Positions 1 through 64,000 of a DNA stretch of 64,000 bases are shown here, piece by piece. A program made the position numbers and the translations under genes. Location: assembly GCA_947467345.1 (NCBI GenBank), contig CANIHD010000004.1, positions 1 through 64,000 on the forward strand, read 5' to 3'. A model generated the notes under the pieces. It did no database searches, had not been told where the DNA came from, and was given only the letters and a program-made list of their open reading frames with translations. The stretch's first letter is position 1; every line of letters begins with the position of its first letter. The stretch comes from Alphaproteobacteria bacterium. GTDB lineage: Bacteria; Pseudomonadota; Alphaproteobacteria; Micropepsales; Micropepsaceae.

Positions 1-85
1 CCCCCGTCGTCCCGCCTTGCGCTAGAATAATCTCGGCCTCGCGCAGCTTACCGATAATCTCCTCAGGCCCGTGCTTCTTGCCCAT
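1..85 (-). CDS. IS3-family transposase OrfA, N-terminal fragment
   Basis: Twenty-eight codons are readable from ATG at 85 running off the left edge. They translate to MGKKHGPEEIIGKLREAEII followed by LAQGGTTG, the typical opening of the helix-turn-helix OrfA subunit of IS3-family (IS407/IS2-like) transposases. OrfA binds the element ends and is normally fused to the DDE integrase OrfB by programmed frameshifting. An AAGGAG ribosome binding site lies about 9 bases upstream of the ATG. The element looks recent enough to retain an intact start. Only the fragment inside the window can be judged. Confidence 0.75.
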   Translation of the reverse strand, partial: MGKKHGPEEIIGKLREAEIILAQGGTTG

Positions 86-148
86 TTGTCTTCTCCTTCA
101 GGGTCCAGACTAAAATAGTCGATGGACCACTCTGAAGGGGGCAGATCA
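1..148 (-). mobile_element. IS3-family insertion sequence, left part cut by window edge
   Basis: The first bases encode the start of an IS3-type OrfA on the minus strand. The sequence just outside it, read on minus, ends in TGATCTGCCCCC at about 137-148, which resembles the inverted repeat end of the IS407 group. The element therefore probably ends near 148, about 30 bases before the MFS gene start at 177. The rest of the element lies outside the window, so OrfB and the second inverted repeat cannot be checked. Confidence 0.7.
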
Positions 149-176
149 ATTCTGTCTCTGTCGTTAAGGAAATTTC

Positions 177-1679
177 GTGAGCGTCGCCGCCGACAAAGTG
201 CACAGACCCTATGTTCTCATCTGTGTCATGCTGGCCGTCTTCCTGGCCTCGATTGAGGTAACGATCGTCGCCACGGCGATGCCGCAGATCGTGGCGGAAC
301 TCGGCGGTTTCGATCTCTATGGCTGGGTTTTTGCCGCGGTGTTGCTGGCTCAGGCCGCCACCACGGTGATCTTCGGCAAATTGTCCGACATCTATGGCCG
401 CAAACCGATTCTGATCATCGGTGTCGTGTTCTTCCTTGTCGGCTCGCTTCTGTGCGGGTTCGCCTGGTCCATGCCGGCCCTGATCCTATTTCGCATCGTG
501 CAGGGGATCGGTATGGGCTCGCTGCAGCCCGTTTCCATGACCGTGTTCGGCGATCTCTACACCCCGGAAGAGCGCGTGCGCATGCAAGGCTATCTTGCCG
601 CTGTCTGGGGCGTCTCTGCCGTTGTGGGGCCATTGGCCGGCGGCCTCATCGTGCAGCACATGACATGGCCCTTCGTGTTCTGGCTGCCGATCCCGGTGGG
701 CATCGCAACCATTATCGGCCTGCAGCTCTACCTGCATGAGAATGTCGAAGAGAAGAAACCCGCCATCGATTATGCCGGCGCGGGACTGGTCACCATCGCC
801 GTCGTTTCTCTGCTGATGGTGCTCACGCTTGTCGGGCAGCCGACGCCCAACACCGGCGCCATCGCACTCTCCGGCGCCGTGTTCGTTCTTTCGCTGCCGC
901 TTCTGTGGTGGCAGGAGCGGCGCGCCCCCGATCCGGTCATCGCCTTCGATCTGTGGACGCATCGCGCCATCGCTTCCGGCAACACCGCTACGCTTTTCGC
1001 GGGCATGGTGTTCATGGGCGCGACCACCTTCCTGCCCGTCTATGTTCAGGCGGTGATGTGGCGCTCGCCGCTTGTGGCGGGCGTGGCCGTTACCATGATC
1101 GCGGTCGGCTGGCCGATTGCGGCGGTGGTTTGCCCGCGCCTCTACAAACGCCAGGGCATGCGCTTCACGGCGCGGATGGGTGGCTTTCTGATCGTTGCCG
1201 GCGCGGTGCCGTTTCTATTTCTCCGCCCCGAGATGTCGCCGCTCTATGTCGCCGCTGCCTCTACCCTGATCGGATTCGGCCTCGGCTTTCTAATGTCCAC
1301 CGTCACCGTTCTGGTGCAAGGCAGCGTGAAATGGGCGCAGCGCGGCAGCGCCACGGCGTCCATTGTGTTCGCGCGCACGCTGGGAAATGCGCTGGGCGCC
1401 GCCGTGCTCGGCAGCATCGTCAACGTAACGCTGGCGACGCAGTCCGTATCACCCGAAGAAATACGCGGACTGCTGGGTCACGCCGCCGCCGCGGCGCCGC
1501 CACCGCTGCATTTGCGGGCGGCGCTGGACCACGGCTTGCACCTCGCCTTCTGGGGCATATTCACCGTGGCCATCGCGACGTTGATCGCGGCGTTCGCAGT
1601 GCCGACGCGCGAACTGCACGAGCTCTCCGGCGGCATCAGCAAGCAACGGCTGCAGCCGCAGTCCAAAGAGCCCGAGTAG
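177..1679 (+). CDS. MFS drug/solute exporter, DHA2 (EmrB/QacA) type
   Basis: A 500-residue inner membrane protein with about 14 hydrophobic segments, the usual count and length for the DHA2 family of proton-driven exporters. The conserved loop between TM2 and TM3 is present as GKLSDIYGRKP near residues 66-76, and an antiporter-type glycine-rich segment (RIVQGIGMGSLQP) follows near residue 105. The start is GTG at 177, chosen because AAGGAA lies about 6 bases upstream. The IS3 end lies about 30 bases upstream, so the native promoter may be displaced or replaced. It converges on a MarR gene. The substrate is unknown; export of an aromatic or toxic compound is an inference from the adjacent oxygenase genes. 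Confidence 0.85.
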   Translation: MSVAADKVHRPYVLICVMLAVFLASIEVTIVATAMPQIVAELGGFDLYGWVFAAVLLAQAATTVIFGKLSDIYGRKPILIIGVVFFLVGSLLCGFAWSMPALILFRIVQGIGMGSLQPVSMTVFGDLYTPEERVRMQGYLAAVWGVSAVVGPLAGGLIVQHMTWPFVFWLPIPVGIATIIGLQLYLHENVEEKKPAIDYAGAGLVTIAVVSLLMVLTLVGQPTPNTGAIALSGAVFVLSLPLLWWQERRAPDPVIAFDLWTHRAIASGNTATLFAGMVFMGATTFLPVYVQAVMWRSPLVAGVAVTMIAVGWPIAAVVCPRLYKRQGMRFTARMGGFLIVAGAVPFLFLRPEMSPLYVAAASTLIGFGLGFLMSTVTVLVQGSVKWAQRGSATASIVFARTLGNALGAAVLGSIVNVTLATQSVSPEEIRGLLGHAAAAAPPPLHLRAALDHGLHLAFWGIFTVAIATLIAAFAVPTRELHELSGGISKQRLQPQSKEPE

Positions 1680-1682
1680 AAC

Positions 1683-2315
1683 TCAGCCCGCTTCGAGCAC
1701 CAGGCGCGCGAGTTCGCGCGTCGAAGGCACGCGCCGGCGCGTATTGGTCGAGTTCAGCTCGTCACCCGCCAGATTCTCGATCACCACCAAAAGCGTCTTG
1801 CGCGTGATGAGAACATTCGCGGCGGATACGCCCGCGACCGCAACCTTGTTCACGTCCTCCGCCAAGGGCTCGAGCTTCTTGCGCAAATTGCGCCCTTTAG
1901 CTGTCAGGCAGATATAGACGTTCTTGCGATTGTTCGGCGCCCGTTTGCGCTTGATGTAACCGAGCGCCTCCATCGACTTCAGCGCAGCGAATGTCGTCGG
2001 TTCGGTGACGCCAGCCTGAACGCTGAGGTCGCGCTGCGTCAGCTCGTCGGTCTGCCAAAGAATGCGCAGGAACGTCCAATGGCCGAACGACACGTTGAAC
2101 TCAGCGAGCCGCATCTGCAATCCACGGACACACGCCCGCCCGGCATCGCGCACGAGATGCGCCAGCCGGTCATTGGGAGCATCGATGCGCCAATGCTTCA
2201 GGATTGCTTCGCGCGCATCCTTGCTGCCCGCACGCAGTGATTTTGGCGCGGCGGCAACTTTGGACAATTTCTTCGACGATGCTTTTTTTGCGGGCAGTTT
2301 TTTTAACTTAGACAA
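1683..2315 (-). CDS. MarR-family transcriptional regulator
   Basis: A winged helix-turn-helix regulator of 210 residues. The MarR core runs from about residue 60 (WTFLRILWQTDELTQRDLSV) through the recognition helix (VTEPTTFAALKSMEALGYI) to the wing (RKRAPNNRKNVYICLTAKG). A lysine-rich stretch of about 40 residues precedes it and may add non-specific DNA contacts. I place the start at TTG 2315 because AGGAGG sits 5 bases upstream. An earlier TTG at 2342 has no such site and would overlap the preceding gene. It is last in a minus-strand run with the MocA-type oxidoreductase and the ferredoxin reductase, so it plausibly controls the aromatic oxygenase genes or the MFS exporter. Ligand unknown. 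Confidence 0.85.
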   Translation of the reverse strand: MSKLKKLPAKKASSKKLSKVAAAPKSLRAGSKDAREAILKHWRIDAPNDRLAHLVRDAGRACVRGLQMRLAEFNVSFGHWTFLRILWQTDELTQRDLSVQAGVTEPTTFAALKSMEALGYIKRKRAPNNRKNVYICLTAKGRNLRKKLEPLAEDVNKVAVAGVSAANVLITRKTLLVVIENLAGDELNSTNTRRRVPSTRELARLVLEAG

Positions 2316-2331
2316 TTCGCCTCCTCGGCGC

Positions 2332-3534
2332 TTAGGCCTCAATGCCGATCTGATATTTCAACGCAACCTCGCGTCGTTCCTTGGCCGATTGGAGTATTGC
2401 CAGACAGACCTCGATCGTCGCAAGCGACCATACGCCGCTATGCAATGGCGCCACGCCAAATATGACGGCTTTGTAAAGTTCGTCGATGACTTCAACGCGC
2501 GGAATTACAGGCGGCGCAAGCGCATCGAGATGTTGCTCGGAATCGCCATAGACCATCACCCCACCAGGCAAAGGGCGCAAATCGGCGTGATCGCAGGACA
2601 CCAGTACAAAGCCGAAATGTTGGTGAGCCACTTTGTCACGCGAGGTGTCGCGCATATCGAGCGTCATATCATTTCGCCCGCCATAACTGCGTGCAGATTT
2701 GGCTGCGGCTTCCGTATCAGCGTCCTTTACAGCCGCCAATGCGGCGCGCGCTGCGCCATAAACGGCGGAATCCTTGGCTATTCCTAGTTCACCTATCCAA
2801 TTGGTAAACTCATCGCTGTCGAAATGGGCATAGCCGCTATAGGTGGCTGTGGCGAAGGCTCCATCCTCGAAATTTAACATAGCGCTATAAGCGCCTTCTG
2901 TGGGGCGTGTTGCATCCCAAGCACCAGTGGCGGCGCGCACGGATTGCACTTTGCCACCGCCCAGAAGCCGCACAATGTCGATTTGATGCGCTGCCTGGCT
3001 GAATATGACACCACCGCCATCTTCGTTACGCAATTCTTCGTGCCGGCACGGGCGATAGAGAAAATCCGTGAAATTCATTGCCTGAATCATACGCACGCGC
3101 CCGTAAATTCCCTTTTCAATCAGCGCACGGACTTTCAGAATCGGTGCGTCGAAGCTGTGGCTGTGCCCCACGATAAGGTGAACATTTGCGGCGCTGGCCG
3201 CTTCGATCATCGCGCGGCAATGGGCCAAGCTCAGCGCCATCGGCTTTTCGACCAATATATGCTTGCCGTTTGCCGCGGCTTCCCGCGCATGCTCCAGATG
3301 GAGCTGATGAGGCGTGGCGATATAAACCACATCAACGTGGGGATCGCGGCACAATTCGGCGATGGTCGCGTAAGCGACCGCCGAGAATTCCGCGGCAAAT
3401 TTTGCACCGGCTTCAGCGCGACGCGTTGCGGCAGCAACCAATTTTACCCGCGGATCGCCCGTGAATGTCGGCACCATCAGGCTAAAAGCGCGGCCCAACC
3501 CCGCAACGCCAATGCCTAATACGCGATCGCTCAT
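2332..3534 (-). CDS. Gfo/Idh/MocA-family NAD(P)-dependent oxidoreductase
   Basis: A 400-residue protein with an N-terminal Rossmann fold (GIGVAGLGRAFSLMVPTF at residues 7-24) and the family signature EKPMALSLAHCRAMIEAA near residue 95, where the EKP lysine lines the active site. The C-terminal half is the alpha/beta dimerisation domain. Members oxidise or reduce sugars, inositols and some aromatic-derived carbonyls. Some, such as the 4,5-dihydroxyphthalate and 4-carboxy-2-hydroxymuconate dehydrogenases of this superfamily, act in aromatic catabolism. The gene lies 12 bases after the ferredoxin reductase gene and 16 bases before marR. A dehydrogenase step in the oxygenase pathway is inferred from this context only. 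Confidence 0.85.
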   Translation of the reverse strand: MSDRVLGIGVAGLGRAFSLMVPTFTGDPRVKLVAAATRRAEAGAKFAAEFSAVAYATIAELCRDPHVDVVYIATPHQLHLEHAREAAANGKHILVEKPMALSLAHCRAMIEAASAANVHLIVGHSHSFDAPILKVRALIEKGIYGRVRMIQAMNFTDFLYRPCRHEELRNEDGGGVIFSQAAHQIDIVRLLGGGKVQSVRAATGAWDATRPTEGAYSAMLNFEDGAFATATYSGYAHFDSDEFTNWIGELGIAKDSAVYGAARAALAAVKDADTEAAAKSARSYGGRNDMTLDMRDTSRDKVAHQHFGFVLVSCDHADLRPLPGGVMVYGDSEQHLDALAPPVIPRVEVIDELYKAVIFGVAPLHSGVWSLATIEVCLAILQSAKERREVALKYQIGIEA

Positions 3535-3546
3535 GGAGTCCGTAAG

Positions 3547-4515
3547 CTAAGCATCGATCGTCAGATCGCCCGTTCGGGCGCGCGAAACGCAGATCATGAT
3601 GTGATTCGCCCTCTCTTCATCGGTGAGAACAAGATCGCGGTGGTCCGCATCGCCCGCCAATAGAAGCGTCCTGCATGTGCCGCAACTGCCGGACTCGCAT
3701 GAGCTGAGCGTCTTCACCCCCTGCTCACGCAAGGTTTCGAGAATGCTTTTATCCTTCGGCACCTCGATACTGCCACCGGAACGCGCCAAGTGCACAACAA
3801 ACGCGCTGTCTTCGATCAAATGTGTGGCAGAGGCTTCAACAAAGCTCTCGAAGTGAAGCGCCTCGCTTGACCAATGCCCCGTCATGTCGCGCACCGACTG
3901 CATCAATCCGCGCGGCCCGCAGCAATACAGATGCGCGCCGCGCGCCTGCTGGAGAATGGGCCATAGATCGAACATCTGCGCCGGATTGCCGCTGTCGTAA
4001 TGTAACTTAACAACGCCACGAAATTCCGGCGCGCTAAGTTCGTCGGCGAAGGCGGCATCCTCACGGGAGCGTGACAAATAATAGAGTTTGAATTTTGCCC
4101 TCCCATGGCTGCGCAAATGTCGCACCATGCTGAGTACCGGCGTGATGCCGATGCCGCCGGCGATAAAGACATAACCAGCGGCGATATCCTTCAGTTCGAA
4201 GTCGTTTTTCGGTGCCGAGACCGGCAGCACATCGCCTGTGTTCGCGGTATCGACCAGGGATTTGGAACCTCCGCGCCCGCCGGATTCTCGTTTCAGCGCA
4301 ATGACATAACGCTCCCGCTCGCTAGGATTGTTACAGAGCGAATATTTTCGTGTGTCACCATTCGAAACACAAACGGAAACGTGTGCACCCGCTGTGAACA
4401 CCGGCAATTCGCCGCCGTCGTTACGCCGAAACTCGAAAAGACGAATATCCTTTGCCACAAATTCCGCGCGCGAAATGTTGAGCGGAAAAAGCGGCGGTGC
4501 GGCGTTTTCGATCAT
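3547..4515 (-). CDS. Phthalate dioxygenase reductase/VanB-type ferredoxin reductase
   Basis: A 322-residue flavin and iron-sulfur reductase. It has an N-terminal FMN-binding barrel (RKYSLCNNPSERERYVIALK near residues 76-95), an NAD-binding domain (FIAGGIGITPVLSMVRHLRS near residue 118) and a C-terminal plant-type [2Fe-2S] domain with cysteines 273, 278, 281 and 309. This FMN-NAD-2Fe2S order is that of the PDR/VanB family, which passes electrons from NADH to Rieske oxygenases. The partner is almost certainly the divergent Rieske oxygenase gene starting 238 bases away. It appears complete. The specific substrate pathway cannot be read from the reductase. Confidence 0.9.
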   Translation of the reverse strand: MIENAAPPLFPLNISRAEFVAKDIRLFEFRRNDGGELPVFTAGAHVSVCVSNGDTRKYSLCNNPSERERYVIALKRESGGRGGSKSLVDTANTGDVLPVSAPKNDFELKDIAAGYVFIAGGIGITPVLSMVRHLRSHGRAKFKLYYLSRSREDAAFADELSAPEFRGVVKLHYDSGNPAQMFDLWPILQQARGAHLYCCGPRGLMQSVRDMTGHWSSEALHFESFVEASATHLIEDSAFVVHLARSGGSIEVPKDKSILETLREQGVKTLSSCESGSCGTCRTLLLAGDADHRDLVLTDEERANHIMICVSRARTGDLTIDA

Positions 4516-4753
4516 AGACCCCGATGCGGTCGAGATTATAAGGGATTAAACAACGCGTTGCGTAGTTAGGAAGCTAAAATGGCAAAAATGTGTTCGCTAC
4601 CGGAACGTATGGTTCGCCCTCCAGTGAACGGCACGGGCGCTGCCATTGGACTAAATCCGCATATCCTCATATCTTAGTGGTCTAACATTACATATTTTAT
4701 AACGTAAACTTTGTGTTTCACGAGCTGGATTTCTACGGTTCACAAGGGCTGGC
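4516..4753. promoter_or_regulatory. Divergent control region between reductase and Rieske oxygenase
   Basis: This gap is clearly more AT-rich than its surroundings, as expected for back-to-back promoters. A partly symmetrical element with TTAC at 4688-4691 and GTAA at 4704-4707 flanks an AT-rich core, and could be an operator for the MarR protein or another regulator. No convincing -35/-10 pair was identified. The assignment as a shared regulatory region rests on gene orientation and base composition. Confidence 0.5.
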
Positions 4754-6091
4754 ATGCTTACCACTCAGGAAAACGACCTCCTCTGCCGCGTCGAGGGCGA
4801 GGCGCCCATGGGCCAGATCATGCGGCGGCATTGGCTGCCGGCATGTTTGAGCGAGGAAGTTGAAGAGGCGGATGGCGATCCGGTCCGCTTACGCCTATTG
4901 GGCGAGGACCTGCTCGCGTTTCGCGACAGCGACGGCAAAGTCGGCGTCATCGGCGAATTCTGCTCACATCGGAACGTGTCGCTCTTCTTTGGCCGCAATG
5001 AGGAATGCGGGCTACGCTGCATCTATCACGGCTGGAAAGTGGACGTCGAGGGCAACATCGTTGAAATGTCGTCGGAGCCGTCGGAAAGCGGCCTGCCTGC
5101 GAAGGTAAAACACAAATCCCATCCCGTGCGGGAAGCGGGCGGCGTCGTCTGGGCCTATATGGGTCCGGCGGACTCTATGCCGGAATTCGAAGCGCCTTTG
5201 TTCGCGCCGACGCCAGATACCAAGATCAGCATTGTCAAAATTCTTATCGACTGCAATTTGGCGCAGATCCTCGAAGGCGCCATCGACTCGGCGCATAGCT
5301 CCAGCCTTCATGCGTCGGATATGCTTCCGGCGCGCGTTGACGGGGCCCAAGCCAATGACAAGATCTGGTTTCGGCCCTCGACGGACAAGGCGCCGAAGCT
5401 CTTTGTGGAAACCACCAATTTCGGTTTTCGTTACGCCGCCATCCGCCGACCGATCACCAACGCGCATACGCATGACTATGTGCGCACAACATTGTTCATC
5501 GCGCCCTATTCGGTCTTGATTCCGCCGAACGACCGCTATCGCATTTGCCTTCTGCACGCGCCTATGGATGACACGCATACGGCCTTCTATTTCATCGCCT
5601 TTGGCGGCGACTCCACGCCCGATCGCGAGACCTGGCGGAAATTCAACGCGGCGCAAATCGGTATCGACGTCGACGCGACATTCAAGAAAACGCGCGTGCG
5701 GGCAAATAATTATCTTCAAGATCGCAAGGCGATGAAGGCAGGCAATTGGACGGGAATTCCCGGCATCCCCAATCAGGACATTGTCATGTGGGAGCCGATG
5801 GGGCCTATCGCCGACAGATCGAAAGACCGGCTGGGCGCCAGCGATGTCGCCATCGCGGCCTTCCGCAAGATGATGCTCGACGCGGCGAAGACCATGGCGG
5901 CCGGCGGTCCCGCCATCGGCACAAACAAGCCGCGCACGCCTTACGCCGAACTTACCTCCTTTGAAGGCTTGTCCCGAAATCCGCCGATTGGCGCGACTTC
6001 GGCACCGACGACCGCGCCATGGTGGCGGAGTAGACTGCCTTTGTGCCGTGCACCTTGTATCGCCGACCCCTTGTCGATAGCGACCTCCTGA
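4754..6091 (+). CDS. Rieske [2Fe-2S] ring-hydroxylating oxygenase, alpha subunit (3' frameshift)
   Basis: The oxygenase component of a two-component Rieske system, related to phthalate 4,5-dioxygenase and vanillate demethylase oxygenases. The Rieske cluster ligands are C70-x-H72 and C89-x2-H92. The mononuclear iron site is N168...D178-x2-H181-x4-H186. Near base 5975 the frame appears to slip. One extra C in the CCC run would continue as KSADWRDFGTDDRAMVAE and stop at 6033, which resembles the usual C-terminus of the family. The frame as written instead runs to 6091 through 35 or so low-quality residues (NPPIGATSAPTTAPWW and on). This is either a real indel or a base-call error. All catalytic residues lie upstream of it. 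Confidence 0.88.
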   Translation: MLTTQENDLLCRVEGEAPMGQIMRRHWLPACLSEEVEEADGDPVRLRLLGEDLLAFRDSDGKVGVIGEFCSHRNVSLFFGRNEECGLRCIYHGWKVDVEGNIVEMSSEPSESGLPAKVKHKSHPVREAGGVVWAYMGPADSMPEFEAPLFAPTPDTKISIVKILIDCNLAQILEGAIDSAHSSSLHASDMLPARVDGAQANDKIWFRPSTDKAPKLFVETTNFGFRYAAIRRPITNAHTHDYVRTTLFIAPYSVLIPPNDRYRICLLHAPMDDTHTAFYFIAFGGDSTPDRETWRKFNAAQIGIDVDATFKKTRVRANNYLQDRKAMKAGNWTGIPGIPNQDIVMWEPMGPIADRSKDRLGASDVAIAAFRKMMLDAAKTMAAGGPAIGTNKPRTPYAELTSFEGLSRNPPIGATSAPTTAPWWRSRLPLCRAPCIADPLSIATS

Positions 6092-6130
6092 GCTTCACTC
6101 CGTTAAATCTCGCTCGCCCGGAAGGCATTC

Positions 6131-6724
6131 ATGGACATGGAATTGAAGCCGCTTTTCGCGACGCCGGTCGTGAAGCTTCATTTGCCCGAAACGGAAATGC
6201 TGAAGCAGAAATTCGCGCCCGAGATGCTGCGCCGCTATCGCGCGGGGCAATATAATCCGCCAGCGATTTGGGAGACGGATCGCATCCACACAAGCTTCGG
6301 CGCTGCCTCAAAAGACCAAGTGATTTCGCCGTTGCCGGCTGCTTACGAGAAGCTTCTCGGCCAATTCGTCCGCAGTGAGCGCTACGGCCTAGCGCTCTGG
6401 CACAATGTCTATTGGGACGGGCAGGAATATCAGGAGAAACATCACCATATTCCGGGCCACATCTCTTTCATCCATTTTCTTCTGTTCGATAACGCCGAGC
6501 ACAAGGCACCGATTTTCTACGATCCGGCGCGAACGACGAAAGCCTATTGCCGCCACCCTGCTTTGCCGCCCGAATTTTCCTCGGAAGCGGCGAAGATCGA
6601 TGTCGCCGAAGGCGATGTTCTGGTCTTCCCCTCATGGCTTGAGCATCACGTGCCGCCGGGCAACTACACCAAGCCGCGGATCACCGTGTCGATGAATATA
6701 ACTTTGCCGACACCGGGATTTTGA
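6131..6724 (+). CDS. Putative 2OG-Fe(II) oxygenase (TIGR02466 type)
   Basis: A 197-residue protein with the outline of the small 2-oxoglutarate/Fe(II) oxygenase family TIGR02466/PF13759. A histidine-rich strand (EKHHHIPGHISFIHFL near residues 99-114) precedes the distal motif FPSWLEHHVPPG near residue 168 and KPRITVSMNI, where the arginine would bind 2-oxoglutarate. Which histidines form the metal site cannot be settled by eye. It follows the Rieske oxygenase gene on the same strand, 98 bases after the shifted-frame stop, and is probably co-transcribed. It may hydroxylate the same pathway intermediate or a peptide/amino acid side chain. Function is unproven. Confidence 0.75.
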   Translation: MDMELKPLFATPVVKLHLPETEMLKQKFAPEMLRRYRAGQYNPPAIWETDRIHTSFGAASKDQVISPLPAAYEKLLGQFVRSERYGLALWHNVYWDGQEYQEKHHHIPGHISFIHFLLFDNAEHKAPIFYDPARTTKAYCRHPALPPEFSSEAAKIDVAEGDVLVFPSWLEHHVPPGNYTKPRITVSMNITLPTPGF

Positions 6725-6728
6725 AATT

Positions 6729-8162
6729 CTACTTCGCGACTTTATGGCCGCTGATGCGCGCGCCCGCATCGCGCGGTAAGCCTGCATAGTCGATGACGGC
6801 CAGCAGGCCGATGACGCCGACCGCCAAGAATGCCAAGCGAAAATCGGTGATGCTAAGCATGGCGTCTCCGGGATGTCGCGTAAGCACGACAAGCTGCAGA
6901 ATAAATGTGCTGATCGCGATGCCGAGGCCGAACCCGACCTGCCACACGACGCCCACTAAGGTGGATGCCGCGGTCTTATGTGCGTCTTCGATGTCCGCGT
7001 AAGGCAGCGTGAAAATGCAGGATAGGCCTATCGAACGCACTGCGCCCGCGAACACCAGTAAGACAAAGGCGAGCGGCAATCCCACTGTGGGTGAAAGAAG
7101 TCCGCACGCCACAATGGCAAGGGCCGACAACACGCCGTTGACCGTCAATACAGTCCGAAAACCGTAATTGCGGATCAGCGGCGTCGTCACGGATTTGATG
7201 GCGAGATTGCCAATGGCGTAGCCAAGCACCAGAAGACCCGAAACAAAGGCCGTCACGCCGAAGCCTTGCTGAAAGAAAAGCGGCAACAGGAACGGCGTGG
7301 CGCCCACCGACATCAGAAAGAAAATACCGCCACGCACGATCACCGCGAAGGTGCGCGTTTTCAGCGGCGCCAGATCAATCAGCGGAAAGGGATGCTTCTT
7401 GGCATGCCGGACAGCGAGCACACCGGCGCAAAGGCCGATAGCAATCGACACGAAGGCCGCCGACCAGGCGAGATGATCGACCAGCGACAGCCCGTACATG
7501 ATGGCCGCAAGAGTCACCGCAGTCAGCGCAAAGCCAAGCCCATCAAATGGCCGCCGCACAGCGCCGTAATGATTGTCGATGCTGCGCATAGCGAGCGCGA
7601 TGCCGGCAATGCCGATGGGCACATTGAGGAAAAATATCCAATGCCATGTCAGATAGGTGGCGAAGAAGCCGCCCAGTGGCGGCCCGAACACAGGCCCGAT
7701 GAGTCCGGGCCAGGTGGATATATTGATGGCGCGCACCACCTCGTCTTTGTTGGCGCCACGCACAATGACGAGACGCCCCACCGGCGACATCAACGCAGCA
7801 GACGCGCCCTGCACAATGCGCGCCGCGACGAAGCTGGTGAGATTTGGACTAAGGCCGGCCGCGATAGATGAGAGCGTAAACACGGCAATGGCGCCGCAGA
7901 AAACATTGCGCGAGCCGAAACGGTCGGCCGTCCAGCCGCTAAGCGGAAGGAATATTGCGAGCGCCAGAAGATAAGACGTGATGCCGATGCTGAGCTGCGT
8001 GACATCGACGCCGAATGACACCGCCATCGCCGGCAGCGCCGTCGCGATCACCGTTCCGTCCAGCCCTTCCATGAAAAAGGCGGTGGCCACCACAGCGGCC
8101 ATCATCGTTGTCCGACGGGACAACGAGGAGGGAGTGCGCGCGGATACCACCTGGTCGGTCAC
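6729..8162 (-). CDS. MFS exporter, DHA2 (EmrB/QacA) type
   Basis: A 477-residue membrane protein with about 14 hydrophobic segments. It has the family opening FFMEGLDGTVIATALPAMA (TM1), the loop SGWTADRFGSRNVF and the motif RIVQGASAALMSPVGRLVI. The start is GTG at 8162, with AGGA just upstream. It follows the cupin gene by 6 bases, so the two form a small operon. It is a second DHA2 transporter in the same island and is not a close copy of the one at 177. The gene ends 4 bases from the convergent 2OG oxygenase gene. Substrate unknown. Confidence 0.87.
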   Translation of the reverse strand: MTDQVVSARTPSSLSRRTTMMAAVVATAFFMEGLDGTVIATALPAMAVSFGVDVTQLSIGITSYLLALAIFLPLSGWTADRFGSRNVFCGAIAVFTLSSIAAGLSPNLTSFVAARIVQGASAALMSPVGRLVIVRGANKDEVVRAINISTWPGLIGPVFGPPLGGFFATYLTWHWIFFLNVPIGIAGIALAMRSIDNHYGAVRRPFDGLGFALTAVTLAAIMYGLSLVDHLAWSAAFVSIAIGLCAGVLAVRHAKKHPFPLIDLAPLKTRTFAVIVRGGIFFLMSVGATPFLLPLFFQQGFGVTAFVSGLLVLGYAIGNLAIKSVTTPLIRNYGFRTVLTVNGVLSALAIVACGLLSPTVGLPLAFVLLVFAGAVRSIGLSCIFTLPYADIEDAHKTAASTLVGVVWQVGFGLGIAISTFILQLVVLTRHPGDAMLSITDFRLAFLAVGVIGLLAVIDYAGLPRDAGARISGHKVAK

Positions 8163-8168
8163 AGGATC

Positions 8169-8690
8169 CTAAGCTTTAGCGCCCCAGAACACGCCATCGA
8201 TAACCACGGGGTTTTTGTGCCCGTTCTCTTTAGACTCGCTGGGTAGCGGCTCGCCATAGACATTGTAACGCCCATGATCCGCGCGGGGTCCCACATGCGC
8301 CGCGACGCGGAGCAACACCAAGGGTTCGTCGCCGACGGCGTGGAAGCGATAGAAGCAGCCGACCGGAATCATGATGCCTTCATAGGGACCGAGGTGGCGT
8401 TCCTCGCCGCGCGGTCCATAGAAACAAGCGCGCCCGCTCATCACCAGATGGAAATGATCTTCGTCGCTGTGATTGTGCAGACCGTTTTCGCCGCCCGACG
8501 CATAGACCTTGAGATTGACATACATGTTGTCCGTCTCGGCCACGGTCTGATTGCTGCGGCCATCCGCGAGAACGGGCGCGCGCAATTTGAAGAATTGCGG
8601 CGGCGGACTAGAAGCGATCACCGCCTCACGCGTTGCTCGCATGGAATCGGTTTCGCCGGCGGCACGGCCTCTGTCAATGACATCGGACAT
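8169..8690 (-). CDS. Cupin-domain protein
   Basis: A 173-residue single cupin. The metal-binding motif 1 is GLHNHSDEDHFHLVMSG near residues 70-86 (ligand pattern HxH...E/H). Motif 2 (PVGCFYRFHAVGDEP) follows about 20 residues later. Such proteins may be small dioxygenases, isomerases or ligand sensors. AGAGG lies 5-6 bases before the ATG at 8690. It is the first gene of an operon with the DHA2 transporter and sits beside the Rieske and 2OG oxygenases. A catabolic role is likely but the reaction is not evident from sequence. Confidence 0.8.
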   Translation of the reverse strand: MSDVIDRGRAAGETDSMRATREAVIASSPPPQFFKLRAPVLADGRSNQTVAETDNMYVNLKVYASGGENGLHNHSDEDHFHLVMSGRACFYGPRGEERHLGPYEGIMIPVGCFYRFHAVGDEPLVLLRVAAHVGPRADHGRYNVYGEPLPSESKENGHKNPVVIDGVFWGAKA

Positions 8691-8729
8691 GGCGACCTCT
8701 GCTTAGCGTTACGGGTTATGCTTTCACGC

Positions 8730-8805
8730 CAGTGTCGCGGTTCCGAAGTTCGCCATGTTTCCAATATCGGCTATCCAAGCGAACTTCGGAACCAAAGCGA
8801 CACTG
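8730..8805. repeat. Imperfect inverted repeat, first of a pair
   Basis: The left arm is at 8730-8753 (CAGTGTCGCGGTTCCGAAG and following). The right arm at 8779-8805 is its reverse complement apart from a three-base AAA bulge. The arms pair over about 24 bases around a loop of about 25 bases. The repeat lies in the gap upstream of the cupin gene and downstream of the PEPCK gene. No T-run follows, so it is not a classic terminator. It could be a mobile hairpin repeat or a structured leader. Confidence 0.75.
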
Positions 8806-8818
8806 GAACTAACACTTA

Positions 8819-8895
8819 GCTGGCGTCCTTACGATTCTGAAATTCGCATCGTCCCGATATAGCGAGCGAACGAATTTCAAAATCGGGACGCCAGC
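8819..8895. repeat. Imperfect inverted repeat, second of a pair
   Basis: The left arm at 8819-8846 begins GCTGGCGTCC and contains TGAAATTCG. The right arm at 8871-8895 (CGAATTTCAAAATCGGGACG and following) is its imperfect reverse complement. It begins 13 bases after the preceding inverted repeat. On the minus strand it lies about 45-120 bases downstream of the PEPCK stop, so it may act in mRNA 3'-end formation or protection. Confidence 0.7.
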
Positions 8896-8939
8896 TTCGC
8901 ATTCGCTTCGGCGAACTTCAAACCGCTTAAACGCGAGGA

Positions 8940-10766
<1,827 letters not shown>

Positions 10767-11138
10767 AACAACCCCTGATGTGGCGCTGAGACTTGGCCAC
10801 GTAAAGATGCCCCTGGCTGCGCAAGGCCGGGCGGATGCCGTAGCATCCTGGGCTCCAAAATTTCGGACCGGGCGCATCGCCCAGCCCTCCCGTCCATTCC
10901 CTTGGGATAGCGGGAGGCCTTTTCTTCAGGACATGGGCCCGGGGGTCAAGTCAAGGCGCTGCAAAGAGTGAACAAAAATGGTTTCCGATCATTATTTCGG
11001 TCCGGTGGCGTACGAACTTCCTTTCGGCCGGCCCCTCCGATTTATGTTTTTGCAGTACAGCAAAGGCCTTAGCGGATCCCATCTGGTGTCGGTCCATTGC
11101 CGCCCCGGCCTAATCGTCTTGGTGGCAGGCGGGCGACG
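10767..11138. promoter_or_regulatory. Divergent region between pckG and threonine dehydratase
   Basis: About 370 bases without a credible gene. It holds the promoters of two divergent genes. A hairpin with arms CCTCCCG (10886-10892) and CGGGAGG (10911-10917), followed by CCTTTTCTT on the plus strand, looks terminator- or attenuator-like. However, no plus-strand gene ends upstream of it. On the minus strand it would sit in the pckG leader about 120-180 bases before the start codon. No known riboswitch motif was recognised. Confidence 0.4.
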
Positions 11139-12395
11139 GTGACAGAGTGGCGCAATGAGCCCATTGCTACCCCCGATAGTCAGGTTTTTCCCGTCACGCT
11201 CGCCGACATTGAGGCGGCGGCGGCGGCGATTGAAGGTGCGGTGGAGCGGACGCCTGTGCGCTCGTCCAGGACATTGTCCTCCATCGCCGGGGCCGAGCTC
11301 TTCCTGAAATTTGAGAATTTGCAGTTCACCGCCTCGTTCAAGGAACGCGGCGCGCTGAACCGGCTGCTCGCCCTTGAGCCCGACGAGCGCAAACGCGGCG
11401 TGATTGCGATGTCGGCCGGCAACCACGCGCAAGGCGTCGCCTACCATGCGGGGCGCCTCGGCATTCCCGCCACCATCGTCATGCCGGAAGGCACACCTTT
11501 CACCAAGGTGAAGCACGCGCGCGATTTCGGCGCCGATGTCATCATCGAAGGCGCCAGCCTGAGTGAAGCCGCGAAAGTCGCGCGCGACATAGCGGCGCGC
11601 GAGCACCTGACCTTGGTGCATCCTTATGACGATACGAAGGTGATCGCAGGTCAGGGAACGGTGGCGCTGGAGCTGCTCGCCGATGTGCCAGAGCTCGACA
11701 CGCTGGTGATCCCAGTGGGCGGCGGCGGACTCATCTCCGGCATGGCGATCGCGGCGCGCGCGATCAAACCGGATATCCGGATCTATGGCGTTCAGTCGGC
11801 GCTTTATCCTCCGATGATCAACGCCGTAACAGGTGAAACGCGTGCGCTCTCAGGCCAGACCATTGCCGATGGTATCGCCGTCAAGGAGCCCGGCGTTTTC
11901 ACACGCGCGATCATCGCGCATCTGGTCACCGATCTTCTCACCGTGCGCGAATCTGACATCGAAGATGCCATGGCGCGGCTCTTGGAAATCAGGAAGACGG
12001 TCACCGAAGGCGCCGGCGCTGCGGCACTAGCCGGCGTGCTGGCCCATCCGCATCTCTTCGAAGGACGCAAAGTCGGAATCGTACTCAGCGGCGGCAATAT
12101 CGACATGCGTTTGCTCACTAATGTCATCTTGCGCGAATTGGCGCGCGAAGGGCGCATTCTGTCTTTGGTGCTGACCATCGACGACAGGCCGGGGCTTCTG
12201 GCGCAAATCGCAACTCTGGTCGGCGAATGCGGCGGGAATATTCTCGAGGTTTCGCACAATAGGCTTCTGACCGGCGTGTCCGCCAAATCGGCCGATCTCG
12301 GCATGGTGGTGGAAGCGCGCGACGGGGCCCATGCAAACGAGATCAAAATTCGCCTGGGCGCTGCCGGATTCACTGTACGCGAACAGGCGCGCTGA
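11139..12395 (+). CDS. ilvA: Threonine ammonia-lyase (PLP-dependent, with ACT domain)
   Basis: A fold type II PLP enzyme of 418 residues. The PLP lysine lies in SFKERGALNRL (K68), the phosphate-binding glycine loop is VGGGGLISGMA and the NHAQGVAYHA segment is also typical. The C-terminal 70-80 residues (LVLTIDDRPGLLAQIATLVG) form an ACT domain. It deaminates threonine (and perhaps serine) to 2-oxobutyrate, feeding isoleucine synthesis or catabolism. The length and single ACT domain match the shorter IlvA/TdcB-like enzymes of Proteobacteria. GTG 11139, with AGGCGGG upstream, is preferred over a TTG at 11097. It stands alone. Whether it is biosynthetic or degradative cannot be told. Confidence 0.88.
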   Translation: MTEWRNEPIATPDSQVFPVTLADIEAAAAAIEGAVERTPVRSSRTLSSIAGAELFLKFENLQFTASFKERGALNRLLALEPDERKRGVIAMSAGNHAQGVAYHAGRLGIPATIVMPEGTPFTKVKHARDFGADVIIEGASLSEAAKVARDIAAREHLTLVHPYDDTKVIAGQGTVALELLADVPELDTLVIPVGGGGLISGMAIAARAIKPDIRIYGVQSALYPPMINAVTGETRALSGQTIADGIAVKEPGVFTRAIIAHLVTDLLTVRESDIEDAMARLLEIRKTVTEGAGAAALAGVLAHPHLFEGRKVGIVLSGGNIDMRLLTNVILRELAREGRILSLVLTIDDRPGLLAQIATLVGECGGNILEVSHNRLLTGVSAKSADLGMVVEARDGAHANEIKIRLGAAGFTVREQAR

Positions 12396-12504
12396 AGGCC
12401 GAAATGCTGCCTTCGCCCTCCGGAATTAACCGATCTTTAAGCAAGTCCTAAGGAGTGCAAGGCGGGCGGGCTAGCGTTCCCTGGCAAAGAGCCGGGAAGC
12501 GAAT

Positions 12505-12681
12505 ATGCGACAGATAGCGGGGCAGATTGCCGGCATGGCGGTCACCGGGATTGTGGTTCTCGGAACTGATATCGACGTGCTGCTCGCCGTACCGCTCGGC
12601 ATATTCGCAGGCGCGATGGCGATCGCAGTCATCGCAGCGGCGACCGCACCTTACGCGTCTAAAGAAAAGAAGAACTCTTAA
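12505..12681 (+). CDS. Small membrane protein, 58 residues
   Basis: A short reading frame from ATG 12505 with GGGAAG about 7 bases upstream. The product has two hydrophobic stretches (GQIAGMAVTGIVVLG and AVPLGIFAGAMAIAVIAAA) and ends in a charged tail (SKEKKNS). Codon use is like that of its neighbours. It ends 4 bases inside the convergent motA 3' end. No family was recognised. The ribosome binding site and the clear hydrophobic pattern support it being translated, but it is not proven. Confidence 0.5.
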   Translation: MRQIAGQIAGMAVTGIVVLGTDIDVLLAVPLGIFAGAMAIAVIAAATAPYASKEKKNS

Positions 12682-13553
12682 GCCGCGCCTTCAGCCGGAA
12701 TACTATTCAGCGCGGTTTCCAATTCGGCGAAGCTGGGCTGCGCCGAACTCGGCACTGAGCCGCGGCCGATTTCCACCGACACTTGCGCCGAATTGCCATG
12801 TAGATGCGCGACCAGAATGTCGCGTATGACGTGATAGAAAAGTGTGTCTTCGTCGCAGATGGCTTTCAGCCGCGTCGCAATCGGGCCGACAATTCCGTAG
12901 GCCAGAAACACGCCGAGAAACGTACCGACAAGCGCGCCGCCGATCATGCCGCCGAGAACTTCCGGCGGTTCGGTGATCGAGCCCATGGTTTTGATAACGC
13001 CGAGAACGGCGGCAACAATGCCTAAAGCAGGCAAGCCGTCCGCCATGTTTTGCAGCACGGTGGTGGGAATCAGCGCTTCGTTATGATGTTTCTCCAGCTG
13101 CTTCTCCATCGCCGACTCGACCTGATGCGGATCTTCCAGGCTCATCGTCATCATGCGCAGCGTGTCGCAAATGAAGTCGCATGCGAAATGGTCTTTCGAG
13201 ATACGCGGATAGCGCATGAAGATCGCGGATTCTTTCGGCTTCTCGATATGCGCTTCGAGCGCGATCATGCCCTTGGATTTCATCGTCTTGGTGAGAAGAA
13301 AAAGCAGACAGAGCAGATCGCGATAATCCGACGTCTTCCATTTCGGCCCGGAAATGATCTTGGCGAAATCGCCGAACACGCGCTTTAGTGAACCGATGGA
13401 ATTGCCGATCAGCATGGCCGCGACGGCGGCGCCGAAAATGGTGATCATTTCATGCGGCAGCGAATGCAGAATGACTTCGAAATGTCCGCCGGACATGACG
13501 TAGCCGCCGAACACAGTCGCGAATAGGAAGACGATGCCGCCAAGTTGAAGCAT
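12678..13553 (-). CDS. motA: Flagellar motor stator protein MotA
   Basis: A 291-residue MotA-family proton channel subunit. The first membrane segment (MLQLGGIVFLFATVFGGYVM) begins at the chosen start. A large cytoplasmic loop follows. The TM3-TM4 region is PALGIVAAVLGVIKTMGSIT and GALVGTFLGVFLAYGIVGPIA, where the conserved proline couples proton flow to torque. ATG 13553 matches the family N-terminus; a frame extension to 13637 adds a polar stretch not expected in MotA. No motB or other flagellar gene is adjacent, which is common in Alphaproteobacteria. The long length and 'ICDEDTLFYHVIRDI' C-region fit MotA, not ExbB. Confidence 0.88.
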   Translation of the reverse strand: MLQLGGIVFLFATVFGGYVMSGGHFEVILHSLPHEMITIFGAAVAAMLIGNSIGSLKRVFGDFAKIISGPKWKTSDYRDLLCLLFLLTKTMKSKGMIALEAHIEKPKESAIFMRYPRISKDHFACDFICDTLRMMTMSLEDPHQVESAMEKQLEKHHNEALIPTTVLQNMADGLPALGIVAAVLGVIKTMGSITEPPEVLGGMIGGALVGTFLGVFLAYGIVGPIATRLKAICDEDTLFYHVIRDILVAHLHGNSAQVSVEIGRGSVPSSAQPSFAELETALNSIPAEGAA

Positions 13554-13730
13554 AAAACCAAGTCCCCACCGGCCGTCGCATGCGGAGCGTTTCTGCTGCT
13601 CCGGCATTACCGCCTTCGCCATCATTATTAACGGCACTGTTTAAGGAGCCGTGAAACGAGGGCTGGCGGGTTGGACATGCAGCGCGCTTGTGGGCTTTAC
13701 GCCAGCACGCCAAAGGGTTAGCCAAAAGAC

Positions 13731-14264
13731 ATGTGGGAATTGCGATCCGAACAGGCGGCGGATACCGCGGCCGTAGAGGCCCTGGTTACGGCGACTTTCG
13801 GGCCCGGCCGCCTGGCCAAGACCGCCTATCGCCTGCGTGAAGGCGTCGATCCCGTTCCGGAATTGAGCTTTGTGGCTGTATCCACCGCCGACAAGCAATT
13901 GATCGGATCGGTGCGGTTTTGGCCCGTCTCGGTTGGCGGCAAGCCGTCGCTTCTGTTGGGTCCCTTGGCAGTGCGGCCGGATTTGCGCGGGCAAGGCATC
14001 GGCATCGCGTTGATGCAATTTGCACTCGAAACCGCGCGCACGCTGCCCTTCGAAACAGTGATCCTGGTCGGCGACGAACCCTATTACGCCAAGGTCGGTT
14101 TCGCCCGCCTGCCGCCGGGTCGCTTGCGTTTTCCAGGTCCGGTCGATCCCTCGCGCGTTCTCGGGCTCTCGCTGGTGCCAGGCGCACTTCTGACATTGTC
14201 GGGACAAGTGCTGCGCGCGCCGCTCAATCATCCCGTCGCTGCGCCCTCAGCCGCGATCGGCTGA
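13731..14264 (+). CDS. GNAT-family N-acetyltransferase
   Basis: A 177-residue acyltransferase with the GNAT acetyl-CoA motif A: LGPLAVRPDLRGQGIGIALM near residues 80-99, where RGQGIG binds the pyrophosphate. The ending DEPYYAKVGFARLPPGRL is typical of the YhbS-like subgroup. It acetylates an unknown amine substrate. It is divergent from motA, with ATG 13731 preceded by a weak ribosome site. The next gene is convergent, beyond a palindromic repeat. Confidence 0.85.
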   Translation: MWELRSEQAADTAAVEALVTATFGPGRLAKTAYRLREGVDPVPELSFVAVSTADKQLIGSVRFWPVSVGGKPSLLLGPLAVRPDLRGQGIGIALMQFALETARTLPFETVILVGDEPYYAKVGFARLPPGRLRFPGPVDPSRVLGLSLVPGALLTLSGQVLRAPLNHPVAAPSAAIG

Positions 14265-14273
14265 CTTATTTCA

Positions 14274-14373
14274 CTATGGTTCGAGACGGTCGCTTCGCAA
14301 CCTCCTCACCATGAGGATTGATTATAGCTCCTCATCCTGAGGAGCGTGCGAAGCGCGCGTCTCGAAGGATGAG
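14274..14373. repeat. Dispersed palindromic repeat, family A, copy 1
   Basis: Two hairpin units lie side by side: one with TATGGTTCGAGACGG and CCTCACCATGAGG, the other with CTCATCCTGAGGAGCG and CGTCTCGAAGGATGAG. The same units recur at about 35187, 49990 and 55445. The copy fills the gap between convergent genes and may serve as a transcription end or be a REP-like element. Confidence 0.85.
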
Positions 14374-14376
14374 CGG

Positions 14377-16464
14377 CTAGCGGCTCTCGCGCCGCCAGGC
14401 AAACACCACGCTGCCCGCGACCATGAGAAGCGAGAGCCACGGCGGTAGCAAATCTTCTTCGTCAAGACTGGTGACGCGATAGGCGCCGCGGCGCGCAATG
14501 CCGAGCCAGCCTGCGCCCTCAGCAGCCGCACCCGGAGCGACTTCGCGCAATTCCGGAATGCCATCGCGTATCCAGCGAATGCCGCCTTCGGATTTCTCGA
14601 CATAAGGTTTGACGATTTCATCGGTCGCGCGCATGTCGGCAACTTCGCGCGGATTGAGCGGCCCTGAGGCGGCAACGCCGTTCAGCGTGCCGTTGGTCAG
14701 ATGATAAAGTCCGAGTTCATCGGCGCGCATGCGGCCGACAAACGTGCCGGGCCCCGTCTTCGCCAACACAAGATTGCTCTTTTCGCCCGACGGCGCGGTG
14801 ACCACCGCTTCCGGCGGCGTGGCCGACATCGTCCGGCGCGTCACGCGCAGTTCGCCGCCCGCGACTTCCGCCAGGAGACGTTCTTCTTCGAGCTCCGGTT
14901 CTTTCATCAGCCAATGCGCGAGACGGCGCAGCAATTCCGCTTGTGGGCCGCCGCCTTCGAATCCGCGTGCCCACAACCAGGTCTGATCCGAGAGAAGCTG
15001 CGCCACGCGGCCACGACCGACACGGTCGAGCACCAGCAGCGGTTGTCCGCCGGGCCCGTCCATGACCGTGGTACCGGCGATGCGCCTGGAACTGATCATG
15101 CGATACCAATGGCCCCAGGTCGCTTGTTTCGCGCCTTCAGTGCCCGGCTCGTCATTGGAGCGATCGAGCCCCGCCGTAACCGGATGGGCGAGGCCCTGCC
15201 CTGTCACGTTGGGACGGAAAGGACCCGTCACAGTCTCGCCAGTCGGCTGCACCGGCAACACGGCGGCGAGTGGCGTGCGGAAAACGCTGAGCTCGGGATC
15301 GGCGAGTTCAGGTCCCGACGAGAGCAGCAGCGCGCCGCCGTTTTCGACATAGCGCGCCACGTTTTCGAGATAGGCCGACGACAGGATTTGCTCGTCGTGC
15401 TGATAGCGGTCGAAAATAACGAGATCGAATTCCGACAATTTCTCGTCGAACAATTGCCGCTGCGGAAATTGGATCAGTGCCAATTCGTCTATCGGCGTTT
15501 CGTCGAAATATTTGTTGGGCGAACGCAGGATGGTGAAATGAACGAGATCGACCGACGGATCGGCCTTCAAAAGATCACGCCATACGCGTTCGCCGGCATG
15601 CGGTAGGCCTGACACAAGAAGCACGCGCAAACGGTCGCGCACGCCGTTCACCACAACCACGGCGCGGTTGTTCTGCAGCGTCTGTTCATTGGCGCCCTTC
15701 GCCACTTCCAGCTCGATGACGTTCTCACCGCCATGGGCCACGGGAAGGCTGATGGTCATTTCCTGGCCAACGCGCAAACGGCGCGCTTCACGGTTCTGGC
15801 CATCGACGCGAACGCTGACCGTGGCGTTGTCGCCGACCGCGTCTTCGTCTTCAACCTTTACGGTGATCTGCGCCTGACGCCCGACGATCGAGAAGCGCGA
15901 CGCCCGAACCACGGTGAGCTTGCGGTCTTTCTCGTTGGGAGCGCCGGTGAGCAGAACATGCACGGGCGCGCCCGGCGCGAAGGTGGTGAGATCCGGCGCA
16001 TCATGCGCCTGTCCGTCGGTGATCACGATGGTACCGGCGAGGCGTTCGGGCGGCACCTGACCGAGCGCCGCCTCGAGCGTGCCGAACAAAGGCGTTCCGA
16101 CTTCAGCATCGGTGCGCACTTCCGCTTCGCGCACTTCCAACCCATTCATCTGGCCGAGGCGTTCGCGCACCGCGTTGAGGGTGCGCTCGGTATCGGCGCG
16201 GCGCGTGCCGATGTCTTGCGACAGCGTTCGGTCGATCACCACGTTGACGATATCGTCCAACGCGTCGCGCGTTTCGCGGACGATTTGCGGATTGGCCAGC
16301 ACGAAAAGAATGACGGCAAAAGCGAACAGCCGCGCGAACGGACCGCTCGCCCGGCGCCACAGCGAAAACGCCAGAATCAAAATCGCCGCGACGGCGCATG
16401 CGATCAGCACGCTGATCGGCACATAGGGCGCAAAGGCGATCCGGAACGGCAGAGCGTCGAACAT
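14377..16464 (-). CDS. Membrane protein with glutamine amidotransferase-like domain
   Basis: A 695-residue protein, the last gene of the MoxR operon. It starts with two hydrophobic helices (ISVLIACAVAAILILAFSLW and LFAFAVILFVLANP). A vWA-like extracytoplasmic region follows (NVVIDRTLSQDIG, TIVITDGQAHDAPDL), then a class I glutamine amidotransferase-like fold (VLLVSGLPHAGERVW, LVIFDRYQH, GGALLLSSGPELA). It ends with a C-terminal membrane anchor (WLSLLMVAGSVVFAWRR). The catalytic triad of true amidotransferases is not evident, so enzyme activity is doubtful. The start ATG overlaps the upstream TGA by one base (TGATG), implying translational coupling. Confidence 0.75.
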   Translation of the reverse strand: MFDALPFRIAFAPYVPISVLIACAVAAILILAFSLWRRASGPFARLFAFAVILFVLANPQIVRETRDALDDIVNVVIDRTLSQDIGTRRADTERTLNAVRERLGQMNGLEVREAEVRTDAEVGTPLFGTLEAALGQVPPERLAGTIVITDGQAHDAPDLTTFAPGAPVHVLLTGAPNEKDRKLTVVRASRFSIVGRQAQITVKVEDEDAVGDNATVSVRVDGQNREARRLRVGQEMTISLPVAHGGENVIELEVAKGANEQTLQNNRAVVVVNGVRDRLRVLLVSGLPHAGERVWRDLLKADPSVDLVHFTILRSPNKYFDETPIDELALIQFPQRQLFDEKLSEFDLVIFDRYQHDEQILSSAYLENVARYVENGGALLLSSGPELADPELSVFRTPLAAVLPVQPTGETVTGPFRPNVTGQGLAHPVTAGLDRSNDEPGTEGAKQATWGHWYRMISSRRIAGTTVMDGPGGQPLLVLDRVGRGRVAQLLSDQTWLWARGFEGGGPQAELLRRLAHWLMKEPELEEERLLAEVAGGELRVTRRTMSATPPEAVVTAPSGEKSNLVLAKTGPGTFVGRMRADELGLYHLTNGTLNGVAASGPLNPREVADMRATDEIVKPYVEKSEGGIRWIRDGIPELREVAPGAAAEGAGWLGIARRGAYRVTSLDEEDLLPPWLSLLMVAGSVVFAWRRESR

Positions 16465-19259
16465 CAGCGCCCTAGCCGTTTCAGAATTTCTTCGGTGTGC
16501 ACTACGTCGGCTTTGTAATTGCCGGTCATGGCATAGATGACGACATTCACGCCGAAGCGGATCGCGATTTCGCGTTGCTGCTCACCGCCCGGCACCACGG
16601 CCGCGATCGGTTCGGCCTCGGCGTCCAGCGCCCAGGCCGCTGCCCAATCATTGCCGCCGATGATGATCGGCGAAACGCCGTCACCGCCGCGCGCCGGGGA
16701 ATCTTCGCCCGGCTTGGCCGGCGGCAGTGCTTCGATCCACACCTGGCCACCCTGCCAGCGGCCGGGAAATTCCTTGAGGATGTAAAACGTCTTGGTCAGC
16801 ACGTGATCCGCCGGAAGCGCCTGCAGCGGCGGAATGTCGAGCTTCGACAGTAACCGGCGCAACGTTGCCTCGCCGGGCGAGACCGTAGCGCCGCCAAGCC
16901 CCGAGAGCGGCTGATCGCGCGTGTCGAATAAAATCGTGCCGCCCGAGCGCATGAAGGCGTCGATCTTGGCGACAGCGTTCGGAGTCAAATCGCGCTGCGC
17001 GGGCGACATCGGCCAATAGAGCAGCGGGTAAAAAGAAAGATCGTCGGTCTCGATATTGATGCCGACGGGATCAGCCGGTTCATAGGCAGTGCGCGCTCGG
17101 AGTTGCAGACCAAGACCCCAAAGGCCGGCTTTGCTCATTTCGTCAGCGTCAGGCGCGCCGGTGATGACATAGGCAAGCCGCGTGTCCAACGCCGATGCCA
17201 TGTTCACCGCGTCGGCAGCGGACTGCGGCGCGGCGGCGTGGGCGTTCGGAATATAGAGCAGCGATCCAACAACGGCGGCGAGCAACAACGGCACCGCGGC
17301 GCGGCGCGGCGCACGGCGCATGCCGGCGAGATTCAGATAACCGCGCAGCAGCAAGGAGAGCAACGCATCCACAAGCAGCACGATAAGCACGATCTGAAGC
17401 AAAGGCCATTTTAGAATCCGCATCACGCCGCCGGTGGTGTAGCCAAACACGTCCCGGCCAATATTGAGCGGGCGCAATTGCGTGCGCGCGCTGACGGCGT
17501 TCAGGGCCATCACCGCGCCTTCATTGCCGTAAAGGCCCGGCGGATGCTGCGGTCCCGGCACTTCCGTGTCGAAATCCTCGGCTTTCATGGCCAGCGCCTC
17601 CGGGAAGGGGCGAACCAGCTCGCCAAATCCGTCCAGCGTCATATAAGGCGGCAGAGTTCCGACCTGCTGGCCGGCCCCCCCTGTCCGCACCCCGCCGGCC
17701 ATCGCAATCGTCCGCCGCAGCATCTCGACATAAAGCCCGGAGAGCGGCAGCGACGACCAGCCTGGGCTGGCTGCCACATGAAACAAAACAATCCAGCCCT
17801 GCTTGCGGGCCACGGCGGTGACGAGCGGCGTGCCGTCGGTCAGCCGTGCCCAGCTATGCTCGGCGAGTTCGATGGAAGGCTCGGCCAGAACCTGGCGGCC
17901 GACCGTCACTTCCTTGGGTACAACCAGCCCGCGAAACGGACCTTCCTGCGGGAACGGCGCCAAGGATTGCGGCTCGGCCCAGGCGAGTGCGCTGCCCATC
18001 AGCCGTTCGCCTTGGCGCAGGCGCACCGGGAGGAGGTCGTCTGAGACCGCCGAAGCGGCGAGGCGCGGGCCGGCAAAGCGCAGCAGCATGCCGCCCTCGT
18101 CTACAAACTTCGTCACCCGCTCATGTTCTTGCGCGGTTAGCTGCCCGATATCGGCCAGAACCAGAACAGCAATTCCCGAATCGAGCACCTGCTCCAGCGT
18201 GCCCTTGCGAATTTCGGCATAAGGCTGCAACGCGCGCTCGATGTAATAGATGTCGGACACCAGCGGCTGGTTTGCGCTGCCGGTATTGCTGGCAACAAGG
18301 CCGACCGGCCGGCGGCGATAGCGCGCATCGACCAATTGCACCGTGCCCGCGGATTCAGCGCCTTGCACGACAACGCGCGAGGTTTCGTTGCGCAGCTCCA
18401 GCGGCAGCACGATTGTCGCCGTCGCCTCGTTCGCATTGCCGGCGAAGCGATAGGCTGCTGTTTCCAAAATACGGCCGCGGCCGTCAATCGCCGCAACGCG
18501 TCCATCACGTGTCGCATCGGCAGGTAGCCGCGTCAGCGTCACGCCAAAGCCATTGGCGCCGTTTTCCAATGGGCCCATGGCAATCGCCGTGGGGGCGGCT
18601 TCATCGCCATAGACCGTCAGCGTGCCGAGCTTGCTCAAAGCATCCGCGAATGCGCGCGCGCCCGCATCGTCAATGCCGTCGGACAGCCAAATGATTTGCG
18701 GCGCGGACGGTGGCTTCAATTGCGCCAACGCTTCCAGCGCTTTGCGCCGGTCCGGGAGCCATGGCTGCGGAATCATTTCATCCGCCGTACTCGCAGCGCG
18801 GTGCGGGTCCATCCAAGGCGGGCTGACGGGATTGATATTGGCGGTGGCGACAATCGTCACCGGGCGATTGCCGCGTTGCGCACCCGTCAAGGCGCTGCGC
18901 ATGCCGTCAACGCGTGACTGCCAATTCTGCGCCGCCGCCCAATCATTATCGACGACGAGAATGAGCGGGCCGCTGCCGGCGGTGGCGGGCGATGTGTCGT
19001 AGATCGGCTCCGCCAAAGCGATGATGGCGATGGCGGCGGTCAGCAAACGCAGCAGCAGCAGCCACCACGGCGTACGCGACGGCGTTTCTTCCGGTGATTT
19101 CAAACCCAAAAGGAGTCGCAGCGGTGGGAAGACAATGCGCTTCGGTGCCGGCGGCGTGACGCGCAGCAAAAGATAGATGATCGGCAAACCAAGCAGCGCC
19201 CACAGAACAAGCGGCGCGCCGAAGCTCAGGCCCGGGATCAAAGAGGTAATAAAGCCCAT
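16464..19259 (-). CDS. DUF4159-domain membrane protein (BatA-like N-terminus)
   Basis: A 931-residue membrane protein. The N-terminal 80 residues form a BatA/aerotolerance-type anchor with helices around residues 15-33 and 63-87. A vWA-like periplasmic region follows (PLILVVDNDWAAAQNWQSRV, IIWLSDGIDDAGA). Two further hydrophobic segments lie near residues 625-675 (LLQIVLIVLLVDALLSLLL, AAVPLLLAAVVGSLLYI). The C-terminus is a DUF4159 domain (VGINIETDDLSFYPLLYWPM ... GGTILFDTRDQP). It belongs to a MoxR-DUF58-DUF4159 operon, commonly linked to envelope stress or metal insertion in periplasmic complexes. It starts 3 bases after the DUF58 stop. Biochemical role unknown. Confidence 0.82.
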   Translation of the reverse strand: MGFITSLIPGLSFGAPLVLWALLGLPIIYLLLRVTPPAPKRIVFPPLRLLLGLKSPEETPSRTPWWLLLLRLLTAAIAIIALAEPIYDTSPATAGSGPLILVVDNDWAAAQNWQSRVDGMRSALTGAQRGNRPVTIVATANINPVSPPWMDPHRAASTADEMIPQPWLPDRRKALEALAQLKPPSAPQIIWLSDGIDDAGARAFADALSKLGTLTVYGDEAAPTAIAMGPLENGANGFGVTLTRLPADATRDGRVAAIDGRGRILETAAYRFAGNANEATATIVLPLELRNETSRVVVQGAESAGTVQLVDARYRRRPVGLVASNTGSANQPLVSDIYYIERALQPYAEIRKGTLEQVLDSGIAVLVLADIGQLTAQEHERVTKFVDEGGMLLRFAGPRLAASAVSDDLLPVRLRQGERLMGSALAWAEPQSLAPFPQEGPFRGLVVPKEVTVGRQVLAEPSIELAEHSWARLTDGTPLVTAVARKQGWIVLFHVAASPGWSSLPLSGLYVEMLRRTIAMAGGVRTGGAGQQVGTLPPYMTLDGFGELVRPFPEALAMKAEDFDTEVPGPQHPPGLYGNEGAVMALNAVSARTQLRPLNIGRDVFGYTTGGVMRILKWPLLQIVLIVLLVDALLSLLLRGYLNLAGMRRAPRRAAVPLLLAAVVGSLLYIPNAHAAAPQSAADAVNMASALDTRLAYVITGAPDADEMSKAGLWGLGLQLRARTAYEPADPVGINIETDDLSFYPLLYWPMSPAQRDLTPNAVAKIDAFMRSGGTILFDTRDQPLSGLGGATVSPGEATLRRLLSKLDIPPLQALPADHVLTKTFYILKEFPGRWQGGQVWIEALPPAKPGEDSPARGGDGVSPIIIGGNDWAAAWALDAEAEPIAAVVPGGEQQREIAIRFGVNVVIYAMTGNYKADVVHTEEILKRLGR

Positions 19260-19262
19260 AAT

Positions 19263-20189
19263 CTAAAATCCCCGCTGCCCGCGCGCGCCGCCAATGGCGC
19301 CAAACAGCGCAATCAAAGCGGTTTGTGGCGTGCGATCGGTGCGGTGACGCAGGAAGCTCCAGCCCAGCCGGCGCGCGGCAAGGCCGATGGCTTCGGCATG
19401 GGCGGCATAACGCGTGCGATAGAGGGCACGGATGTTTTGCGTGCGGCCGAACATCTGCGTGTCCGTGAGACGCGCCGCTTCAAACCGCACCCGCCCGCTA
19501 TAGAGAAAATCTTCCTCGGCCGGATCGATGATCTGCACCAAAAATCCGCGCACGCCGGAATTGGCAAAGCCGCGCATACGCGCTTCGATGGTTTCGAGCG
19601 GTTCGAGGAAATCCGAAATCCACACCAGCGAACCCTGCCGGCTCATTGGCGCTTCCGGCGGCATGGTCTCATTGCCGGGCGGCAAATCGGCCAAACGATG
19701 CGCCAGGCGCCTTAGCGCCGCGCGCCCCGAGGATGGGCGTCCATCGGCACCCAGCAACGCGATACGTTCGCCCCCGCGCACAAGCAGCGATGCCAGCGCC
19801 AGCGACAGCAAGGTGGCGCGGTCGGCTTTGGTGGCGCGGTTCTTATCGGAGGAATAGCGCATGCCTTCGGAGGCATCGCGCCAGAACCACACCGATTCCG
19901 CAGCTTCCCATTCGCGCTCGCGCACATAGACATGCTGCGACTTGGCGGATTGGCGCCAATCGATGGCGGTGGCGGGATCTTCATCGGAGTAGCGGCGAAA
20001 CTGCCAGAAGCTTTCGCCCATGCCGGCTTTGCGCCGTCCATGCACGCCGAGAACGATGGTGGAGGCCAATTGCTCCGCCGAAACAAGCAGTGGCGGCAAA
20101 GCCGAGGCAATACGCTCGGCTTCCTCGCGCACGGGATTCCAATGATCCCCTCTGCGCGCCTCCGTTACGCTCGGTGCGGTATTGGCCAT
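19263..20189 (-). CDS. DUF58 domain-containing protein
   Basis: A 308-residue soluble protein. The DUF58 core motif is seen as GMGESFWQFRRYSDEDPATA and IDWRQSAKSQHVYVREREWE near residues 57-97. The C-terminal half is a vWA-like fold (RMRGFANSGVRGFLVQIIDP). DUF58 proteins pair with MoxR ATPases and are thought to be adaptors or substrate receptors. It starts 30 bases after moxR and ends 3 bases before the DUF4159 gene. Confidence 0.88.
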   Translation of the reverse strand: MANTAPSVTEARRGDHWNPVREEAERIASALPPLLVSAEQLASTIVLGVHGRRKAGMGESFWQFRRYSDEDPATAIDWRQSAKSQHVYVREREWEAAESVWFWRDASEGMRYSSDKNRATKADRATLLSLALASLLVRGGERIALLGADGRPSSGRAALRRLAHRLADLPPGNETMPPEAPMSRQGSLVWISDFLEPLETIEARMRGFANSGVRGFLVQIIDPAEEDFLYSGRVRFEAARLTDTQMFGRTQNIRALYRTRYAAHAEAIGLAARRLGWSFLRHRTDRTPQTALIALFGAIGGARGQRGF

Positions 20190-20219
20190 TCAGGGCTCGC
20201 TTTCCGAAAGGAACCGGTC

Positions 20220-21236
20220 CTAGCGGTAAGAGTCCAAGAGACCGTCGAGCACTTTCGTGATCGTCGTGCCTTCGGCGCGGGCCGAGAAATTCAACGCCAT
20301 ACGATGACGCAAAATCGGATGCGCCAGCGCGATAACGTCATCCACCGAAGGAGCGAAGCGCCCCTGCAGCAGCGCGCGCGCGCGGATCGCCAGCATGAAG
20401 GCCTGGCTGGCGCGCGGCGATGGGCCCCACGCCACGTAATTGCGCACTGTTTCGCTGGCATCGGCATCAGGCCGCGCCGAACGCACCAGGCCGAGAATGG
20501 CCGAAACCACTTTTTCGCCCACCGGGAGGCGACGCACCAAAGCCTGCGCCTGCATCATCGTTTCGGGATCGAGCACGGCCTTTGGCGGCTTCTCGTCGCC
20601 CACGGTTGTCGCGAGCAGCATGCGTTCTTCGGAGGCGCGATCGGGATAGGTGACATCGATCTGCATCAAGAAGCGGTCGAGCTGCGCTTCCGGCAGCGGA
20701 TAGGTGCCTTCCTGTTCCAGCGGGTTTTGCGTCGCCAGAACATGGAACGGGCGCGGCAAATCATAACGCTGGCCGGCCACTGTCACGTAGCGCTCCTGCA
20801 TGGCTTGCAGCAAAGCGGACTGCGTGCGCGGGCTGGCGCGGTTGATTTCGTCGGCCATCAGAAGCTGACAGAACACCGGACCCTTGATGAAGCGGAAGCT
20901 GCGGCGCCCATGCTCGTCTTCTTCGAGCACTTCGGAGCCGACAATATCCGCCGGCATCAAGTCCGGCGTGAATTGGATGCGCTTGCTGTCGAGGCCGAGC
21001 ACCGTTCCGAGCGTATCGACAAGGCGCGTTTTGGCCAGACCCGGAAGGCCGATCAGAAGCCCGTTGCCGCCGGCCAGAAGCGTGATCAGAACCTGCTCGA
21101 CCACTTGAGGCTGGCCGAAGATGACCGCCGAAATGGCTTCACGCGCTTTGATGAATTTGGTCGCGACATTTTCCGCCCACGCTTCCGCGTGCGCCGGGTC
21201 CTCGAGATTTACCACGCTTCCATCCGCGCTGCTCAT
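20220..21236 (-). CDS. MoxR-family AAA+ ATPase
   Basis: A 338-residue AAA+ ATPase. The Walker A motif is GLPGLAKTRLVDTLG near residue 78. Walker B and sensor regions are VFCQLLMADEINRASPRTQS and VLATQNPLEQEGTYPLPEAQ, and DRFLMQIDVTYPD follows. MoxR proteins act as chaperones that remodel or insert cofactors into envelope complexes. It is the first gene of the operon with DUF58, DUF4159 and the amidotransferase-like protein, so it is the likely energy source for their joint function. The promoter must lie in the 292-base gap to 21529. Confidence 0.92.
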   Translation of the reverse strand: MSSADGSVVNLEDPAHAEAWAENVATKFIKAREAISAVIFGQPQVVEQVLITLLAGGNGLLIGLPGLAKTRLVDTLGTVLGLDSKRIQFTPDLMPADIVGSEVLEEDEHGRRSFRFIKGPVFCQLLMADEINRASPRTQSALLQAMQERYVTVAGQRYDLPRPFHVLATQNPLEQEGTYPLPEAQLDRFLMQIDVTYPDRASEERMLLATTVGDEKPPKAVLDPETMMQAQALVRRLPVGEKVVSAILGLVRSARPDADASETVRNYVAWGPSPRASQAFMLAIRARALLQGRFAPSVDDVIALAHPILRHRMALNFSARAEGTTITKVLDGLLDSYR

Positions 21237-21528
21237 ATCTGCTCATCCTCAAAAAAACCGTGGCCTATAAACCGCCGGCGCGACACGCGAGCGGACAGTT
21301 TCTTGGTATTCGTTGGGGTTACCCCCAAGCGGCGGGTTGTCCCCGTGCGGGCCCGACCATTAGAGTCGAGCCGTGAGGTGCGGGATGGCAATCCGATGGC
21401 TCAAGCCTCATACGCAGGGGTCATGTTGCCTCCCCATGATGCACTGCTCAAGGGTGCTTGCAACAGCCAACCGCTTTGACCAGCAGCGATAACGAACCCG
21501 TGCTGCCGGGGACCGAGATTATTGCCGC
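21237..21528. promoter_or_regulatory. Divergent intergenic region, moxR / NUDIX
   Basis: A gap of 292 bases between divergent genes holds both promoters. A short palindromic piece with TCATG...CATGA surrounds a CCTCCCC motif near 21420-21442. No tRNA, SRP RNA or known riboswitch pattern was recognised. No other coding frame is convincing. Confidence 0.35.
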
Positions 21529-22092
21529 ATGAATGCAGCATTCAAAGACAGGGTTGTGTCGCGATTGGCACAGATTCCGCCGGAATCTGCTGTGGTTGCG
21601 TTGAAACCTGCTGCGGTGCTGATCCCCATTGTCACACGGACGCAGCCTTCGGTGCTTTTCACCTTGCGCACCGAGAATTTGCCGTCTCATGCCGGGCAAA
21701 TCTCATTTCCCGGCGGACGCAGACGGGACGACGACGCATCTCTCACGGAAACTGCGTTGCGCGAGGTGGAAGAAGAAACCGGCATCACGCGGAACCTTAT
21801 TTCCATTGCCGGGTTCCTTGATCCGCTCGAAACTGTGACAGGGTTCCAGGTGCTTCCGGTGGTCGGCTTCGTTGACGAAGGATTTTCCTTGCGGCCCTGT
21901 GCCGCCGAAGTGGCCGACATATTTGAGGTGCCGCTCGAATTTCTGCTCGATCCCGCCAACCGAAGCCTTCAGCGCGTGATACGAAACGGCGCCGAACGTG
22001 AAACCTATGTCTTCGACTATGGTAGCCATCACATCTGGGGCGCCACCGCGTTCATGCTCGCCAAATTCGCCGAGCGGATAGGCACGATATGA
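21529..22092 (+). CDS. NUDIX hydrolase, CoA pyrophosphatase type
   Basis: A 187-residue NUDIX enzyme. The catalytic box lies in residues 62-86: FPGGRRRDDDASLTETALRE is followed by R78-E79-V-E-E82-E83-T-G85. The preceding segment (RTENLPSHAGQISFPGG) matches the CoA pyrophosphatase (NudL/YeaB) signature, so the likely reaction is CoA to 3',5'-ADP and 4'-phosphopantetheine. The stop overlaps the next start as ATGA, beginning a coupled series through the CCA-adding enzyme gene. Confidence 0.88.
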   Translation: MNAAFKDRVVSRLAQIPPESAVVALKPAAVLIPIVTRTQPSVLFTLRTENLPSHAGQISFPGGRRRDDDASLTETALREVEEETGITRNLISIAGFLDPLETVTGFQVLPVVGFVDEGFSLRPCAAEVADIFEVPLEFLLDPANRSLQRVIRNGAERETYVFDYGSHHIWGATAFMLAKFAERIGTI

Positions 22093-22355
22093 TACCCCGC
22101 CTCATCTACGATTTCGTGCTGTTCCTGCTGCCGTTCGCCATTTACGGAATTTATTGGCGCATGGTGGGACGAAAGCAGGAAGGTGCGGACACGCGTGTTC
22201 ACCCGTGGACGATGCTAATCGCCGCCGGACTCGTGCTGGTCGCCGTCAGCTTTGTGCTGTGGTCGCTGCCCAAGGAAAACACGCGCGACGGCGTTTACGT
22301 GCCCCCCCATCTGGAAAACGGTGAGGTGGTGCCGGGACGGGTCGACCCGCAATGA
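22089..22355 (+). CDS. Small inner membrane protein (DUF6111-like)
   Basis: An 88-residue protein with two transmembrane segments (LIYDFVLFLLPFAIYGIYW and MLIAAGLVLVAVSFVLWSL) and a short polar tail (ENTRDGVYVPPHLENGEVVP) typical of the alphaproteobacterial DUF6111 family found between NUDIX and CCA-adding enzyme genes. Its start and stop each overlap neighbouring genes by four bases (ATGA), so translation is coupled on both sides. Function unknown. Confidence 0.75.
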   Translation: MIPRLIYDFVLFLLPFAIYGIYWRMVGRKQEGADTRVHPWTMLIAAGLVLVAVSFVLWSLPKENTRDGVYVPPHLENGEVVPGRVDPQ

Positions 22356-23587
22356 TGTTGCGTTTGAATCCGAGCGAACACGGCTGGATGACCGCGCTTT
22401 CCACCAATGCGGTCATGGACGCATTGGATGCGGATGGTGGCGGCGCGCGTTTCGTCGGCGGCGCGGTGCGCAACGCGCTTCTGGGCGAGAAGGTCGGCGA
22501 TATCGATATTGCCACGCCTTTGACACCCGACGAAGTTATTCGCCGTCTGACGCGGGCGGGCCTTGGCGCTGTGCCGACGGGCATCGCGCATGGCACGATC
22601 ACCGCAATCTCATCCGGCAAGCCGTTCGAGATCACGACGCTCAGGCGCGACGTATCGACTGACGGGCGGCGCGCCACCATTGCCTTCACCGACCGCTGGG
22701 ACGAAGACGCCTCGCGGCGCGACTTCACCATGAATGCGATCTATGCCGCGCGCGATGGCACGCTGTTCGATCCGACTGGCGGCCAAGTCGATATCGCGGA
22801 ACGGCGTGTGCGATTTGTCGGTGACGCGGCCACGCGTATTCGCGAAGATTATTTACGCGCGCTGCGGCTCTTTCGTTTCCACGCTTGGTATGGGCGCGGG
22901 CCCATCGATGCAACCGCATTGGCTGCCGCGCGTACAGAAAAAGCCGGGCTCAAAACGCTCTCCGGCGAGCGCGTGCAGAAAGAATTGTTCCGCCTGTTGC
23001 AGGCGCCCGATCCGATTCCTACGCTCCAAACGATGGAGAGTGCCGGAATTTTGGCGGAGATCTTGCCTCAGCCTCTTTCCATCGCGCGGCTGTCGGCAAT
23101 ACGTACTTTGCTTGCAGCGCGCGGACGCCACCCTATCCCCGCCGTGTCACTGATGGCGATGCTGCCGAATGAAGAGGCGGCGCGGCGCGCGAGCACAGAT
23201 TTGCGGCTCTCCAATGCGGACCGTGATCGGCTGATGCATATCGCCAAGCGCGACGACGGCATCGAGGCATCCCTGTCACAGCAGGCGGCACGGCATCTGA
23301 TCTATCGCCTTGGCGCCGCGCGTTTCGAAGACGAGCTTTTATTGGAAGCCTCCGAAACACCTCACGATTCACGCTGGGACGTGCTGCTCAGCGAGGCGGA
23401 GAATTGGAAAGCGCCGAAATTTCCGCTCGACGGGCGTGACGCGATGGATGCAGGTGCCTCCGAAGGCCCGGCCATTGGCCGCAGCCTTAAAGCGGTGGAG
23501 GAGTGGTGGGCGGCGGAGAATTTCGCCCCGACCAGACCCGCGCTGCTTCGGAAGTTAAAAGAATTTTTGGCAGCCGGAGGGGCTTAG
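22352..23587 (+). CDS. cca: CCA tRNA nucleotidyltransferase
   Basis: A 411-residue class II nucleotidyltransferase that adds or repairs the 3' CCA of tRNA (or poly(A) polymerase-like activity). The head domain has FVGGAVRNALLG and DIDIATPLTPDEV near residues 33-60 with the catalytic DxD. The neck motif (TLRRDVSTDGRRATIAFT, RRDFTMNAIYA) and the RNA-binding block (RIREDYLRALRLFRFHA) follow. The C-terminal tail resembles the alphaproteobacterial form. It overlaps the preceding gene by ATGA. Confidence 0.9.
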   Translation: MMLRLNPSEHGWMTALSTNAVMDALDADGGGARFVGGAVRNALLGEKVGDIDIATPLTPDEVIRRLTRAGLGAVPTGIAHGTITAISSGKPFEITTLRRDVSTDGRRATIAFTDRWDEDASRRDFTMNAIYAARDGTLFDPTGGQVDIAERRVRFVGDAATRIREDYLRALRLFRFHAWYGRGPIDATALAAARTEKAGLKTLSGERVQKELFRLLQAPDPIPTLQTMESAGILAEILPQPLSIARLSAIRTLLAARGRHPIPAVSLMAMLPNEEAARRASTDLRLSNADRDRLMHIAKRDDGIEASLSQQAARHLIYRLGAARFEDELLLEASETPHDSRWDVLLSEAENWKAPKFPLDGRDAMDAGASEGPAIGRSLKAVEEWWAAENFAPTRPALLRKLKEFLAAGGA

Positions 23588-23591
23588 TTAC

Positions 23592-24458
23592 GTGAAATTC
23601 GATCTCATCGATTCCCTCAGCATCCCCGGCAATATCGAGAAAGCCAACGAAGATGCCTTCGCCGAGGCCGCGCATTTCGCGGTAGTCATCGATGGCGCTA
23701 CCAATCTCGGCGACAATCTGATGCCCGGCCCGTCGGACGCGCAATGGCTGGCACGCTTTGGCGCTCGGCGCCTCGCCGCGCACGCGCGTGACAATCTGGG
23801 CGCGCCGTCGGAGTGGAACACGCCGCGCGAATGGGTGCGTGCGGCCGCAACCGACGCGGAGAAAAGTTTTCTGGCGATGCGCAGGCGTGCGCCGAATGAA
23901 CGCTATGAAATTCCGTGCGCCTCAATGATGGCGGTCGCACTGATCGACGATGCGCTTTCGGCCTATTGGTTTGGCGATTGCTCGTTGATCGTCAAAGCGC
24001 CTGATGGTGCTCTTCGCGTTGTCGGAGATGCGGTTTCTTCGCGCGGCGCCGAGCGCGCGCGCGTCAAGAAACTGAGCCATGGGAAAAACCATGCCGCCGA
24101 AGGCGTGCGCGAAATCTTCCTTCCGGATTTGCGCGCGTCGCGCAATCGCGTGAACGGCGGTGGCGGGGCGTGGCTCTTCGCGCCCGAACCCGCCTGCGCC
24201 GATCACATCAAGGAAGCGATGCTCGAAGCCGCAGCGGACGCAACATTGTTCATTGCCAGCGACGGGCTTCTTGCGCTCGTCAACGACTATGACCGCTACG
24301 ACGCCGCCGGACTGATAGATGCGGCAGAGAAATTCGGCCTGGAAGCGTTGGGCGAGGAATTGCGCGCTATCGAAAAAGACGATCCGGACGGCGCGAAATA
24401 CCCACGCTTCAAGCGCAGTGATGATGCGACGGGATTGCTTTTACGACTCGCGGCTTAG
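23592..24458 (+). CDS. PP2C-like protein phosphatase
   Basis: A 288-residue protein with the fold of PP2C Ser/Thr phosphatases. The metal-binding acidic motifs are NIEKANEDAFAEAAHFAVVIDGATNLGD (split here as EDAF...VVIDGAT) and LIDDALSAYWFGDCSLIV. A late LFIASDGLLALVNDYD supplies the third Asp. GTG start at 23592, 4 bases after cca. A regulatory or signalling role is likely but no kinase gene is nearby. Confidence 0.75.
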   Translation: MKFDLIDSLSIPGNIEKANEDAFAEAAHFAVVIDGATNLGDNLMPGPSDAQWLARFGARRLAAHARDNLGAPSEWNTPREWVRAAATDAEKSFLAMRRRAPNERYEIPCASMMAVALIDDALSAYWFGDCSLIVKAPDGALRVVGDAVSSRGAERARVKKLSHGKNHAAEGVREIFLPDLRASRNRVNGGGGAWLFAPEPACADHIKEAMLEAAADATLFIASDGLLALVNDYDRYDAAGLIDAAEKFGLEALGEELRAIEKDDPDGAKYPRFKRSDDATGLLLRLAA

Positions 24459-24469
24459 GTAACCAGCGT

Positions 24470-24904
24470 CTACGTAACCAGTGTTACGGGCACCTTAGAG
24501 CGGCTGATCACGCCTTGCGCCACCGAGCCAAGAATGGCTGCGGCTGCGCCGGTACGTCCGCGCGTACCCATGATGATCACATCGCAACCGAATTCGACGC
24601 AGAACGCCGTGATGACATCCGGCGGCTGACCAACGCCAATATGAATCTGGTGCGCAACATTCGCCTGATCGAGCGAAGCGCGGGCCGCAGCCAGCGCCTT
24701 CATGCCTTCGTCATGATGATAGCCGGAAACCGCTTTCTTCCCGACAAAGGTAGTAACCGCGGTATCGACCGGCGGCTGCACATTGACCAGATGAACTTCC
24801 GACACCAACCCGCATTTCACCAAACGCTCAGCATAGGTGAGCGCGCGGGCGGCATTCTGCGAGCCATCAATTGGCACCAGAATTTTTTGCGGAATGCAGG
24901 TCAT
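24470..24904 (-). CDS. Universal stress protein (UspA family)
   Basis: A 144-residue single-domain USP. The N-terminal ILVPIDGSQNAARALTYAER and the ATP-binding signature G-x2-G-x9-G-S in GTRGRTGAAAAILGSVAQG near residues 113-131 indicate a nucleotide-binding member. Its start overlaps the end of the TerC gene by 4 bases, so the two are translated together. Functions of this class include stress and energy sensing. Confidence 0.9.
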   Translation of the reverse strand: MTCIPQKILVPIDGSQNAARALTYAERLVKCGLVSEVHLVNVQPPVDTAVTTFVGKKAVSGYHHDEGMKALAAARASLDQANVAHQIHIGVGQPPDVITAFCVEFGCDVIIMGTRGRTGAAAAILGSVAQGVISRSKVPVTLVT

Positions 24905-25650
24905 TTGTTCTCCTTGGCCGCCAGATCGACAACATGCGTCGCTGCCGCCGTCACCCGCTTTTTACGCGCGGCGATCAGCGAGCCCAGCGCCACCACGAAG
25001 GCAGCACCCAGCGCAGCGGACGCCGTTTCCAGCCAATGGCCATACGTATCCAGAATATGATGCGTCCAACCGATAACGGCGGGATCGCTGAGCCAGATCT
25101 CACCGGCAATCCAGCCGATGAGACCGGCGCCGAACATGACCAGGATCGGGTATTTGATAAGGAATTTCAGGATCAGCGTGCTGCCGTAAATGATGAGCGG
25201 AACGCTGATGATGAGTCCGATCGCGATCAGAAGAACGTTTCCGTTCGCGGCAGCCGCGATGGCGATGACGTTGTCGAGGCTCATCACGGCGTCCGCGACG
25301 ATGATAGTTTTGATCGCGCCCCAGATCGTGGCGTTGGTGGCGCTCTTTCCGTCGCCGTCTTCGCCATGCGCATCGTGTTCGGGCACCAGCATCTTGACGC
25401 CGATCCAGAGCAACAGAAGCGCGCCGATCAGTTTCAGATACGGCACCGCCATCAATTCGACGATGAAGAACGAGAAGATGAGTCGCAGACCGACGGCGCC
25501 ACCGGCGCCAAGCCAGATCGCTTTGCTGCGCATATGCGGAGGAAGCGAGCGGGAGGCCAGTGCAATTACCACGGCGTTATCGCCCGAGAGGACGATGTTC
25601 ACGCCGATGATCTTGAGAAGGCCTTCCCAGAATTCGGGGCCGATTTCCAT
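24901..25650 (-). CDS. TerC/YjbE-family integral membrane protein
   Basis: A 249-residue membrane protein with seven or so helices. The paired TerC motifs are NIVLSGDNAVVIALASR near residue 18 and IIVADAVMSLDNVIAIAAAA near residue 115, with acidic residues in the membrane that likely bind metal. Members export manganese or other divalent metals or protect from tellurite. It forms a two-gene operon with the universal stress protein. No yybP-ykoY riboswitch could be recognised in the leader between 25651 and 25774. Confidence 0.85.
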   Translation of the reverse strand: MEIGPEFWEGLLKIIGVNIVLSGDNAVVIALASRSLPPHMRSKAIWLGAGGAVGLRLIFSFFIVELMAVPYLKLIGALLLLWIGVKMLVPEHDAHGEDGDGKSATNATIWGAIKTIIVADAVMSLDNVIAIAAAANGNVLLIAIGLIISVPLIIYGSTLILKFLIKYPILVMFGAGLIGWIAGEIWLSDPAVIGWTHHILDTYGHWLETASAALGAAFVVALGSLIAARKKRVTAAATHVVDLAAKENK

Positions 25651-25774
25651 TAGATTTGGCAGTTCTTTCCGGTTCCAGAAGCTTTCGCGAAGCTAAGTGC
25701 CGGCCAATGCTTTGTCCAGCAAAACCGGTATCACTACGTCGTTGGTATCACGCGAATGGCATTTACCAGTGGCG

Positions 25775-26656
25775 TTAAGGCCAATGCGCAACCGGCGGCA
25801 GCGACATGAGAATCGCCTCGACATTGCCGCCCGTCATCAGGCCAAAACGCGTGCCGCGATCATAGATAAGATTGAACTCGACATAGCGTCCGCGCCGCAC
25901 CAATTGCTCGTTGCGCTCCGCCTCTGTCCATCCTTCGTTCATGGTCCGGCGCACGATGCCGCTATAGCCGTCCAGAAAGGCGCGACCGACATCTTGGGTG
26001 AAGGCGAAGTCCTTCTCCCAATCGGCTTCCAGATAATCGTAGAAAATTCCGCCGACACCGCGCGGCTCGTTGCGATGCTTCAACATGAAGTACTCGTCGC
26101 ACCATTTGCTGAACCGAGCATAGTAATCGGCTCCATGCGCGTCGCAGGCGCGTTTGAACGCGGCGTGAAACGCGATGGCGTGCGGATGATCTTTTGAGCG
26201 CTGAACGTCAAGCGTCGGCGTCAAATCGCCACCACCGCCGAACCAGGATTTCGACGTCACCACATGCCGCGTATTGAAATGCGCCGCCGGCACTTTGGGT
26301 GATTGCATATGCGCCACCAATGAAATGCCCGCCGCCCAATAATTCGGGTTCTGTTCGGCGCCTGGAATTTCCTTGGCGAATTGCGGGCTGAATTGTCCGT
26401 GTACGACGGAAATATTCACCCCCACTTTCTCGAACACACGTCCCTTCATGACGCTCATCGTGCCGCCGCCACCTTCGACGCCATCGTCGGTCGGACGTTG
26501 CCAGTCTTTGCGGGTAAAGCGCCCGGCGGGCATATGCGCCAAGGAGCCCGTATAGGCATCCTCGATGGCCTCGAACTCAGCGCAGATGGAATCGCGCAAA
26601 GTGCGAAACCAGGCGACAGCCTTTGCTTTTCGCGTTTCCGTATCGGCGTCGCTCAT
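25775..26656 (-). CDS. hemF: Oxygen-dependent coproporphyrinogen III oxidase
   Basis: A 293-residue HemF that decarboxylates coproporphyrinogen III to protoporphyrinogen IX using O2. It has the family signatures [19 protein letters not shown] and [19 protein letters not shown], and the C-terminal [20 protein letters not shown] followed by AILMSLPP. Length is normal. The start overlaps the trmL stop by 4 bases, so it is second in a two-gene operon. Confidence 0.95.
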
Positions 26657-27102
26657 GGCGGGAACCCTTCTGTCTGACGCAACGCCTCGCCGAGTACCAT
26701 CGCGCCGGCCTGCGCGACATTGATCGACCGCAAACCCGCCCGTAAGGGGATGCGCACGCGGGCATCTGCCCGTGCATGCACCTCTTCCGGAACACCGGCG
26801 CTTTCGCGCCCCAAGAGCAGTGTGTCGTCCGGCCGGTAGGCCGCTTCCGTGTATGGGGTGCTGGCTTTGGTGGTCAACAGAACCAGCCGCCCGCGAAATT
26901 GCGCCAGAAACGCCGTCCAGGACTCATGGCGGACGGTCTCGGCATGGGCAAAATAGTCGAGGCCGGCCCGCCGGAAGCTGGCCTCGCCGAACACGAAGCC
27001 GCACGGCTCGATGATATCCACGGGAACGCCGAGGCAGGCGCCCAGGCGAATCAGGGCGCCCGCGTTCTGGGGAATGTCGGGCTGGAAGAGGGCAAGGCGC
27101 AT
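26653..27102 (-). CDS. trmL: tRNA (cytidine/uridine-34-2'-O)-methyltransferase TrmL
   Basis: A 149-residue minimal SPOUT methyltransferase that methylates the wobble ribose of tRNA-Leu. The N-terminal [20 protein letters not shown], the central [15 protein letters not shown] and the C-terminal knot [20 protein letters not shown] give the SAM-binding trefoil. It lacks any extra domain, as usual for TrmL. It is the first gene of the trmL-hemF pair. Confidence 0.93.
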
Positions 27103-27473
27103 GCGATCCCGTGCCGCCGCTGGTGTCCGCGTCTGGTCTGGCGAGCGCTATTGCACGGCGGTGCTTTCCGCAAGCACGACGCCGTGAGTATGCTCATACG
27201 CGGAACGGGGGTGAGCCCCGTGCGAAAACCTGTGCGCGCACATTGCCGCGCCGCGGCAAAACGCCCGGAAACCCGCGAAATCCCTGAATTTCTGCGGCAT
27301 CGTGCCGCAAGTCTACCAAAAATCGACTCTTCTATGTTACGGCCAACTTTGAGACGCGCCGGAAGGTCCGGGGGCGGCGTTGTTTCATGTGTTAGCGCTC
27401 GCTCCGGGCGTGCCCGCTTCATTGGTCCAGTGCCCCTTAGAAGGCCCGCGGCCGAATTTCAGAGGTAAAGACC
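27103..27473. promoter_or_regulatory. Divergent region trmL / petABC
   Basis: About 370 bases with no credible gene. It must hold the promoters for trmL (minus) and petABC (plus). A small hairpin, ACGGGG at 27205-27210 and CCCCGT at 27216-27221, is visible. An AT-rich patch at about 27315-27340 is the most promoter-like stretch. The petA start is GTG at 27474, with AGAGGT just upstream. Confidence 0.4.
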
Positions 27474-28028
27474 GTGGCTCATTCGCAAACGGCCGAACCG
27501 ACTCGCCGCGACTTTCTGTATGTCGCGACAGCCGGAGCCGGTGCTGTCGCCGCCGCTTCCGCGGTATGGCCGTTGATCGATCAGATGAATCCCTCCGCCG
27601 CCGTTCTGGCGCTGGCGTCGACCGAAATCGACATCAGTGCCGTTCAGCCGGGCCAATCGATCACCGTGCTGTGGCGCGGCAAGTCGACCTTCATTCGCCG
27701 CCGCACGCCGGAAGAGATTGCCGCGTCCAAGGAAGTGAACGTGGCCGATCTGATCGATCCCGTGGCGCGCAATGCCAATCACGAGGCCGACGCACCAGCG
27801 ACCGATGCGAACCGCGCCGAGAAGCCGGAATGGCTGATCGTTGTCGGCGTCTGCACACATCTCGGCTGCATTCCGCTGGCCTTCCAGGGCGATTATCGCG
27901 GCTGGCTCTGCCCCTGCCACGGCTCGCAATATGATACTGCCGGTCGCGTGCGTGTCGGTCCTGCGCCGCAGAACCTCGACATCCCCCCCTATACATTTCT
28001 GTCCGACACACGCGTCCGGATCGGCTGA
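27474..28028 (+). CDS. petA: Ubiquinol-cytochrome c reductase, Rieske iron-sulfur subunit
   Basis: A 184-residue Rieske protein of the bc1 complex. The N-terminal twin-arginine-like motif [10 protein letters not shown] (residues 11-20) and a single helix ([13 protein letters not shown]) anchor it in the inner membrane. The [2Fe-2S] ligands are C127, H129, C146 and H149, and C132 and C148 form the expected disulfide. It transfers electrons from ubiquinol to cytochrome c1. First gene of petABC; 11 bases separate it from petB. Confidence 0.96.
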
Positions 28029-28039
28029 GGAGCGAAACC

Positions 28040-29287
28040 ATGCACGGTTCCACCTACGTTCCTAAGTCGGGCCTATCGCGCTGGATGGATCAGCGCCTGC
28101 CGGTCATGCGTCTGATGCACGACACGATGCTGACCTTCCCGACACCGCGGAATTTGAACATCTGGTACACGTTCGGCGGCATTCTCACCTTCTGCCTCGC
28201 GGTGCAGCTTGTGACCGGCATCGTGTTGTCGATGCACTACACGGCCGACACGCGCTTCGCCTTTGATTCCGTCGAGCACATCATGCGCGACGTGAATTAC
28301 GGCTGGTTCCTGCGCTATGTGCACGCCAACGGCGCGTCGATGTTCTTCCTCGCCGTCTATATTCATATGTTCCGCGGGCTCTATTACGGCTCATACAAAG
28401 CACCGCGCGAAATCATCTGGATTCTCGGCGTCGCACTCTACGTCCTCATGATGGCGACGGCGTTCCTTGGCTACACACTGCCGTGGGGCCAGATGTCGTT
28501 CTGGGCCGCCACCGTGATCACCAGCCTGTTCAGCGCCATCCCGCTTGTTGGCGAGCCGATTGTGAACTGGCTGTGGGGCGGCTTCTCGGTCGACAACCCG
28601 ACGCTACAACGCTTCTTCAGCCTGCATTATCTTTTGCCCTTCGTGATCGCCGCCGTTGTCGGTCTGCACATCTGGGCGCTGCACGTTCCGGGCAACAACA
28701 ATCCGCTCGGCATCGATGTGAAATCGCCGGCCGACACCTTGCCGTTCCACCCGTATTACACGGTGAAGGACCTGTTCTATCTGGTCTGCTTTGCCATCAT
28801 CATGATGGCGTTCGTGTTCTACGCGCCGAACTTCCTCGGCCATCCCGACAATTACCAGGAAGGCAATCCGCTGGTGACGCCACCGCATATCGTGCCGGAA
28901 TGGTATTTCCTGCCGTTCTACGCGATCCTGCGGTCGATCCCGGACAAGCTCTTCGGCGTCATCGCGCTGTTCGGCGCGATGGCCACGCTGGTGTTCGTGC
29001 CGTGGCTCGACACGTCGCGCGTGCGTTCAGCGCGCTTCCGCCCGGTCTACCGCCAGTTCTTCTGGATCCTGGTCGCGGACGGAATTCTGCTCGGCTATGT
29101 CGGCGCACAGCCGGTGGACGCGTCGCTCGGCGGCGTAATTCCGCTGCTCTATGTCGGCCGCCTGGCGACGTTTTGGTACTTCGCCCATTTCTGGATCATC
29201 CTGCCGATCATCGGCATTTTCGAAACTCCCAAGCCCGTGCCTGACAGCATCGCGAAGTCCGTGCTGCATGCCACGCCGGCGGAATAG
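28040..29287 (+). CDS. petB: Cytochrome b of the bc1 complex
   Basis: A 415-residue eight-helix cytochrome b carrying hemes bL and bH and both quinone sites. Characteristic blocks are [58 protein letters not shown] and the Qo-site [18 protein letters not shown], containing the PEWY motif. The length fits a full bacterial cytochrome b, not split b6/subunit IV. Transcribed between petA and petC. Confidence 0.96.
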
Positions 29288-29297
29288 AGGAAGCGCC

Positions 29298-30098
29298 ATG
29301 TCCACATTCTTCACGCGCTCTCTTCTCGTCGCCGCCATCTCGGTCATTGGATTGACCGCGCCGGCTCTCGCCGCCGAGGATCATATTGCGCTCAAAGCGC
29401 CGGGCTGGTCCTTCGATGGCCCCTTCGGCACCTATGACCGCGCCGCGCTTCAACGCGGATTTCAGGTCTACAAGGAAGTCTGCGCCGCCTGTCACGGCCT
29501 CAAGCGCGTGCCGTTCCGCACGCTGGCCGACGAGGGTGGTCCGGGCTTCACCGAATCAGAGGTGAAGGCCATCGCCGCGCAATATAAATTGCCGGCACCG
29601 CCGAACGACCAAGGCCAGACCATCGACGCGAACGGCGCGCCTTTGATGCGGACCGCCATTCCGGCCGATGCGTTCCCCTCGCCCTTCGCGAACGAGAACG
29701 CCGCGCGCTTTGCCAATAACGGTTCTCTGCCGCCGGATCTCTCGCTGATCACCAAAGCCCGTATGGGCGGCGCCGACTATGTCTATTCGGTGCTGACCGG
29801 CTACGGACCGGCGCCGGAAGGCGTCACGGTTCCCGCAGGCCGTTACTACAACGCTTATTTCGCCGGGCATCAGATTGCCATGCCGCCGCCGCTCTCGGCC
29901 GACCGCGTCACCTATGCGGACGGCACCAAGGCGACCGTCGAGCAGATGGCACACGACCTCGCCACCTTCCTGACCTGGACCGCCGAGCCCAAGATGGAAG
30001 AGCGTAAGGAAATGGGCTTCATCTGGATGGTGTCGCTGCTTGTCCTGGCCGTTCTCTTGTTCTTCTCCTACCGCAAGGTTTGGCACGGCGAGCACTAA
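29298..30098 (+). CDS. petC: Cytochrome c1 of the bc1 complex
   Basis: A 266-residue cytochrome c1. A Sec signal peptide (LLVAAISVIGLTAPALAAED) is followed by heme attachment at C62-A-A-C65-H66 and a probable methionine ligand in AGHQIAMPPPL. A C-terminal helix (IWMVSLLVLAVLLFFSYRK) anchors it. ATG 29298 follows GAGGAAG by about 5 bases. An upstream extension of the frame into petB is not needed. The operon ends at a strong terminator. Confidence 0.94.
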   Translation: MSTFFTRSLLVAAISVIGLTAPALAAEDHIALKAPGWSFDGPFGTYDRAALQRGFQVYKEVCAACHGLKRVPFRTLADEGGPGFTESEVKAIAAQYKLPAPPNDQGQTIDANGAPLMRTAIPADAFPSPFANENAARFANNGSLPPDLSLITKARMGGADYVYSVLTGYGPAPEGVTVPAGRYYNAYFAGHQIAMPPPLSADRVTYADGTKATVEQMAHDLATFLTWTAEPKMEERKEMGFIWMVSLLVLAVLLFFSYRKVWHGEH

Positions 30099-30121
30099 GC
30101 CCGCCCACCTCGCACGCTTCG

Positions 30122-30157
30122 AAACGGCCCCGCCAAAAGCGGGGCCGTTTTCGTTTC
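30122..30157 (+). terminator. Rho-independent terminator of petABC
   Basis: A ten-base stem pairs ACGGCCCCGC (30125-30134) with GCGGGGCCGT (30140-30149) around a CAAAA loop. A T-rich tail (TTTTCGTTT) follows. It starts 24 bases after the petC stop. Confidence 0.85.
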
Positions 30158-30184
30158 GGCTTTCAATTCTGCTCGCAGGGATTT

Positions 30185-30339
30185 CTTTCCTCCCTCGCGA
30201 AGCGGGGGAGGTGCCAAGCCGGCAACGCCGGCGAGGCCGAGGGGGCGACAAACAAAAGACGTACATCCAACGCAACGCAATGAGGTCCCCCCTCTGTCCG
30301 CCTTCGGCGGACACCTCCCCCGTAAACGGGGGAGGAAAT
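30185..30339. repeat. Dispersed palindromic repeat, family B, copy 1
   Basis: The outer ends are complementary (TTTCCTCCCTCGCGAAGCGG at the left, CCCCCGTAAACGGGGGAGGA at the right). Inner arms carry GGGGGAGGTGCC, AGCCGGCAACGCCGGC and TCCGCCTTCGGCGGACACC. Similar units occur at about 36275 and 53421. Together with the terminator, this copy fills most of the 364-base gap between petC and mtnP. Confidence 0.8.
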
Positions 30340-30462
30340 GCAGCACGAATATCATTGGAGATCGCGCGTTAAGATCGGCTGGGATGGCGGCTGGGCGTTT
30401 CTCCTGGCGGTTGCGCGCCGGACGACGCGTGATACAAGAGCCCGCCTTTTGGGAAGCTGGAC

Positions 30463-31341
30463 ATGGCTAAGACAGTCCTCGGCATTATCGGCGGCAGCGG
30501 CGTCTACGACATTGAAGGTCTAGCGAACCCGCGCTGGGAGCGTGTTGCCTCGCCTTGGGGCGAGCCGTCGGACGCGCTGTTGATGGGAACGCTGCACGGC
30601 GTCGACATGGTGTTCCTGCCGCGCCATGGCCGCGGGCATGTGCACTCGCCGAGCACCATCGATTACCGCGCCAATATCGATGCGCTGAAGCGCGCCGGCG
30701 TCACCGACATCATCTCGGTCTCTGCCTGCGGCTCCTTGCGCGAAGAATTGCCGCCGGGAACATTTGTTCTAGCCGACCAATTCATCGACCGCACCTTCGC
30801 GCGCGAGAAAAGCTTTTTCGGCAAAGGCTTCGTGGCGCATGTCTCCATGGCACACCCCGTGTGTCCGCGTTTGCTTGGAGCTTTAGACGAAGCGGCGCGC
30901 GAAGCGCGCATCCCGTCATCGCGCGGCGGCACGTATCTCGCGATGGAAGGCCCGCAATTCTCGACCCTCGCCGAATCCAATCTCTACCGCGCCTGGGGCT
31001 GCGACGTGATTGGCATGACCGCCATGCCGGAAGCGAAGCTCGCCCGCGAAGCCGAGATTCCTTACGCCATTGTCGCGATGGTGACAGATTACGATTGCTG
31101 GCATCCGGACCACGATCACGTCACCGTCGATCAGGTAATCCGCGTGCTCGTCTCCAATGCCGACAGAGCGCGCGCGCTCATCAGCAAAGTTGTGCCCAAG
31201 CTCGGCCCCAACCGCACGCCATCGCCGCTCGGCATTGAGAAGGTGTTGGACACCGCGCTGATCACCGCGCCGGAGAAACGCGACCCCGAATTATTTGCCA
31301 AGCTCGATGCGGTCGCCGGCCGCGTGTTGAAAAAGACCTAA
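30463..31341 (+). CDS. mtnP: S-methyl-5'-thioadenosine phosphorylase
   Basis: A 292-residue phosphorylase that splits 5'-methylthioadenosine (and often 5'-deoxyadenosine) into adenine and 5-methylthioribose-1-phosphate. It starts with the family motif [17 protein letters not shown]. It carries the phosphate-site [20 protein letters not shown], the substrate region [19 protein letters not shown] and [20 protein letters not shown]. The MTAP-type MVTDYDCWH distinguishes it from purine nucleoside phosphorylases. GGGAAG precedes the ATG. First gene of a set with apt, mtnA and an aldolase/dehydrogenase. Confidence 0.94.
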
Positions 31342-31360
31342 GTCAGTCAGGGACACGAAT

Positions 31361-31888
31361 ATGGATTTGGAAAAAACCATCCGAACGATTCCCGATTATC
31401 CGAAAAAGGGAATTATGTTTCGTGACATCACCACGCTGCTCGGCAACGCGGCTGCGTTTCGCAGCGCCGTCGATGCGCTGGTGAAACCCTATGCCGGCAT
31501 GCGCATCGACCGCGTTGCCGGCATCGAGGCGCGCGGATTCATTTTGGGCGGCGCGGTGGCGCATCAGCTTTCCGTCGGATTTGTTCCGGTGCGCAAAAAG
31601 GGCAAACTGCCGTGGAAAGTCATCGGCGAAGATTACGTGCTGGAATACGGCACGGACCGCGTCGAAATCCATGAAGACGCCGTCGCTAAAGGCGAGAACA
31701 TCGTCGTCATCGACGATCTGATCGCGACCGGCGGCACGGCACTTGCGGCGATCCGGCTTCTGGAGCGTGCGGGCGCGAACGTGGTCGGATGTTCCTTCGT
31801 GATCGACCTGCCGGAACTTGGCGGCGCCGATAAGCTTCGCGCCATTGGCAAGGATGTCCGCTCGCTCGTCAGTTTCGCTGGGCATTAG
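31361..31888 (+). CDS. apt: Adenine phosphoribosyltransferase
   Basis: A 175-residue type I phosphoribosyltransferase. The PRPP loop is [19 protein letters not shown] near residues 110-128. The N-terminal [20 protein letters not shown] and [20 protein letters not shown] are adenine-specific blocks. It converts adenine and PRPP to AMP. Sitting 19 bases after mtnP, it would recycle the adenine released by that enzyme. Confidence 0.95.
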
Positions 31889-31941
31889 ACGCATTTGCCT
31901 GGAAGGGGTGAAATGCGCGCTAGAGGGGCCATATAGGCATC

Positions 31942-33027
31942 ATGAAGATTCAGGGCACCCCTTACCGCACCATTTGGCCGGCAGAAGATGGCAAATCCAT
32001 CGAGGTCATCGACCAGACAATGCTGCCGCATGTCTTCGCGACCTCGCGGCTGAGCACGATGGAACAAACCGCCGATGCCATTCGCACCATGGTCGTGCGC
32101 GGCGCGCCCTTGATCGGCGCCACGGCCGCCTATGGAATTGCGCTCGCCATGCGCGAAGACGCCTCCGACCAGGCGCTCGATGCCGCGCACGACTACCTTT
32201 TAGAAACGCGCCCCACGGCGGTGAATCTGCGCTGGGCGCTCGCGCGCATGCGCGACCGTTTGCGCAACCGTCCGCGCGGAGATCGCTTCGAAGCCGCCTG
32301 GGCGGAAGCCGCCGCCATCTGCGATGAAGATGTCGAGACCTGCCGCCGCATCGGCACGCACGGGCTGGAGATCTTCCGCGCTGCTGCCGCAAAGAATCCC
32401 GGACGCCCGCTCAACATTCTTACCCATTGCAATGCCGGCTGGCTCGCCTGCGTCGATTGGGGCACGGCCTTAGCGCCTATCTATATGGCGCATGATGAAG
32501 GCATCGATTTGCATGTCTGGGTCGATGAAACGCGCCCGCGCAATCAGGGCGCGTCGCTGACGGCGTATGAGCTCGGCGGGCACGGCGTTCCGCACGCGAT
32601 CATCGCCGACAATGCGGGCGGACTTTTCATGCGCCAAGGCAAGGTCGATCTCTGCATTGTCGGAACCGACCGCGTGACCGCCAATGGCGACGTCGCCAAC
32701 AAGATCGGAACCTATCTGAAAGCGCTTGCCGCCAAGGATAATGACATTCCTTTTTATGTCGCGCTGCCGTCGTCCACCATCGACTGGACGCTGAACAACG
32801 GCGACGACATCCCGATTGAAGAGCGCAGCGCCACCGAAGTGACGCATATGTCCGGACGTCTCGCCGATGGCGGCATCGCCACCGTGCAAATTTCGGCGCC
32901 GGGTTCGCCGGCAGCCAATCCTGGATTCGACGTGACGCCCTCGCGGCTAGTGACAGGTTTCATTACCGAGCGCGGCGTTTGCCCGGCAACCAATGCCGGA
33001 TTACGCGGCCTTTTCCCGAGCACATAG
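31942..33027 (+). CDS. mtnA: S-methyl-5-thioribose-1-phosphate isomerase
   Basis: A 361-residue aldose-ketose isomerase of the eIF2B-like fold. It turns 5-methylthioribose-1-phosphate into 5-methylthioribulose-1-phosphate and can also accept the 5-deoxyribose analogue. Signatures include TMVVRGAPLIGATAAYGIAL, NILTHCNAGWLACVDWGTAL (catalytic Cys), WVDETRPRNQGASLTAYEL and DLCIVGTDRVTANGDVANKI (catalytic Asp). It is separated by 53 bases from apt and is followed by the aldolase/dehydrogenase, not by mtnB, mtnC or mtnD. Confidence 0.94.
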   Translation: MKIQGTPYRTIWPAEDGKSIEVIDQTMLPHVFATSRLSTMEQTADAIRTMVVRGAPLIGATAAYGIALAMREDASDQALDAAHDYLLETRPTAVNLRWALARMRDRLRNRPRGDRFEAAWAEAAAICDEDVETCRRIGTHGLEIFRAAAAKNPGRPLNILTHCNAGWLACVDWGTALAPIYMAHDEGIDLHVWVDETRPRNQGASLTAYELGGHGVPHAIIADNAGGLFMRQGKVDLCIVGTDRVTANGDVANKIGTYLKALAAKDNDIPFYVALPSSTIDWTLNNGDDIPIEERSATEVTHMSGRLADGGIATVQISAPGSPAANPGFDVTPSRLVTGFITERGVCPATNAGLRGLFPST

Positions 33028-33121
33028 CGGTTTCCATAAACCATAGAATTCCCAGCTGTTGCGTTTCCGGGGTGCTCATGCTTCCAAACTCCGGTTCTAT
33101 AATTTCGGCAAGGATACCGGC

Positions 33122-35173
33122 ATGAAATCTCTTTGGTCCGACGCAGACGCGAAATCCTTTGTGACGCGCTATGGCGCCAAAGGCGTGGGCGAAGATATCG
33201 CTTTGCGCACCTACACGACGCGTCTTCTCGGTGGCGATCCGAAGCTCGTTCTGCATGGCGGTGGCAACACCAGCGTGAAGACGGTTGCGAAAGATCTTCT
33301 CGGCGAACCGGTCGATGTCATTTGCGTCAAGGGTTCCGGCTGGGACATGGGCAATATCGAGCCCGCCGGTTTGCCGGCGGTGAAATTGGCGCCGCTTCGG
33401 CGCCTGCTCGCGCTGGATAAATTGTCCGACGAGGACATGGTGAATTATCAGCGCATCAATCTCTTGGATGCGTCAGCGCCTAACCCATCGGTCGAAACGC
33501 TGCTGCATGCGTTCCTGCCGCATAAATTTGTCGACCACACGCATTCCACGTCCGTTCTCGCGATCACCGATCAGCCCGACGGCGAAGCGCTTTCGCGCGA
33601 GATCTTCGGCGATAAATTCGCCTATGTACCGTATTGCATTCCCGGCTTTGACCTCGCCAAGAGCGTCGCCAAAGTCTATGCGGCGAATCCGAACGTCATC
33701 GGACTCATTCTTCTGCGCCACGGCATTTTCACTTTCGCGGAAGATGCGCGCACCGCTTACGAATTGATGATCGAGAATGTCAGCCTTGCTGAGGAGCGTC
33801 TTCGCAAGGGCCGCAAATCGCTTGTGCAGGCGAAACTTCCGGCTTCCATTGCTTCTGTTTCCGATATCGCGCCGAGCTTGCGTGGCGCTGTCGCGCTGAC
33901 GAATGATCGCTCTACCGGCACGGCCAAGCGTCAAATTCTCGATTTCCGCAGCAACGATGCCATTTTGAATTACGTCAATGGCGCGGATGTTGCGCGTTAC
34001 AGCCAGGTCGGCGTGGCAACGCCCGACCACACCATCCGTACCAAGAATATTCCGCTGGTTGTTTCCGCGCCGGAAACAGGAAAGCTCGACGCCTGGGCGA
34101 AAGATGTCCACACCCGCGTGGACACCTATGTCGCCGACTATCACTCCTATTTTGCCAGCAACAACACACGCGTGAACAACGCGAAGAAGGAGCTTGATCC
34201 CCTTCCGCGCGTCATTCTGGTTCCGGGTGTTGGGCTGTTCGGACTTGGCGGATCGGCGAAAGACGCCGCGATTGCCGCCGACATCGCCGAAAACACCGTG
34301 GAAGTGATCAGCGACGCCGAGGGCCTCAGCAGCTACCAATCCATCTCCGTGCCCGACATGTTCGACGTGGAATATTGGTCGCTCGAACAGGCCAAGCTCG
34401 GCAAAGCGGCGGAGAAGCCTTTGGCGCGGCAGATTGCTGTCGTCACCGGCGGCGGCTCCGGCATCGGCGCCGCGACGGCGAAGGCCTTTGCCAAGCAGGG
34501 TGCGGAAGTCGCGGTGTTCGACCGCGATCTGGAAGCAGCAACGAAAATCGCCAAGCAGATCGGCGGCATTGCCGTTGCCTGCGATGTCACGGATGCCAGT
34601 GATGTGCGCCGTGCGTTCGACCGCGTGTCTGCCAAGTTCGGCGGTGTCGATATTGTCGTCTCGAATGCAGGCGCCGCTTGGCAGGGCCGCATCGGCGAGG
34701 TCGACGACGCGATTTTGCGCAAATCCTTCGAGCTGAATTTCTTCGCGCACCAAGCGGTGGCGCAAGAAGCCGTGCGCATCATGAAGCTGCAAGGCACCGG
34801 CGGCGCGCTGCTGTTCAACACGTCCAAACAGGCGGTCAATCCGGGCAAGGATTTCGGACCCTACGGCCTACCGAAGGCGGCGACTCTGTTCCTGGTGAAG
34901 CAATACGCGCTTGACCACGGCAAAGACGGCATTCGCGCCAATGCTGTGAACGCGGACCGCATTCGCACCGGCCTTCTCACCGACGACATGGTGGCGGCAC
35001 GCGCCAAAGCGCGCGGGCTTTCCGAGAAGGACTATATGGGCGGGAATTTATTGGGGCGCGAAGTCACCGCCGAAGATGTGGCGGATGCCTTTGTCTTCCT
35101 GGCGTTAGCAAACAAAACCACCGCTGCCACGCTCACCGTTGACGGCGGCAATATCGAAGCCAGTTTGCGCTAA
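33122..35173 (+). CDS. Bifunctional class II aldolase / short-chain dehydrogenase
   Basis: A 683-residue fusion. The N-terminal ~400 residues are a class II aldolase domain: VLHGGGNTSVKT, VKGSGWDMGNIEPAGLPAVK, zinc ligands around FVDHTHSTSVLAI (about residues 138-141) and LRHGIFTF (about 200). The C-terminal ~250 residues are an SDR with the cofactor loop TGGGSGIGAATAKAF near 440 and the YGLPK (YxxxK) pair near 581-585. It matches the RhaD/AdhA (RhaEW) type known to cleave rhamnulose-1-phosphate to DHAP and lactaldehyde. Here it follows mtnP-apt-mtnA, so a methylthioribulose- or deoxyribulose-1-phosphate is the likelier substrate. ATG 33122 has AGGAT upstream. No rha gene is nearby. Confidence 0.87.
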   Translation: MKSLWSDADAKSFVTRYGAKGVGEDIALRTYTTRLLGGDPKLVLHGGGNTSVKTVAKDLLGEPVDVICVKGSGWDMGNIEPAGLPAVKLAPLRRLLALDKLSDEDMVNYQRINLLDASAPNPSVETLLHAFLPHKFVDHTHSTSVLAITDQPDGEALSREIFGDKFAYVPYCIPGFDLAKSVAKVYAANPNVIGLILLRHGIFTFAEDARTAYELMIENVSLAEERLRKGRKSLVQAKLPASIASVSDIAPSLRGAVALTNDRSTGTAKRQILDFRSNDAILNYVNGADVARYSQVGVATPDHTIRTKNIPLVVSAPETGKLDAWAKDVHTRVDTYVADYHSYFASNNTRVNNAKKELDPLPRVILVPGVGLFGLGGSAKDAAIAADIAENTVEVISDAEGLSSYQSISVPDMFDVEYWSLEQAKLGKAAEKPLARQIAVVTGGGSGIGAATAKAFAKQGAEVAVFDRDLEAATKIAKQIGGIAVACDVTDASDVRRAFDRVSAKFGGVDIVVSNAGAAWQGRIGEVDDAILRKSFELNFFAHQAVAQEAVRIMKLQGTGGALLFNTSKQAVNPGKDFGPYGLPKAATLFLVKQYALDHGKDGIRANAVNADRIRTGLLTDDMVAARAKARGLSEKDYMGGNLLGREVTAEDVADAFVFLALANKTTAATLTVDGGNIEASLR

Positions 35174-35186
35174 TACAAACCAGCCC

Positions 35187-35285
35187 CCTCATGGTTCGAG
35201 ACGGCCGCTTCGCGGCCTCCTCACCATGAGGATTCAATCTCCTCATCCTAAGGAGCGCGCAACGCGCGCGTCTCGAAGGATGAGG
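35187..35285. repeat. Dispersed palindromic repeat, family A, copy 2
   Basis: Two hairpin units, CCTCATGGTTCGAGACGG...CCTCACCATGAGG and CTCATCCTAAGGAGCGCG...CGTCTCGAAGGATGAG, in the same order as copy 1 at 14274. It fills the gap between the convergent aldolase and MaoC genes. Confidence 0.85.
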
Positions 35286-35304
35286 ACAATAGATACCGCC
35301 CAAA

Positions 35305-35769
35305 TTACCCCGGACGGCGCGCGATCAGAACCTGGCTGATGAAGCTGTAATAAAGCGCGTCTTTGTCGTCGCGGGCTTCGTTGCGGCTTTGCAAAAGTCC
35401 GAGGGTCGGACGCGATGGCCAATCGACTTTGGCGAAGGGCTCGGTCGTGTATGTCAGCGTGGCACCGGGATAAACCGGCCGCAGCCAGCGGAGTTCGCGC
35501 ACGCCAGGTGAGATGTAATTGTCCTGCGTCGATTCCTGGCCCGCATCCACTTGCGCGTAACGCTGCGCGATCATCAGCTTCATCCATACGGCGCTGGTGT
35601 GCCAACCGCTGGCGATGAGGCTGCCATAGAGCGAAGACTTCGCCGCTTCTCTGTCGATATGAAAAGGCTGCGGATCGTACAGCTTCGCGAATGCGATGAT
35701 GTTGTCTTCAGTGAACTCGAAGCTCCCGAGCACCATTTTTCCGCCGAGCGGAATGTCTTCAAGCCACAT
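35305..35769 (-). CDS. MaoC-family dehydratase
   Basis: A 154-residue hotdog-fold protein related to (R)-specific enoyl-CoA hydratases. It opens with MWLEDIPLGGKMVLGSFEF and carries the MaoC core ITEDNIIAFAKLYDPQPFHI-like segment (FTEDNIIAFAKLYDPQPFHI) and SLIASGWHTSAVWMKLM. Its start overlaps the end of the second MaoC gene by 11 bases, so it is translated after it. The two may form a heterodimer. Acyl substrate unknown. Confidence 0.85.
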   Translation of the reverse strand: MWLEDIPLGGKMVLGSFEFTEDNIIAFAKLYDPQPFHIDREAAKSSLYGSLIASGWHTSAVWMKLMIAQRYAQVDAGQESTQDNYISPGVRELRWLRPVYPGATLTYTTEPFAKVDWPSRPTLGLLQSRNEARDDKDALYYSFISQVLIARRPG

Positions 35770-36259
35770 GCGGAGCCCCGCCTTCTGTTTCGGGACGGCC
35801 TTCTGTTTCGGGATGGCGACGGAACATGACGGTGGACACGAAGAACATCACGCGTTCGCGTCCACGCATCATATCGAAATGGAATTTCACGAAGCCGCGG
35901 TCGGGGCGTGATTTCGGCGCGCTGGTTTCGAGCACCGTCGCTTCAATGCGGATGTGATCGCCCGGGCGCGCCGGACGGCGCCATTGAATTTCTTCGACGC
36001 CCGGTGCGCCTAGGCTTGCTGCACGGCTAAACAATCCATCGACGGTGAGCCGCATGGTCAGCGCGCAAAGGTGCCAGCCGCTGGCGATCAACCCGCCGAG
36101 CATTCCATTCTTCGCCGCTTCTGGATCGACATGCATCGGCTGTGGATCGAACTCGCGCGCAAAAGCGACGATTTCATCTTCAGTCAGAACGTGTTCGCCA
36201 TAGGCGAATGTCTGTCCGGTTTTGAAATCCTCGAAATAGAGCACGGCGCCTTCACTCAT
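35759..36259 (-). CDS. MaoC-family dehydratase, paralogue
   Basis: A 166-residue hotdog protein with VLTEDEIVAFAREFDPQPMH and GLIASGWHLCALTMRLTVDG. It is clearly similar to the gene that follows it (same DPQPxH and LIASGWH motifs). The upstream gene of the pair, it ends 11 bases inside its partner. The Asp-His pair in DPQPMH is part of the hydratase active site. Tandem MaoC pairs often act in fatty acid or polyhydroxyalkanoate metabolism. Confidence 0.85.
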   Translation of the reverse strand: MSEGAVLYFEDFKTGQTFAYGEHVLTEDEIVAFAREFDPQPMHVDPEAAKNGMLGGLIASGWHLCALTMRLTVDGLFSRAASLGAPGVEEIQWRRPARPGDHIRIEATVLETSAPKSRPDRGFVKFHFDMMRGRERVMFFVSTVMFRRHPETEGRPETEGGAPHVA

Positions 36260-36274
36260 TGCTCATGTCCTAGA

Positions 36275-36448
36275 ATTTCCTCCCCCGTGTTCACGGGGGA
36301 GGTGTCGAGCCCGGCGTTCGTCCGGGTGAGAGGGTGGGGGCAAGCGGAGGCCCACCTCAACGCGATCTCGAACATTACCCATCACGATGTCGCCCCTCTG
36401 CCTCGCGCAACGCGCTCGGCACCTCCCCCGCTACGCAGGGGAGGAAAA
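36275..36448. repeat. Dispersed palindromic repeat, family B, copy 2
   Basis: The left end reads TTTCCTCCCCCGTGTTCACG and the right end CTCCCCCGCTACGCAGGGGA, with GGGGGAGGTGTCGAGC and GCGCTCGGCACC between them. The layout is the same as copy 1 at 30185. It fills the gap between ychF and the MaoC pair. Confidence 0.8.
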
Positions 36449-36449
36449 A

Positions 36450-37547
36450 CTACGCGTTAAAGCGGAAATGCACGACGTCGCCATCCTGCACTATGTATTC
36501 CTTGCCTTCGAGACGGAATTTTCCGATGTCGCGTGCACCCGCTTCGCCGCCCCCAGCGACATAATCGCCATAGGCAATGACTTCGGCGCGAATGAAGCCC
36601 CGTTCGAAATCGGTATGGATGACGCCTGCGGATTGCGGGGCTTTGGCGCCGTTCTTCACGGTCCAGGCGCGCGCTTCCTTCGGTCCGACGGTGAAGAAAG
36701 TGATGAGACCGAGGAGATCGTAGCCGGCGCGGATAAGGCGATTGAGGCCGGGTTCTTCTAGCCCCAGGCTTGAAAGATATTCAGCGCGTTCTTCGGCGCC
36801 GAGCTGCGCCACCTCTTCCTCGATGCGCGCAGAAACCGCGATGGCGCCAGCGCCCTGCGCCTTGGCCATTGCGAATGCACGCGCCGAAACATTGTTGCCC
36901 CCTACGGCCGCCTCTTCCTCGACATTGCAAACATAGAGCACGGGTTTTTCCGTGAGGAGGTTCAGGCGCTTATAGGGTTCGCGCTCATCCACTGAGAGTT
37001 CAGCCACGCGCGCGGGCTTGCCTTCGCGCAACAGCGTCAGCGCCTTCATCATCAGCGCATATAGCTCTTTCGATTCCTTCTCGCCGCCCTTCGCTTTCTT
37101 TTCGACAGGAATGACGCGCTTTTCCAAACTGTCGAGATCGGCCAGCATCAGTTCGGTTTCAACCGTTTCGGCATCCGCAACAGGATCGATGCGGTTTTCG
37201 ACATGGGTGATATCGTCGTTCTCAAAACAGCGCAGCACATGCACAATGGCATCCACTTCCCGAATATTGGCAAGGAACTGATTGCCCAGCCCTTCGCCCT
37301 TCGAGGCGCCGCGCACGAGGCCTGCAATATCGACGAACGTAATACGCGTCGGAATGATCTCGGCAGATTTCGCGATGGACGCGAGCGTATCGATGCGCGC
37401 GTCGGGAACGGCGACGTCGCCCACATTCGGCTCGATGGTGCAGAACGGATAATTGGCCGCCTGCGCAGCAGCGGTCTGCGTCAAAGCGTTGAAGAGCGTC
37501 GACTTGCCGACATTCGGCAATCCGACAATGCCGCATTTAAATCCCAT
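36450..37547 (-). CDS. ychF: Redox-regulated ATPase YchF (OBG family)
   Basis: A 365-residue OBG-type P-loop protein that binds ATP rather than GTP and associates with ribosomes. P-loop GLPNVGKS at residues 9-16, switch region [20 protein letters not shown], and a C-terminal TGS domain ([20 protein letters not shown]). It overlaps the upstream pth gene by 11 bases, giving rplY-pth-ychF order typical for Proteobacteria. Confidence 0.95.
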
Positions 37548-38175
37548 CGTTCTTCTTCTCTGGCTTCTTCTCCGGGGGGGCCGGGTTGTTGGGGCGCGGC
37601 GGTTTCATTGCCAGCGCGATACGATTCATGAATCCGGCGTCATCACCCGCCGCGAGATAAGGGGACGACTCTGCAATCGCACCGAGCAGCGGAACAAGCC
37701 ATTCTTTATCGGCTTTGGAAAAATCGTGCAGCGCGTAAGCAAGAACTGCCGGTTTGCCGGGGTGGCCAATGCCGACGCGTACGCGGCGATAATCGGCTCC
37801 CAGCGTCGCGGTGATGGAGCGCAAACCATTGTGCCCGGCATCGCCGCCGCCTTGTTTAGCGCGCAGTTTTCCCGGCGCCAGATCAAGCTCGTCATGCACG
37901 ACCACGACCGCATCGAGCGGAAGTTTCAGAAACCGCGCCGCCTCGCCGACGGCGCGCCCGCTTTCGTTCATATAGGTCATGGGTTTCAGCAGCAGCGTTT
38001 TGCGCCCGCCCAAAACACCTTCGCTGATGAAGCCGTGATAGCGCTGACGCCAGGGTGCAAAGCGGTGGGTTTCGGCAATCGCATCGACGGCCATGAAGCC
38101 GACATTGTGCCGGTGCCCGGCATATTTCTCGCCGGGATTGCCGAGACCCGCGATCAGCAGTGGCGTGTCAGACAT
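37537..38175 (-). CDS. pth: Peptidyl-tRNA hydrolase
   Basis: A 212-residue Pth that releases peptides from dropped-off peptidyl-tRNA. The active site lies in GLGNPGEKYAGHRHNVGF, with N13 and the catalytic H23. Later family blocks are LLKPMTYMNESGRAV and VVVHDELDLAPGKLRAKQGG. The C-terminus has a Pro/Lys-rich tail not needed for activity. It is the second gene of rplY-pth-ychF. Confidence 0.94.
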   Translation of the reverse strand: MSDTPLLIAGLGNPGEKYAGHRHNVGFMAVDAIAETHRFAPWRQRYHGFISEGVLGGRKTLLLKPMTYMNESGRAVGEAARFLKLPLDAVVVVHDELDLAPGKLRAKQGGGDAGHNGLRSITATLGADYRRVRVGIGHPGKPAVLAYALHDFSKADKEWLVPLLGAIAESSPYLAAGDDAGFMNRIALAMKPPRPNNPAPPEKKPEKKNDGI

Positions 38176-38223
38176 GGGAGGTCAGTACCACTGCGGGCCT
38201 CGTGCGCCGACCTATCGTCCTAC

Positions 38224-38253
38224 TCGCGCGCGCATCCAAACGAGCGCGCGCGA
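38224..38253. other. Ten-base perfect hairpin between rplY and pth
   Basis: TCGCGCGCGC at 38224-38233 pairs perfectly with GCGCGCGCGA at 38244-38253 across a ten-base loop. No T-run follows on either strand, so it is probably a partial attenuator or processing hairpin between rplY and pth, not a full terminator. Confidence 0.5.
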
Positions 38254-38270
38254 CAGACATGACGCAACGA

Positions 38271-38993
38271 CTATTTCTTGCCGGCCGGCGCCTTCGGAGC
38301 GGCCTTGCCTGCGGCCGGAGCGGCAGCACCAACTTTGGCTGCGGGGGCAGCGCCGGCTTTGGCGGCGGCGCCTTCGGCCGGAGCAGCTTCCGCGGCAGCG
38401 GCAGCGACAGGCGCTTCTTCCGTGTAGGTCGTCGGCGGCGCGAGTGTAGCAACCGTGAAGTCACGGTTCTGAATCACCGGGCGCACGCCTTCAGGCAATT
38501 TGAAGTGCGAGATGTGCAGCGAGTCGCCGATATCGAGGTTCGAGAGATCGCCATCAATGAAGGTCGGAATGTTGTCGACCGGGCAATAGAGCTCGACTTC
38601 GTGGCGCACGATATTGAGCACGCCGCCGCGCTTAATGCCGGGCGAAACTTCCTGGCCGTGGAAATGCACGGGGATATTCAGCGCGATTCTGGAACCTTCG
38701 ACGAGGCGCAGGAAATCGACATGGATCGGACGGTCGGTAACCGGATCGGTCTGAACGGCGCGGCTGATGACGCGCGTCTGCTTGCCGTCGATCTCGAGCA
38801 TAACGAGCGTCGAAAGCAGCGTGCCGGTGCCGTACAGCTTGGTGAAGCCGCGCTCATCGACCGAAACCAGCGTCGGCTCGGTGCCGCCGCCATAGACGAT
38901 GCCCGGGATCTGGCCTTTTTGGCGGGTCCGGTACGAGGGGCCCTTGCCCCGATTGGCGCGCGGCTCGGCGCGCAGGTTCTGCATTTCGGCCAT
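38271..38993 (-). CDS. rplY: 50S ribosomal protein L25/general stress protein Ctc
   Basis: A 240-residue long-form L25 that binds 5S rRNA. The L25 domain spans about residues 5-95 (LRAEPRANRGKGPSYRTRQK, GQIPGIVYGGG). The Ctc-type beta domain follows (IALNIPVHFHGQEVSPGIKR), ending in an Ala/Lys-rich tail (GAAPAAKVGAAAPAAGKAAP) common in Alphaproteobacteria. First gene of rplY-pth-ychF. Confidence 0.94.
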   Translation of the reverse strand: MAEMQNLRAEPRANRGKGPSYRTRQKGQIPGIVYGGGTEPTLVSVDERGFTKLYGTGTLLSTLVMLEIDGKQTRVISRAVQTDPVTDRPIHVDFLRLVEGSRIALNIPVHFHGQEVSPGIKRGGVLNIVRHEVELYCPVDNIPTFIDGDLSNLDIGDSLHISHFKLPEGVRPVIQNRDFTVATLAPPTTYTEEAPVAAAAAEAAPAEGAAAKAGAAPAAKVGAAAPAAGKAAPKAPAGKK

Positions 38994-39171
38994 GGCGGAA
39001 TTCCTTGGAATTTCGAGCTCAGCGGAGAGGCTTGGGGCCCGGAAAGGCGAGGCTATTAGCCTAGGCGACCGGCAAAGACAACCCGGGATTGGAGCTCCGC
39101 GACATTGCTCCTCGGGATAGGCGAAAATAGCTGCCCATTGAGGGTTTCGAGGCCCTTTTGTTCAAGCCGGC

Positions 39172-39339
39172 CTATTTCGGCTCGCTGCCCTCAGCCTGGG
39201 CGTCGGCGTCTTCCATTTCGTGCTTGGTTTCGCCTTTTCCCGCCTGCCGCTCGCCCTTCCAAAACGTCCGCTTGGTGAAGCGCAAATGCTTCCACCAATT
39301 GCCGGAGGTGATCAGGACGCCTTTTTTCACGGTAGCCAT
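39172..39339 (-). CDS. Small conserved basic protein, 55 residues
   Basis: A short frame from ATG 39339. The product has a basic, aromatic-rich first half (VKKGVLITSGNWWKHLRFTK and RTFWKGERQA) and an acidic tail (KHEMEDADAQAEGSEPK). The KHLR/FWKxER pattern is reminiscent of small alphaproteobacterial hypothetical proteins. No function known. It stands between rplY and the AI-2E-type transporter gene, on the same strand as both. Confidence 0.6.
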   Translation of the reverse strand: MATVKKGVLITSGNWWKHLRFTKRTFWKGERQAGKGETKHEMEDADAQAEGSEPK

Positions 39340-39379
39340 GGGCCGAATATAGGTTCCGGCGAGCCGGCCCGCTACGGCC

Positions 39380-40420
39380 CTACCCTGGGTGCCGCTTCTC
39401 CAACACGTCCTCGACATAGGCCATGCGGATAATGGTCTGCGCCACCACGGTCATGGGCGTGGCAAGGAGCACGCCCCAGAGGCCGAACAGGAGACCGAAC
39501 GCGATCATGGCGAGAAGGCTGACCACCGGCGGCATGTGAACCGTCCAGCGCTGCAGCAAAGGAAGGCTGATATTGCCCTCAAGCTGCTGCGCGACGACAT
39601 AAACGCCCGCCGCATAGAGCGCGAGTTCGGGGCTGACCGACAAAGCCAGAAGCAGCCCCGGAACGGTCGCCACGATGGGGCCGATATAGGGAACGAACAC
39701 CGAAAGGCCGGACAGCACGCCAAGGGCAAAGGCAAACGGCACGCCGACCAGCCACAAACCGACCCCGGAGATGATTCCGAGGAACAGCATGTCCAGCGTC
39801 ATCGCAGCCAGCCAGCGGCGCAAATTTACCGCTGAGGCCAGCATGATCTCATGCGCCCGCACCCGCTTGGACATCGGCAGAAGCCGCAATGCCCCGTTTG
39901 AGTAGGAGGCGGAATCGGCCGCCAGATAGATGCCGATCACCAGGATTAGAAGCGCATTGGCGATGCCGCTAACGATGGCGCTCGCAAACGGTAGCGCGCT
40001 GATCATGGCGGTGGCCGCCTGGCCGGTCTGGCTTTCGACGCCTTCCAGAATTTGCCGGCCTAAGGCCCATTTTCCGAGCCAAGCGCGGAAGGCCTCCCAC
40101 GCGGTGGGCAGGCTGTCGAACAAAGCCCCGAACTGCGCCGATGCCCCGGCGCCGAACATCCCCAGGAACCCAAACACCAGAATGACGAGGCCGATCGTGG
40201 TGAGGGCGAGCGCGACATGTTCCGAAACGCCGGTGCGCTGGGCCAGAGGCCTCGCGATATTGTTGAGCGCAACAGCAACAACAATGCCGCCGAAGCCGAT
40301 GAGAAGCACCTGCGCCACCCACCACGCCGCCAAGAGCAGCGCCAGCACCGTGCCTGCGATCAGAACCTTGCCGACAAAGCTAGGTTCGGAGCGAGGCTGA
40401 ACTTCCCCCTCTTTCAACAT
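39380..40420 (-). CDS. AI-2E family transporter (PerM/TqsA-like)
   Basis: A 346-residue polytopic protein of the AI-2 exporter superfamily. Hydrophobic segments include VLIAGTVLALLLAAWWVAQV, ALALTTIGLVILVFGFLGMF and the late YAAGVYVVAQQLEGNISLPL. The last matches the conserved motif of this family, followed by PPVVSLLAMIAFGLLFGLWG. The likely start is ATG 40420 (MLKEGEVQ); an in-frame extension to 40576 is polar and unlikely. Actual cargo is unknown in most members. Confidence 0.85.
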   Translation of the reverse strand: MLKEGEVQPRSEPSFVGKVLIAGTVLALLLAAWWVAQVLLIGFGGIVVAVALNNIARPLAQRTGVSEHVALALTTIGLVILVFGFLGMFGAGASAQFGALFDSLPTAWEAFRAWLGKWALGRQILEGVESQTGQAATAMISALPFASAIVSGIANALLILVIGIYLAADSASYSNGALRLLPMSKRVRAHEIMLASAVNLRRWLAAMTLDMLFLGIISGVGLWLVGVPFAFALGVLSGLSVFVPYIGPIVATVPGLLLALSVSPELALYAAGVYVVAQQLEGNISLPLLQRWTVHMPPVVSLLAMIAFGLLFGLWGVLLATPMTVVAQTIIRMAYVEDVLEKRHPG

Positions 40421-40565
40421 GAGTTCGATATGTCCGTTGCGCGGAGTGGCGCAAACAATATGCTCAAGCCGCGCAGAAGGGACAATACTCGTCCCCGCGC
40501 CGCGGCCGTCCGTACAAGATATTTTTTGCACGCAATCAGGCGACCGCAATTCCTGGGGGGACATA

Positions 40566-40976
40566 ATGACCATCAATTACCTTGCGATAGTGGCAGCTGC
40601 GGTGGCCGCCTGGCTGGCGGGTGCGGTTTGGTATGGCGTGCTGGCGAAGCCTAGGATCGCGGCGCTTGGCTGGACCGATGCCGACGTGACGGACGCATCG
40701 GGAAAGCGCGTGATGCCCGTGGGCCCGATGATCATTTCGTTCATCGCCGAACTTATCATGGCCTATTTGATGTCGGGCCTCCTCTATCATCTCGGTGGAC
40801 CCAACCCGGTGCGCGGCGCCATTGCCGGCGCGTTGATTTGGCTGGGCTTTGTCGTCACCACCAACGCCGTCAACAATGCCTATCAGAGGCGCAAACTCAT
40901 GCTGACGATTATCGACAGCGGCCACTGGCTTGTGGTGCTGGTGCTGCAAGGCGTGGTGCTCGGACTGTTTCGCTAG
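40566..40976 (+). CDS. DUF1761 membrane protein
   Basis: A 136-residue protein with four hydrophobic segments (NYLAIVAAAVAAWLAGAVWY at the start, VVLVLQGVVLGLF at the end) and the DUF1761 pattern VWYGVLAKPRIAALGW. The ATG has a strong GGGGGG ribosome site 6 bases upstream. Divergent from the transporter and first of three consecutive small membrane-protein genes. Role unknown. Confidence 0.8.
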   Translation: MTINYLAIVAAAVAAWLAGAVWYGVLAKPRIAALGWTDADVTDASGKRVMPVGPMIISFIAELIMAYLMSGLLYHLGGPNPVRGAIAGALIWLGFVVTTNAVNNAYQRRKLMLTIIDSGHWLVVLVLQGVVLGLFR

Positions 40977-40988
40977 CGCGCGATCCGC

Positions 40989-41501
40989 GTGGATTCGTTT
41001 CTTCCTTGGCTCGAAGGCACGGCGCTTAGTCTTTACGTGCGCGAGTCGGAATCGATTGCGTTCGGCTTTCCGGGAATTCTCGTTCTGCACACACTGGGAA
41101 TGGGATTTCTCGCCGGCATCTCCTTCGCGATCGATTTGCGCATCCTCGGGTTCGCGCGCGGCGTCAGCCTTAGCGCTTTGCAAAAATTCCTGCCGCTTTT
41201 CGCGGTGGCGCTGGTCGTGAATGTCGTGTCCGGCATTCTTCTTTTGATCGGTTACCCCACCAAAGCGCTGACCAATCCGGTGTTCTATGTGAAGCTCACG
41301 CTCATCGCGTGCGGGCTTTTTCTCTTGCAGCGCATACGCCGCGAAGCTTTCGCCCCTGGGCTCACATTCGAACCCTTCCCGAAAAATCTCCGCCGCATCG
41401 CCATCGCGTCAATCATCTGTTGGATGGGCGCGATCACAGCGGGACGTTTCCTCGCTTACACCTACATTTTTCTCCTCTACGGCCACGCGACGCGATTCTG
41501 A
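40989..41501 (+). CDS. Four-helix membrane protein (DUF6644-like), copy 1
   Basis: A 170-residue protein with about four helices. A membrane-embedded histidine lies in GILVLHTLGMGFLAG, followed by DLRILGFARG and a C-terminal AITAGRFLAYTYIFLLYG. The layout (xLHxxGxxxxxG...DLRxLG) is shared with the next gene and with DUF6644/DUF2214-like proteins, where the His might bind heme. GTG start at 40989. It is 12 bases after the DUF1761 gene. Confidence 0.7.
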   Translation: MDSFLPWLEGTALSLYVRESESIAFGFPGILVLHTLGMGFLAGISFAIDLRILGFARGVSLSALQKFLPLFAVALVVNVVSGILLLIGYPTKALTNPVFYVKLTLIACGLFLLQRIRREAFAPGLTFEPFPKNLRRIAIASIICWMGAITAGRFLAYTYIFLLYGHATRF

Positions 41502-41531
41502 TGGGCGATTCTGATTGATGGGCGATTCTGG
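41499..41531 (+). repeat. Short tandem duplication around a start codon
   Basis: TGATGGGCGATTC occurs at 41499 and again at about 41516, in the junction between the two DUF6644-like genes. The first copy overlaps the stop of gene 1 and encodes only ATG GGC GAT TCT GAT TGA. The second begins gene 2. Confidence 0.8.
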
Positions 41532-42030
41532 CATCATCCAACCGTGGGAAGCCTGGGTGCGCAGCACCTGGCTACACCAATGGGTGCATTCCGATTTGTG
41601 GATCTGGCCGATTTGCGAGTCGCTCCATTTCATCGGGCTCTCGTTTCTGTTCGGCTCGGTTGCGCTGTTTGACTTACGCGTTCTCGGCGTCGCCAAAGCG
41701 ATCCCGGTAATGGCGCTGCATCGCCTGATCCCGTTCGGTATTGCCGGCTTCGTGGTCAATCTTCTGACCGGGATCGTGTTCTTCTCAGGCTATCCAGAGC
41801 AATACGCCTACAACGCCGCCTTCCGCGTGAAGCTGGTGCTGCTGGTCCTCGCCGGGCTCAACGCCGCCCTTTTCTACACGGCCATCTTCCGGGACGTTCG
41901 CACCCTGCCCGCCGGCGCCGACGCGCCTTTCAAAGCCAAGCTGATTACCGGGATTTCTTTAGGCGCCTGGATCGGCGTACTGATCTGCGGCCGTCTTCTG
42001 ACCTTTTTCCGCCCACCGTTTTTTCATTGA
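41518..42030 (+). CDS. Four-helix membrane protein (DUF6644-like), copy 2
   Basis: A 170-residue paralogue of the preceding gene: ICESLHFIGLSFLFGSVALF then DLRVLGVAKA, and ISLGAWIGVLICGRLLTFFR at the end. The second starts near a short tandem duplication of the ATGGGCGATTCTG segment, see 41499-41531. Function unknown; both copies may form one complex. Confidence 0.7.
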   Translation: MGDSGIIQPWEAWVRSTWLHQWVHSDLWIWPICESLHFIGLSFLFGSVALFDLRVLGVAKAIPVMALHRLIPFGIAGFVVNLLTGIVFFSGYPEQYAYNAAFRVKLVLLVLAGLNAALFYTAIFRDVRTLPAGADAPFKAKLITGISLGAWIGVLICGRLLTFFRPPFFH

Positions 42031-42148
42031 TGGGGCATTGGACCTTAGTGTCGCGTTTGGAAAATGAACGGGATGCTGGCGCTGTTTGCTGACCAAGAAG
42101 AGCCAATTGCGAAGTGCGGGCCGTATAAAAGGAGGGCGGCGTGACCCA

Positions 42149-42505
42149 ATGCAGCGCAGACTAAAACTCCTGCACTCATTTGTTCAGGCATTTTCTAGCC
42201 TTCCTGCTGCCTATGATCAGGGGCAAGCTTTGCAGCGATCCTTTGATCTAGTCGCAGCTCGGAGGCCGGACTTGGTCAGCAAAGGGCTTTTTGCCGAGCG
42301 CGCTCGAAGCACGGCACAGCTCGAAAAAGTTCTTAGAGAAGCTCTAAAAGAACTTGAAGCCGTCGCTGCTGAGACCCCAAACGACGAATTAATCTATGCG
42401 CCTTACCTGGGCCATCTCAGGTTCAACCATTCGACCGGCCGGCTACATTTGGGACACAGCAGAACCTGGGTTTACGTTTTTCCAGACGTCAAAAATTCAA
42501 GCTGA
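42149..42505 (+). CDS. Hypothetical protein, 118 residues
   Basis: A reading frame from ATG 42149 with GGAGGG about 12 bases upstream. The predicted product is mainly helical in its first 80 residues (RLKLLHSFVQAFSSLP, RARSTAQLEKVLREALKELE) and ends in a strand-rich HLRFNHSTGRLHLGHSRTWV segment. I do not recognise the family. It uses more AT-ending codons than the surrounding genes, suggesting transfer or weak selection. Confidence 0.5.
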   Translation: MQRRLKLLHSFVQAFSSLPAAYDQGQALQRSFDLVAARRPDLVSKGLFAERARSTAQLEKVLREALKELEAVAAETPNDELIYAPYLGHLRFNHSTGRLHLGHSRTWVYVFPDVKNSS

Positions 42506-42595
42506 GCCACTGCCGGCCTTTTTTGGCCCAACTTGCCAAGCCGCCCCGGCTTCGCTTATAAGCCGCGCTTTCCAGCGTCTTAGGGACCATTTGCC

Positions 42596-42820
42596 ATGAA
42601 AAAGGGCATTCATCCGGACTACCATTTCGTGACTGTCGCGCTCAACGACGGCACGAGCTACCGCACCCGGACGACCTGGGGCGAATCCGACGCCAAGATG
42701 ACGTTGGACATCGACCCGACGACGCACCCGGCATGGACCGGCGGCACCCAGAACCTTCTGGACCGCGGCGGCCGTCTGACCCGCTTCAACAAGAAGTTCA
42801 AGGATTTCGTCGGCAGCTAA
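42596..42820 (+). CDS. rpmE: 50S ribosomal protein L31
   Basis: A 74-residue L31, opening with [20 protein letters not shown] and ending with [17 protein letters not shown]. It lacks the four cysteines of the zinc form, as is usual for Alphaproteobacteria, and keeps the [13 protein letters not shown] block. It stands alone at a convergent boundary. Confidence 0.95.
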
Positions 42821-42830
42821 GACGCGCCGT

Positions 42831-43688
42831 CTATCCTTCGCCGTTCTTCATTCTCGCGACCAAAGCCTCCAGCCGCGCACGCATCTCGCGGGCGGGCAGA
42901 TGATGGCTGCCGCCATGGCCGGCAAACACCCAATCAAAATCGTAAGCTGCGAGGCGCGCCAGCGATGTCGCCTGCTTGTCCCATGAGTACCAGCAGAATT
43001 CGCGCCAGGCGCTGAGATCGCCCTCTTCGAAATCCCAGGCCAGACTGTCGCCCGTGAAGAGGCAGTGCCCGTCGTGGAGAAATACGACGCTGCCTTTGGT
43101 GTGACCGGGCACCGGAACGGCAATGAAATTCTCCACAATTGCCGTCGGCTCGCGGCCACGGATCAGATCACTCACGAATTTCGCCGCTGCGCGGTCCCAT
43201 TCATGAATCCAAACGAGGGCGCCGAAATGCTTCGCATAGGCTTCCGCGTCGCCGACATCGTCGCGGTGCGTGAGCACGATATGCGCGAGCCCGCCCCATT
43301 CTTCAAGCTTCGCAGTGACCGCGCGCGTCCAGCGCGGCGAATCCACCATGATCGAACCCGTGTCGCGGCGAACGAGAAACGAATGCGCACCGGCGGCGTG
43401 TGCGGCGTTGTACCCGAGGCGATAAACGCCCTCCGTCATACGTTCCGGAAAAACATCTGCCGGTTGTTCGGTTGCCGTGTCGCTGCGCACCGACGCTGTC
43501 GGGCACAGCAGCCGCGCGCGCCACGCCATGCGGATTTCGTCTTCGGTTTGCGGCTGACGCGCGAAGACGGATTGTCCGTCTTTCTCGACAATCAATCCCG
43601 GCGCAACTGTGCGCGCAGCGGTGCAATCGCTGCAGGCCGTGTCGATATACCAATTACCGAGCGCGTTGCCCGCGTGGCGCTTGCGCAT
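42831..43688 (-). CDS. Ferredoxin-like domain fused to MBL-fold hydrolase
   Basis: A 285-residue protein. The first ~75 residues look like a small single-cluster ferredoxin domain (WYIDTACSDCTAARTVAPGL; cysteines 19 and 22, and C62-P63). The rest is a metallo-beta-lactamase fold with LTHRDDVGDAEAY (a variant of HxHxDH), VPGHTKGSVVFL, LFTGDSLAWDF and VFAGHGGSHHLP. The order and motifs agree with a known family of MBL hydrolases with an N-terminal ferredoxin-like part. With only three cysteines visible, cluster binding is uncertain. Reaction unknown. Confidence 0.8.
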   Translation of the reverse strand: MRKRHAGNALGNWYIDTACSDCTAARTVAPGLIVEKDGQSVFARQPQTEDEIRMAWRARLLCPTASVRSDTATEQPADVFPERMTEGVYRLGYNAAHAAGAHSFLVRRDTGSIMVDSPRWTRAVTAKLEEWGGLAHIVLTHRDDVGDAEAYAKHFGALVWIHEWDRAAAKFVSDLIRGREPTAIVENFIAVPVPGHTKGSVVFLHDGHCLFTGDSLAWDFEEGDLSAWREFCWYSWDKQATSLARLAAYDFDWVFAGHGGSHHLPAREMRARLEALVARMKNGEG

Positions 43689-43720
43689 ACACTCATCATG
43701 GCGCCGTTAGGCGATGATGA

Positions 43721-44242
43721 CTAGTCGGCGTCGTTCTTGCCGAAAGCCGCTTGCAGCCGCGCCAAATGTGTTTGCGGACCGAGCGAAGGCGGAGGTGGAT
43801 TGCGGAACAGAACATCATCGAGATGCGCGATGCGGCGATAGAGACTTTCGCTGCGCTCCAACAATTCTATGAGCTTGCGCGGCAGTTCGGCGACGCCGTC
43901 TTCGCGGCGGCCCATGCAGATTTCACGCGCGCCCAAACGATAGCGATCCGAGGCGGCATCTTCCGCGCTCATATCGCCTTCTTGCACAGCACGCTGCACC
44001 AGAAGCCAGCTTGCCGCCTGCATCAAACGCGTCGTCACGCGCATGCTTTCGCCGGCATAGAGCAGCGCAGCTTTGCGCGACAACTCGCGCGATTCATCGC
44101 GTCCGCGTCCATCGAGATAGCGCGCGCATTCTTCCACCATGCCCATGCCCTCTTCGAACGTGCGTTCGAACAAAGCGGATGTGATGAAATTCTGCGCCGT
44201 CAACTCGGCGGTGGTTTGATCGTCGACCAGTTCAGCAGCCAT
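43721..44242 (-). CDS. rcdA: RcdA-like protein (DUF1465), CtrA proteolysis adaptor family
   Basis: A 173-residue all-helical protein of the DUF1465 family. In Caulobacter the member RcdA helps deliver the master cell-cycle regulator CtrA to ClpXP. Recognisable blocks are ALFERTFEEGMGMVEECARY, LYAGESMRVTTRLMQAASWL and VQEGDMSAEDAASDRYRLG. ATG 44242 (MAAELVDDQ) is preferred over an in-frame extension to 44314. DUF1192 lies upstream on the same strand, as in many relatives. Role in CtrA degradation is by homology only. Confidence 0.8.
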   Translation of the reverse strand: MAAELVDDQTTAELTAQNFITSALFERTFEEGMGMVEECARYLDGRGRDESRELSRKAALLYAGESMRVTTRLMQAASWLLVQRAVQEGDMSAEDAASDRYRLGAREICMGRREDGVAELPRKLIELLERSESLYRRIAHLDDVLFRNPPPPSLGPQTHLARLQAAFGKNDAD

Positions 44243-44361
44243 GCGGACTGGGTCCCCCCATTTGCGAGGGCAAGCTAGCAAGTGCCGTCTCACAACGAAA
44301 GGAAAAGGCTGCACTTGGTTACGATGGAGCGGGCGTCAGAAATTAACGACAATGACGATGA

Positions 44362-44559
44362 TTAACGTTTGAAAATCGCATCCGCTGCGGAGCGCGTAAT
44401 TCCGCGCCTATTGATCGCGTCGCGCGCGCGAAGAATTTCACCCTCCAAAATTCGGATGCGTTCTTCCAATTCAGCCGCGGAAAGTGCCGAAATATCCTGC
44501 CCAATCGTCACATCTTGTTTGGGCTTGCGCGGCAGCATCTCTTCGGCGTCAATCGCCAT
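44362..44559 (-). CDS. DUF1192 domain-containing protein
   Basis: A 65-residue protein with the DUF1192 core: LSAAELEERIRILEGEILRA followed by DAINRRG and SAADAIFKR. It is likely a short coiled coil. It sits upstream of the rcdA-like gene, a common arrangement. Function unknown. Confidence 0.88.
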   Translation of the reverse strand: MAIDAEEMLPRKPKQDVTIGQDISALSAAELEERIRILEGEILRARDAINRRGITRSAADAIFKR

Positions 44560-44672
44560 CGGCGGCCTCCATTGCTGTGGATGTCGAAATGTTGCGGCGC
44601 AATTCTTGGATATGACGCCGAGAGGCGCAAGAAATTCGCACGTAAATCATCTGCCTTGTTTTGGAGGTGAGA

Positions 44673-45095
44673 ATGATCCGCAGAAAATCCGCTGTGACAT
44701 TTTTGGGATGCGTCGCATTTATCGGCGTGAGCATTTCGGCGCTCGTCTCCGGTGCTGCCATTGCCGCGCAATTCACTGGCACGCCCAAGCGCACCCCGCT
44801 ACAGCAATTCGAGGTGCCGGGAAGTAACTACATCACCATCGTGGCGTTGACCGAGCTAGAGCCCTTCATGACCGCCGAGCGTCACATCCATCCTGGCGCC
44901 GAGCTCACTTATGTCCTGGAAGGGGGCGGCGAAATCTTCGAGGAAGGCCACCCCTCCCGAAAAGTGGGACCGGGGGACAATTGGCGGGTAGAGGCCGGCG
45001 TGCCCCATTATTTGAAGAATGGCCCCCAGCGCACCCGCTTGCTGGTCACTTATGTCCTGGAAAAGGGCAAGCCATTGGCCATTCCGTCACCTTAA
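44673..45095 (+). CDS. Exported cupin-domain protein
   Basis: A 140-residue protein with a Sec signal peptide (SAVTFLGCVAFIGVSISALV, cleavage near SGAAIAAQF). A single cupin follows: FMTAERHIHPGAELTYVLEG for metal motif 1 and GPGDNWRVEAGVPHYLKNG for motif 2. GGAGGTGA lies immediately before the ATG at 44673. Divergent from DUF1192. Periplasmic; reaction unknown. Confidence 0.82.
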   Translation: MIRRKSAVTFLGCVAFIGVSISALVSGAAIAAQFTGTPKRTPLQQFEVPGSNYITIVALTELEPFMTAERHIHPGAELTYVLEGGGEIFEEGHPSRKVGPGDNWRVEAGVPHYLKNGPQRTRLLVTYVLEKGKPLAIPSP

Positions 45096-45219
45096 GGTGA
45101 GAAAAAAGGCACCGAACCCTTTCCGCCCGGACAATTCCCCTTTAAGAAAGCGGCTTCCTCGAAAGGACGAACCTTAAGAGCGGCGTGGGGTGAAGAGCCT
45201 CACGGAAAGGAAAACGCCC

Positions 45220-45837
45220 ATGTCCGATAAGCCCCTGATGCCAAAGGCGACCGCCGTATGGCTGGTCGACAATACGTCGCTGACTTTCGAACAGATCGCC
45301 GAATTCTGCGGCATGCATCCGCTCGAAGTGAAGGGCATCGCCGACGAAGACGTTGCCAAAGGAATCAAAGGCATCGATCCGGTTGCCAGCGGGCAGCTGA
45401 CGCGCGAGCAGATCGAAGAGGCGGAAGGCAAGCCGGATATGCGGCTCAAAATGGCCCCCGCCAAATACAAGATGCCGCATGTGAAGCAGAAGAAGACGCC
45501 GCGCTACACGCCGGTGTCCAAGCGCCAGGACAAGCCCGACGCCATCTATTGGCTGCTGCGCAACCATGCCGAACTGACCGATGCCGATTTGATGAAGCTG
45601 ATCGGCACGACCAAGGCGACCATCGCCAAGATCCGTGACCGTGGCCACTGGAATTCCCAGAACATCAAGGCCGTCGATCCCGTCACGCTGGGCCTCTGCA
45701 GCCAGATCGAGCTCGACTTTGTCGTCAGCCGCGCCGCCGCGCGTAAACCGCGCGTGTCCCGCAAGGCGGACGGCACCGGGATGAAATCGGTGGAAGAAAC
45801 GACTGGCGCGGACTCGCAAAACGAGAACGACGCGTAA
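45220..45837 (+). CDS. trcR: Cell cycle transcriptional regulator TrcR (DUF1013)
   Basis: A 205-residue DUF1013 protein. The conserved blocks MPKATAVWLVDNTSLTFEQI, AEFCGMHPLEVKGIADEDVA and YWLLRNHAELTDADLMKLIG match TrcR, a cell-cycle controlled regulator described in Caulobacter. Two helix-turn-helix-like segments (residues ~20-40 and ~115-140) suggest DNA binding. ATG 45220 has GGAAAGGAAA upstream. The gene is monocistronic and close to the rcdA-like gene. Confidence 0.88.
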   Translation: MSDKPLMPKATAVWLVDNTSLTFEQIAEFCGMHPLEVKGIADEDVAKGIKGIDPVASGQLTREQIEEAEGKPDMRLKMAPAKYKMPHVKQKKTPRYTPVSKRQDKPDAIYWLLRNHAELTDADLMKLIGTTKATIAKIRDRGHWNSQNIKAVDPVTLGLCSQIELDFVVSRAAARKPRVSRKADGTGMKSVEETTGADSQNENDA

Positions 45838-45848
45838 GTCTAGCAAGC

Positions 45849-46466
45849 CTAGATTACGTATTTCGCGATGACGAAGCCGGCGATCACCACCGCCAGCGCG
45901 ATCAACATCGCCATTTCCAATCGCTTCTCGATAAAGTGGCGGATTGGCTCGCCGAAGACGTAGATCAATCCGGCAACCAGAAAGAAGCGCGCGCCGCGCG
46001 TGATGACCGAGAGCATCACAAAGGTCGCGAAATCATAGCCGGCGAATCCCGACGCGATAGTCACGAGCTTAAAAGGGATTGGCGTCAGGCCTTTGATCAG
46101 AATGATCCAGGCGCCGTATTCCGCGTAGAGCGCGCGGAATTCATCCAATTTTTCGCCATAGCCATAGGCGGCGATGAGCCATTGGCCGACGGAATCGTAG
46201 AGAAGCGAGCCGATCGCATAGCCGAGAATCCCGCCCATCACCGACGCCAGCGTACACCACGCCGCCAGTAGAAACGCGCGGCGGCGATTGGCCAGCGCCA
46301 TCGGCACCAGCATCACATCCGGCGGTATGGGGAAAAACGAGCTTTCGGCGAACGACACCGCGAACAGCGCCCACCAGGCGTGCGGCTTGCTGGCATTCGC
46401 CATCGTCCAATCATAGGCGCGGCGCATCAAGCCCGGGCGTTTTTGCACATTACTCGTTTCGGCCAT
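45849..46466 (-). CDS. VTT-domain (DedA/YqaA-type) membrane protein
   Basis: A 205-residue membrane protein with the SNARE-associated/VTT signature: WWALFAVSFAESSFFPIPPD near residue 30 and YGAWIILIKGLTPIPFKLVT near residue 115. Then ASGFAGYDFATFVMLSVITR and a C-terminal helix follow. ATG 46466 has AAGGTG just upstream; a GTG two codons earlier lies inside that site. The YqaA subgroup is implicated in envelope homeostasis or lipid flipping. Confidence 0.85.
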   Translation of the reverse strand: MAETSNVQKRPGLMRRAYDWTMANASKPHAWWALFAVSFAESSFFPIPPDVMLVPMALANRRRAFLLAAWCTLASVMGGILGYAIGSLLYDSVGQWLIAAYGYGEKLDEFRALYAEYGAWIILIKGLTPIPFKLVTIASGFAGYDFATFVMLSVITRGARFFLVAGLIYVFGEPIRHFIEKRLEMAMLIALAVVIAGFVIAKYVI

Positions 46467-46580
46467 GGTCACCTTCTAGCAGCCTCCAACGGAGCCGCAA
46501 CCCGCCGCCGGTAAGAACAGCTTGATCAACCATAGGATGTCTTAAGCTCGCTTTACGCCCTTCCAAACCGCCGCCCAGCT

Positions 46581-47816
46581 TCATTCGGCAGCACGCGGAT
46601 CGAGCTTGGCCGCGGCGGGAGAGCCGGGCGCCGCCGGCGAAAATATTTCGCGCACCTCCGGAGGCGGAGCCTGGCGCGTACGGATGCGGGTGAAGGCAAA
46701 AAACGCCATTGCCGCGTGCGACAGTGCCGTAAACAAAAACAAAGAGTCGGGCCCGGCGATCGCCATCACCAAAGAGGCCAACATCGGACCCGGCACCGAG
46801 GCCACCGCCACGAGCATCAAAAGCCCCGCCGAGGTCTGCAGGAATTCGGAACGCGGCAGGCGGTCATTGGCGTGGGCGACGCTCAGCGAATAGAGCGGTA
46901 GCATGGCGGCGCCGAGCCCGAACACGAAGGCTTAGAAAACGATCGGCACCCGCACCAGGAACCAGCCCAAAAGACCCAACGCGATTCCGCAAGAGGCCGC
47001 CACTGTACAGAGCGCTGCAATCACCCAGCGGCGATCCATGCCGTCCGAAATGCGCCCGACCGGCCATTGCACCAGCGCGCCGCCCGCGATGAACACGGTC
47101 ATGAACAGCGCAAGCTGCCCGCTGCCTAACCCAAGCGTCTGCGCATAGACCGGCGCCAATGTCCAAAACGCGCCGTTGGCGATTCCCACCGTCAGGCACC
47201 CCGCCGCGGCGACGGGGGCAATCGCGAACAACGACGTCAACCGCATTCTCGGCAAAGGCGGCACGGCCGGTTGCGGCAGCCGCGTCATGGCGACGGGCAT
47301 CAGGCACAAGCAATAGGCCATGGCCCCGATGGTGAAGTGTTCGAACGAGGCCGGCGTCGCAAGCAGCAGCAGCCATTGGCCGAGGATCAGCGCAACGAGG
47401 TTCACCACCACATAGAGGGAAAGAATGCGGCCGCGATTCTCGTTTCCGGCGCGATCATTCAGCCAGCTTTCGATCACCATGTAGAGAATGGCGATGGCAG
47501 CTCCCCCGACCCCGCGAAAGAAAAACCACGCGCCCGGCGTTACCACAATGGGCAGGGCCAACACGGATATCGCGGTAAGCGCAGCCGCAATCGCGAAGGC
47601 GCGAATATGGCCGGTGCGCTCCATCAGCAACGGACCGGCGATGCAGCACAAGGCGAAGCCGGTATAGTAGCCCGACCCCGTGAGCCCGAGCGCGAGCGAA
47701 GAAAACCCGTCGAGATGGGCGCGCACAGGCACAAGCGTGCCGATCAACCCGTTGCCCATGAGAAACAATAGGGTCGAGGCGAGGATCGTGCCGATGCTGG
47801 AAAACTGCGAGATCAT
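46581..47816 (-). pseudogene. YcaD-like MFS transporter, split by in-frame TAA
   Basis: The frame from 47816 to 46581 encodes a 411-residue YcaD-type MFS protein. The first 294 residues (NGLIGTLVPVRAHLDGFSSL, FFRGVGGAAIAILYMVIESW) end at a TAA at 46932-46934. The same frame continues after it as AFVFGLGAAMLPLYSLSVAH, a conserved part of TM10. Only one codon is wrong: TAC or TAT (Tyr) at that place would restore the normal protein. The downstream 114 residues could be made separately from ATG 46886 or nearby only as a fragment. Inactive unless the base is a sequencing error. Confidence 0.85.
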
Positions 47817-48016
47817 GCGTTTGTGTCACGCGGTCGATCGGCGGCAAGCGTCTATCGGCGGCACGGGCCGATTCGCGCCGCAAAGTAGAGCACGGTGCTG
47901 ACCGAATCATGGCGGCAAATGCATGCTACCGGCGCGAAGGTGCACCGCTTCGCCTTGCCCCGCCATTCCCGTTTCATTAGCTTTCGCCCAATTCTCAGAC
48001 CTCTTGGCACAGCACA

Positions 48017-49975
48017 ATGGCATCGAAAAAACCGCGCAAACCGAAAGGCCGAGTGGCAAGCAAGCCTGGCCGCCGCACCGCTATTGCAAAAGCGAAACCT
48101 AAGCCGCGCGCGGCTGCTAAACCCAAGCGTGCAAAAGCTAAAGCAAAACCCGCTTCCGTTGCCAAAACGGTCCAACGCAAACGCGCCGCGCCGGCTAAGG
48201 CGGCGCCCACCCCTTCCGCTTTGCCGCGCCCCGTTGCACCGGCAAAACCCATCAAATCGAGAGCGGGAATCCGGCGCGGCGGCCGTCAACGTGCGGCCGC
48301 CCTTCCGCACCCGCGCCCAGCCGGCAAAAGGCCGCCGAGACAAGCGACCAACCCCTATGAGATGGGTCTGGACCGCAACCCCGCGAATTTTCAGGCCCTG
48401 ACGCCGCTGAGCTTTCTGGAGCGCGCGGCCACGGTCTTCGCTGACGTCACCGCCATCGTTCACGGCACACAGCGCATCTCGTATGCCGTGTTTTATGCCG
48501 ACTCGCGGCGGCTCGCTTCAGCCCTCGCGCAAAAGGGAATCGGCAAAAGCGACACGGTTTCGGTGTTGCTGCCGAATGTTCCCGCTATGCTGGTCGCCCA
48601 TCACGGCGTTGTCATGACCGGCGCTGTGCTCAACGCCATCAATACGCGTCTCGATGCCGCCACCATCGCGTTCATCCTCGATCATTCCGACGCAAAACTT
48701 TTCGTGATCGATCGCGAATACGCGGCCGTGGCGACACAAGCTCTGGCGCTCGCCAAGGTCAAACCGATCCTCGTGCAATATGACGACAAGGAATTTCCGC
48801 AAACCGGAAATGTGCCGGATGCGATCGATTACGATTCCTTCCTCGCCGGCGGCGATCCCAATTTTGCATGGTCACGGCCCGACGACGAATGGGACGCGAT
48901 CTCGCTGAATTACACCTCCGGTACTACCGGAAATCCCAAAGGTGTTGTCTGCCATCATCGCGGCGCCGCTCTTATGGGCTACGCCAATATTCTTGCGTGC
49001 AACAAGGGCCGCCGTCCGGTCTACCTTTGGACGCTGCCGATGTTCCACTGCAACGGCTGGTGCTTTCCATGGACATTGGCGCTGCTCGGCGGCACCCATG
49101 TGTGCTTGCGCTGGGTACGCGCCAAGGAAATGTACGATCTCATTGCGCGCGAGCACGTCACGCATTTGTGCGGCGCGCCTATCGTGATGGCGACGCTGCT
49201 CAACGCCAAGCCGGAAGAGAAACGGACATTCGCACACGCGGTGACCTTCGTTCACGCCGCCGCGCCGCCGCCGGAATCCGTTCTTCTCGCTATGCTCGAA
49301 GCGGGGTTTGAGCTCTCCCACGTCTACGGCCTGACCGAAACCTATGGTCCCGCGACCGTGAACGAATGGCACGATGAGTGGGACGCGTTGCCCACACATG
49401 ACATGGGCGCCAAGCGCATTCGCCAGGGCGTGAATTATACCGCGCTCGAAGGCCTAACCGTGCGCGATCCCAAGACGATGGAAAATGTTCCGGCCGATGG
49501 GACCACACTTGGCGAGGTGATGTTCCGCGGCAATATCGTGATGAAGGGGTATTTGAAAAATCCTACCGCTACAGCGGACGCCTTTGCCGGCGGCTGGTTT
49601 CATTCCGGCGATCTCGGCGTGATGCACCCCGACGGCTACATCCAACTCAAGGATCGCTCGAAAGACATCATCATTTCAGGTGGCGAGAACATTTCATCGA
49701 TCGAAGTCGAGGAAGCGCTCTACAAACATTCGGCGGTGATGTTCGCCGCCGTGGTCGCGCGACCCGACGAGAAATGGGGCGAGGTGCCGTGCGCCTTCGT
49801 CGAGAAAAAACCCGGTTTCGACAATATCAGCGAAGCCGATCTTATTGCCTTTTGCCGCGATCATCTGGCGCGCTTCAAAGCACCTAAGACAATCGTGTTC
49901 ACGGATCTGCCGAAAACGACAACCGGGAAGATCCAGAAATTCAAATTGCGGGAACAGGCCAAAAACCTGACCTAA
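48017..49975 (+). CDS. Acyl-CoA synthetase with histone H1-like N-terminal extension
   Basis: A 652-residue AMP-binding enzyme. Residues 1-~110 are almost only Lys, Ala, Arg and Pro (KPKPRAAAKPKRAKAKAKPA), as in histone H1-like proteins. The enzyme proper begins at NPYEMGLDRNPANFQALTPL and has SLNYTSGTTGNPKGVVCHHR (P-loop, about residue 299), VYGLTETYGPATVN, GWFHSGDLGVMHPDGYIQLK and PKTTTGKIQKFKL with the C-terminal catalytic Lys. It activates a fatty or short-chain acid to acyl-CoA. Relatives normally start at the NPYEMG point. No alternative start fits there, so the extension is probably real. Divergent from the broken MFS gene. Confidence 0.85.
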   Translation: MASKKPRKPKGRVASKPGRRTAIAKAKPKPRAAAKPKRAKAKAKPASVAKTVQRKRAAPAKAAPTPSALPRPVAPAKPIKSRAGIRRGGRQRAAALPHPRPAGKRPPRQATNPYEMGLDRNPANFQALTPLSFLERAATVFADVTAIVHGTQRISYAVFYADSRRLASALAQKGIGKSDTVSVLLPNVPAMLVAHHGVVMTGAVLNAINTRLDAATIAFILDHSDAKLFVIDREYAAVATQALALAKVKPILVQYDDKEFPQTGNVPDAIDYDSFLAGGDPNFAWSRPDDEWDAISLNYTSGTTGNPKGVVCHHRGAALMGYANILACNKGRRPVYLWTLPMFHCNGWCFPWTLALLGGTHVCLRWVRAKEMYDLIAREHVTHLCGAPIVMATLLNAKPEEKRTFAHAVTFVHAAAPPPESVLLAMLEAGFELSHVYGLTETYGPATVNEWHDEWDALPTHDMGAKRIRQGVNYTALEGLTVRDPKTMENVPADGTTLGEVMFRGNIVMKGYLKNPTATADAFAGGWFHSGDLGVMHPDGYIQLKDRSKDIIISGGENISSIEVEEALYKHSAVMFAAVVARPDEKWGEVPCAFVEKKPGFDNISEADLIAFCRDHLARFKAPKTIVFTDLPKTTTGKIQKFKLREQAKNLT

Positions 49976-49989
49976 ACGAGCGCAAACCG

Positions 49990-50150
49990 CATCCTTCGAG
50001 ACGCGCCTTCGGCGCTCCTCAGGATGACGGTATTGCTCCAATCCTCATGGTGAGGAGGTCGCGCAGCGACCGTCTCGAACCATGAGGACATCTCTTCAAC
50101 CAGCCACCCTCCACCTTCGAGACGCGCGCGTCGCGCGCTCCTCAGGATGA
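49990..50150. repeat. Dispersed palindromic repeat, family A, copy 3
   Basis: Three hairpin units in a row: CATCCTTCGAGACGCGCC...CTCCTCAGGATGACGG, CCTCATGGTGAGGAGG...CCGTCTCGAACCATGAGG and CCTTCGAGACGCGCGCG...CTCCTCAGGATGACGA. The units match copies 1, 2 and 4. It fills the gap after the acyl-CoA synthetase gene. Confidence 0.85.
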
Positions 50151-50182
50151 CGACTTGTGTGGCGGCGGAAAAAGAGGAGGTG

Positions 50183-50356
50183 CTAGTGCACCCTTCCTCG
50201 CAGGCGCTCAAGTTCGTCTTTCAGACGGAGCTTTTCTTTTTTCAGAAGCGCAATGCGCTGTTCATCCCAGCCGCTATGCGCCATCTCCGACTCTATGAGA
50301 TTTTCAAGATGCTGATGCTTATTCGCCAGTTCTTTTATATGCGATTCTAGGGCCAT
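50183..50356 (-). CDS. DUF465 (YdcH-like) small protein
   Basis: A 57-residue frame on the minus strand from ATG 50356. The product (LESHIKELANKHQHLENLIE, LKKEKLRLKDELERLRGR) is a short coiled coil of the DUF465/YdcH type, usually abundant in Proteobacteria. Function unknown. It is divergent from a second DUF465 gene. Confidence 0.8.
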   Translation of the reverse strand: MALESHIKELANKHQHLENLIESEMAHSGWDEQRIALLKKEKLRLKDELERLRGRVH

Positions 50357-50519
50357 CACTGTCCCTCGTTGTTAAATGGCCTAAGAATTAGATCACTCTT
50401 GCTACACGCTTTCACCCCCGCAATTGTCCACTTGTGTTTCTAGATATTAACGTGGCGTTGACATCTCATCGACCTGGCGACGCGCGTCCGTCCGGCATAC
50501 ATAATACTTAGGGGCGAAC

Positions 50520-50726
50520 ATGACGGACGACGAAGAACAATCATTGCTGGCCAGACTCGCGCAATTGCGCGAGGAGCATCGCGACCTCGATGACGCGATC
50601 GCGGCGATGCTGAGTGCCAATGCGGCAGATCAATTGCAATTGACGAGGTTGAAGAAGCGGAAATTGCAGCTGAAAGATCAGATCGCGCGCATGGAAGATT
50701 CGCTGCTTCCCGACATTATCGCTTAG
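50520..50726 (+). CDS. DUF465 (YdcH-like) small protein, second copy
   Basis: A 68-residue coiled-coil protein (SLLARLAQLREEHRDLDDAI, LQLTRLKKRKLQLKDQIARM) of the DUF465 family. AGGGGCG precedes the ATG at 50520. It lies 163 bases from a divergent paralogue with a shared promoter region. Confidence 0.82.
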   Translation: MTDDEEQSLLARLAQLREEHRDLDDAIAAMLSANAADQLQLTRLKKRKLQLKDQIARMEDSLLPDIIA

Positions 50727-50756
50727 GCCAAATGATCGCTTAAGCTAATTTATGGC

Positions 50757-51485
50757 TTAGGCTTGGGCCTTGCCGGCGCGTTTTTGCTCGTACATCGCGC
50801 GGTCGGCTTCGGCCATCGCGGAGTCGGCACTCTCGCCTGCGTGCAACTCATACACGCCATAAGCAAAGCGCACGGGGATTTCGCTCCCGTTGAGCGTCAG
50901 CGGATGTGTCTCCAACCGATTCGCCAAATCAGCAGCTTTCTTGCGCGCTTGGTCGACGGTCACATGCGCGAGAATAACGCCGAATTCATCGCCGCCCACG
51001 CGCGCCAGAATATCGGTGTCGCGAATTTGCGTCTGAATAACATCCGCAAAAGCCTTCAGCACTTTGTCGCCGCCCGAATGCCCGAGCGTATCATTGACGA
51101 GCTTGAAATCGTTGAGATCGAAATAGATCAGGCTCGACGGGATTTCGTAGCGCTGCGCGAAACTGATGAAGCGGTTGATTTCACGCACAAAGGCCCGCCG
51201 GTTCAAAATGGGCAGAAGCATGTCCTGATCGGCGTGGCGCGCAGCGTCTTCCATTTGCTTGCGCGTCATATCGAGTTCCTGCCGCAAGCGGCCGACCTCA
51301 TGCATCAGAGTCACGATGGCATCGCGCACGCGCGGGGTGAATTCCTCTTCGGGAATTCCTAGCACCGCGGCGGTGGCGGCCGACGGCGCGGCGGCGGAAA
51401 TGGCATCCTCGGGAAGTGCGGCTTTGGCGTAGGCACCGGCCGCGCGTCTTGTGCGCGCCGTCCCCCCTGCCCTCACAACTTTCAT
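50757..51485 (-). CDS. Diguanylate cyclase (GGDEF domain)
   Basis: A 242-residue cytoplasmic protein. The N-terminal ~80 residues are Ala-rich and low complexity, then a short coiled coil (RLRQELDMTRKQMEDAARHA). The GGDEF domain has the metal-binding IYFDLNDFKLVNDTLGHSGG, the active site GGDEF at 164-168 and an inhibitory I-site R155-x2-D158 five residues before it. It should make c-di-GMP and be feedback inhibited. No sensor or membrane segment is present. Confidence 0.9.
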   Translation of the reverse strand: MKVVRAGGTARTRRAAGAYAKAALPEDAISAAAPSAATAAVLGIPEEEFTPRVRDAIVTLMHEVGRLRQELDMTRKQMEDAARHADQDMLLPILNRRAFVREINRFISFAQRYEIPSSLIYFDLNDFKLVNDTLGHSGGDKVLKAFADVIQTQIRDTDILARVGGDEFGVILAHVTVDQARKKAADLANRLETHPLTLNGSEIPVRFAYGVYELHAGESADSAMAEADRAMYEQKRAGKAQA

Positions 51486-51755
51486 GCCCTCACCCGAACT
51501 TTGCTTCGGCGTGTTGGGGGTAGATTTCGTGCATTCGCGGCGCCATCCGTTTCAAGACCTTCAAATCCGAGAACGGCACCGAAATCAACAGCTTCCCGTG
51601 CCGCACACGATTCATGACGGGTAAGAATTTCATGAAATCCCTCCCGCGGCAAAGCGCGTAGGAAGCTCAATCTCGCCAAGAAGTCCTATCCCGTTCCTTT
51701 GCGAATCCCTATACTGTAGCGCCTTAGAAACCGCCGCCGTTCAAGCAGCGCCCTT

Positions 51756-52286
51756 ATGGCATCCCGCACCAAGGCATCTAAACCCCGCCCCCTCCCAGTG
51801 GTCATCGGGATCATCATGGGCAGCAAGTCGGATTGGGCAACGCTCAAGCCTGCCGCCGCCATTCTGGCTGACCTCGGGGTTTCCTATGAGGTGCAGGTGG
51901 TTTCGGCCCACCGCACGCCGGAACGGCTCTACGACTATGCCCGCAGCGCCGCCGATCGGGGCTTAAAGGCCATTATTGCCGGCGCCGGCGGGGCAGCCCA
52001 TTTGCCCGGCATGACGGCCTCCATGACCCAGATTCCGGTCCTCGGCGTTCCGGTGGAGAGCAAAGCCCTAAAGGGGCTCGACAGCCTTCTCTCCATTGTT
52101 CAGATGCCCGGCGGAGTTCCCGTCGCCACCTTTGCCATCGGCGAGGCAGGGGCCAAAAATGCCGGCCTCTTCGCCGCCGCCATGCTGGCGCTGACGGATG
52201 CCAAGCTGGCCAAACGCCTCCAAGACTGGCGCCGCCGGCAGACTGAAGCCGTCGCCCTTTCGCCTGACGACACAACTACCCCATGA
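51756..52286 (+). CDS. purE: 5-(carboxyamino)imidazole ribonucleotide mutase
   Basis: A 176-residue class I PurE. The family blocks [20 protein letters not shown] and [20 protein letters not shown] bind substrate. [20 protein letters not shown] and [20 protein letters not shown] follow. It converts N5-CAIR to CAIR in purine synthesis. Overlaps purK by 4 bases. A TATACT box at 51710-51715 is a possible -10 of the purEK operon. Confidence 0.95.
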
Positions 52287-53380
52287 AAACCGAGAACGGA
52301 TCGGCACGGCCCCTGCCGCCCGGGGCAACGATCGGCATTCTCGGTGGCGGTCAGCTGGGCCGCATGTTGGCCATGGCCGGCGCACGGCTGGGCCTAAAAT
52401 CCCATGTCTACTCAGACGAGCCCGATGCGCCCGCGTTTCAGGTGGCGCACGCCTACACACTGGGGCGCTATGACGACGAAGCGGCGCTGAAAAAATTCTC
52501 GGAAGCCTGCGATCTTGTGACGTTCGAGTTCGAGAACGTGCCTGAGGACACCGCCCGTTTCCTCACCGCGCACGTCAAAGTGGCACCGGGCCCGCTGGCT
52601 CTCGCCACGGCCCAGGACCGGCTGCTGGAGAAGAATTTTGTTGCTGGGCTCGGAATAGCGACGGCGCCGTTCAAGGATGTCACCAGCGCCGTTGAAGCAC
52701 GCCGCGCCTTCGAAGCGCTCGGCGGCCCATGCGTGCTGAAGACCCGCCGCCTCGGCTATGACGGCAAAGGTCAGCAGAAAGTGGCGAGTGCCGACGAGGC
52801 TGAGCGCGCCTTCACTGCGATGGGCGGCCTGCCCGCCATTCTAGAGAAATTCGTCGAGTTCTCGTTTGAGGCTTCGGTGGTCGCGGCCCGCGGTCACGAC
52901 GGCGCCTTCGCCGCTTACGATCCTAGCCAGAACGAGCATGAGAACCACATATTGCGCCGCTCGCTGGTGCCTTCGCCGCTCACTACGCAACAGATCGCCG
53001 AAGCCGAATCCATCGCGCGGAGCATCGCGGAAGCGCTTTCTTATGTCGGCGTGCTCAGCGTCGAGCTTTTTGTCGGCAAGAACGGCGCACTGATCGTCAA
53101 TGAAATCGCGCCGCGCGTGCACAATTCCGGGCATTGGACTTTAGAGGCCTGCCTCACCAGCCAATTCGAGCAACATATGCGCGCTGTTGCGGGATGGCCG
53201 CTCGGCGACGCCGCGCGCCACTCCGATGCCGTCATGGAAAATATCATCGGCTTCGACCACGACGAGTGGCTGAACCTCGCGCGCCGGCCGGCTGGACTTC
53301 ATCTCTATGGTAAGAATGAAGCGCGCGCCGGGCGCAAGATGGGGCACATCACCCGCATCTCCCCGCGCACGAAGAGCTGA
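52283..53380 (+). CDS. purK: 5-(carboxyamino)imidazole ribonucleotide synthase
   Basis: A 365-residue ATP-grasp enzyme forming N5-CAIR from AIR, bicarbonate and [23 protein letters not shown] opens the N-terminal domain; [40 protein letters not shown] and [20 protein letters not shown] mark the ATP-grasp core. The stop of purE and start of purK overlap as ATGA. Confidence 0.95.
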
Positions 53381-53420
53381 GCCGCAAAGTTTTTAACGCC
53401 GATTGAGTCGGGGCGATGTT

Positions 53421-53565
53421 CACCCCCTCCGTCTCGCCCGGTTAATGCCGGCTCAACACCTCCCCAGTGAACACGGGGAGAAAGAAGATTACACGCACCA
53501 TTGTTTTCCTCCCCTGCGCAGCGGGGGAGGTGCCGAGCGATTTCCCGCGAGGCGGAAGGGGCAAT
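53421..53565. repeat. Dispersed palindromic repeat, family B, copy 3
   Basis: Arms CACCCCCTCCGTCTCGCC, CCTCCCCAGTGAACACGGGG and TTCCTCCCCTGCGCAGCGGG with GGGGAGGTGCCGAGC. Similar units occur at about 30185 and 36275. It fills the gap between convergent purK and the COQ9 gene. Confidence 0.8.
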
Positions 53566-53610
53566 GTTATGAGGAGATGCGGGAATCGTCGTTGAGCAGC
53601 GCGAAATTAA

Positions 53611-54246
53611 TCAGCGCGGGACCGCGGCGCGCAACGCCGCGAGAATGCCCAGCGGATCGGGCAATTGCGAAACCGCTTTTTCCAACTCGCCGCGCATTTT
53701 CTGAATCTGCATGACGTCGTCGATGCGCTTGTCCAAAAACGCCCACGTCTTTGCGCTGTCGTAGCTCTCGTCGGAAAACCAATACACCAACGTGGACGCA
53801 TAAACGCCCGCGAGCAAAGCGCGCTTGGTGTAATAGTTGAAATCGCTGGAGCTATCGCCGGCGGCGCGCCACATCGTATCGACGCTTTCAAACAGAAGCG
53901 TCGTGGCAAGCGGCGCATGCATAGGGAGCGCGAGAAACGCCGCCGCGCGGCGCGCGGCCTCCTTATGCGGCGCCAGCGCTTCAAGCCTTACGCGAACAGC
54001 CTTTGTGATGCGGTCGCGAATGCGTTCCGGCCGTTCTTCCGACAGGCGCGTTTCGATCTGCGCGTCGGCCCAATGCGAGAACGCTGCTACCAAGCTCGCA
54101 GGCCCATCGGGAAAGAGCACCGCGATTTGTGCCGGCGTAGCACCCGCGCGGCTAGAAGCGACGCGCAATGTCGCGTCGGAAAAGCCGCTGAATGGGGCTT
54201 CGTGCAAGGCCTCTTGAAGAATTGCGGCACCTAAGTCGTCGCTCAT
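53611..54246 (-). CDS. COQ9 family protein
   Basis: A 211-residue protein with the TetR-like fold of COQ9, a lipid-binding factor in ubiquinone synthesis. Blocks include [20 protein letters not shown] and the C-terminal [20 protein letters not shown] with [18 protein letters not shown]. Mitochondrial-type COQ9 proteins occur mainly in Alphaproteobacteria. Start overlaps the upstream def stop by 4 bases. Confidence 0.88.
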
Positions 54247-54836
54247 GTCTGGTCCGCCGCTTCAGCGTGCGCGTCGTTTTTCGCCAGCCAATGATGCACT
54301 TCGCTTTCGAACAGAAGCTTGGAAAGGTCCTGCATCCGGCTGGGGTAGAGAACGCCTTCCAAATGATCGCATTCGTGCTGCACCACGCGTGCATGAAAAC
54401 CGCGGGCGACGCGCTGCACTTTCCGGCCGGTGGTATCGACGCCGCTATAGCGAATATGCGAGGCGCGCCCCACCAAACCGCGCAGGCCCGGAACCGAGAG
54501 GCAACCCTCCCATCCCTCCTCAACGGCCGGGTCAAGAATCTCGATCACCGGGTTGATGAGCACGGTCAGTGGCGCCGTGTGGTCGTAATGCTCTTCCTCG
54601 GAAAGATTGCCCTCAGCCCTATCGGCAGCGGTCCTGTCACTGGGGGCCTGGAAAATCACCACTTGGAGAGGCACGTGGACCTGCGGCGCGGCAAGGCCGG
54701 CGCCATCGGCGTCGATCATGGTCTCGATCATATCGGCGACCAGGCGCTTGATTTCAGGCGTGGTGGGATCGGCTACCGGATTTGCTTTCCGCGCCAATAT
54801 CGGGTGCCCCATGCGGGCGATTTTGAGAATAGCCAT
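54243..54836 (-). CDS. def: Peptide deformylase
   Basis: A 197-residue metal-dependent deformylase of nascent peptides. The three motifs are GAGLAAPQ (residues 45-52), EGCLSVP with C112 and HECDH with H154, E155 and H158. The rest, including the long [13 protein letters not shown] insert, is normal for the family. ATG 54836 ([10 protein letters not shown]) is chosen over an upstream in-frame start. Forms a two-gene operon with COQ9. Confidence 0.93.
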
Positions 54837-55088
54837 GTGTGTAAATATGGGGCGCCTGAAAGCCGGGCGCAATCGGCGGACCAAGACGAAAATCCAGCGG
54901 ACGAGCCAGGTATTTGCTGCCCATCGTTACCTATGGGCCGTGCTGCCACTATGACACGGCCTGACGCAAATCCCGGCTTCGGTGGTGGCCGGTCTCAGTG
55001 GTGGACAGGCCATTAGGGTTCTGTTACGAACCCGGCCTTCTAATCCCCAATTGCCACCCCAGTTTCCCCCGGCAGAAGGAGCCGCCCT

Positions 55089-55301
55089 TTGCAGATCATC
55101 GTTCGCGACAACAATATCGATCAGGCGCTGAAGGCGCTGAAAAAGAAGATGCAGCGTGAAGGCATCTTCCGCGAGATGAAGCTGAGAGGGCATTACGAGA
55201 AGCCGTCGGAGAAGCGGGCGCGCGAGCGCGCCGAGGCGATCCGCCGCTACCGCAAGCTGCAGCGCAAGCGCTTGCAGCGCGAGGGCGTGCTGCCGCGGTA
55301 G
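55089..55301 (+). CDS. rpsU: 30S ribosomal protein S21
   Basis: A 70-residue S21 ([40 protein letters not shown]). The start is TTG at 55089, with AGAAGGAG 8 bases upstream. The typical N-terminus MQIIVRDNN begins right there. A rho-independent terminator follows. Confidence 0.94.
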
Positions 55302-55323
55302 ACGCGAAAGCACTTGAGAATTG

Positions 55324-55357
55324 AAAAGGCCGCACCCGATGGGTTGCGGCCTTTTTC
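55324..55357 (+). terminator. Rho-independent terminator of rpsU
   Basis: AAAAGGCCGCACCC pairs with GGGTTGCGGCCTTTTT around a short GAT loop, with a T-tail. Starts 22 bases after the rpsU stop. Confidence 0.88.
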
Positions 55358-55444
55358 GTACCTTCGGTTCTCGGCTGTGTATTTACCGGGGTCCCGAATC
55401 TGCAGCGCATAGCTAGCGCAATTCACAAATTGGGAGACGGCCGC

Positions 55445-55542
55445 CTCATCCTTCGAGACGCGCCTTTGGCGCTCCTCAGGATGAGGAGCAATACAAGCCT
55501 CATGGTGAGGAGGCTGCGAAGCAGCCGTCTCGAACCATGAGG
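55445..55542. repeat. Dispersed palindromic repeat, family A, copy 4
   Basis: Two hairpin units: CTCATCCTTCGAGACGCGCC...CTCCTCAGGATGAG and CCTCATGGTGAGGAGG...CCGTCTCGAACCATGAGG. Same units as at 14274, 35187 and 49990. The rest of the 413-base gap to 55715 holds nothing recognisable. Confidence 0.85.
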
Positions 55543-55714
55543 CCCGCTAAAGCGGGCACCTCAGGACGACAATTTTGGGAAAGTAATTCCTCTCTGCACA
55601 CGTCCAGAATAACGGCTAGCCACGAACGGCCGCAGAAAAAAGCGACTGATGCATCGCCAAACAAAAAAGGCTCGCGATCATCTCGCGCGCCTTTTCTCAT
55701 TGCCGAAACCGGAC

Positions 55715-56956
55715 TCAGCCTTGCGTGTAGACCAGCCAAAGATGCGCGATCTGACCGACCTGCGGCGAGCTTTCAGCCGCCGTAAAGGCCGCGCGGGCTT
55801 CGTCCTTCTTGCCTTGCGCAAGCAGAATAACACCCAGCACCACGTTGGAATTGGGAACGTCTTTCACGCTGCCCTTGCCCAGGCCGCGCTTCATGACTGT
55901 CTCTGCGTCCGCAAGACGGCCATAAGCGTAAAGACTCTCGGCTAGCTTTACGTCGGTCTCGCCTTCTTTCGCGGCAGCGCCCGCCTTTTCGAGCTCAGCC
56001 AACGCCGCTGAATCGCGCGTACCCATCTGCTGCGCTTGAGTCATCAGGTTTTGCGCCTGAGCCGCCGTAAGCGTGCCCGCATCGATGCCCTTCTGCAGCA
56101 TCTTCTTGGCTTCTTCGGGAAGGCCCTGCTTCAACGAAACGCCGGCCATGCCTAAATAATCGTTCGCATCCATCGCGTTGGTGAGAACGCGCAAGCGATA
56201 GAGATTGAGAAGCTGAGGCTCGGTAACGCCTTGAATGGCAAAGCCGCGATCGGTCAGCCGCTTCCAATTCTCAGGGGTCGGATCAGCCAAGGTGAGCTGC
56301 TCAAGAGCCGTTGCAATTCCCGCTTCATCCTTGAGCGCGATTCGAGCGGCAATTAATTGCTGCAGAACCACCTTCGGCGCGCGCTGACCGGCAGCTTGCT
56401 TCGCGGCAATCACCCCTTCGACAAATTTCGCGGCGCCGGCGGCATCGTCCGATTTCAAATAGGCGTCTGTCATAATCTGCAGCTCGGTGTCGTCGAGCGG
56501 GCGGATCACCGCAAGCTCGGTACCAAGCGCGATCGAACGCGTGTAATTTTTAGCGCTATAATGAAGCTTAAACGCCGTTGCGATAGCTTGAGGCTTGCTC
56601 TCCGCCGGAGCCATCGGCGATGCCAACATTTTGTCGAATTCCGGGGCAGCTGCCGCCAAATCCATTTGCGCGATGTGGCTCAGGCCGCGAACTTGAGCAA
56701 TCAGGTATTCATCGAATGGATTTTTGCCATCCTGCATATCGGCCTGAGCGGCTTTCGCCAGAGCCGTTGCAAAATCCATTGCCTGATAAGCTTTCTGCGA
56801 TTCTTGAATCAGCGGTCCGGCCCGGCGGCTCATCGCCGGTCCGCGCGGAGCGGCGGCGGCGTAGGCCGAGGTTTCGACCATGATCATACCGGCCACAGCG
56901 CCGCTGGTCAGAAGGGCGGCAAGGGCTGCATGCCGGATGAGTTTTTTCATAGCCAT
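55715..56956 (-). CDS. Exported TPR-like repeat protein, second copy
   Basis: A 413-residue periplasmic protein with a signal peptide (AALAALLTSGAVAGMIMVET, cleavage near SAYAAAAP). Helical repeats resembling tetratricopeptides follow, such as GPLIQESQKAYQAMDFATAL, AKAAQADMQDGKNPFDEYLI and LLAQGKKDEARAAFTAAESS. ATG 56956 has GAGGAAA 4-5 bases upstream. It is the last gene of the tonB operon and similar to the preceding gene. A role as partner of the TonB-ExbB-ExbD machinery is inferred from position. Confidence 0.75.
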   Translation of the reverse strand: MAMKKLIRHAALAALLTSGAVAGMIMVETSAYAAAAPRGPAMSRRAGPLIQESQKAYQAMDFATALAKAAQADMQDGKNPFDEYLIAQVRGLSHIAQMDLAAAAPEFDKMLASPMAPAESKPQAIATAFKLHYSAKNYTRSIALGTELAVIRPLDDTELQIMTDAYLKSDDAAGAAKFVEGVIAAKQAAGQRAPKVVLQQLIAARIALKDEAGIATALEQLTLADPTPENWKRLTDRGFAIQGVTEPQLLNLYRLRVLTNAMDANDYLGMAGVSLKQGLPEEAKKMLQKGIDAGTLTAAQAQNLMTQAQQMGTRDSAALAELEKAGAAAKEGETDVKLAESLYAYGRLADAETVMKRGLGKGSVKDVPNSNVVLGVILLAQGKKDEARAAFTAAESSPQVGQIAHLWLVYTQG

Positions 56957-57032
56957 GTTGTTTCCTCACTTGGCGCTGGCTAGCGGGTGGTGGCCCAAGC
57001 CGATGATCCGAAGAGATTACCCATGCGACAAT

Positions 57033-57063
57033 GGCCGGATTTGGGCATAACCCAAAACCGGCC
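57033..57063. other. Strong hairpin between the two TPR genes
   Basis: GGCCGGATTTGGG (57033-57045) pairs with CCCAAAACCGGCC (57051-57063) around CATAA; only one A-A mismatch. Read on minus, it begins 27 bases after the upstream TPR stop. No T-run. Likely an mRNA stabilising or partial termination hairpin that sets expression of the last gene. Confidence 0.7.
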
Positions 57064-57089
57064 AAATCGCTGGGATCACTGGGACTATA

Positions 57090-58283
57090 TCACGATTTCG
57101 AGGCGTAAATCGACCACAACCGCGCGATCCCTGCCTGCTTGCTGGCCGGCGGGACCGCGTTGAATGCCTTCACCGCGTCGGCTTTTTTGCCTTCACCGAG
57201 GAACGCCCGGCCGAGCGCGATGCTCGCCGCGTCCGCATCGATCAGTTTACCTTCACGCTGAGCCTGGGCGATGACTGCCTCCGCCTCGGCATTCTTGCCA
57301 TAGCTGAGAAGGTTCAACCCGTATTTGAGGTCCGCATTGCCGGTGGCGTCGGCATCCGCCGCCGCTTTCAACTGGCCTTGGCTAGCGCCGCCGGCCGTGA
57401 CGCGGTCATTGGTCATTTTGATCAAGCGGGCGGCGCGTTCGCCGGTTACGACTTTCGCAGCCACGCCCTTATCGAGAACGGCTTTGGCTTCGGCCGGATA
57501 ATTGGCAATGAGCGCCAATTGCGCCATTTCCTGATAGTCGTTGGCCGTTTTGATGTCGCCGACGAGAAGACGGATGCGGAAAACATCGAGTGTCTGCTCA
57601 TCGGTCAGGCCTTTAGCGTTGCCCCCGAGCCTCAGCAAATTGCTCCAGCGTTCCGCATTCGGGTAGAAGCGAACCAGCTTCTCCAGCGTATCTAAATTGC
57701 AGGCAGCATCATTCAATTTGAAGCACGACGACTGAATTATGCTCAACGCTGCTTGGCTGGGCGGATTGCCGTTGGCGAGCGGGCGTGCCAGACGCAGGGC
57801 CTGAGCGTAATTGCCCGACGAAAATTCGCCTTGCGCGATATAGATGGCCGCGCCGCCGGCGCCGCCGAGCTGATTGGCGATGGCCGTGGCTTCAGCGGTG
57901 TTCTTGAGCTGCAACGCGGCGCCCAACGCGGCCTGAAGATTTTCCTGACGATTGCCGATATTGCGCGCGGCAAGGTCCTTATAGGCTGCCAACGCACCGC
58001 GCCAATCCTTCGCGGTTAACATCCACGCGGCGATGGTGCGGTCGATCAGCGCCGCCTCGGCGCCGTTCGCGCCAGCAGCTTTGGCTTCACGCGCTTTGGC
58101 GATGGCGCCTGTGTAGTTCTTCGCAGCAGCTAGCGCTTGCGCTTCTTGAAGCGGCACGCCGACGGCGCGGTTCGTGATGGCCGCGGCGTAAGCGGGCGAA
58201 ACTGAAATGGCGGTGCCCGCGCAAACAAACGCGGTACTCAGAAACAACGCTCCAGCGAGCGCACGCGCCGTCATGCTTTTCAT
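57090..58283 (-). CDS. Exported TPR-like repeat protein, first copy
   Basis: A 397-residue periplasmic protein. The signal peptide is LAGALFLSTAFVCAGTAISV with cleavage near SPAYAAAI, and helical repeats follow (GVPLQEAQALAAAKNYTGAI, LTAKDWRGALAAYKDLAARN, ALLNIGN-like units). ATG 58283 has GAGGAAG upstream, better than in-frame ATG 58295 or 58334. It shares its repeat layout with the next gene. 74 bases after exbD2. Confidence 0.75.
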   Translation of the reverse strand: MKSMTARALAGALFLSTAFVCAGTAISVSPAYAAAITNRAVGVPLQEAQALAAAKNYTGAIAKAREAKAAGANGAEAALIDRTIAAWMLTAKDWRGALAAYKDLAARNIGNRQENLQAALGAALQLKNTAEATAIANQLGGAGGAAIYIAQGEFSSGNYAQALRLARPLANGNPPSQAALSIIQSSCFKLNDAACNLDTLEKLVRFYPNAERWSNLLRLGGNAKGLTDEQTLDVFRIRLLVGDIKTANDYQEMAQLALIANYPAEAKAVLDKGVAAKVVTGERAARLIKMTNDRVTAGGASQGQLKAAADADATGNADLKYGLNLLSYGKNAEAEAVIAQAQREGKLIDADAASIALGRAFLGEGKKADAVKAFNAVPPASKQAGIARLWSIYASKS

Positions 58284-58357
58284 TCGCTTCCTCATTACGT
58301 TCGGAGGAGAGCTCTTCAGGCTCCCTCTCGGCAAACGCCCCTAAGCCCGAAACAGGA

Positions 58358-58789
58358 TTATTCCATGTATTGGTCGGTACCGACAAACCCGATCTTGGTA
58401 ACGCCCAAACGCTGGGCGTCGGCCAGGGCCGTCGCGACCGTTTCGTATTTTGCCAAGCGGTTCGGCCGCAAGTGAATTTCCGGCTGCGGGATCTGACCCG
58501 CGACGACTTGGAAATAACGTTGCAAGGTCGCCCGATTGGCCACCGGCGTGCCGTTCCAAATCACGGTTCCGTCGAAATCGATCTCGAGATCGACGGTTTC
58601 CAGATTGGGATCCGGCGGCGGCGGGTTCAACTGCGGCAGCGGCATATCGAGCTTCACCGCATGCGTCTGCACAGGAATGGTCACAATCAGAAGAATGAGA
58701 AGAACGAGCATGACGTCGATAAGCGGCGTCGTGTTCATGTCGAGAAGAACTTCGTCTTCCCCTTCGGCGGAGCCGACTGACATTGACAT
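58358..58789 (-). CDS. exbD: ExbD/TolR-family biopolymer transport protein, second copy
   Basis: A 143-residue protein with one N-terminal helix (MNTTPLIDVMLVLLILLIVT; functional Asp in LIDVM) and a periplasmic domain (LDMPLPQLNPPPPDPNLETV ... KIGFVGTDQYM). It is 27 bases after the first exbD and paralogous to it. With ExbB it forms the proton-driven motor for TonB. Confidence 0.9.
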   Translation of the reverse strand: MSMSVGSAEGEDEVLLDMNTTPLIDVMLVLLILLIVTIPVQTHAVKLDMPLPQLNPPPPDPNLETVDLEIDFDGTVIWNGTPVANRATLQRYFQVVAGQIPQPEIHLRPNRLAKYETVATALADAQRLGVTKIGFVGTDQYME

Positions 58790-58816
58790 GGTGGTATTCC
58801 CTCTTGCCCGCCGGGC

Positions 58817-59251
58817 CTAATTGAACACGCGCGGCGGCGGTTCAGTGATGAACCCGACCTTTTGGATCGCCGCACGGTTGAGGTTGTACATCACGCGGCC
58901 GACATACTCGAAACGCGCATCCTTGTCGCCGCGGATATGAACTTCCGGCTGCGGCACCATCACGGACACTGCCTTCAACCGTTCGAACAAATTCGCTGAA
59001 TCCGGCACCAAAGCGTCGTTCCAGTAGACATTGCCTTCGCGGTCGACGGCGATGGTGATGTTTTCCGGCTTCGTCACGGTGACGATATTCGCCGCTTTGG
59101 GCAGCGCAATCGGCACCGATTTGATCACGACCGGAATGGTGATGAGAAAGATGATCAGCATCACCAACATGATGTCGACGAGCGGAGTCGTGTTGATCGT
59201 CGAATTGATCGGGGCGTCGTCGTCGCCGCCTTCCATCAGATTCATCGACAT
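58817..59251 (-). CDS. exbD: ExbD/TolR-family biopolymer transport protein, first copy
   Basis: A 144-residue protein with the helix INTTPLVDIMLVMLIIFLIT (functional Asp in LVDIM) and a periplasmic domain ending QKVGFITEPPPRVFN. Follows exbB by 33 bases. Two exbD copies in one operon suggest a hetero-dimeric ExbD. Confidence 0.92.
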   Translation of the reverse strand: MSMNLMEGGDDDAPINSTINTTPLVDIMLVMLIIFLITIPVVIKSVPIALPKAANIVTVTKPENITIAVDREGNVYWNDALVPDSANLFERLKAVSVMVPQPEVHIRGDKDARFEYVGRVMYNLNRAAIQKVGFITEPPPRVFN

Positions 59252-59284
59252 GATGTACGTCCTTTGCTGGGTGTCGCGGAGCGT

Positions 59285-60139
59285 TTAGCGCTTCGACGTC
59301 AGCAGATAGGTCTGCAGGTCCGAGGCGAAGGACTTGAACTTCTCGCTCAAGACCTTATTGCGACGAACGAGCAGGTTATAGCACATCACCGCCGGCACGG
59401 CGACCGCGAGACCGACGGCCGTCATGATCAGAGCTTCACCCACCGGACCAGCCACTTTGTCGATCGAGGCCTGGCCGGCGATACCAATCGCGGTCAAGGC
59501 TTGCAAGATACCCCACACCGTACCGAACAACCCGACAAACGGAGACGTCGAACCGACCGAGGCCAGGAAGGAAATCCCGCTCTGGAGGCGCGCATTCTCT
59601 TCTTCCACCGCGCGTGCGAGCGACATGGATACCCAATCGGCCTGGGTCAGCATGCCACCCTGGCGGGCCATCGCTTGCTGGCCGCGTTCCGCGACGTTGC
59701 GGAACACGTTGTTCTTGCCGAGCTTGTCGATGCCATCTTCCAGGCTGCTCGCGGTCCAGAATTTCTTTTCAGCGTCTTTCGACTGGCTCAGAACTTTCGC
59801 CTGTTCGAAATATTTCACGATGAAAATGTACCAGCTGCCAAACGACATCAGCATCAGAATGATAAGAACCGTCATGGAAATTGGCTCGCGCTTTTCCAAG
59901 ATGGCACCCAAGCCGTAAGGATTTTCGACTTCGGCCAATTCCGCTTCCGGAACTTGGACAGCCTCTGCGCCGGGAGCCGCATCAGCAGGCGGTGCTGCAA
60001 AGGGATCGGCCGCCGGAGCCGGTTCGGCCGCGGCTGCGGGATCTGCCGCGGGAGCGGCCGGGTCTTGAGCGCTAGCGTAACCAACGCTCATCATCAGTGC
60101 GACGATGGCTGAGGCGATCGTCAGTGTCTTGGCGTTCAT
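59285..60139 (-). CDS. exbB: ExbB/TolQ-family proton channel with N-terminal extension
   Basis: A 284-residue protein. It has a signal-like N-terminus (TLTIASAIVALMMSVGYASA) and an Ala/Pro-rich linker of ~50 residues, then three helices typical of ExbB. These include SMTVLIILMLMSFGSWYIFI, the ISFLASVGSTSPFVGLFGTV block and IMTAVGLAVAVPAVMCYNLL. ATG 60139, with GGAG 9 bases upstream, is preferred over earlier in-frame starts. The extended periplasmic N-terminus is known from some ExbB proteins of Alpha- and Gammaproteobacteria. Confidence 0.9.
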   Translation of the reverse strand: MNAKTLTIASAIVALMMSVGYASAQDPAAPAADPAAAAEPAPAADPFAAPPADAAPGAEAVQVPEAELAEVENPYGLGAILEKREPISMTVLIILMLMSFGSWYIFIVKYFEQAKVLSQSKDAEKKFWTASSLEDGIDKLGKNNVFRNVAERGQQAMARQGGMLTQADWVSMSLARAVEEENARLQSGISFLASVGSTSPFVGLFGTVWGILQALTAIGIAGQASIDKVAGPVGEALIMTAVGLAVAVPAVMCYNLLVRRNKVLSEKFKSFASDLQTYLLTSKR

Positions 60140-60234
60140 TCTACTCTGCTCCATTGTAAACGGACGCCTCGCGTCCCTTTTGCGCACATCGAAATAGATA
60201 CGAATTCAGCGGGCCCTCGCCAGCTCAGGACTGT

Positions 60235-60906
60235 CTATCTGAGCTGCCAAGTCACGTTCATATTGACCTTGGATTCGACCGGGGTCCCACCCTGGCTCGC
60301 GGGCGTCCATTTGAACTTCCGCTTGCACAACGCGACCGAAGCTTCATCCAAACGGGTCTTCCCCGAGGACGCCACAACTTGCGCGTCCTTGCACGTTCCG
60401 TCGGCGCCCACAACGATGGCCAGCTGCACGCGGCCTTCTTCCTGCAAGCGCACCGAGATCGGCGGGTAGTCCGTGTTGGCATCAACGATGTTTCTGGGGC
60501 CCGGACGCGCCGGCGTGACCGGCGGCGGCGGCGGCGCGGCAGCCACAACCGGCGGCGGCGGCGCGGGGCGCTCGACAACCGTTTGAATGGTCTGCTGCTG
60601 TTGCTGCTGAGGAGCAAGATCAATCGTAATGTCCGGCGGCGGCACAGTCGGCGGCGGCGGCTCGAAATCTGGCGGCGGCGGCGGCGGCGGGCCGTCGTCT
60701 TCGGCGACTTCAGCAACAACCGTTGCCTCTAAGTCACCACGCAACAATTCGACCGTCGCATTCGCGAGACCGCTGGCCAGCGCCCAAATCAGGACGATGT
60801 GAAACACGATGACGAAAATGATCCCGGCAGTCCGGCTCTTTTTCGGGACCGGTGGCGCTGGTGGCCGAAGGTCCGACATTGCACTGTGATGAGTTTGGTC
60901 TGGCAT
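60235..60906 (-). CDS. tonB: TonB-family energy transducer
   Basis: A 223-residue TonB. One N-terminal helix (GIIFVIVFHIVLIWALASGL), a Pro-rich span of residues 72-137 (polyproline runs and a six-Gln run at 100-105) and a C-terminal TonB_C domain (YPPISVRLQEEGRVQLAIVV, DEASVALCKRKFKWTPASQG). It links the ExbB/ExbD motor to outer membrane receptors. First gene of tonB-exbB-exbD-exbD-TPR-TPR. Confidence 0.9.
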   Translation of the reverse strand: MPDQTHHSAMSDLRPPAPPVPKKSRTAGIIFVIVFHIVLIWALASGLANATVELLRGDLEATVVAEVAEDDGPPPPPPPDFEPPPPTVPPPDITIDLAPQQQQQQTIQTVVERPAPPPPVVAAAPPPPPVTPARPGPRNIVDANTDYPPISVRLQEEGRVQLAIVVGADGTCKDAQVVASSGKTRLDEASVALCKRKFKWTPASQGGTPVESKVNMNVTWQLR

Positions 60907-61335
60907 CGCTCTTAAATTACCCGAATTGCCGATCCTGGTAGAATTTGCTGAGCACGCGGCTCACACAAACTAAGTCCCCCACCTTGTGGCTTGTAGCCAT
61001 CAAGATGGCTTCCTCATAACGCATTGAAATGCATTTTAACACCCCCTTAATGTTCGTTCTACGCGAGATTTTGTTGTCGCCTCGTACGTATGCAGAACAA
61101 CGTCACAAACGACTTTGGTGCGCCGCGTTCACCATGTGTGATGCATAAAAAACCTATGTTTCCCTAGGCAAATAGCAACACGCCAAAATGGCTAGCGCGC
61201 AGTTGCCGCCTCTCTCGGCATGAATCTCGACGCCCTGCTGCACTGCAAGAAAAACAAAATTCGAAGCGACGGCGGTCACACAATTTCGCCGCATTTACGC
61301 GACGTCTAAGCCGAGCTCAGACACAAGAGAGTATC
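60907..61335. promoter_or_regulatory. Intergenic region between autotransporter and tonB operon
   Basis: About 430 bases with no credible gene and relatively AT-rich. It must hold the tonB operon promoter on minus. Two short palindromes lie close together: GCCATC-AA-GATGGC at 60996-61009 and GCATT-GA-AATGC at 61021-61032. They may be operators. No Fur-box-like sequence was recognised. The autotransporter 3' end has no clear terminator. Confidence 0.4.
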
Positions 61336-64000
61336 TCAGAACTTGCTGGTCAGACTGAATGTCGCCGACTGCGCCAACGAACCCGACGTATGCGTTGCGT
61401 CGTAATTGAGACCGGCAGACCAATTTTCGAACACGTAGGAAAATCCTGCGCCGCCGATCAGTTTGGAAGGATCGGCCTGCGGGCCCACCAAGGCAAAAGA
61501 CGAACCCGGCAGCGCCTCGAACGAAGCATCGATGGTCGCCGGATTGGTGATGAACTCGTGACTCCAGCCCGCCAAGATTTGCGGCAGCATATAACCGCCC
61601 TCGAATGCGAATGGACTTTGCGCGGTCACGCCGGCGAATACGCGGAATGAGCGCGCATCCTGCGAACCGACATCCAAATTGATGCCGTCGCCGCCGCCTG
61701 TCTCGGTGTAGCCGGTTTGATGCATGAACAATGCATCGGCGCTGACTTGGGGCGTCACCTGCACGGGCCCGAAATGAAAGACATAGCCGGCTGTAATTCC
61801 GCCCGACGCCATATAGGCCGTCCAATCACCGCGCGCGCTGCGCATCGTGCCTTGCGCATCACGCGAGACATTGCCTTCCAGATCGCGCACAAAACCGGGC
61901 GCCACAGCCGTACGCCGTCCGGAGAAAAAGCCGACGCCAACATTCGCCTGCGGTGCGACGTAAAAATCCTGCCAGCGCATCGCGCTATACAGCGACGCCA
62001 TATGCAACGACACGTCCGCCTTTGTGGAGCGCGGTTCGCTTTCCGTCACTTGCCCGGCAAAATATGTGTAGCCAAGTCCCGAGCGGCCGATCGTGTGATC
62101 GTTCTCATCGGCCTTCGCCGGCGGGTCGCCCCATTCGGCGCCCATCGACAAACCGAGACCGCTGCCGAAAAAGCTCGCGGATTCGGCTGTGCTGCGCTGA
62201 TTGATGTTGCTGAAAAATTCCTGCGTCCAGAATCCCAAGCCTTGCTTGGGTTGCGCGATCAGCGCGCGTTGACGCGCGCCGATCGGACCGGTGGCAAGAT
62301 CGGTCGCCGCAACGGCCAATGCGCGCGCACCGCCGCCAATATTGGGGATCAGCGTATCGATCGTCTGGCGCGATTCCTGCGCATTGGTAATGAGAAGCAG
62401 CGACGAACCGAAGCCATCGTCCAATCCGGCCGCGCCCACCGCTGCTTCGTAGATTGACGCGGTGTTGCCGACCAATCCGAGATCGGTCGCCGAGCGCCGC
62501 TTGATGGTCAAAAGCAGATCGTTGTTGTCGTCGCCGCCGGTGCTAATTCCTGCGCCCGCGCCCGAGATCAGAAACGGCAACGTCGATTCGGTAACGTCGC
62601 CGTATGTCAGCTTACCTGCGCGCGCGATGACGTAGGTGCCGTCTTGCGGCAGAAACGACGTCGGGGTCAGCGATAGAATTGAACCATCGGCGAAAACCGC
62701 ATTATCGGATGCTCGAATGAGCGCCGTTGTCTGGCTTGTCGTTTTGTTGAGCGCAATTTCAAGCGTTGCACCAATTCCCAAGCCGAAGTTTTTCCCCATT
62801 ACAGAATCTGTGCGCAGCTTTCCGCTGGCTATGGCGACATTCAGATTGTTGGAGCCCGCCGTTGTCAAACGGCCAGAGGTTAGCGGAATGGCTGCAGTTC
62901 CACTGGCGTTCTGGACAAAATTATTCGTGCCGTTTTTACCGAAGATAAGATTGCCGGTGATCGAGCCCGCATTCGTGAAATTGACATCGGTGCCGTTGGA
63001 AAGATCGGCGGCAACCAAAGTCGTGCCGCTGTCCGTTGAGGTGCCGGTGGCGCTGATCGTGCCGCTATTGGTGATACGCTTCAGCGTGCCGGAAAAATCG
63101 CGAATACCATAGGCTTTGAGATCGACGGCGGCGCCGTCACTGGTCGTGGCTGAAGCCTCGATCGTCGCGGTATTGTTCAAATATTCAAGCCGGCCGCCTT
63201 CTTCGATCAGAATAGCGGTCGCGGTGCCGCCTTTGGTTCCGACATTGAAAATATCGGTGAGACCCACTTGCGCCCTGATCGCTCCAGTGTTGTTCAGATC
63301 GGACACGTCGCCGCCCGGGGTAGCCGGTGAACCGATCTGCGCGCCCTTGCCGATCACCAGCGCCGTGGCATTGGCGGGCGTGGCCGGCGTATTCGTTGCG
63401 GTCGCATTGCTGCTGTTCGCGGTGGCTTGAATCGTACCGCTGTTAGAAATGCCGTATGGCAGCAACACGAGCTGGCTACCAACACCTTCGATGCGAAAGG
63501 CGGTGGCACTAATGCCGGGATCGCGTCCATTGGCCGTAATCGTGCCGCGCGCCACCAGCGAGCGGTCCGGCGTATCTGTGTTGATGACTTTGCCGATCTC
63601 GATATTGCCGCCGATACCTGAAATCAGCGGCGAAATATAAAGCGCGGGCTTTGAACCAACGGATTCCACCGTCGAAGCGGTGGTGAGGGAATCGGCCGTT
63701 ACGGGGCCGTCCAGCAAAATGCCGCCGCTCACGCCGGCGCCGAACGCCAAGCCCCAACCGGATTGCGGATCCAATAGCGAATTGTCGGGCGCCACGGTGC
63801 CGAGCGCGCCGACATAGGTGGTCTGTTTGTATGCGCCGGTAATTTGCGCCGCGATGATGGCACCGCTGGCGCCTTCGCCAACCGCGCCCACGCCGCCCAA
63901 AGTGATGTCGCCGATGATGGGCGCCCGGGACAGGAAGCCAATGGACCCCTTGCCCTGCACAGAAATATTGCCCGTCGAACTGATCGATCCGGTGAAAGCA
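61336..64000 (-). CDS. Autotransporter outer membrane beta-barrel protein, C-terminal part
   Basis: The frame is open beyond the right window edge; 887 codons are visible. The passenger part has many short PL-type repeats (NNTGAIRAQ, LKRITNSGTISATG, VNFTNAGSITGNLIFG). The final ~290 residues form a classical autotransporter beta-domain (GLGFWTQEFFSNINQ, GWSHEFITNPATIDASFEAL, GAGFSYVFENWSAGLNYDAT) with a terminal aromatic signature (ATFSLTSKF). A type V secretion adhesin or surface protein. Upstream and signal peptide lie outside the window. Divergent neighbours not visible. Confidence 0.85.
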   Translation of the reverse strand, partial: AFTGSISSTGNISVQGKGSIGFLSRAPIIGDITLGGVGAVGEGASGAIIAAQITGAYKQTTYVGALGTVAPDNSLLDPQSGWGLAFGAGVSGGILLDGPVTADSLTTASTVESVGSKPALYISPLISGIGGNIEIGKVINTDTPDRSLVARGTITANGRDPGISATAFRIEGVGSQLVLLPYGISNSGTIQATANSSNATATNTPATPANATALVIGKGAQIGSPATPGGDVSDLNNTGAIRAQVGLTDIFNVGTKGGTATAILIEEGGRLEYLNNTATIEASATTSDGAAVDLKAYGIRDFSGTLKRITNSGTISATGTSTDSGTTLVAADLSNGTDVNFTNAGSITGNLIFGKNGTNNFVQNASGTAAIPLTSGRLTTAGSNNLNVAIASGKLRTDSVMGKNFGLGIGATLEIALNKTTSQTTALIRASDNAVFADGSILSLTPTSFLPQDGTYVIARAGKLTYGDVTESTLPFLISGAGAGISTGGDDNNDLLLTIKRRSATDLGLVGNTASIYEAAVGAAGLDDGFGSSLLLITNAQESRQTIDTLIPNIGGGARALAVAATDLATGPIGARQRALIAQPKQGLGFWTQEFFSNINQRSTAESASFFGSGLGLSMGAEWGDPPAKADENDHTIGRSGLGYTYFAGQVTESEPRSTKADVSLHMASLYSAMRWQDFYVAPQANVGVGFFSGRRTAVAPGFVRDLEGNVSRDAQGTMRSARGDWTAYMASGGITAGYVFHFGPVQVTPQVSADALFMHQTGYTETGGGDGINLDVGSQDARSFRVFAGVTAQSPFAFEGGYMLPQILAGWSHEFITNPATIDASFEALPGSSFALVGPQADPSKLIGGAGFSYVFENWSAGLNYDATHTSGSLAQSATFSLTSKF

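Follow-up and report, generated by a model that had tools for sequence, protein, structure and literature searches.

The window analyzed here, meaning the whole 64,000-bp stretch of DNA, comprises bases 1 to 64000 of contig C4 (base 1 of the contig is the window start) in a 2.49-Mb genome assembly of 25 contigs (G000). ORF and domain checks of the window recovered all the genes named in a preliminary description of this DNA at their expected positions. The minus strand carries genes for a MarR-family regulator (1683 to 2342; PF01047), probably that of the module discussed below, a MocA-type dehydrogenase (2332 to 3534; PF01408 and PF22725), and a probable phthalate dioxygenase reductase (3547 to 4515). 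Divergent from these, on the plus strand, lie the gene for a probable phthalate 4,5-dioxygenase oxygenase subunit (4754 to 6091; PF00355 and PF19301, LigXa_C) and a 2OG-Fe(II) oxygenase gene of narrow distribution (6131 to 6724; PF13759). Two operator-like sites, TTAGGAAGCTAA at 4566 to 4577 and TTAGTGGTCTAA at 4674 to 4685, each match a palindrome common to related loci. Genes for a DHA2/MdtD-like MFS exporter (6729 to 8162) and a small cupin (8169 to 8690; PF07883) follow on the minus strand, and a DHA2-like MFS exporter gene (177 to 1679, plus strand; PF07690) precedes the regulator, outside the conserved module. The Gfo/Idh/MocA, MarR, and cupin assignments of the preliminary description are thus borne out by their domains. 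It had also counted two exporters within 1683 to 8690; both genes exist, but the first lies outside that interval.

At the contig start, 28 codons on the minus strand (2 to 85) may be the beginning of an IS3-type orfA, truncated where the contig ends. This would be the IS3 end that had been proposed; a piece of this length has no Pfam match. The lowest GC content among the 32 bins of the window is found in bins 2001 to 4000 and 4001 to 6000, i.e., in the module itself; together with the possible IS end this fits acquisition without proving it. Rfam gave no match in 1 to 12000. Beyond the cupin gene, two adjoining palindromes of ~80 bp (8715 to 8905) have very strong predicted folding (z score of -9.84). 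The pair has one further copy, 82% identical and inverted, at C4:69579-69746; beyond both copies no genome match was better than an E value of 0.4, and none was found on plasmids.

Among the solved structures of the PDB, 7fjl was the best sequence match to the Rieske protein (1.8e-178). We take 7fjl (also 7v25 and 7v28) to be the PDO of Comamonas testosteroni KF1 (PDO_KF1) because residue numbers in the excerpted text of PMC12445078 fit its chain. The window protein is likewise a LigXa_C-type subunit, with the Rieske 2Fe-2S motif and the LigXa_C catalytic domain both present, and shares 247 of 393 aligned residues (63%) with PDO_KF1. H181, H186, and D343 presumably form the metal-binding triad of PDO; the alignment showed the triad positions, and the D/H/H/D positions overall, to be kept in the window protein. 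Also kept are all four PDO_KF1 residues, S182, R207, R244, and I256, that the excerpted text of PMC12445078 ties to phthalate binding or dioxygenation. The isophthalate enzyme carries V178 where the window protein has S182, and L198 where it has R207 (same excerpt), so that these two residues set the window protein apart from it. The residue test is not exclusive, all eight checked residues occurring in 35 of 54 rows.

A tree of 53 rows, from which short hits and duplicates were left out, placed the window Rieske protein with those of L003 (Micropepsaceae) and L009 (support 100/99). The three fall within a 34-row group that includes PDO_KF1, the sole characterized row (support 99/96, with a midpoint root only and some distant rows on long branches). 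The window protein differs from PDO_KF1 in belonging, with Micropepsaceae-type proteins, to a separate, supported subgroup, and in a tail that is out of frame in the present assembly. Judged from sequence comparison, gene 4754 to 6091 probably encodes the oxygenase subunit of a phthalate 4,5-dioxygenase.

Further Rieske genes occur in this genome and its congeners. On contig C9, three LigXa-type Rieske genes stand in tandem, accompanied by genes for a Pht5-like protein and an alcohol dehydrogenase (L066, G000:C9:39458-43252). Similar arrays exist in congeners: a triple in G004 (L067) and, in G002, a pair (L068). In each of the eight Rieske proteins of L066 to L068, the I256 position is an arginine, and of the four PDO_KF1 residues this is the only one at which the three C9 paralogues differ from the window protein. 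In two congeners (L147 and L148), the closest MocA relative (56 to 57%) adjoins a different Rieske protein (37 to 38%) whose substrate residues, in contrast to those of the window, are altered to A at 182, D at 207, and R at 256, an arrangement that suggests partner exchange. A second, distant Rieske and MocA pair (~32% and 39 to 41%) lies on contig C14 (L040, G000:C14:23777-25903), with a two-domain cupin gene nearby.

The reductase implied by the earlier proposal of a two-component Rieske oxygenase is present at 3547 to 4515. Its best solved match was the phthalate dioxygenase reductase 2pia (2.4e-107), likewise a one-chain reductase, with residues 11 to 321 of 322 aligned; unlike in that system, the window reductase gene is divergent from the oxygenase gene. 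The MocA-type dehydrogenase best matched the 4,5-dihydroxyphthalate dehydrogenase 7wzd (8e-140), aligned over residues 6 to 392 of 400, and we saw no notable difference between them. The reductase and dihydrodiol dehydrogenase genes are adjacent, as in a pht/oph cluster.

To compare gene neighborhoods, the contigs of genomes were scanned, which gave 37 loci. Thirty-four loci were chosen (L003 to L029, L034, L065, and L122 to L126), including one more relative and five plasmid loci hand-picked from 20 of 79 records; L063 and L064, which repeat L003 and L009 in length and in the layout of their genes, were left out. Of the 34, 33 were kept (L126 fell under the 59% identity limit); in 20 of these, the Rieske gene is flanked on each side by 4 kb or more. 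A neighbor gene was counted as present if the locus DNA examined gave a tblastn match with an identity of 30% or higher at any place. Among the 20 well-flanked loci, genes for MarR (18), MocA (17), and the reductase (18) are nearly always present, those for a Pht5-like protein (11), NadC (14), a two-domain cupin (12), and an EutA-like protein (12) less often. The MarR relatives are mostly 55 to 66% identical, a few 33 to 49%. Gene order in other genomes had been proposed earlier as a check: the exact divergent order of MarR-MocA-reductase and Rieske occurs in 12 of the 20 well-flanked loci and in 15 of all 33. The nearest tree rows, L003 and L009, have no MarR, MocA, or reductase gene and no operator-like site beside the Rieske gene; L003 is a short 5.4-kb contig with only 932 bp upstream of that gene.

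The plasmid clusters of Polaromonas (pPNAP04), Caballeronia sp. M1242, and Thalassospira likewise hold the Rieske, PDR-type reductase, MocA, and MarR genes together. They also contain Pht5-like and transport genes, whereas the window has no Pht5-like gene and adds the 2OG oxygenase, small cupin, and MFS genes. Of the plasmid loci, the Rhizobium one is without MocA, whereas the other four have a Pht5-like gene in addition to the Rieske, reductase, MocA, and MarR genes. The Pht5-like family is named a decarboxylase here because the neighbor in Polaromonas pPNAP04 is annotated as 4,5-dihydroxyphthalate decarboxylase.

The intergenic stretches of the relatives share a palindrome around TTAGNNNNCTAA, with a consensus close to ACTTAGANNTCTAAG. 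This motif was first noticed by eye across the window and its relatives jointly, and the counts were made later. It occurs twice in the 64-kb window, both times between the reductase and Rieske genes (0.12 sites expected); two sites were found in none of 100 shuffles of the window. The count in relatives covered 31 of the 34 chosen loci (L028, L029, and L034, whose gene start is missing, were left out), and in 26 of the 31 the motif lies at most 500 bp upstream of the Rieske start. Its density was 41 sites in 15,226 bp upstream, compared with 8 in 482,165 bp elsewhere. Five loci missed. In three of them, L003 (short), L009, and L021, the DNA examined gave no match to MarR; in L122 and L125 a site is present further upstream. 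The TTAGNNNNCTAA sites were not picked up when the intergenic stretch was scanned for inverted repeats in general, and a sigma-70 scan of it found no plus-strand promoter.

The motif is probably the MarR operator, as suggested by its place and distribution. Most simply, each of the two divergent promoters would have one site for a MarR dimer, with binding and inducer predicted. The preliminary description had placed the operator at 4688 to 4707; this position was set aside, the relatives sharing the sites at 4566 to 4577 and 4674 to 4685 instead. In the open-licence literature, including the excerpted text of PMC13040137 and PMC11683335, we found nothing relevant on a phthalate MarR operator.

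Genes for later steps lie elsewhere in the genome. Contig C22 encodes LigA (TIGR02792), LigB (NF009903), and LigK (TIGR02798), all over their curated cutoffs, in a protocatechuate 4,5-cleavage operon, so that a protocatechuate route is at hand; from their Pfam domains, we take the neighboring genes to be LigC-, LigI-, and LigJ-like. Intradiol cleavage of protocatechuate was rejected, the genome having no PF00775 match at 1e-3. The LigA, LigB, and LigK genes and the absence of an intradiol dioxygenase match fit the standard order, in which phthalate is converted via a dihydrodiol and 4,5-dihydroxyphthalate to protocatechuate (PMC13040137, section 2.3). No Pht5-family decarboxylase gene was found on contig C4, and hence none in the cluster, among whole-genome matches to a Pht5-like protein. 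These matches number ten and mark nine places, two of them being pieces of one C2 gene, the most similar Pht5-like gene, which is split by a frame break in the assembly. The Pht5-like/NMT1-type places are on C1, C2, C8, C9, C14, and C22, and congeners have 3 to 13 matches; the family looks expanded in this 2.5-Mb genome. We recognized no phthalate importer within the island.

The preliminary description had guessed at turnover of an aromatic acid by ring hydroxylation and then dehydrogenation under MarR control, with phthalate among the candidate substrates, and had found no pathway to name. All but the last of these ideas are supported. The last no longer holds: each of the three enzymes has a phthalate-pathway enzyme as its best solved match, so that a name can be given, that of the phthalate 4,5-dioxygenase module. 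Building on gene identities established by similarity, on residue conservation and gene order, and on the operator-like sites and Lig genes, we consider it very likely that 1683 to 6033 is the divergent control-and-entry module of an ortho-phthalate 4,5-dioxygenase pathway, with putative control by MarR and predicted decarboxylation in trans. The Rieske oxygenase would receive the electrons that the reductase takes from NAD(P)H and would convert phthalate, its predicted substrate, to the cis-4,5-dihydrodiol, and the MocA-type dehydrogenase would convert this to 4,5-dihydroxyphthalate. A Pht5-family decarboxylase encoded elsewhere would then act in trans to give protocatechuate, to be broken down by LigA, LigB, and LigK and the presumed LigC-, LigI-, and LigJ-like set of C22. 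MarR bound to the two TTAGNNNNCTAA sites would keep both divergent promoters off, and would be released when phthalate or a product of it is present.

The same chemistry might instead act on another ortho-dicarboxylic or substituted aromatic acid, such as a pyridine dicarboxylate or a plant-derived phthalate analogue. The 63% identity of the window Rieske protein to PDO_KF1, set against 345 of 394 residues for a Polaromonas protein, leaves some room for this, and so do the non-classical genes in the relatives' loci, namely nadC (14 of 20) and those for the two-domain cupin and the EutA-like protein (12 of 20 each). A Rhodococcus phthalate 3,4-dioxygenase is, moreover, reported to be active on quinolinate (PMC13040137, section 2.3). 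All four residues for phthalate binding and dioxygenation are kept, however, the reductase and dehydrogenase also best match phthalate enzymes, and the one nadC gene of the window genome is on C16, away from the island. We regard a different substrate as unlikely.

A decaying remnant of a phthalate module, its pathway no longer working, would be compatible with the same gene identities, and is similarly improbable. It draws on the frameshift noted earlier in the Rieske gene, which is indeed present in the assembled sequence, and on the split Pht5-like gene on C2, with none on C4. In the alignment, the relatives' tail is of the SFEGVVPK..DWR kind, often with AAE at its close. The window Rieske protein matches it up to SFEGL and then slips at about 5971, from where the other frame reads VPKSADWRDFGTDDRAMVAE and continues the conserved tail to a stop at 6031 to 6033. 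The window protein does not carry the relatives' tail in frame; this tail is not known to be essential. Only the last ~20 codons are out of frame, and the checked active-site residues, upstream of the break, are all unaffected. The displaced frame is still open and ends much like the relatives. The MarR, MocA, and reductase genes have intact frames, and neither operator-like site has been lost. The two breaks lie at short single-base runs and could be assembly errors, and the genome has eight other Pht5-family places. The Rieske break may be real or an assembly error, and by itself it does not show a dead pathway.

The remaining genes probably stand apart from the module. The 2OG oxygenase belongs to its family through PF13759 (49.1 bits, with a cutoff of 27), but the earlier TIGR02466 label fails (39.1 bits, below the cutoff of 62.5). 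At 1e-15, relatives occur in 2 of 61 near genomes including its own, the other being G004 (68%); at 1e-20 only its own genome matched among 385 of the class, G004 not being among the matches of that draw. No match was found on plasmids at 1e-5, and 18 phage records matched weakly (at most 30.5% identity in the best 10 of the 18). The predicted structure, from a two-row alignment, has a mean pLDDT of 33.9 and was set aside. The two MFS proteins, described earlier as DHA2 exporters, are indeed nearest DHA2-type models, but at 181.5 and 206.7 bits both fall below the TIGR00711 cutoff of 230.2. The small cupin has matches in 10 of the 385 class genomes, including its own. Its two closest relatives found (65 to 67%) have genes for UbiD decarboxylases and a TetR regulator next to them, and the cupin may thus belong to a different aromatic pathway. 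We conclude that the 2OG oxygenase, the MFS protein of 6729 to 8162, and the cupin are probably unrelated or accessory to the phthalate module.

The preliminary description had instead joined the 2OG oxygenase to the Rieske oxygenase in one path, and a pathway in which these two, the cupin, and the exporters act on one aromatic compound could appeal to the position of the 2OG gene, which shares the strand of the Rieske gene and starts ~100 bp beyond the point where the displaced tail ends, and to the UbiD neighbors of the cupin relatives. Such a pathway is quite unlikely because the 2OG oxygenase, small cupin, and both MFS genes accompany the module in none of the 20 well-flanked related loci; further, the G004 2OG relative has no Rieske gene on the 11.3 kb examined of its 20.3-kb contig, all G004 Rieske matches at 1e-80 or better being on other contigs, and no operator-like site lies near these genes in the window. 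A new mixed pathway was therefore set aside. We know of no two-oxygenase branch of phthalate metabolism. It is highly doubtful that the 2OG oxygenase, whose full-strength matches in these searches are confined to this genus, acts as a step in such a branch; if it did, it might bypass the missing decarboxylase, for example by acting on an intermediate of the phthalate or dihydroxyphthalate type.

In the relatives, the gene for quinolinate phosphoribosyltransferase, nadC, recurs in 14 of the 20 well-flanked loci (L004, L005, L006, L007, L010 to L015, L017, L020, L122, and L123), and the copies beside phthalate dioxygenase genes belong to at least two distant nadC lineages. NadC is inhibited by phthalate. 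Structures of the yeast and Mycobacterium tuberculosis enzymes contain bound phthalate (PMC3633916, as excerpted). The nadC copies in phthalate loci may be phthalate-tolerant spare copies. We found no joint treatment of phthalate, quinolinate phosphoribosyltransferase, and a gene cluster in the open-licence literature; where phthalate, nadC, and quinolinate are treated together there, the subject is the porcine enzyme.

The phthalate 4,5-dioxygenase module is a known kind of system, here added to a poorly known Micropepsaceae-like group of alphaproteobacteria. Worth keeping beyond this are the shared operator and the nadC association. In alpha-, beta-, and gammaproteobacteria alike, the MarR regulator is found together with phthalate 4,5-dioxygenase genes, and its putative operator could serve as an ortho-phthalate sensor, while the recurring nadC beside phthalate dioxygenase genes suggests a testable idea of self-protection.
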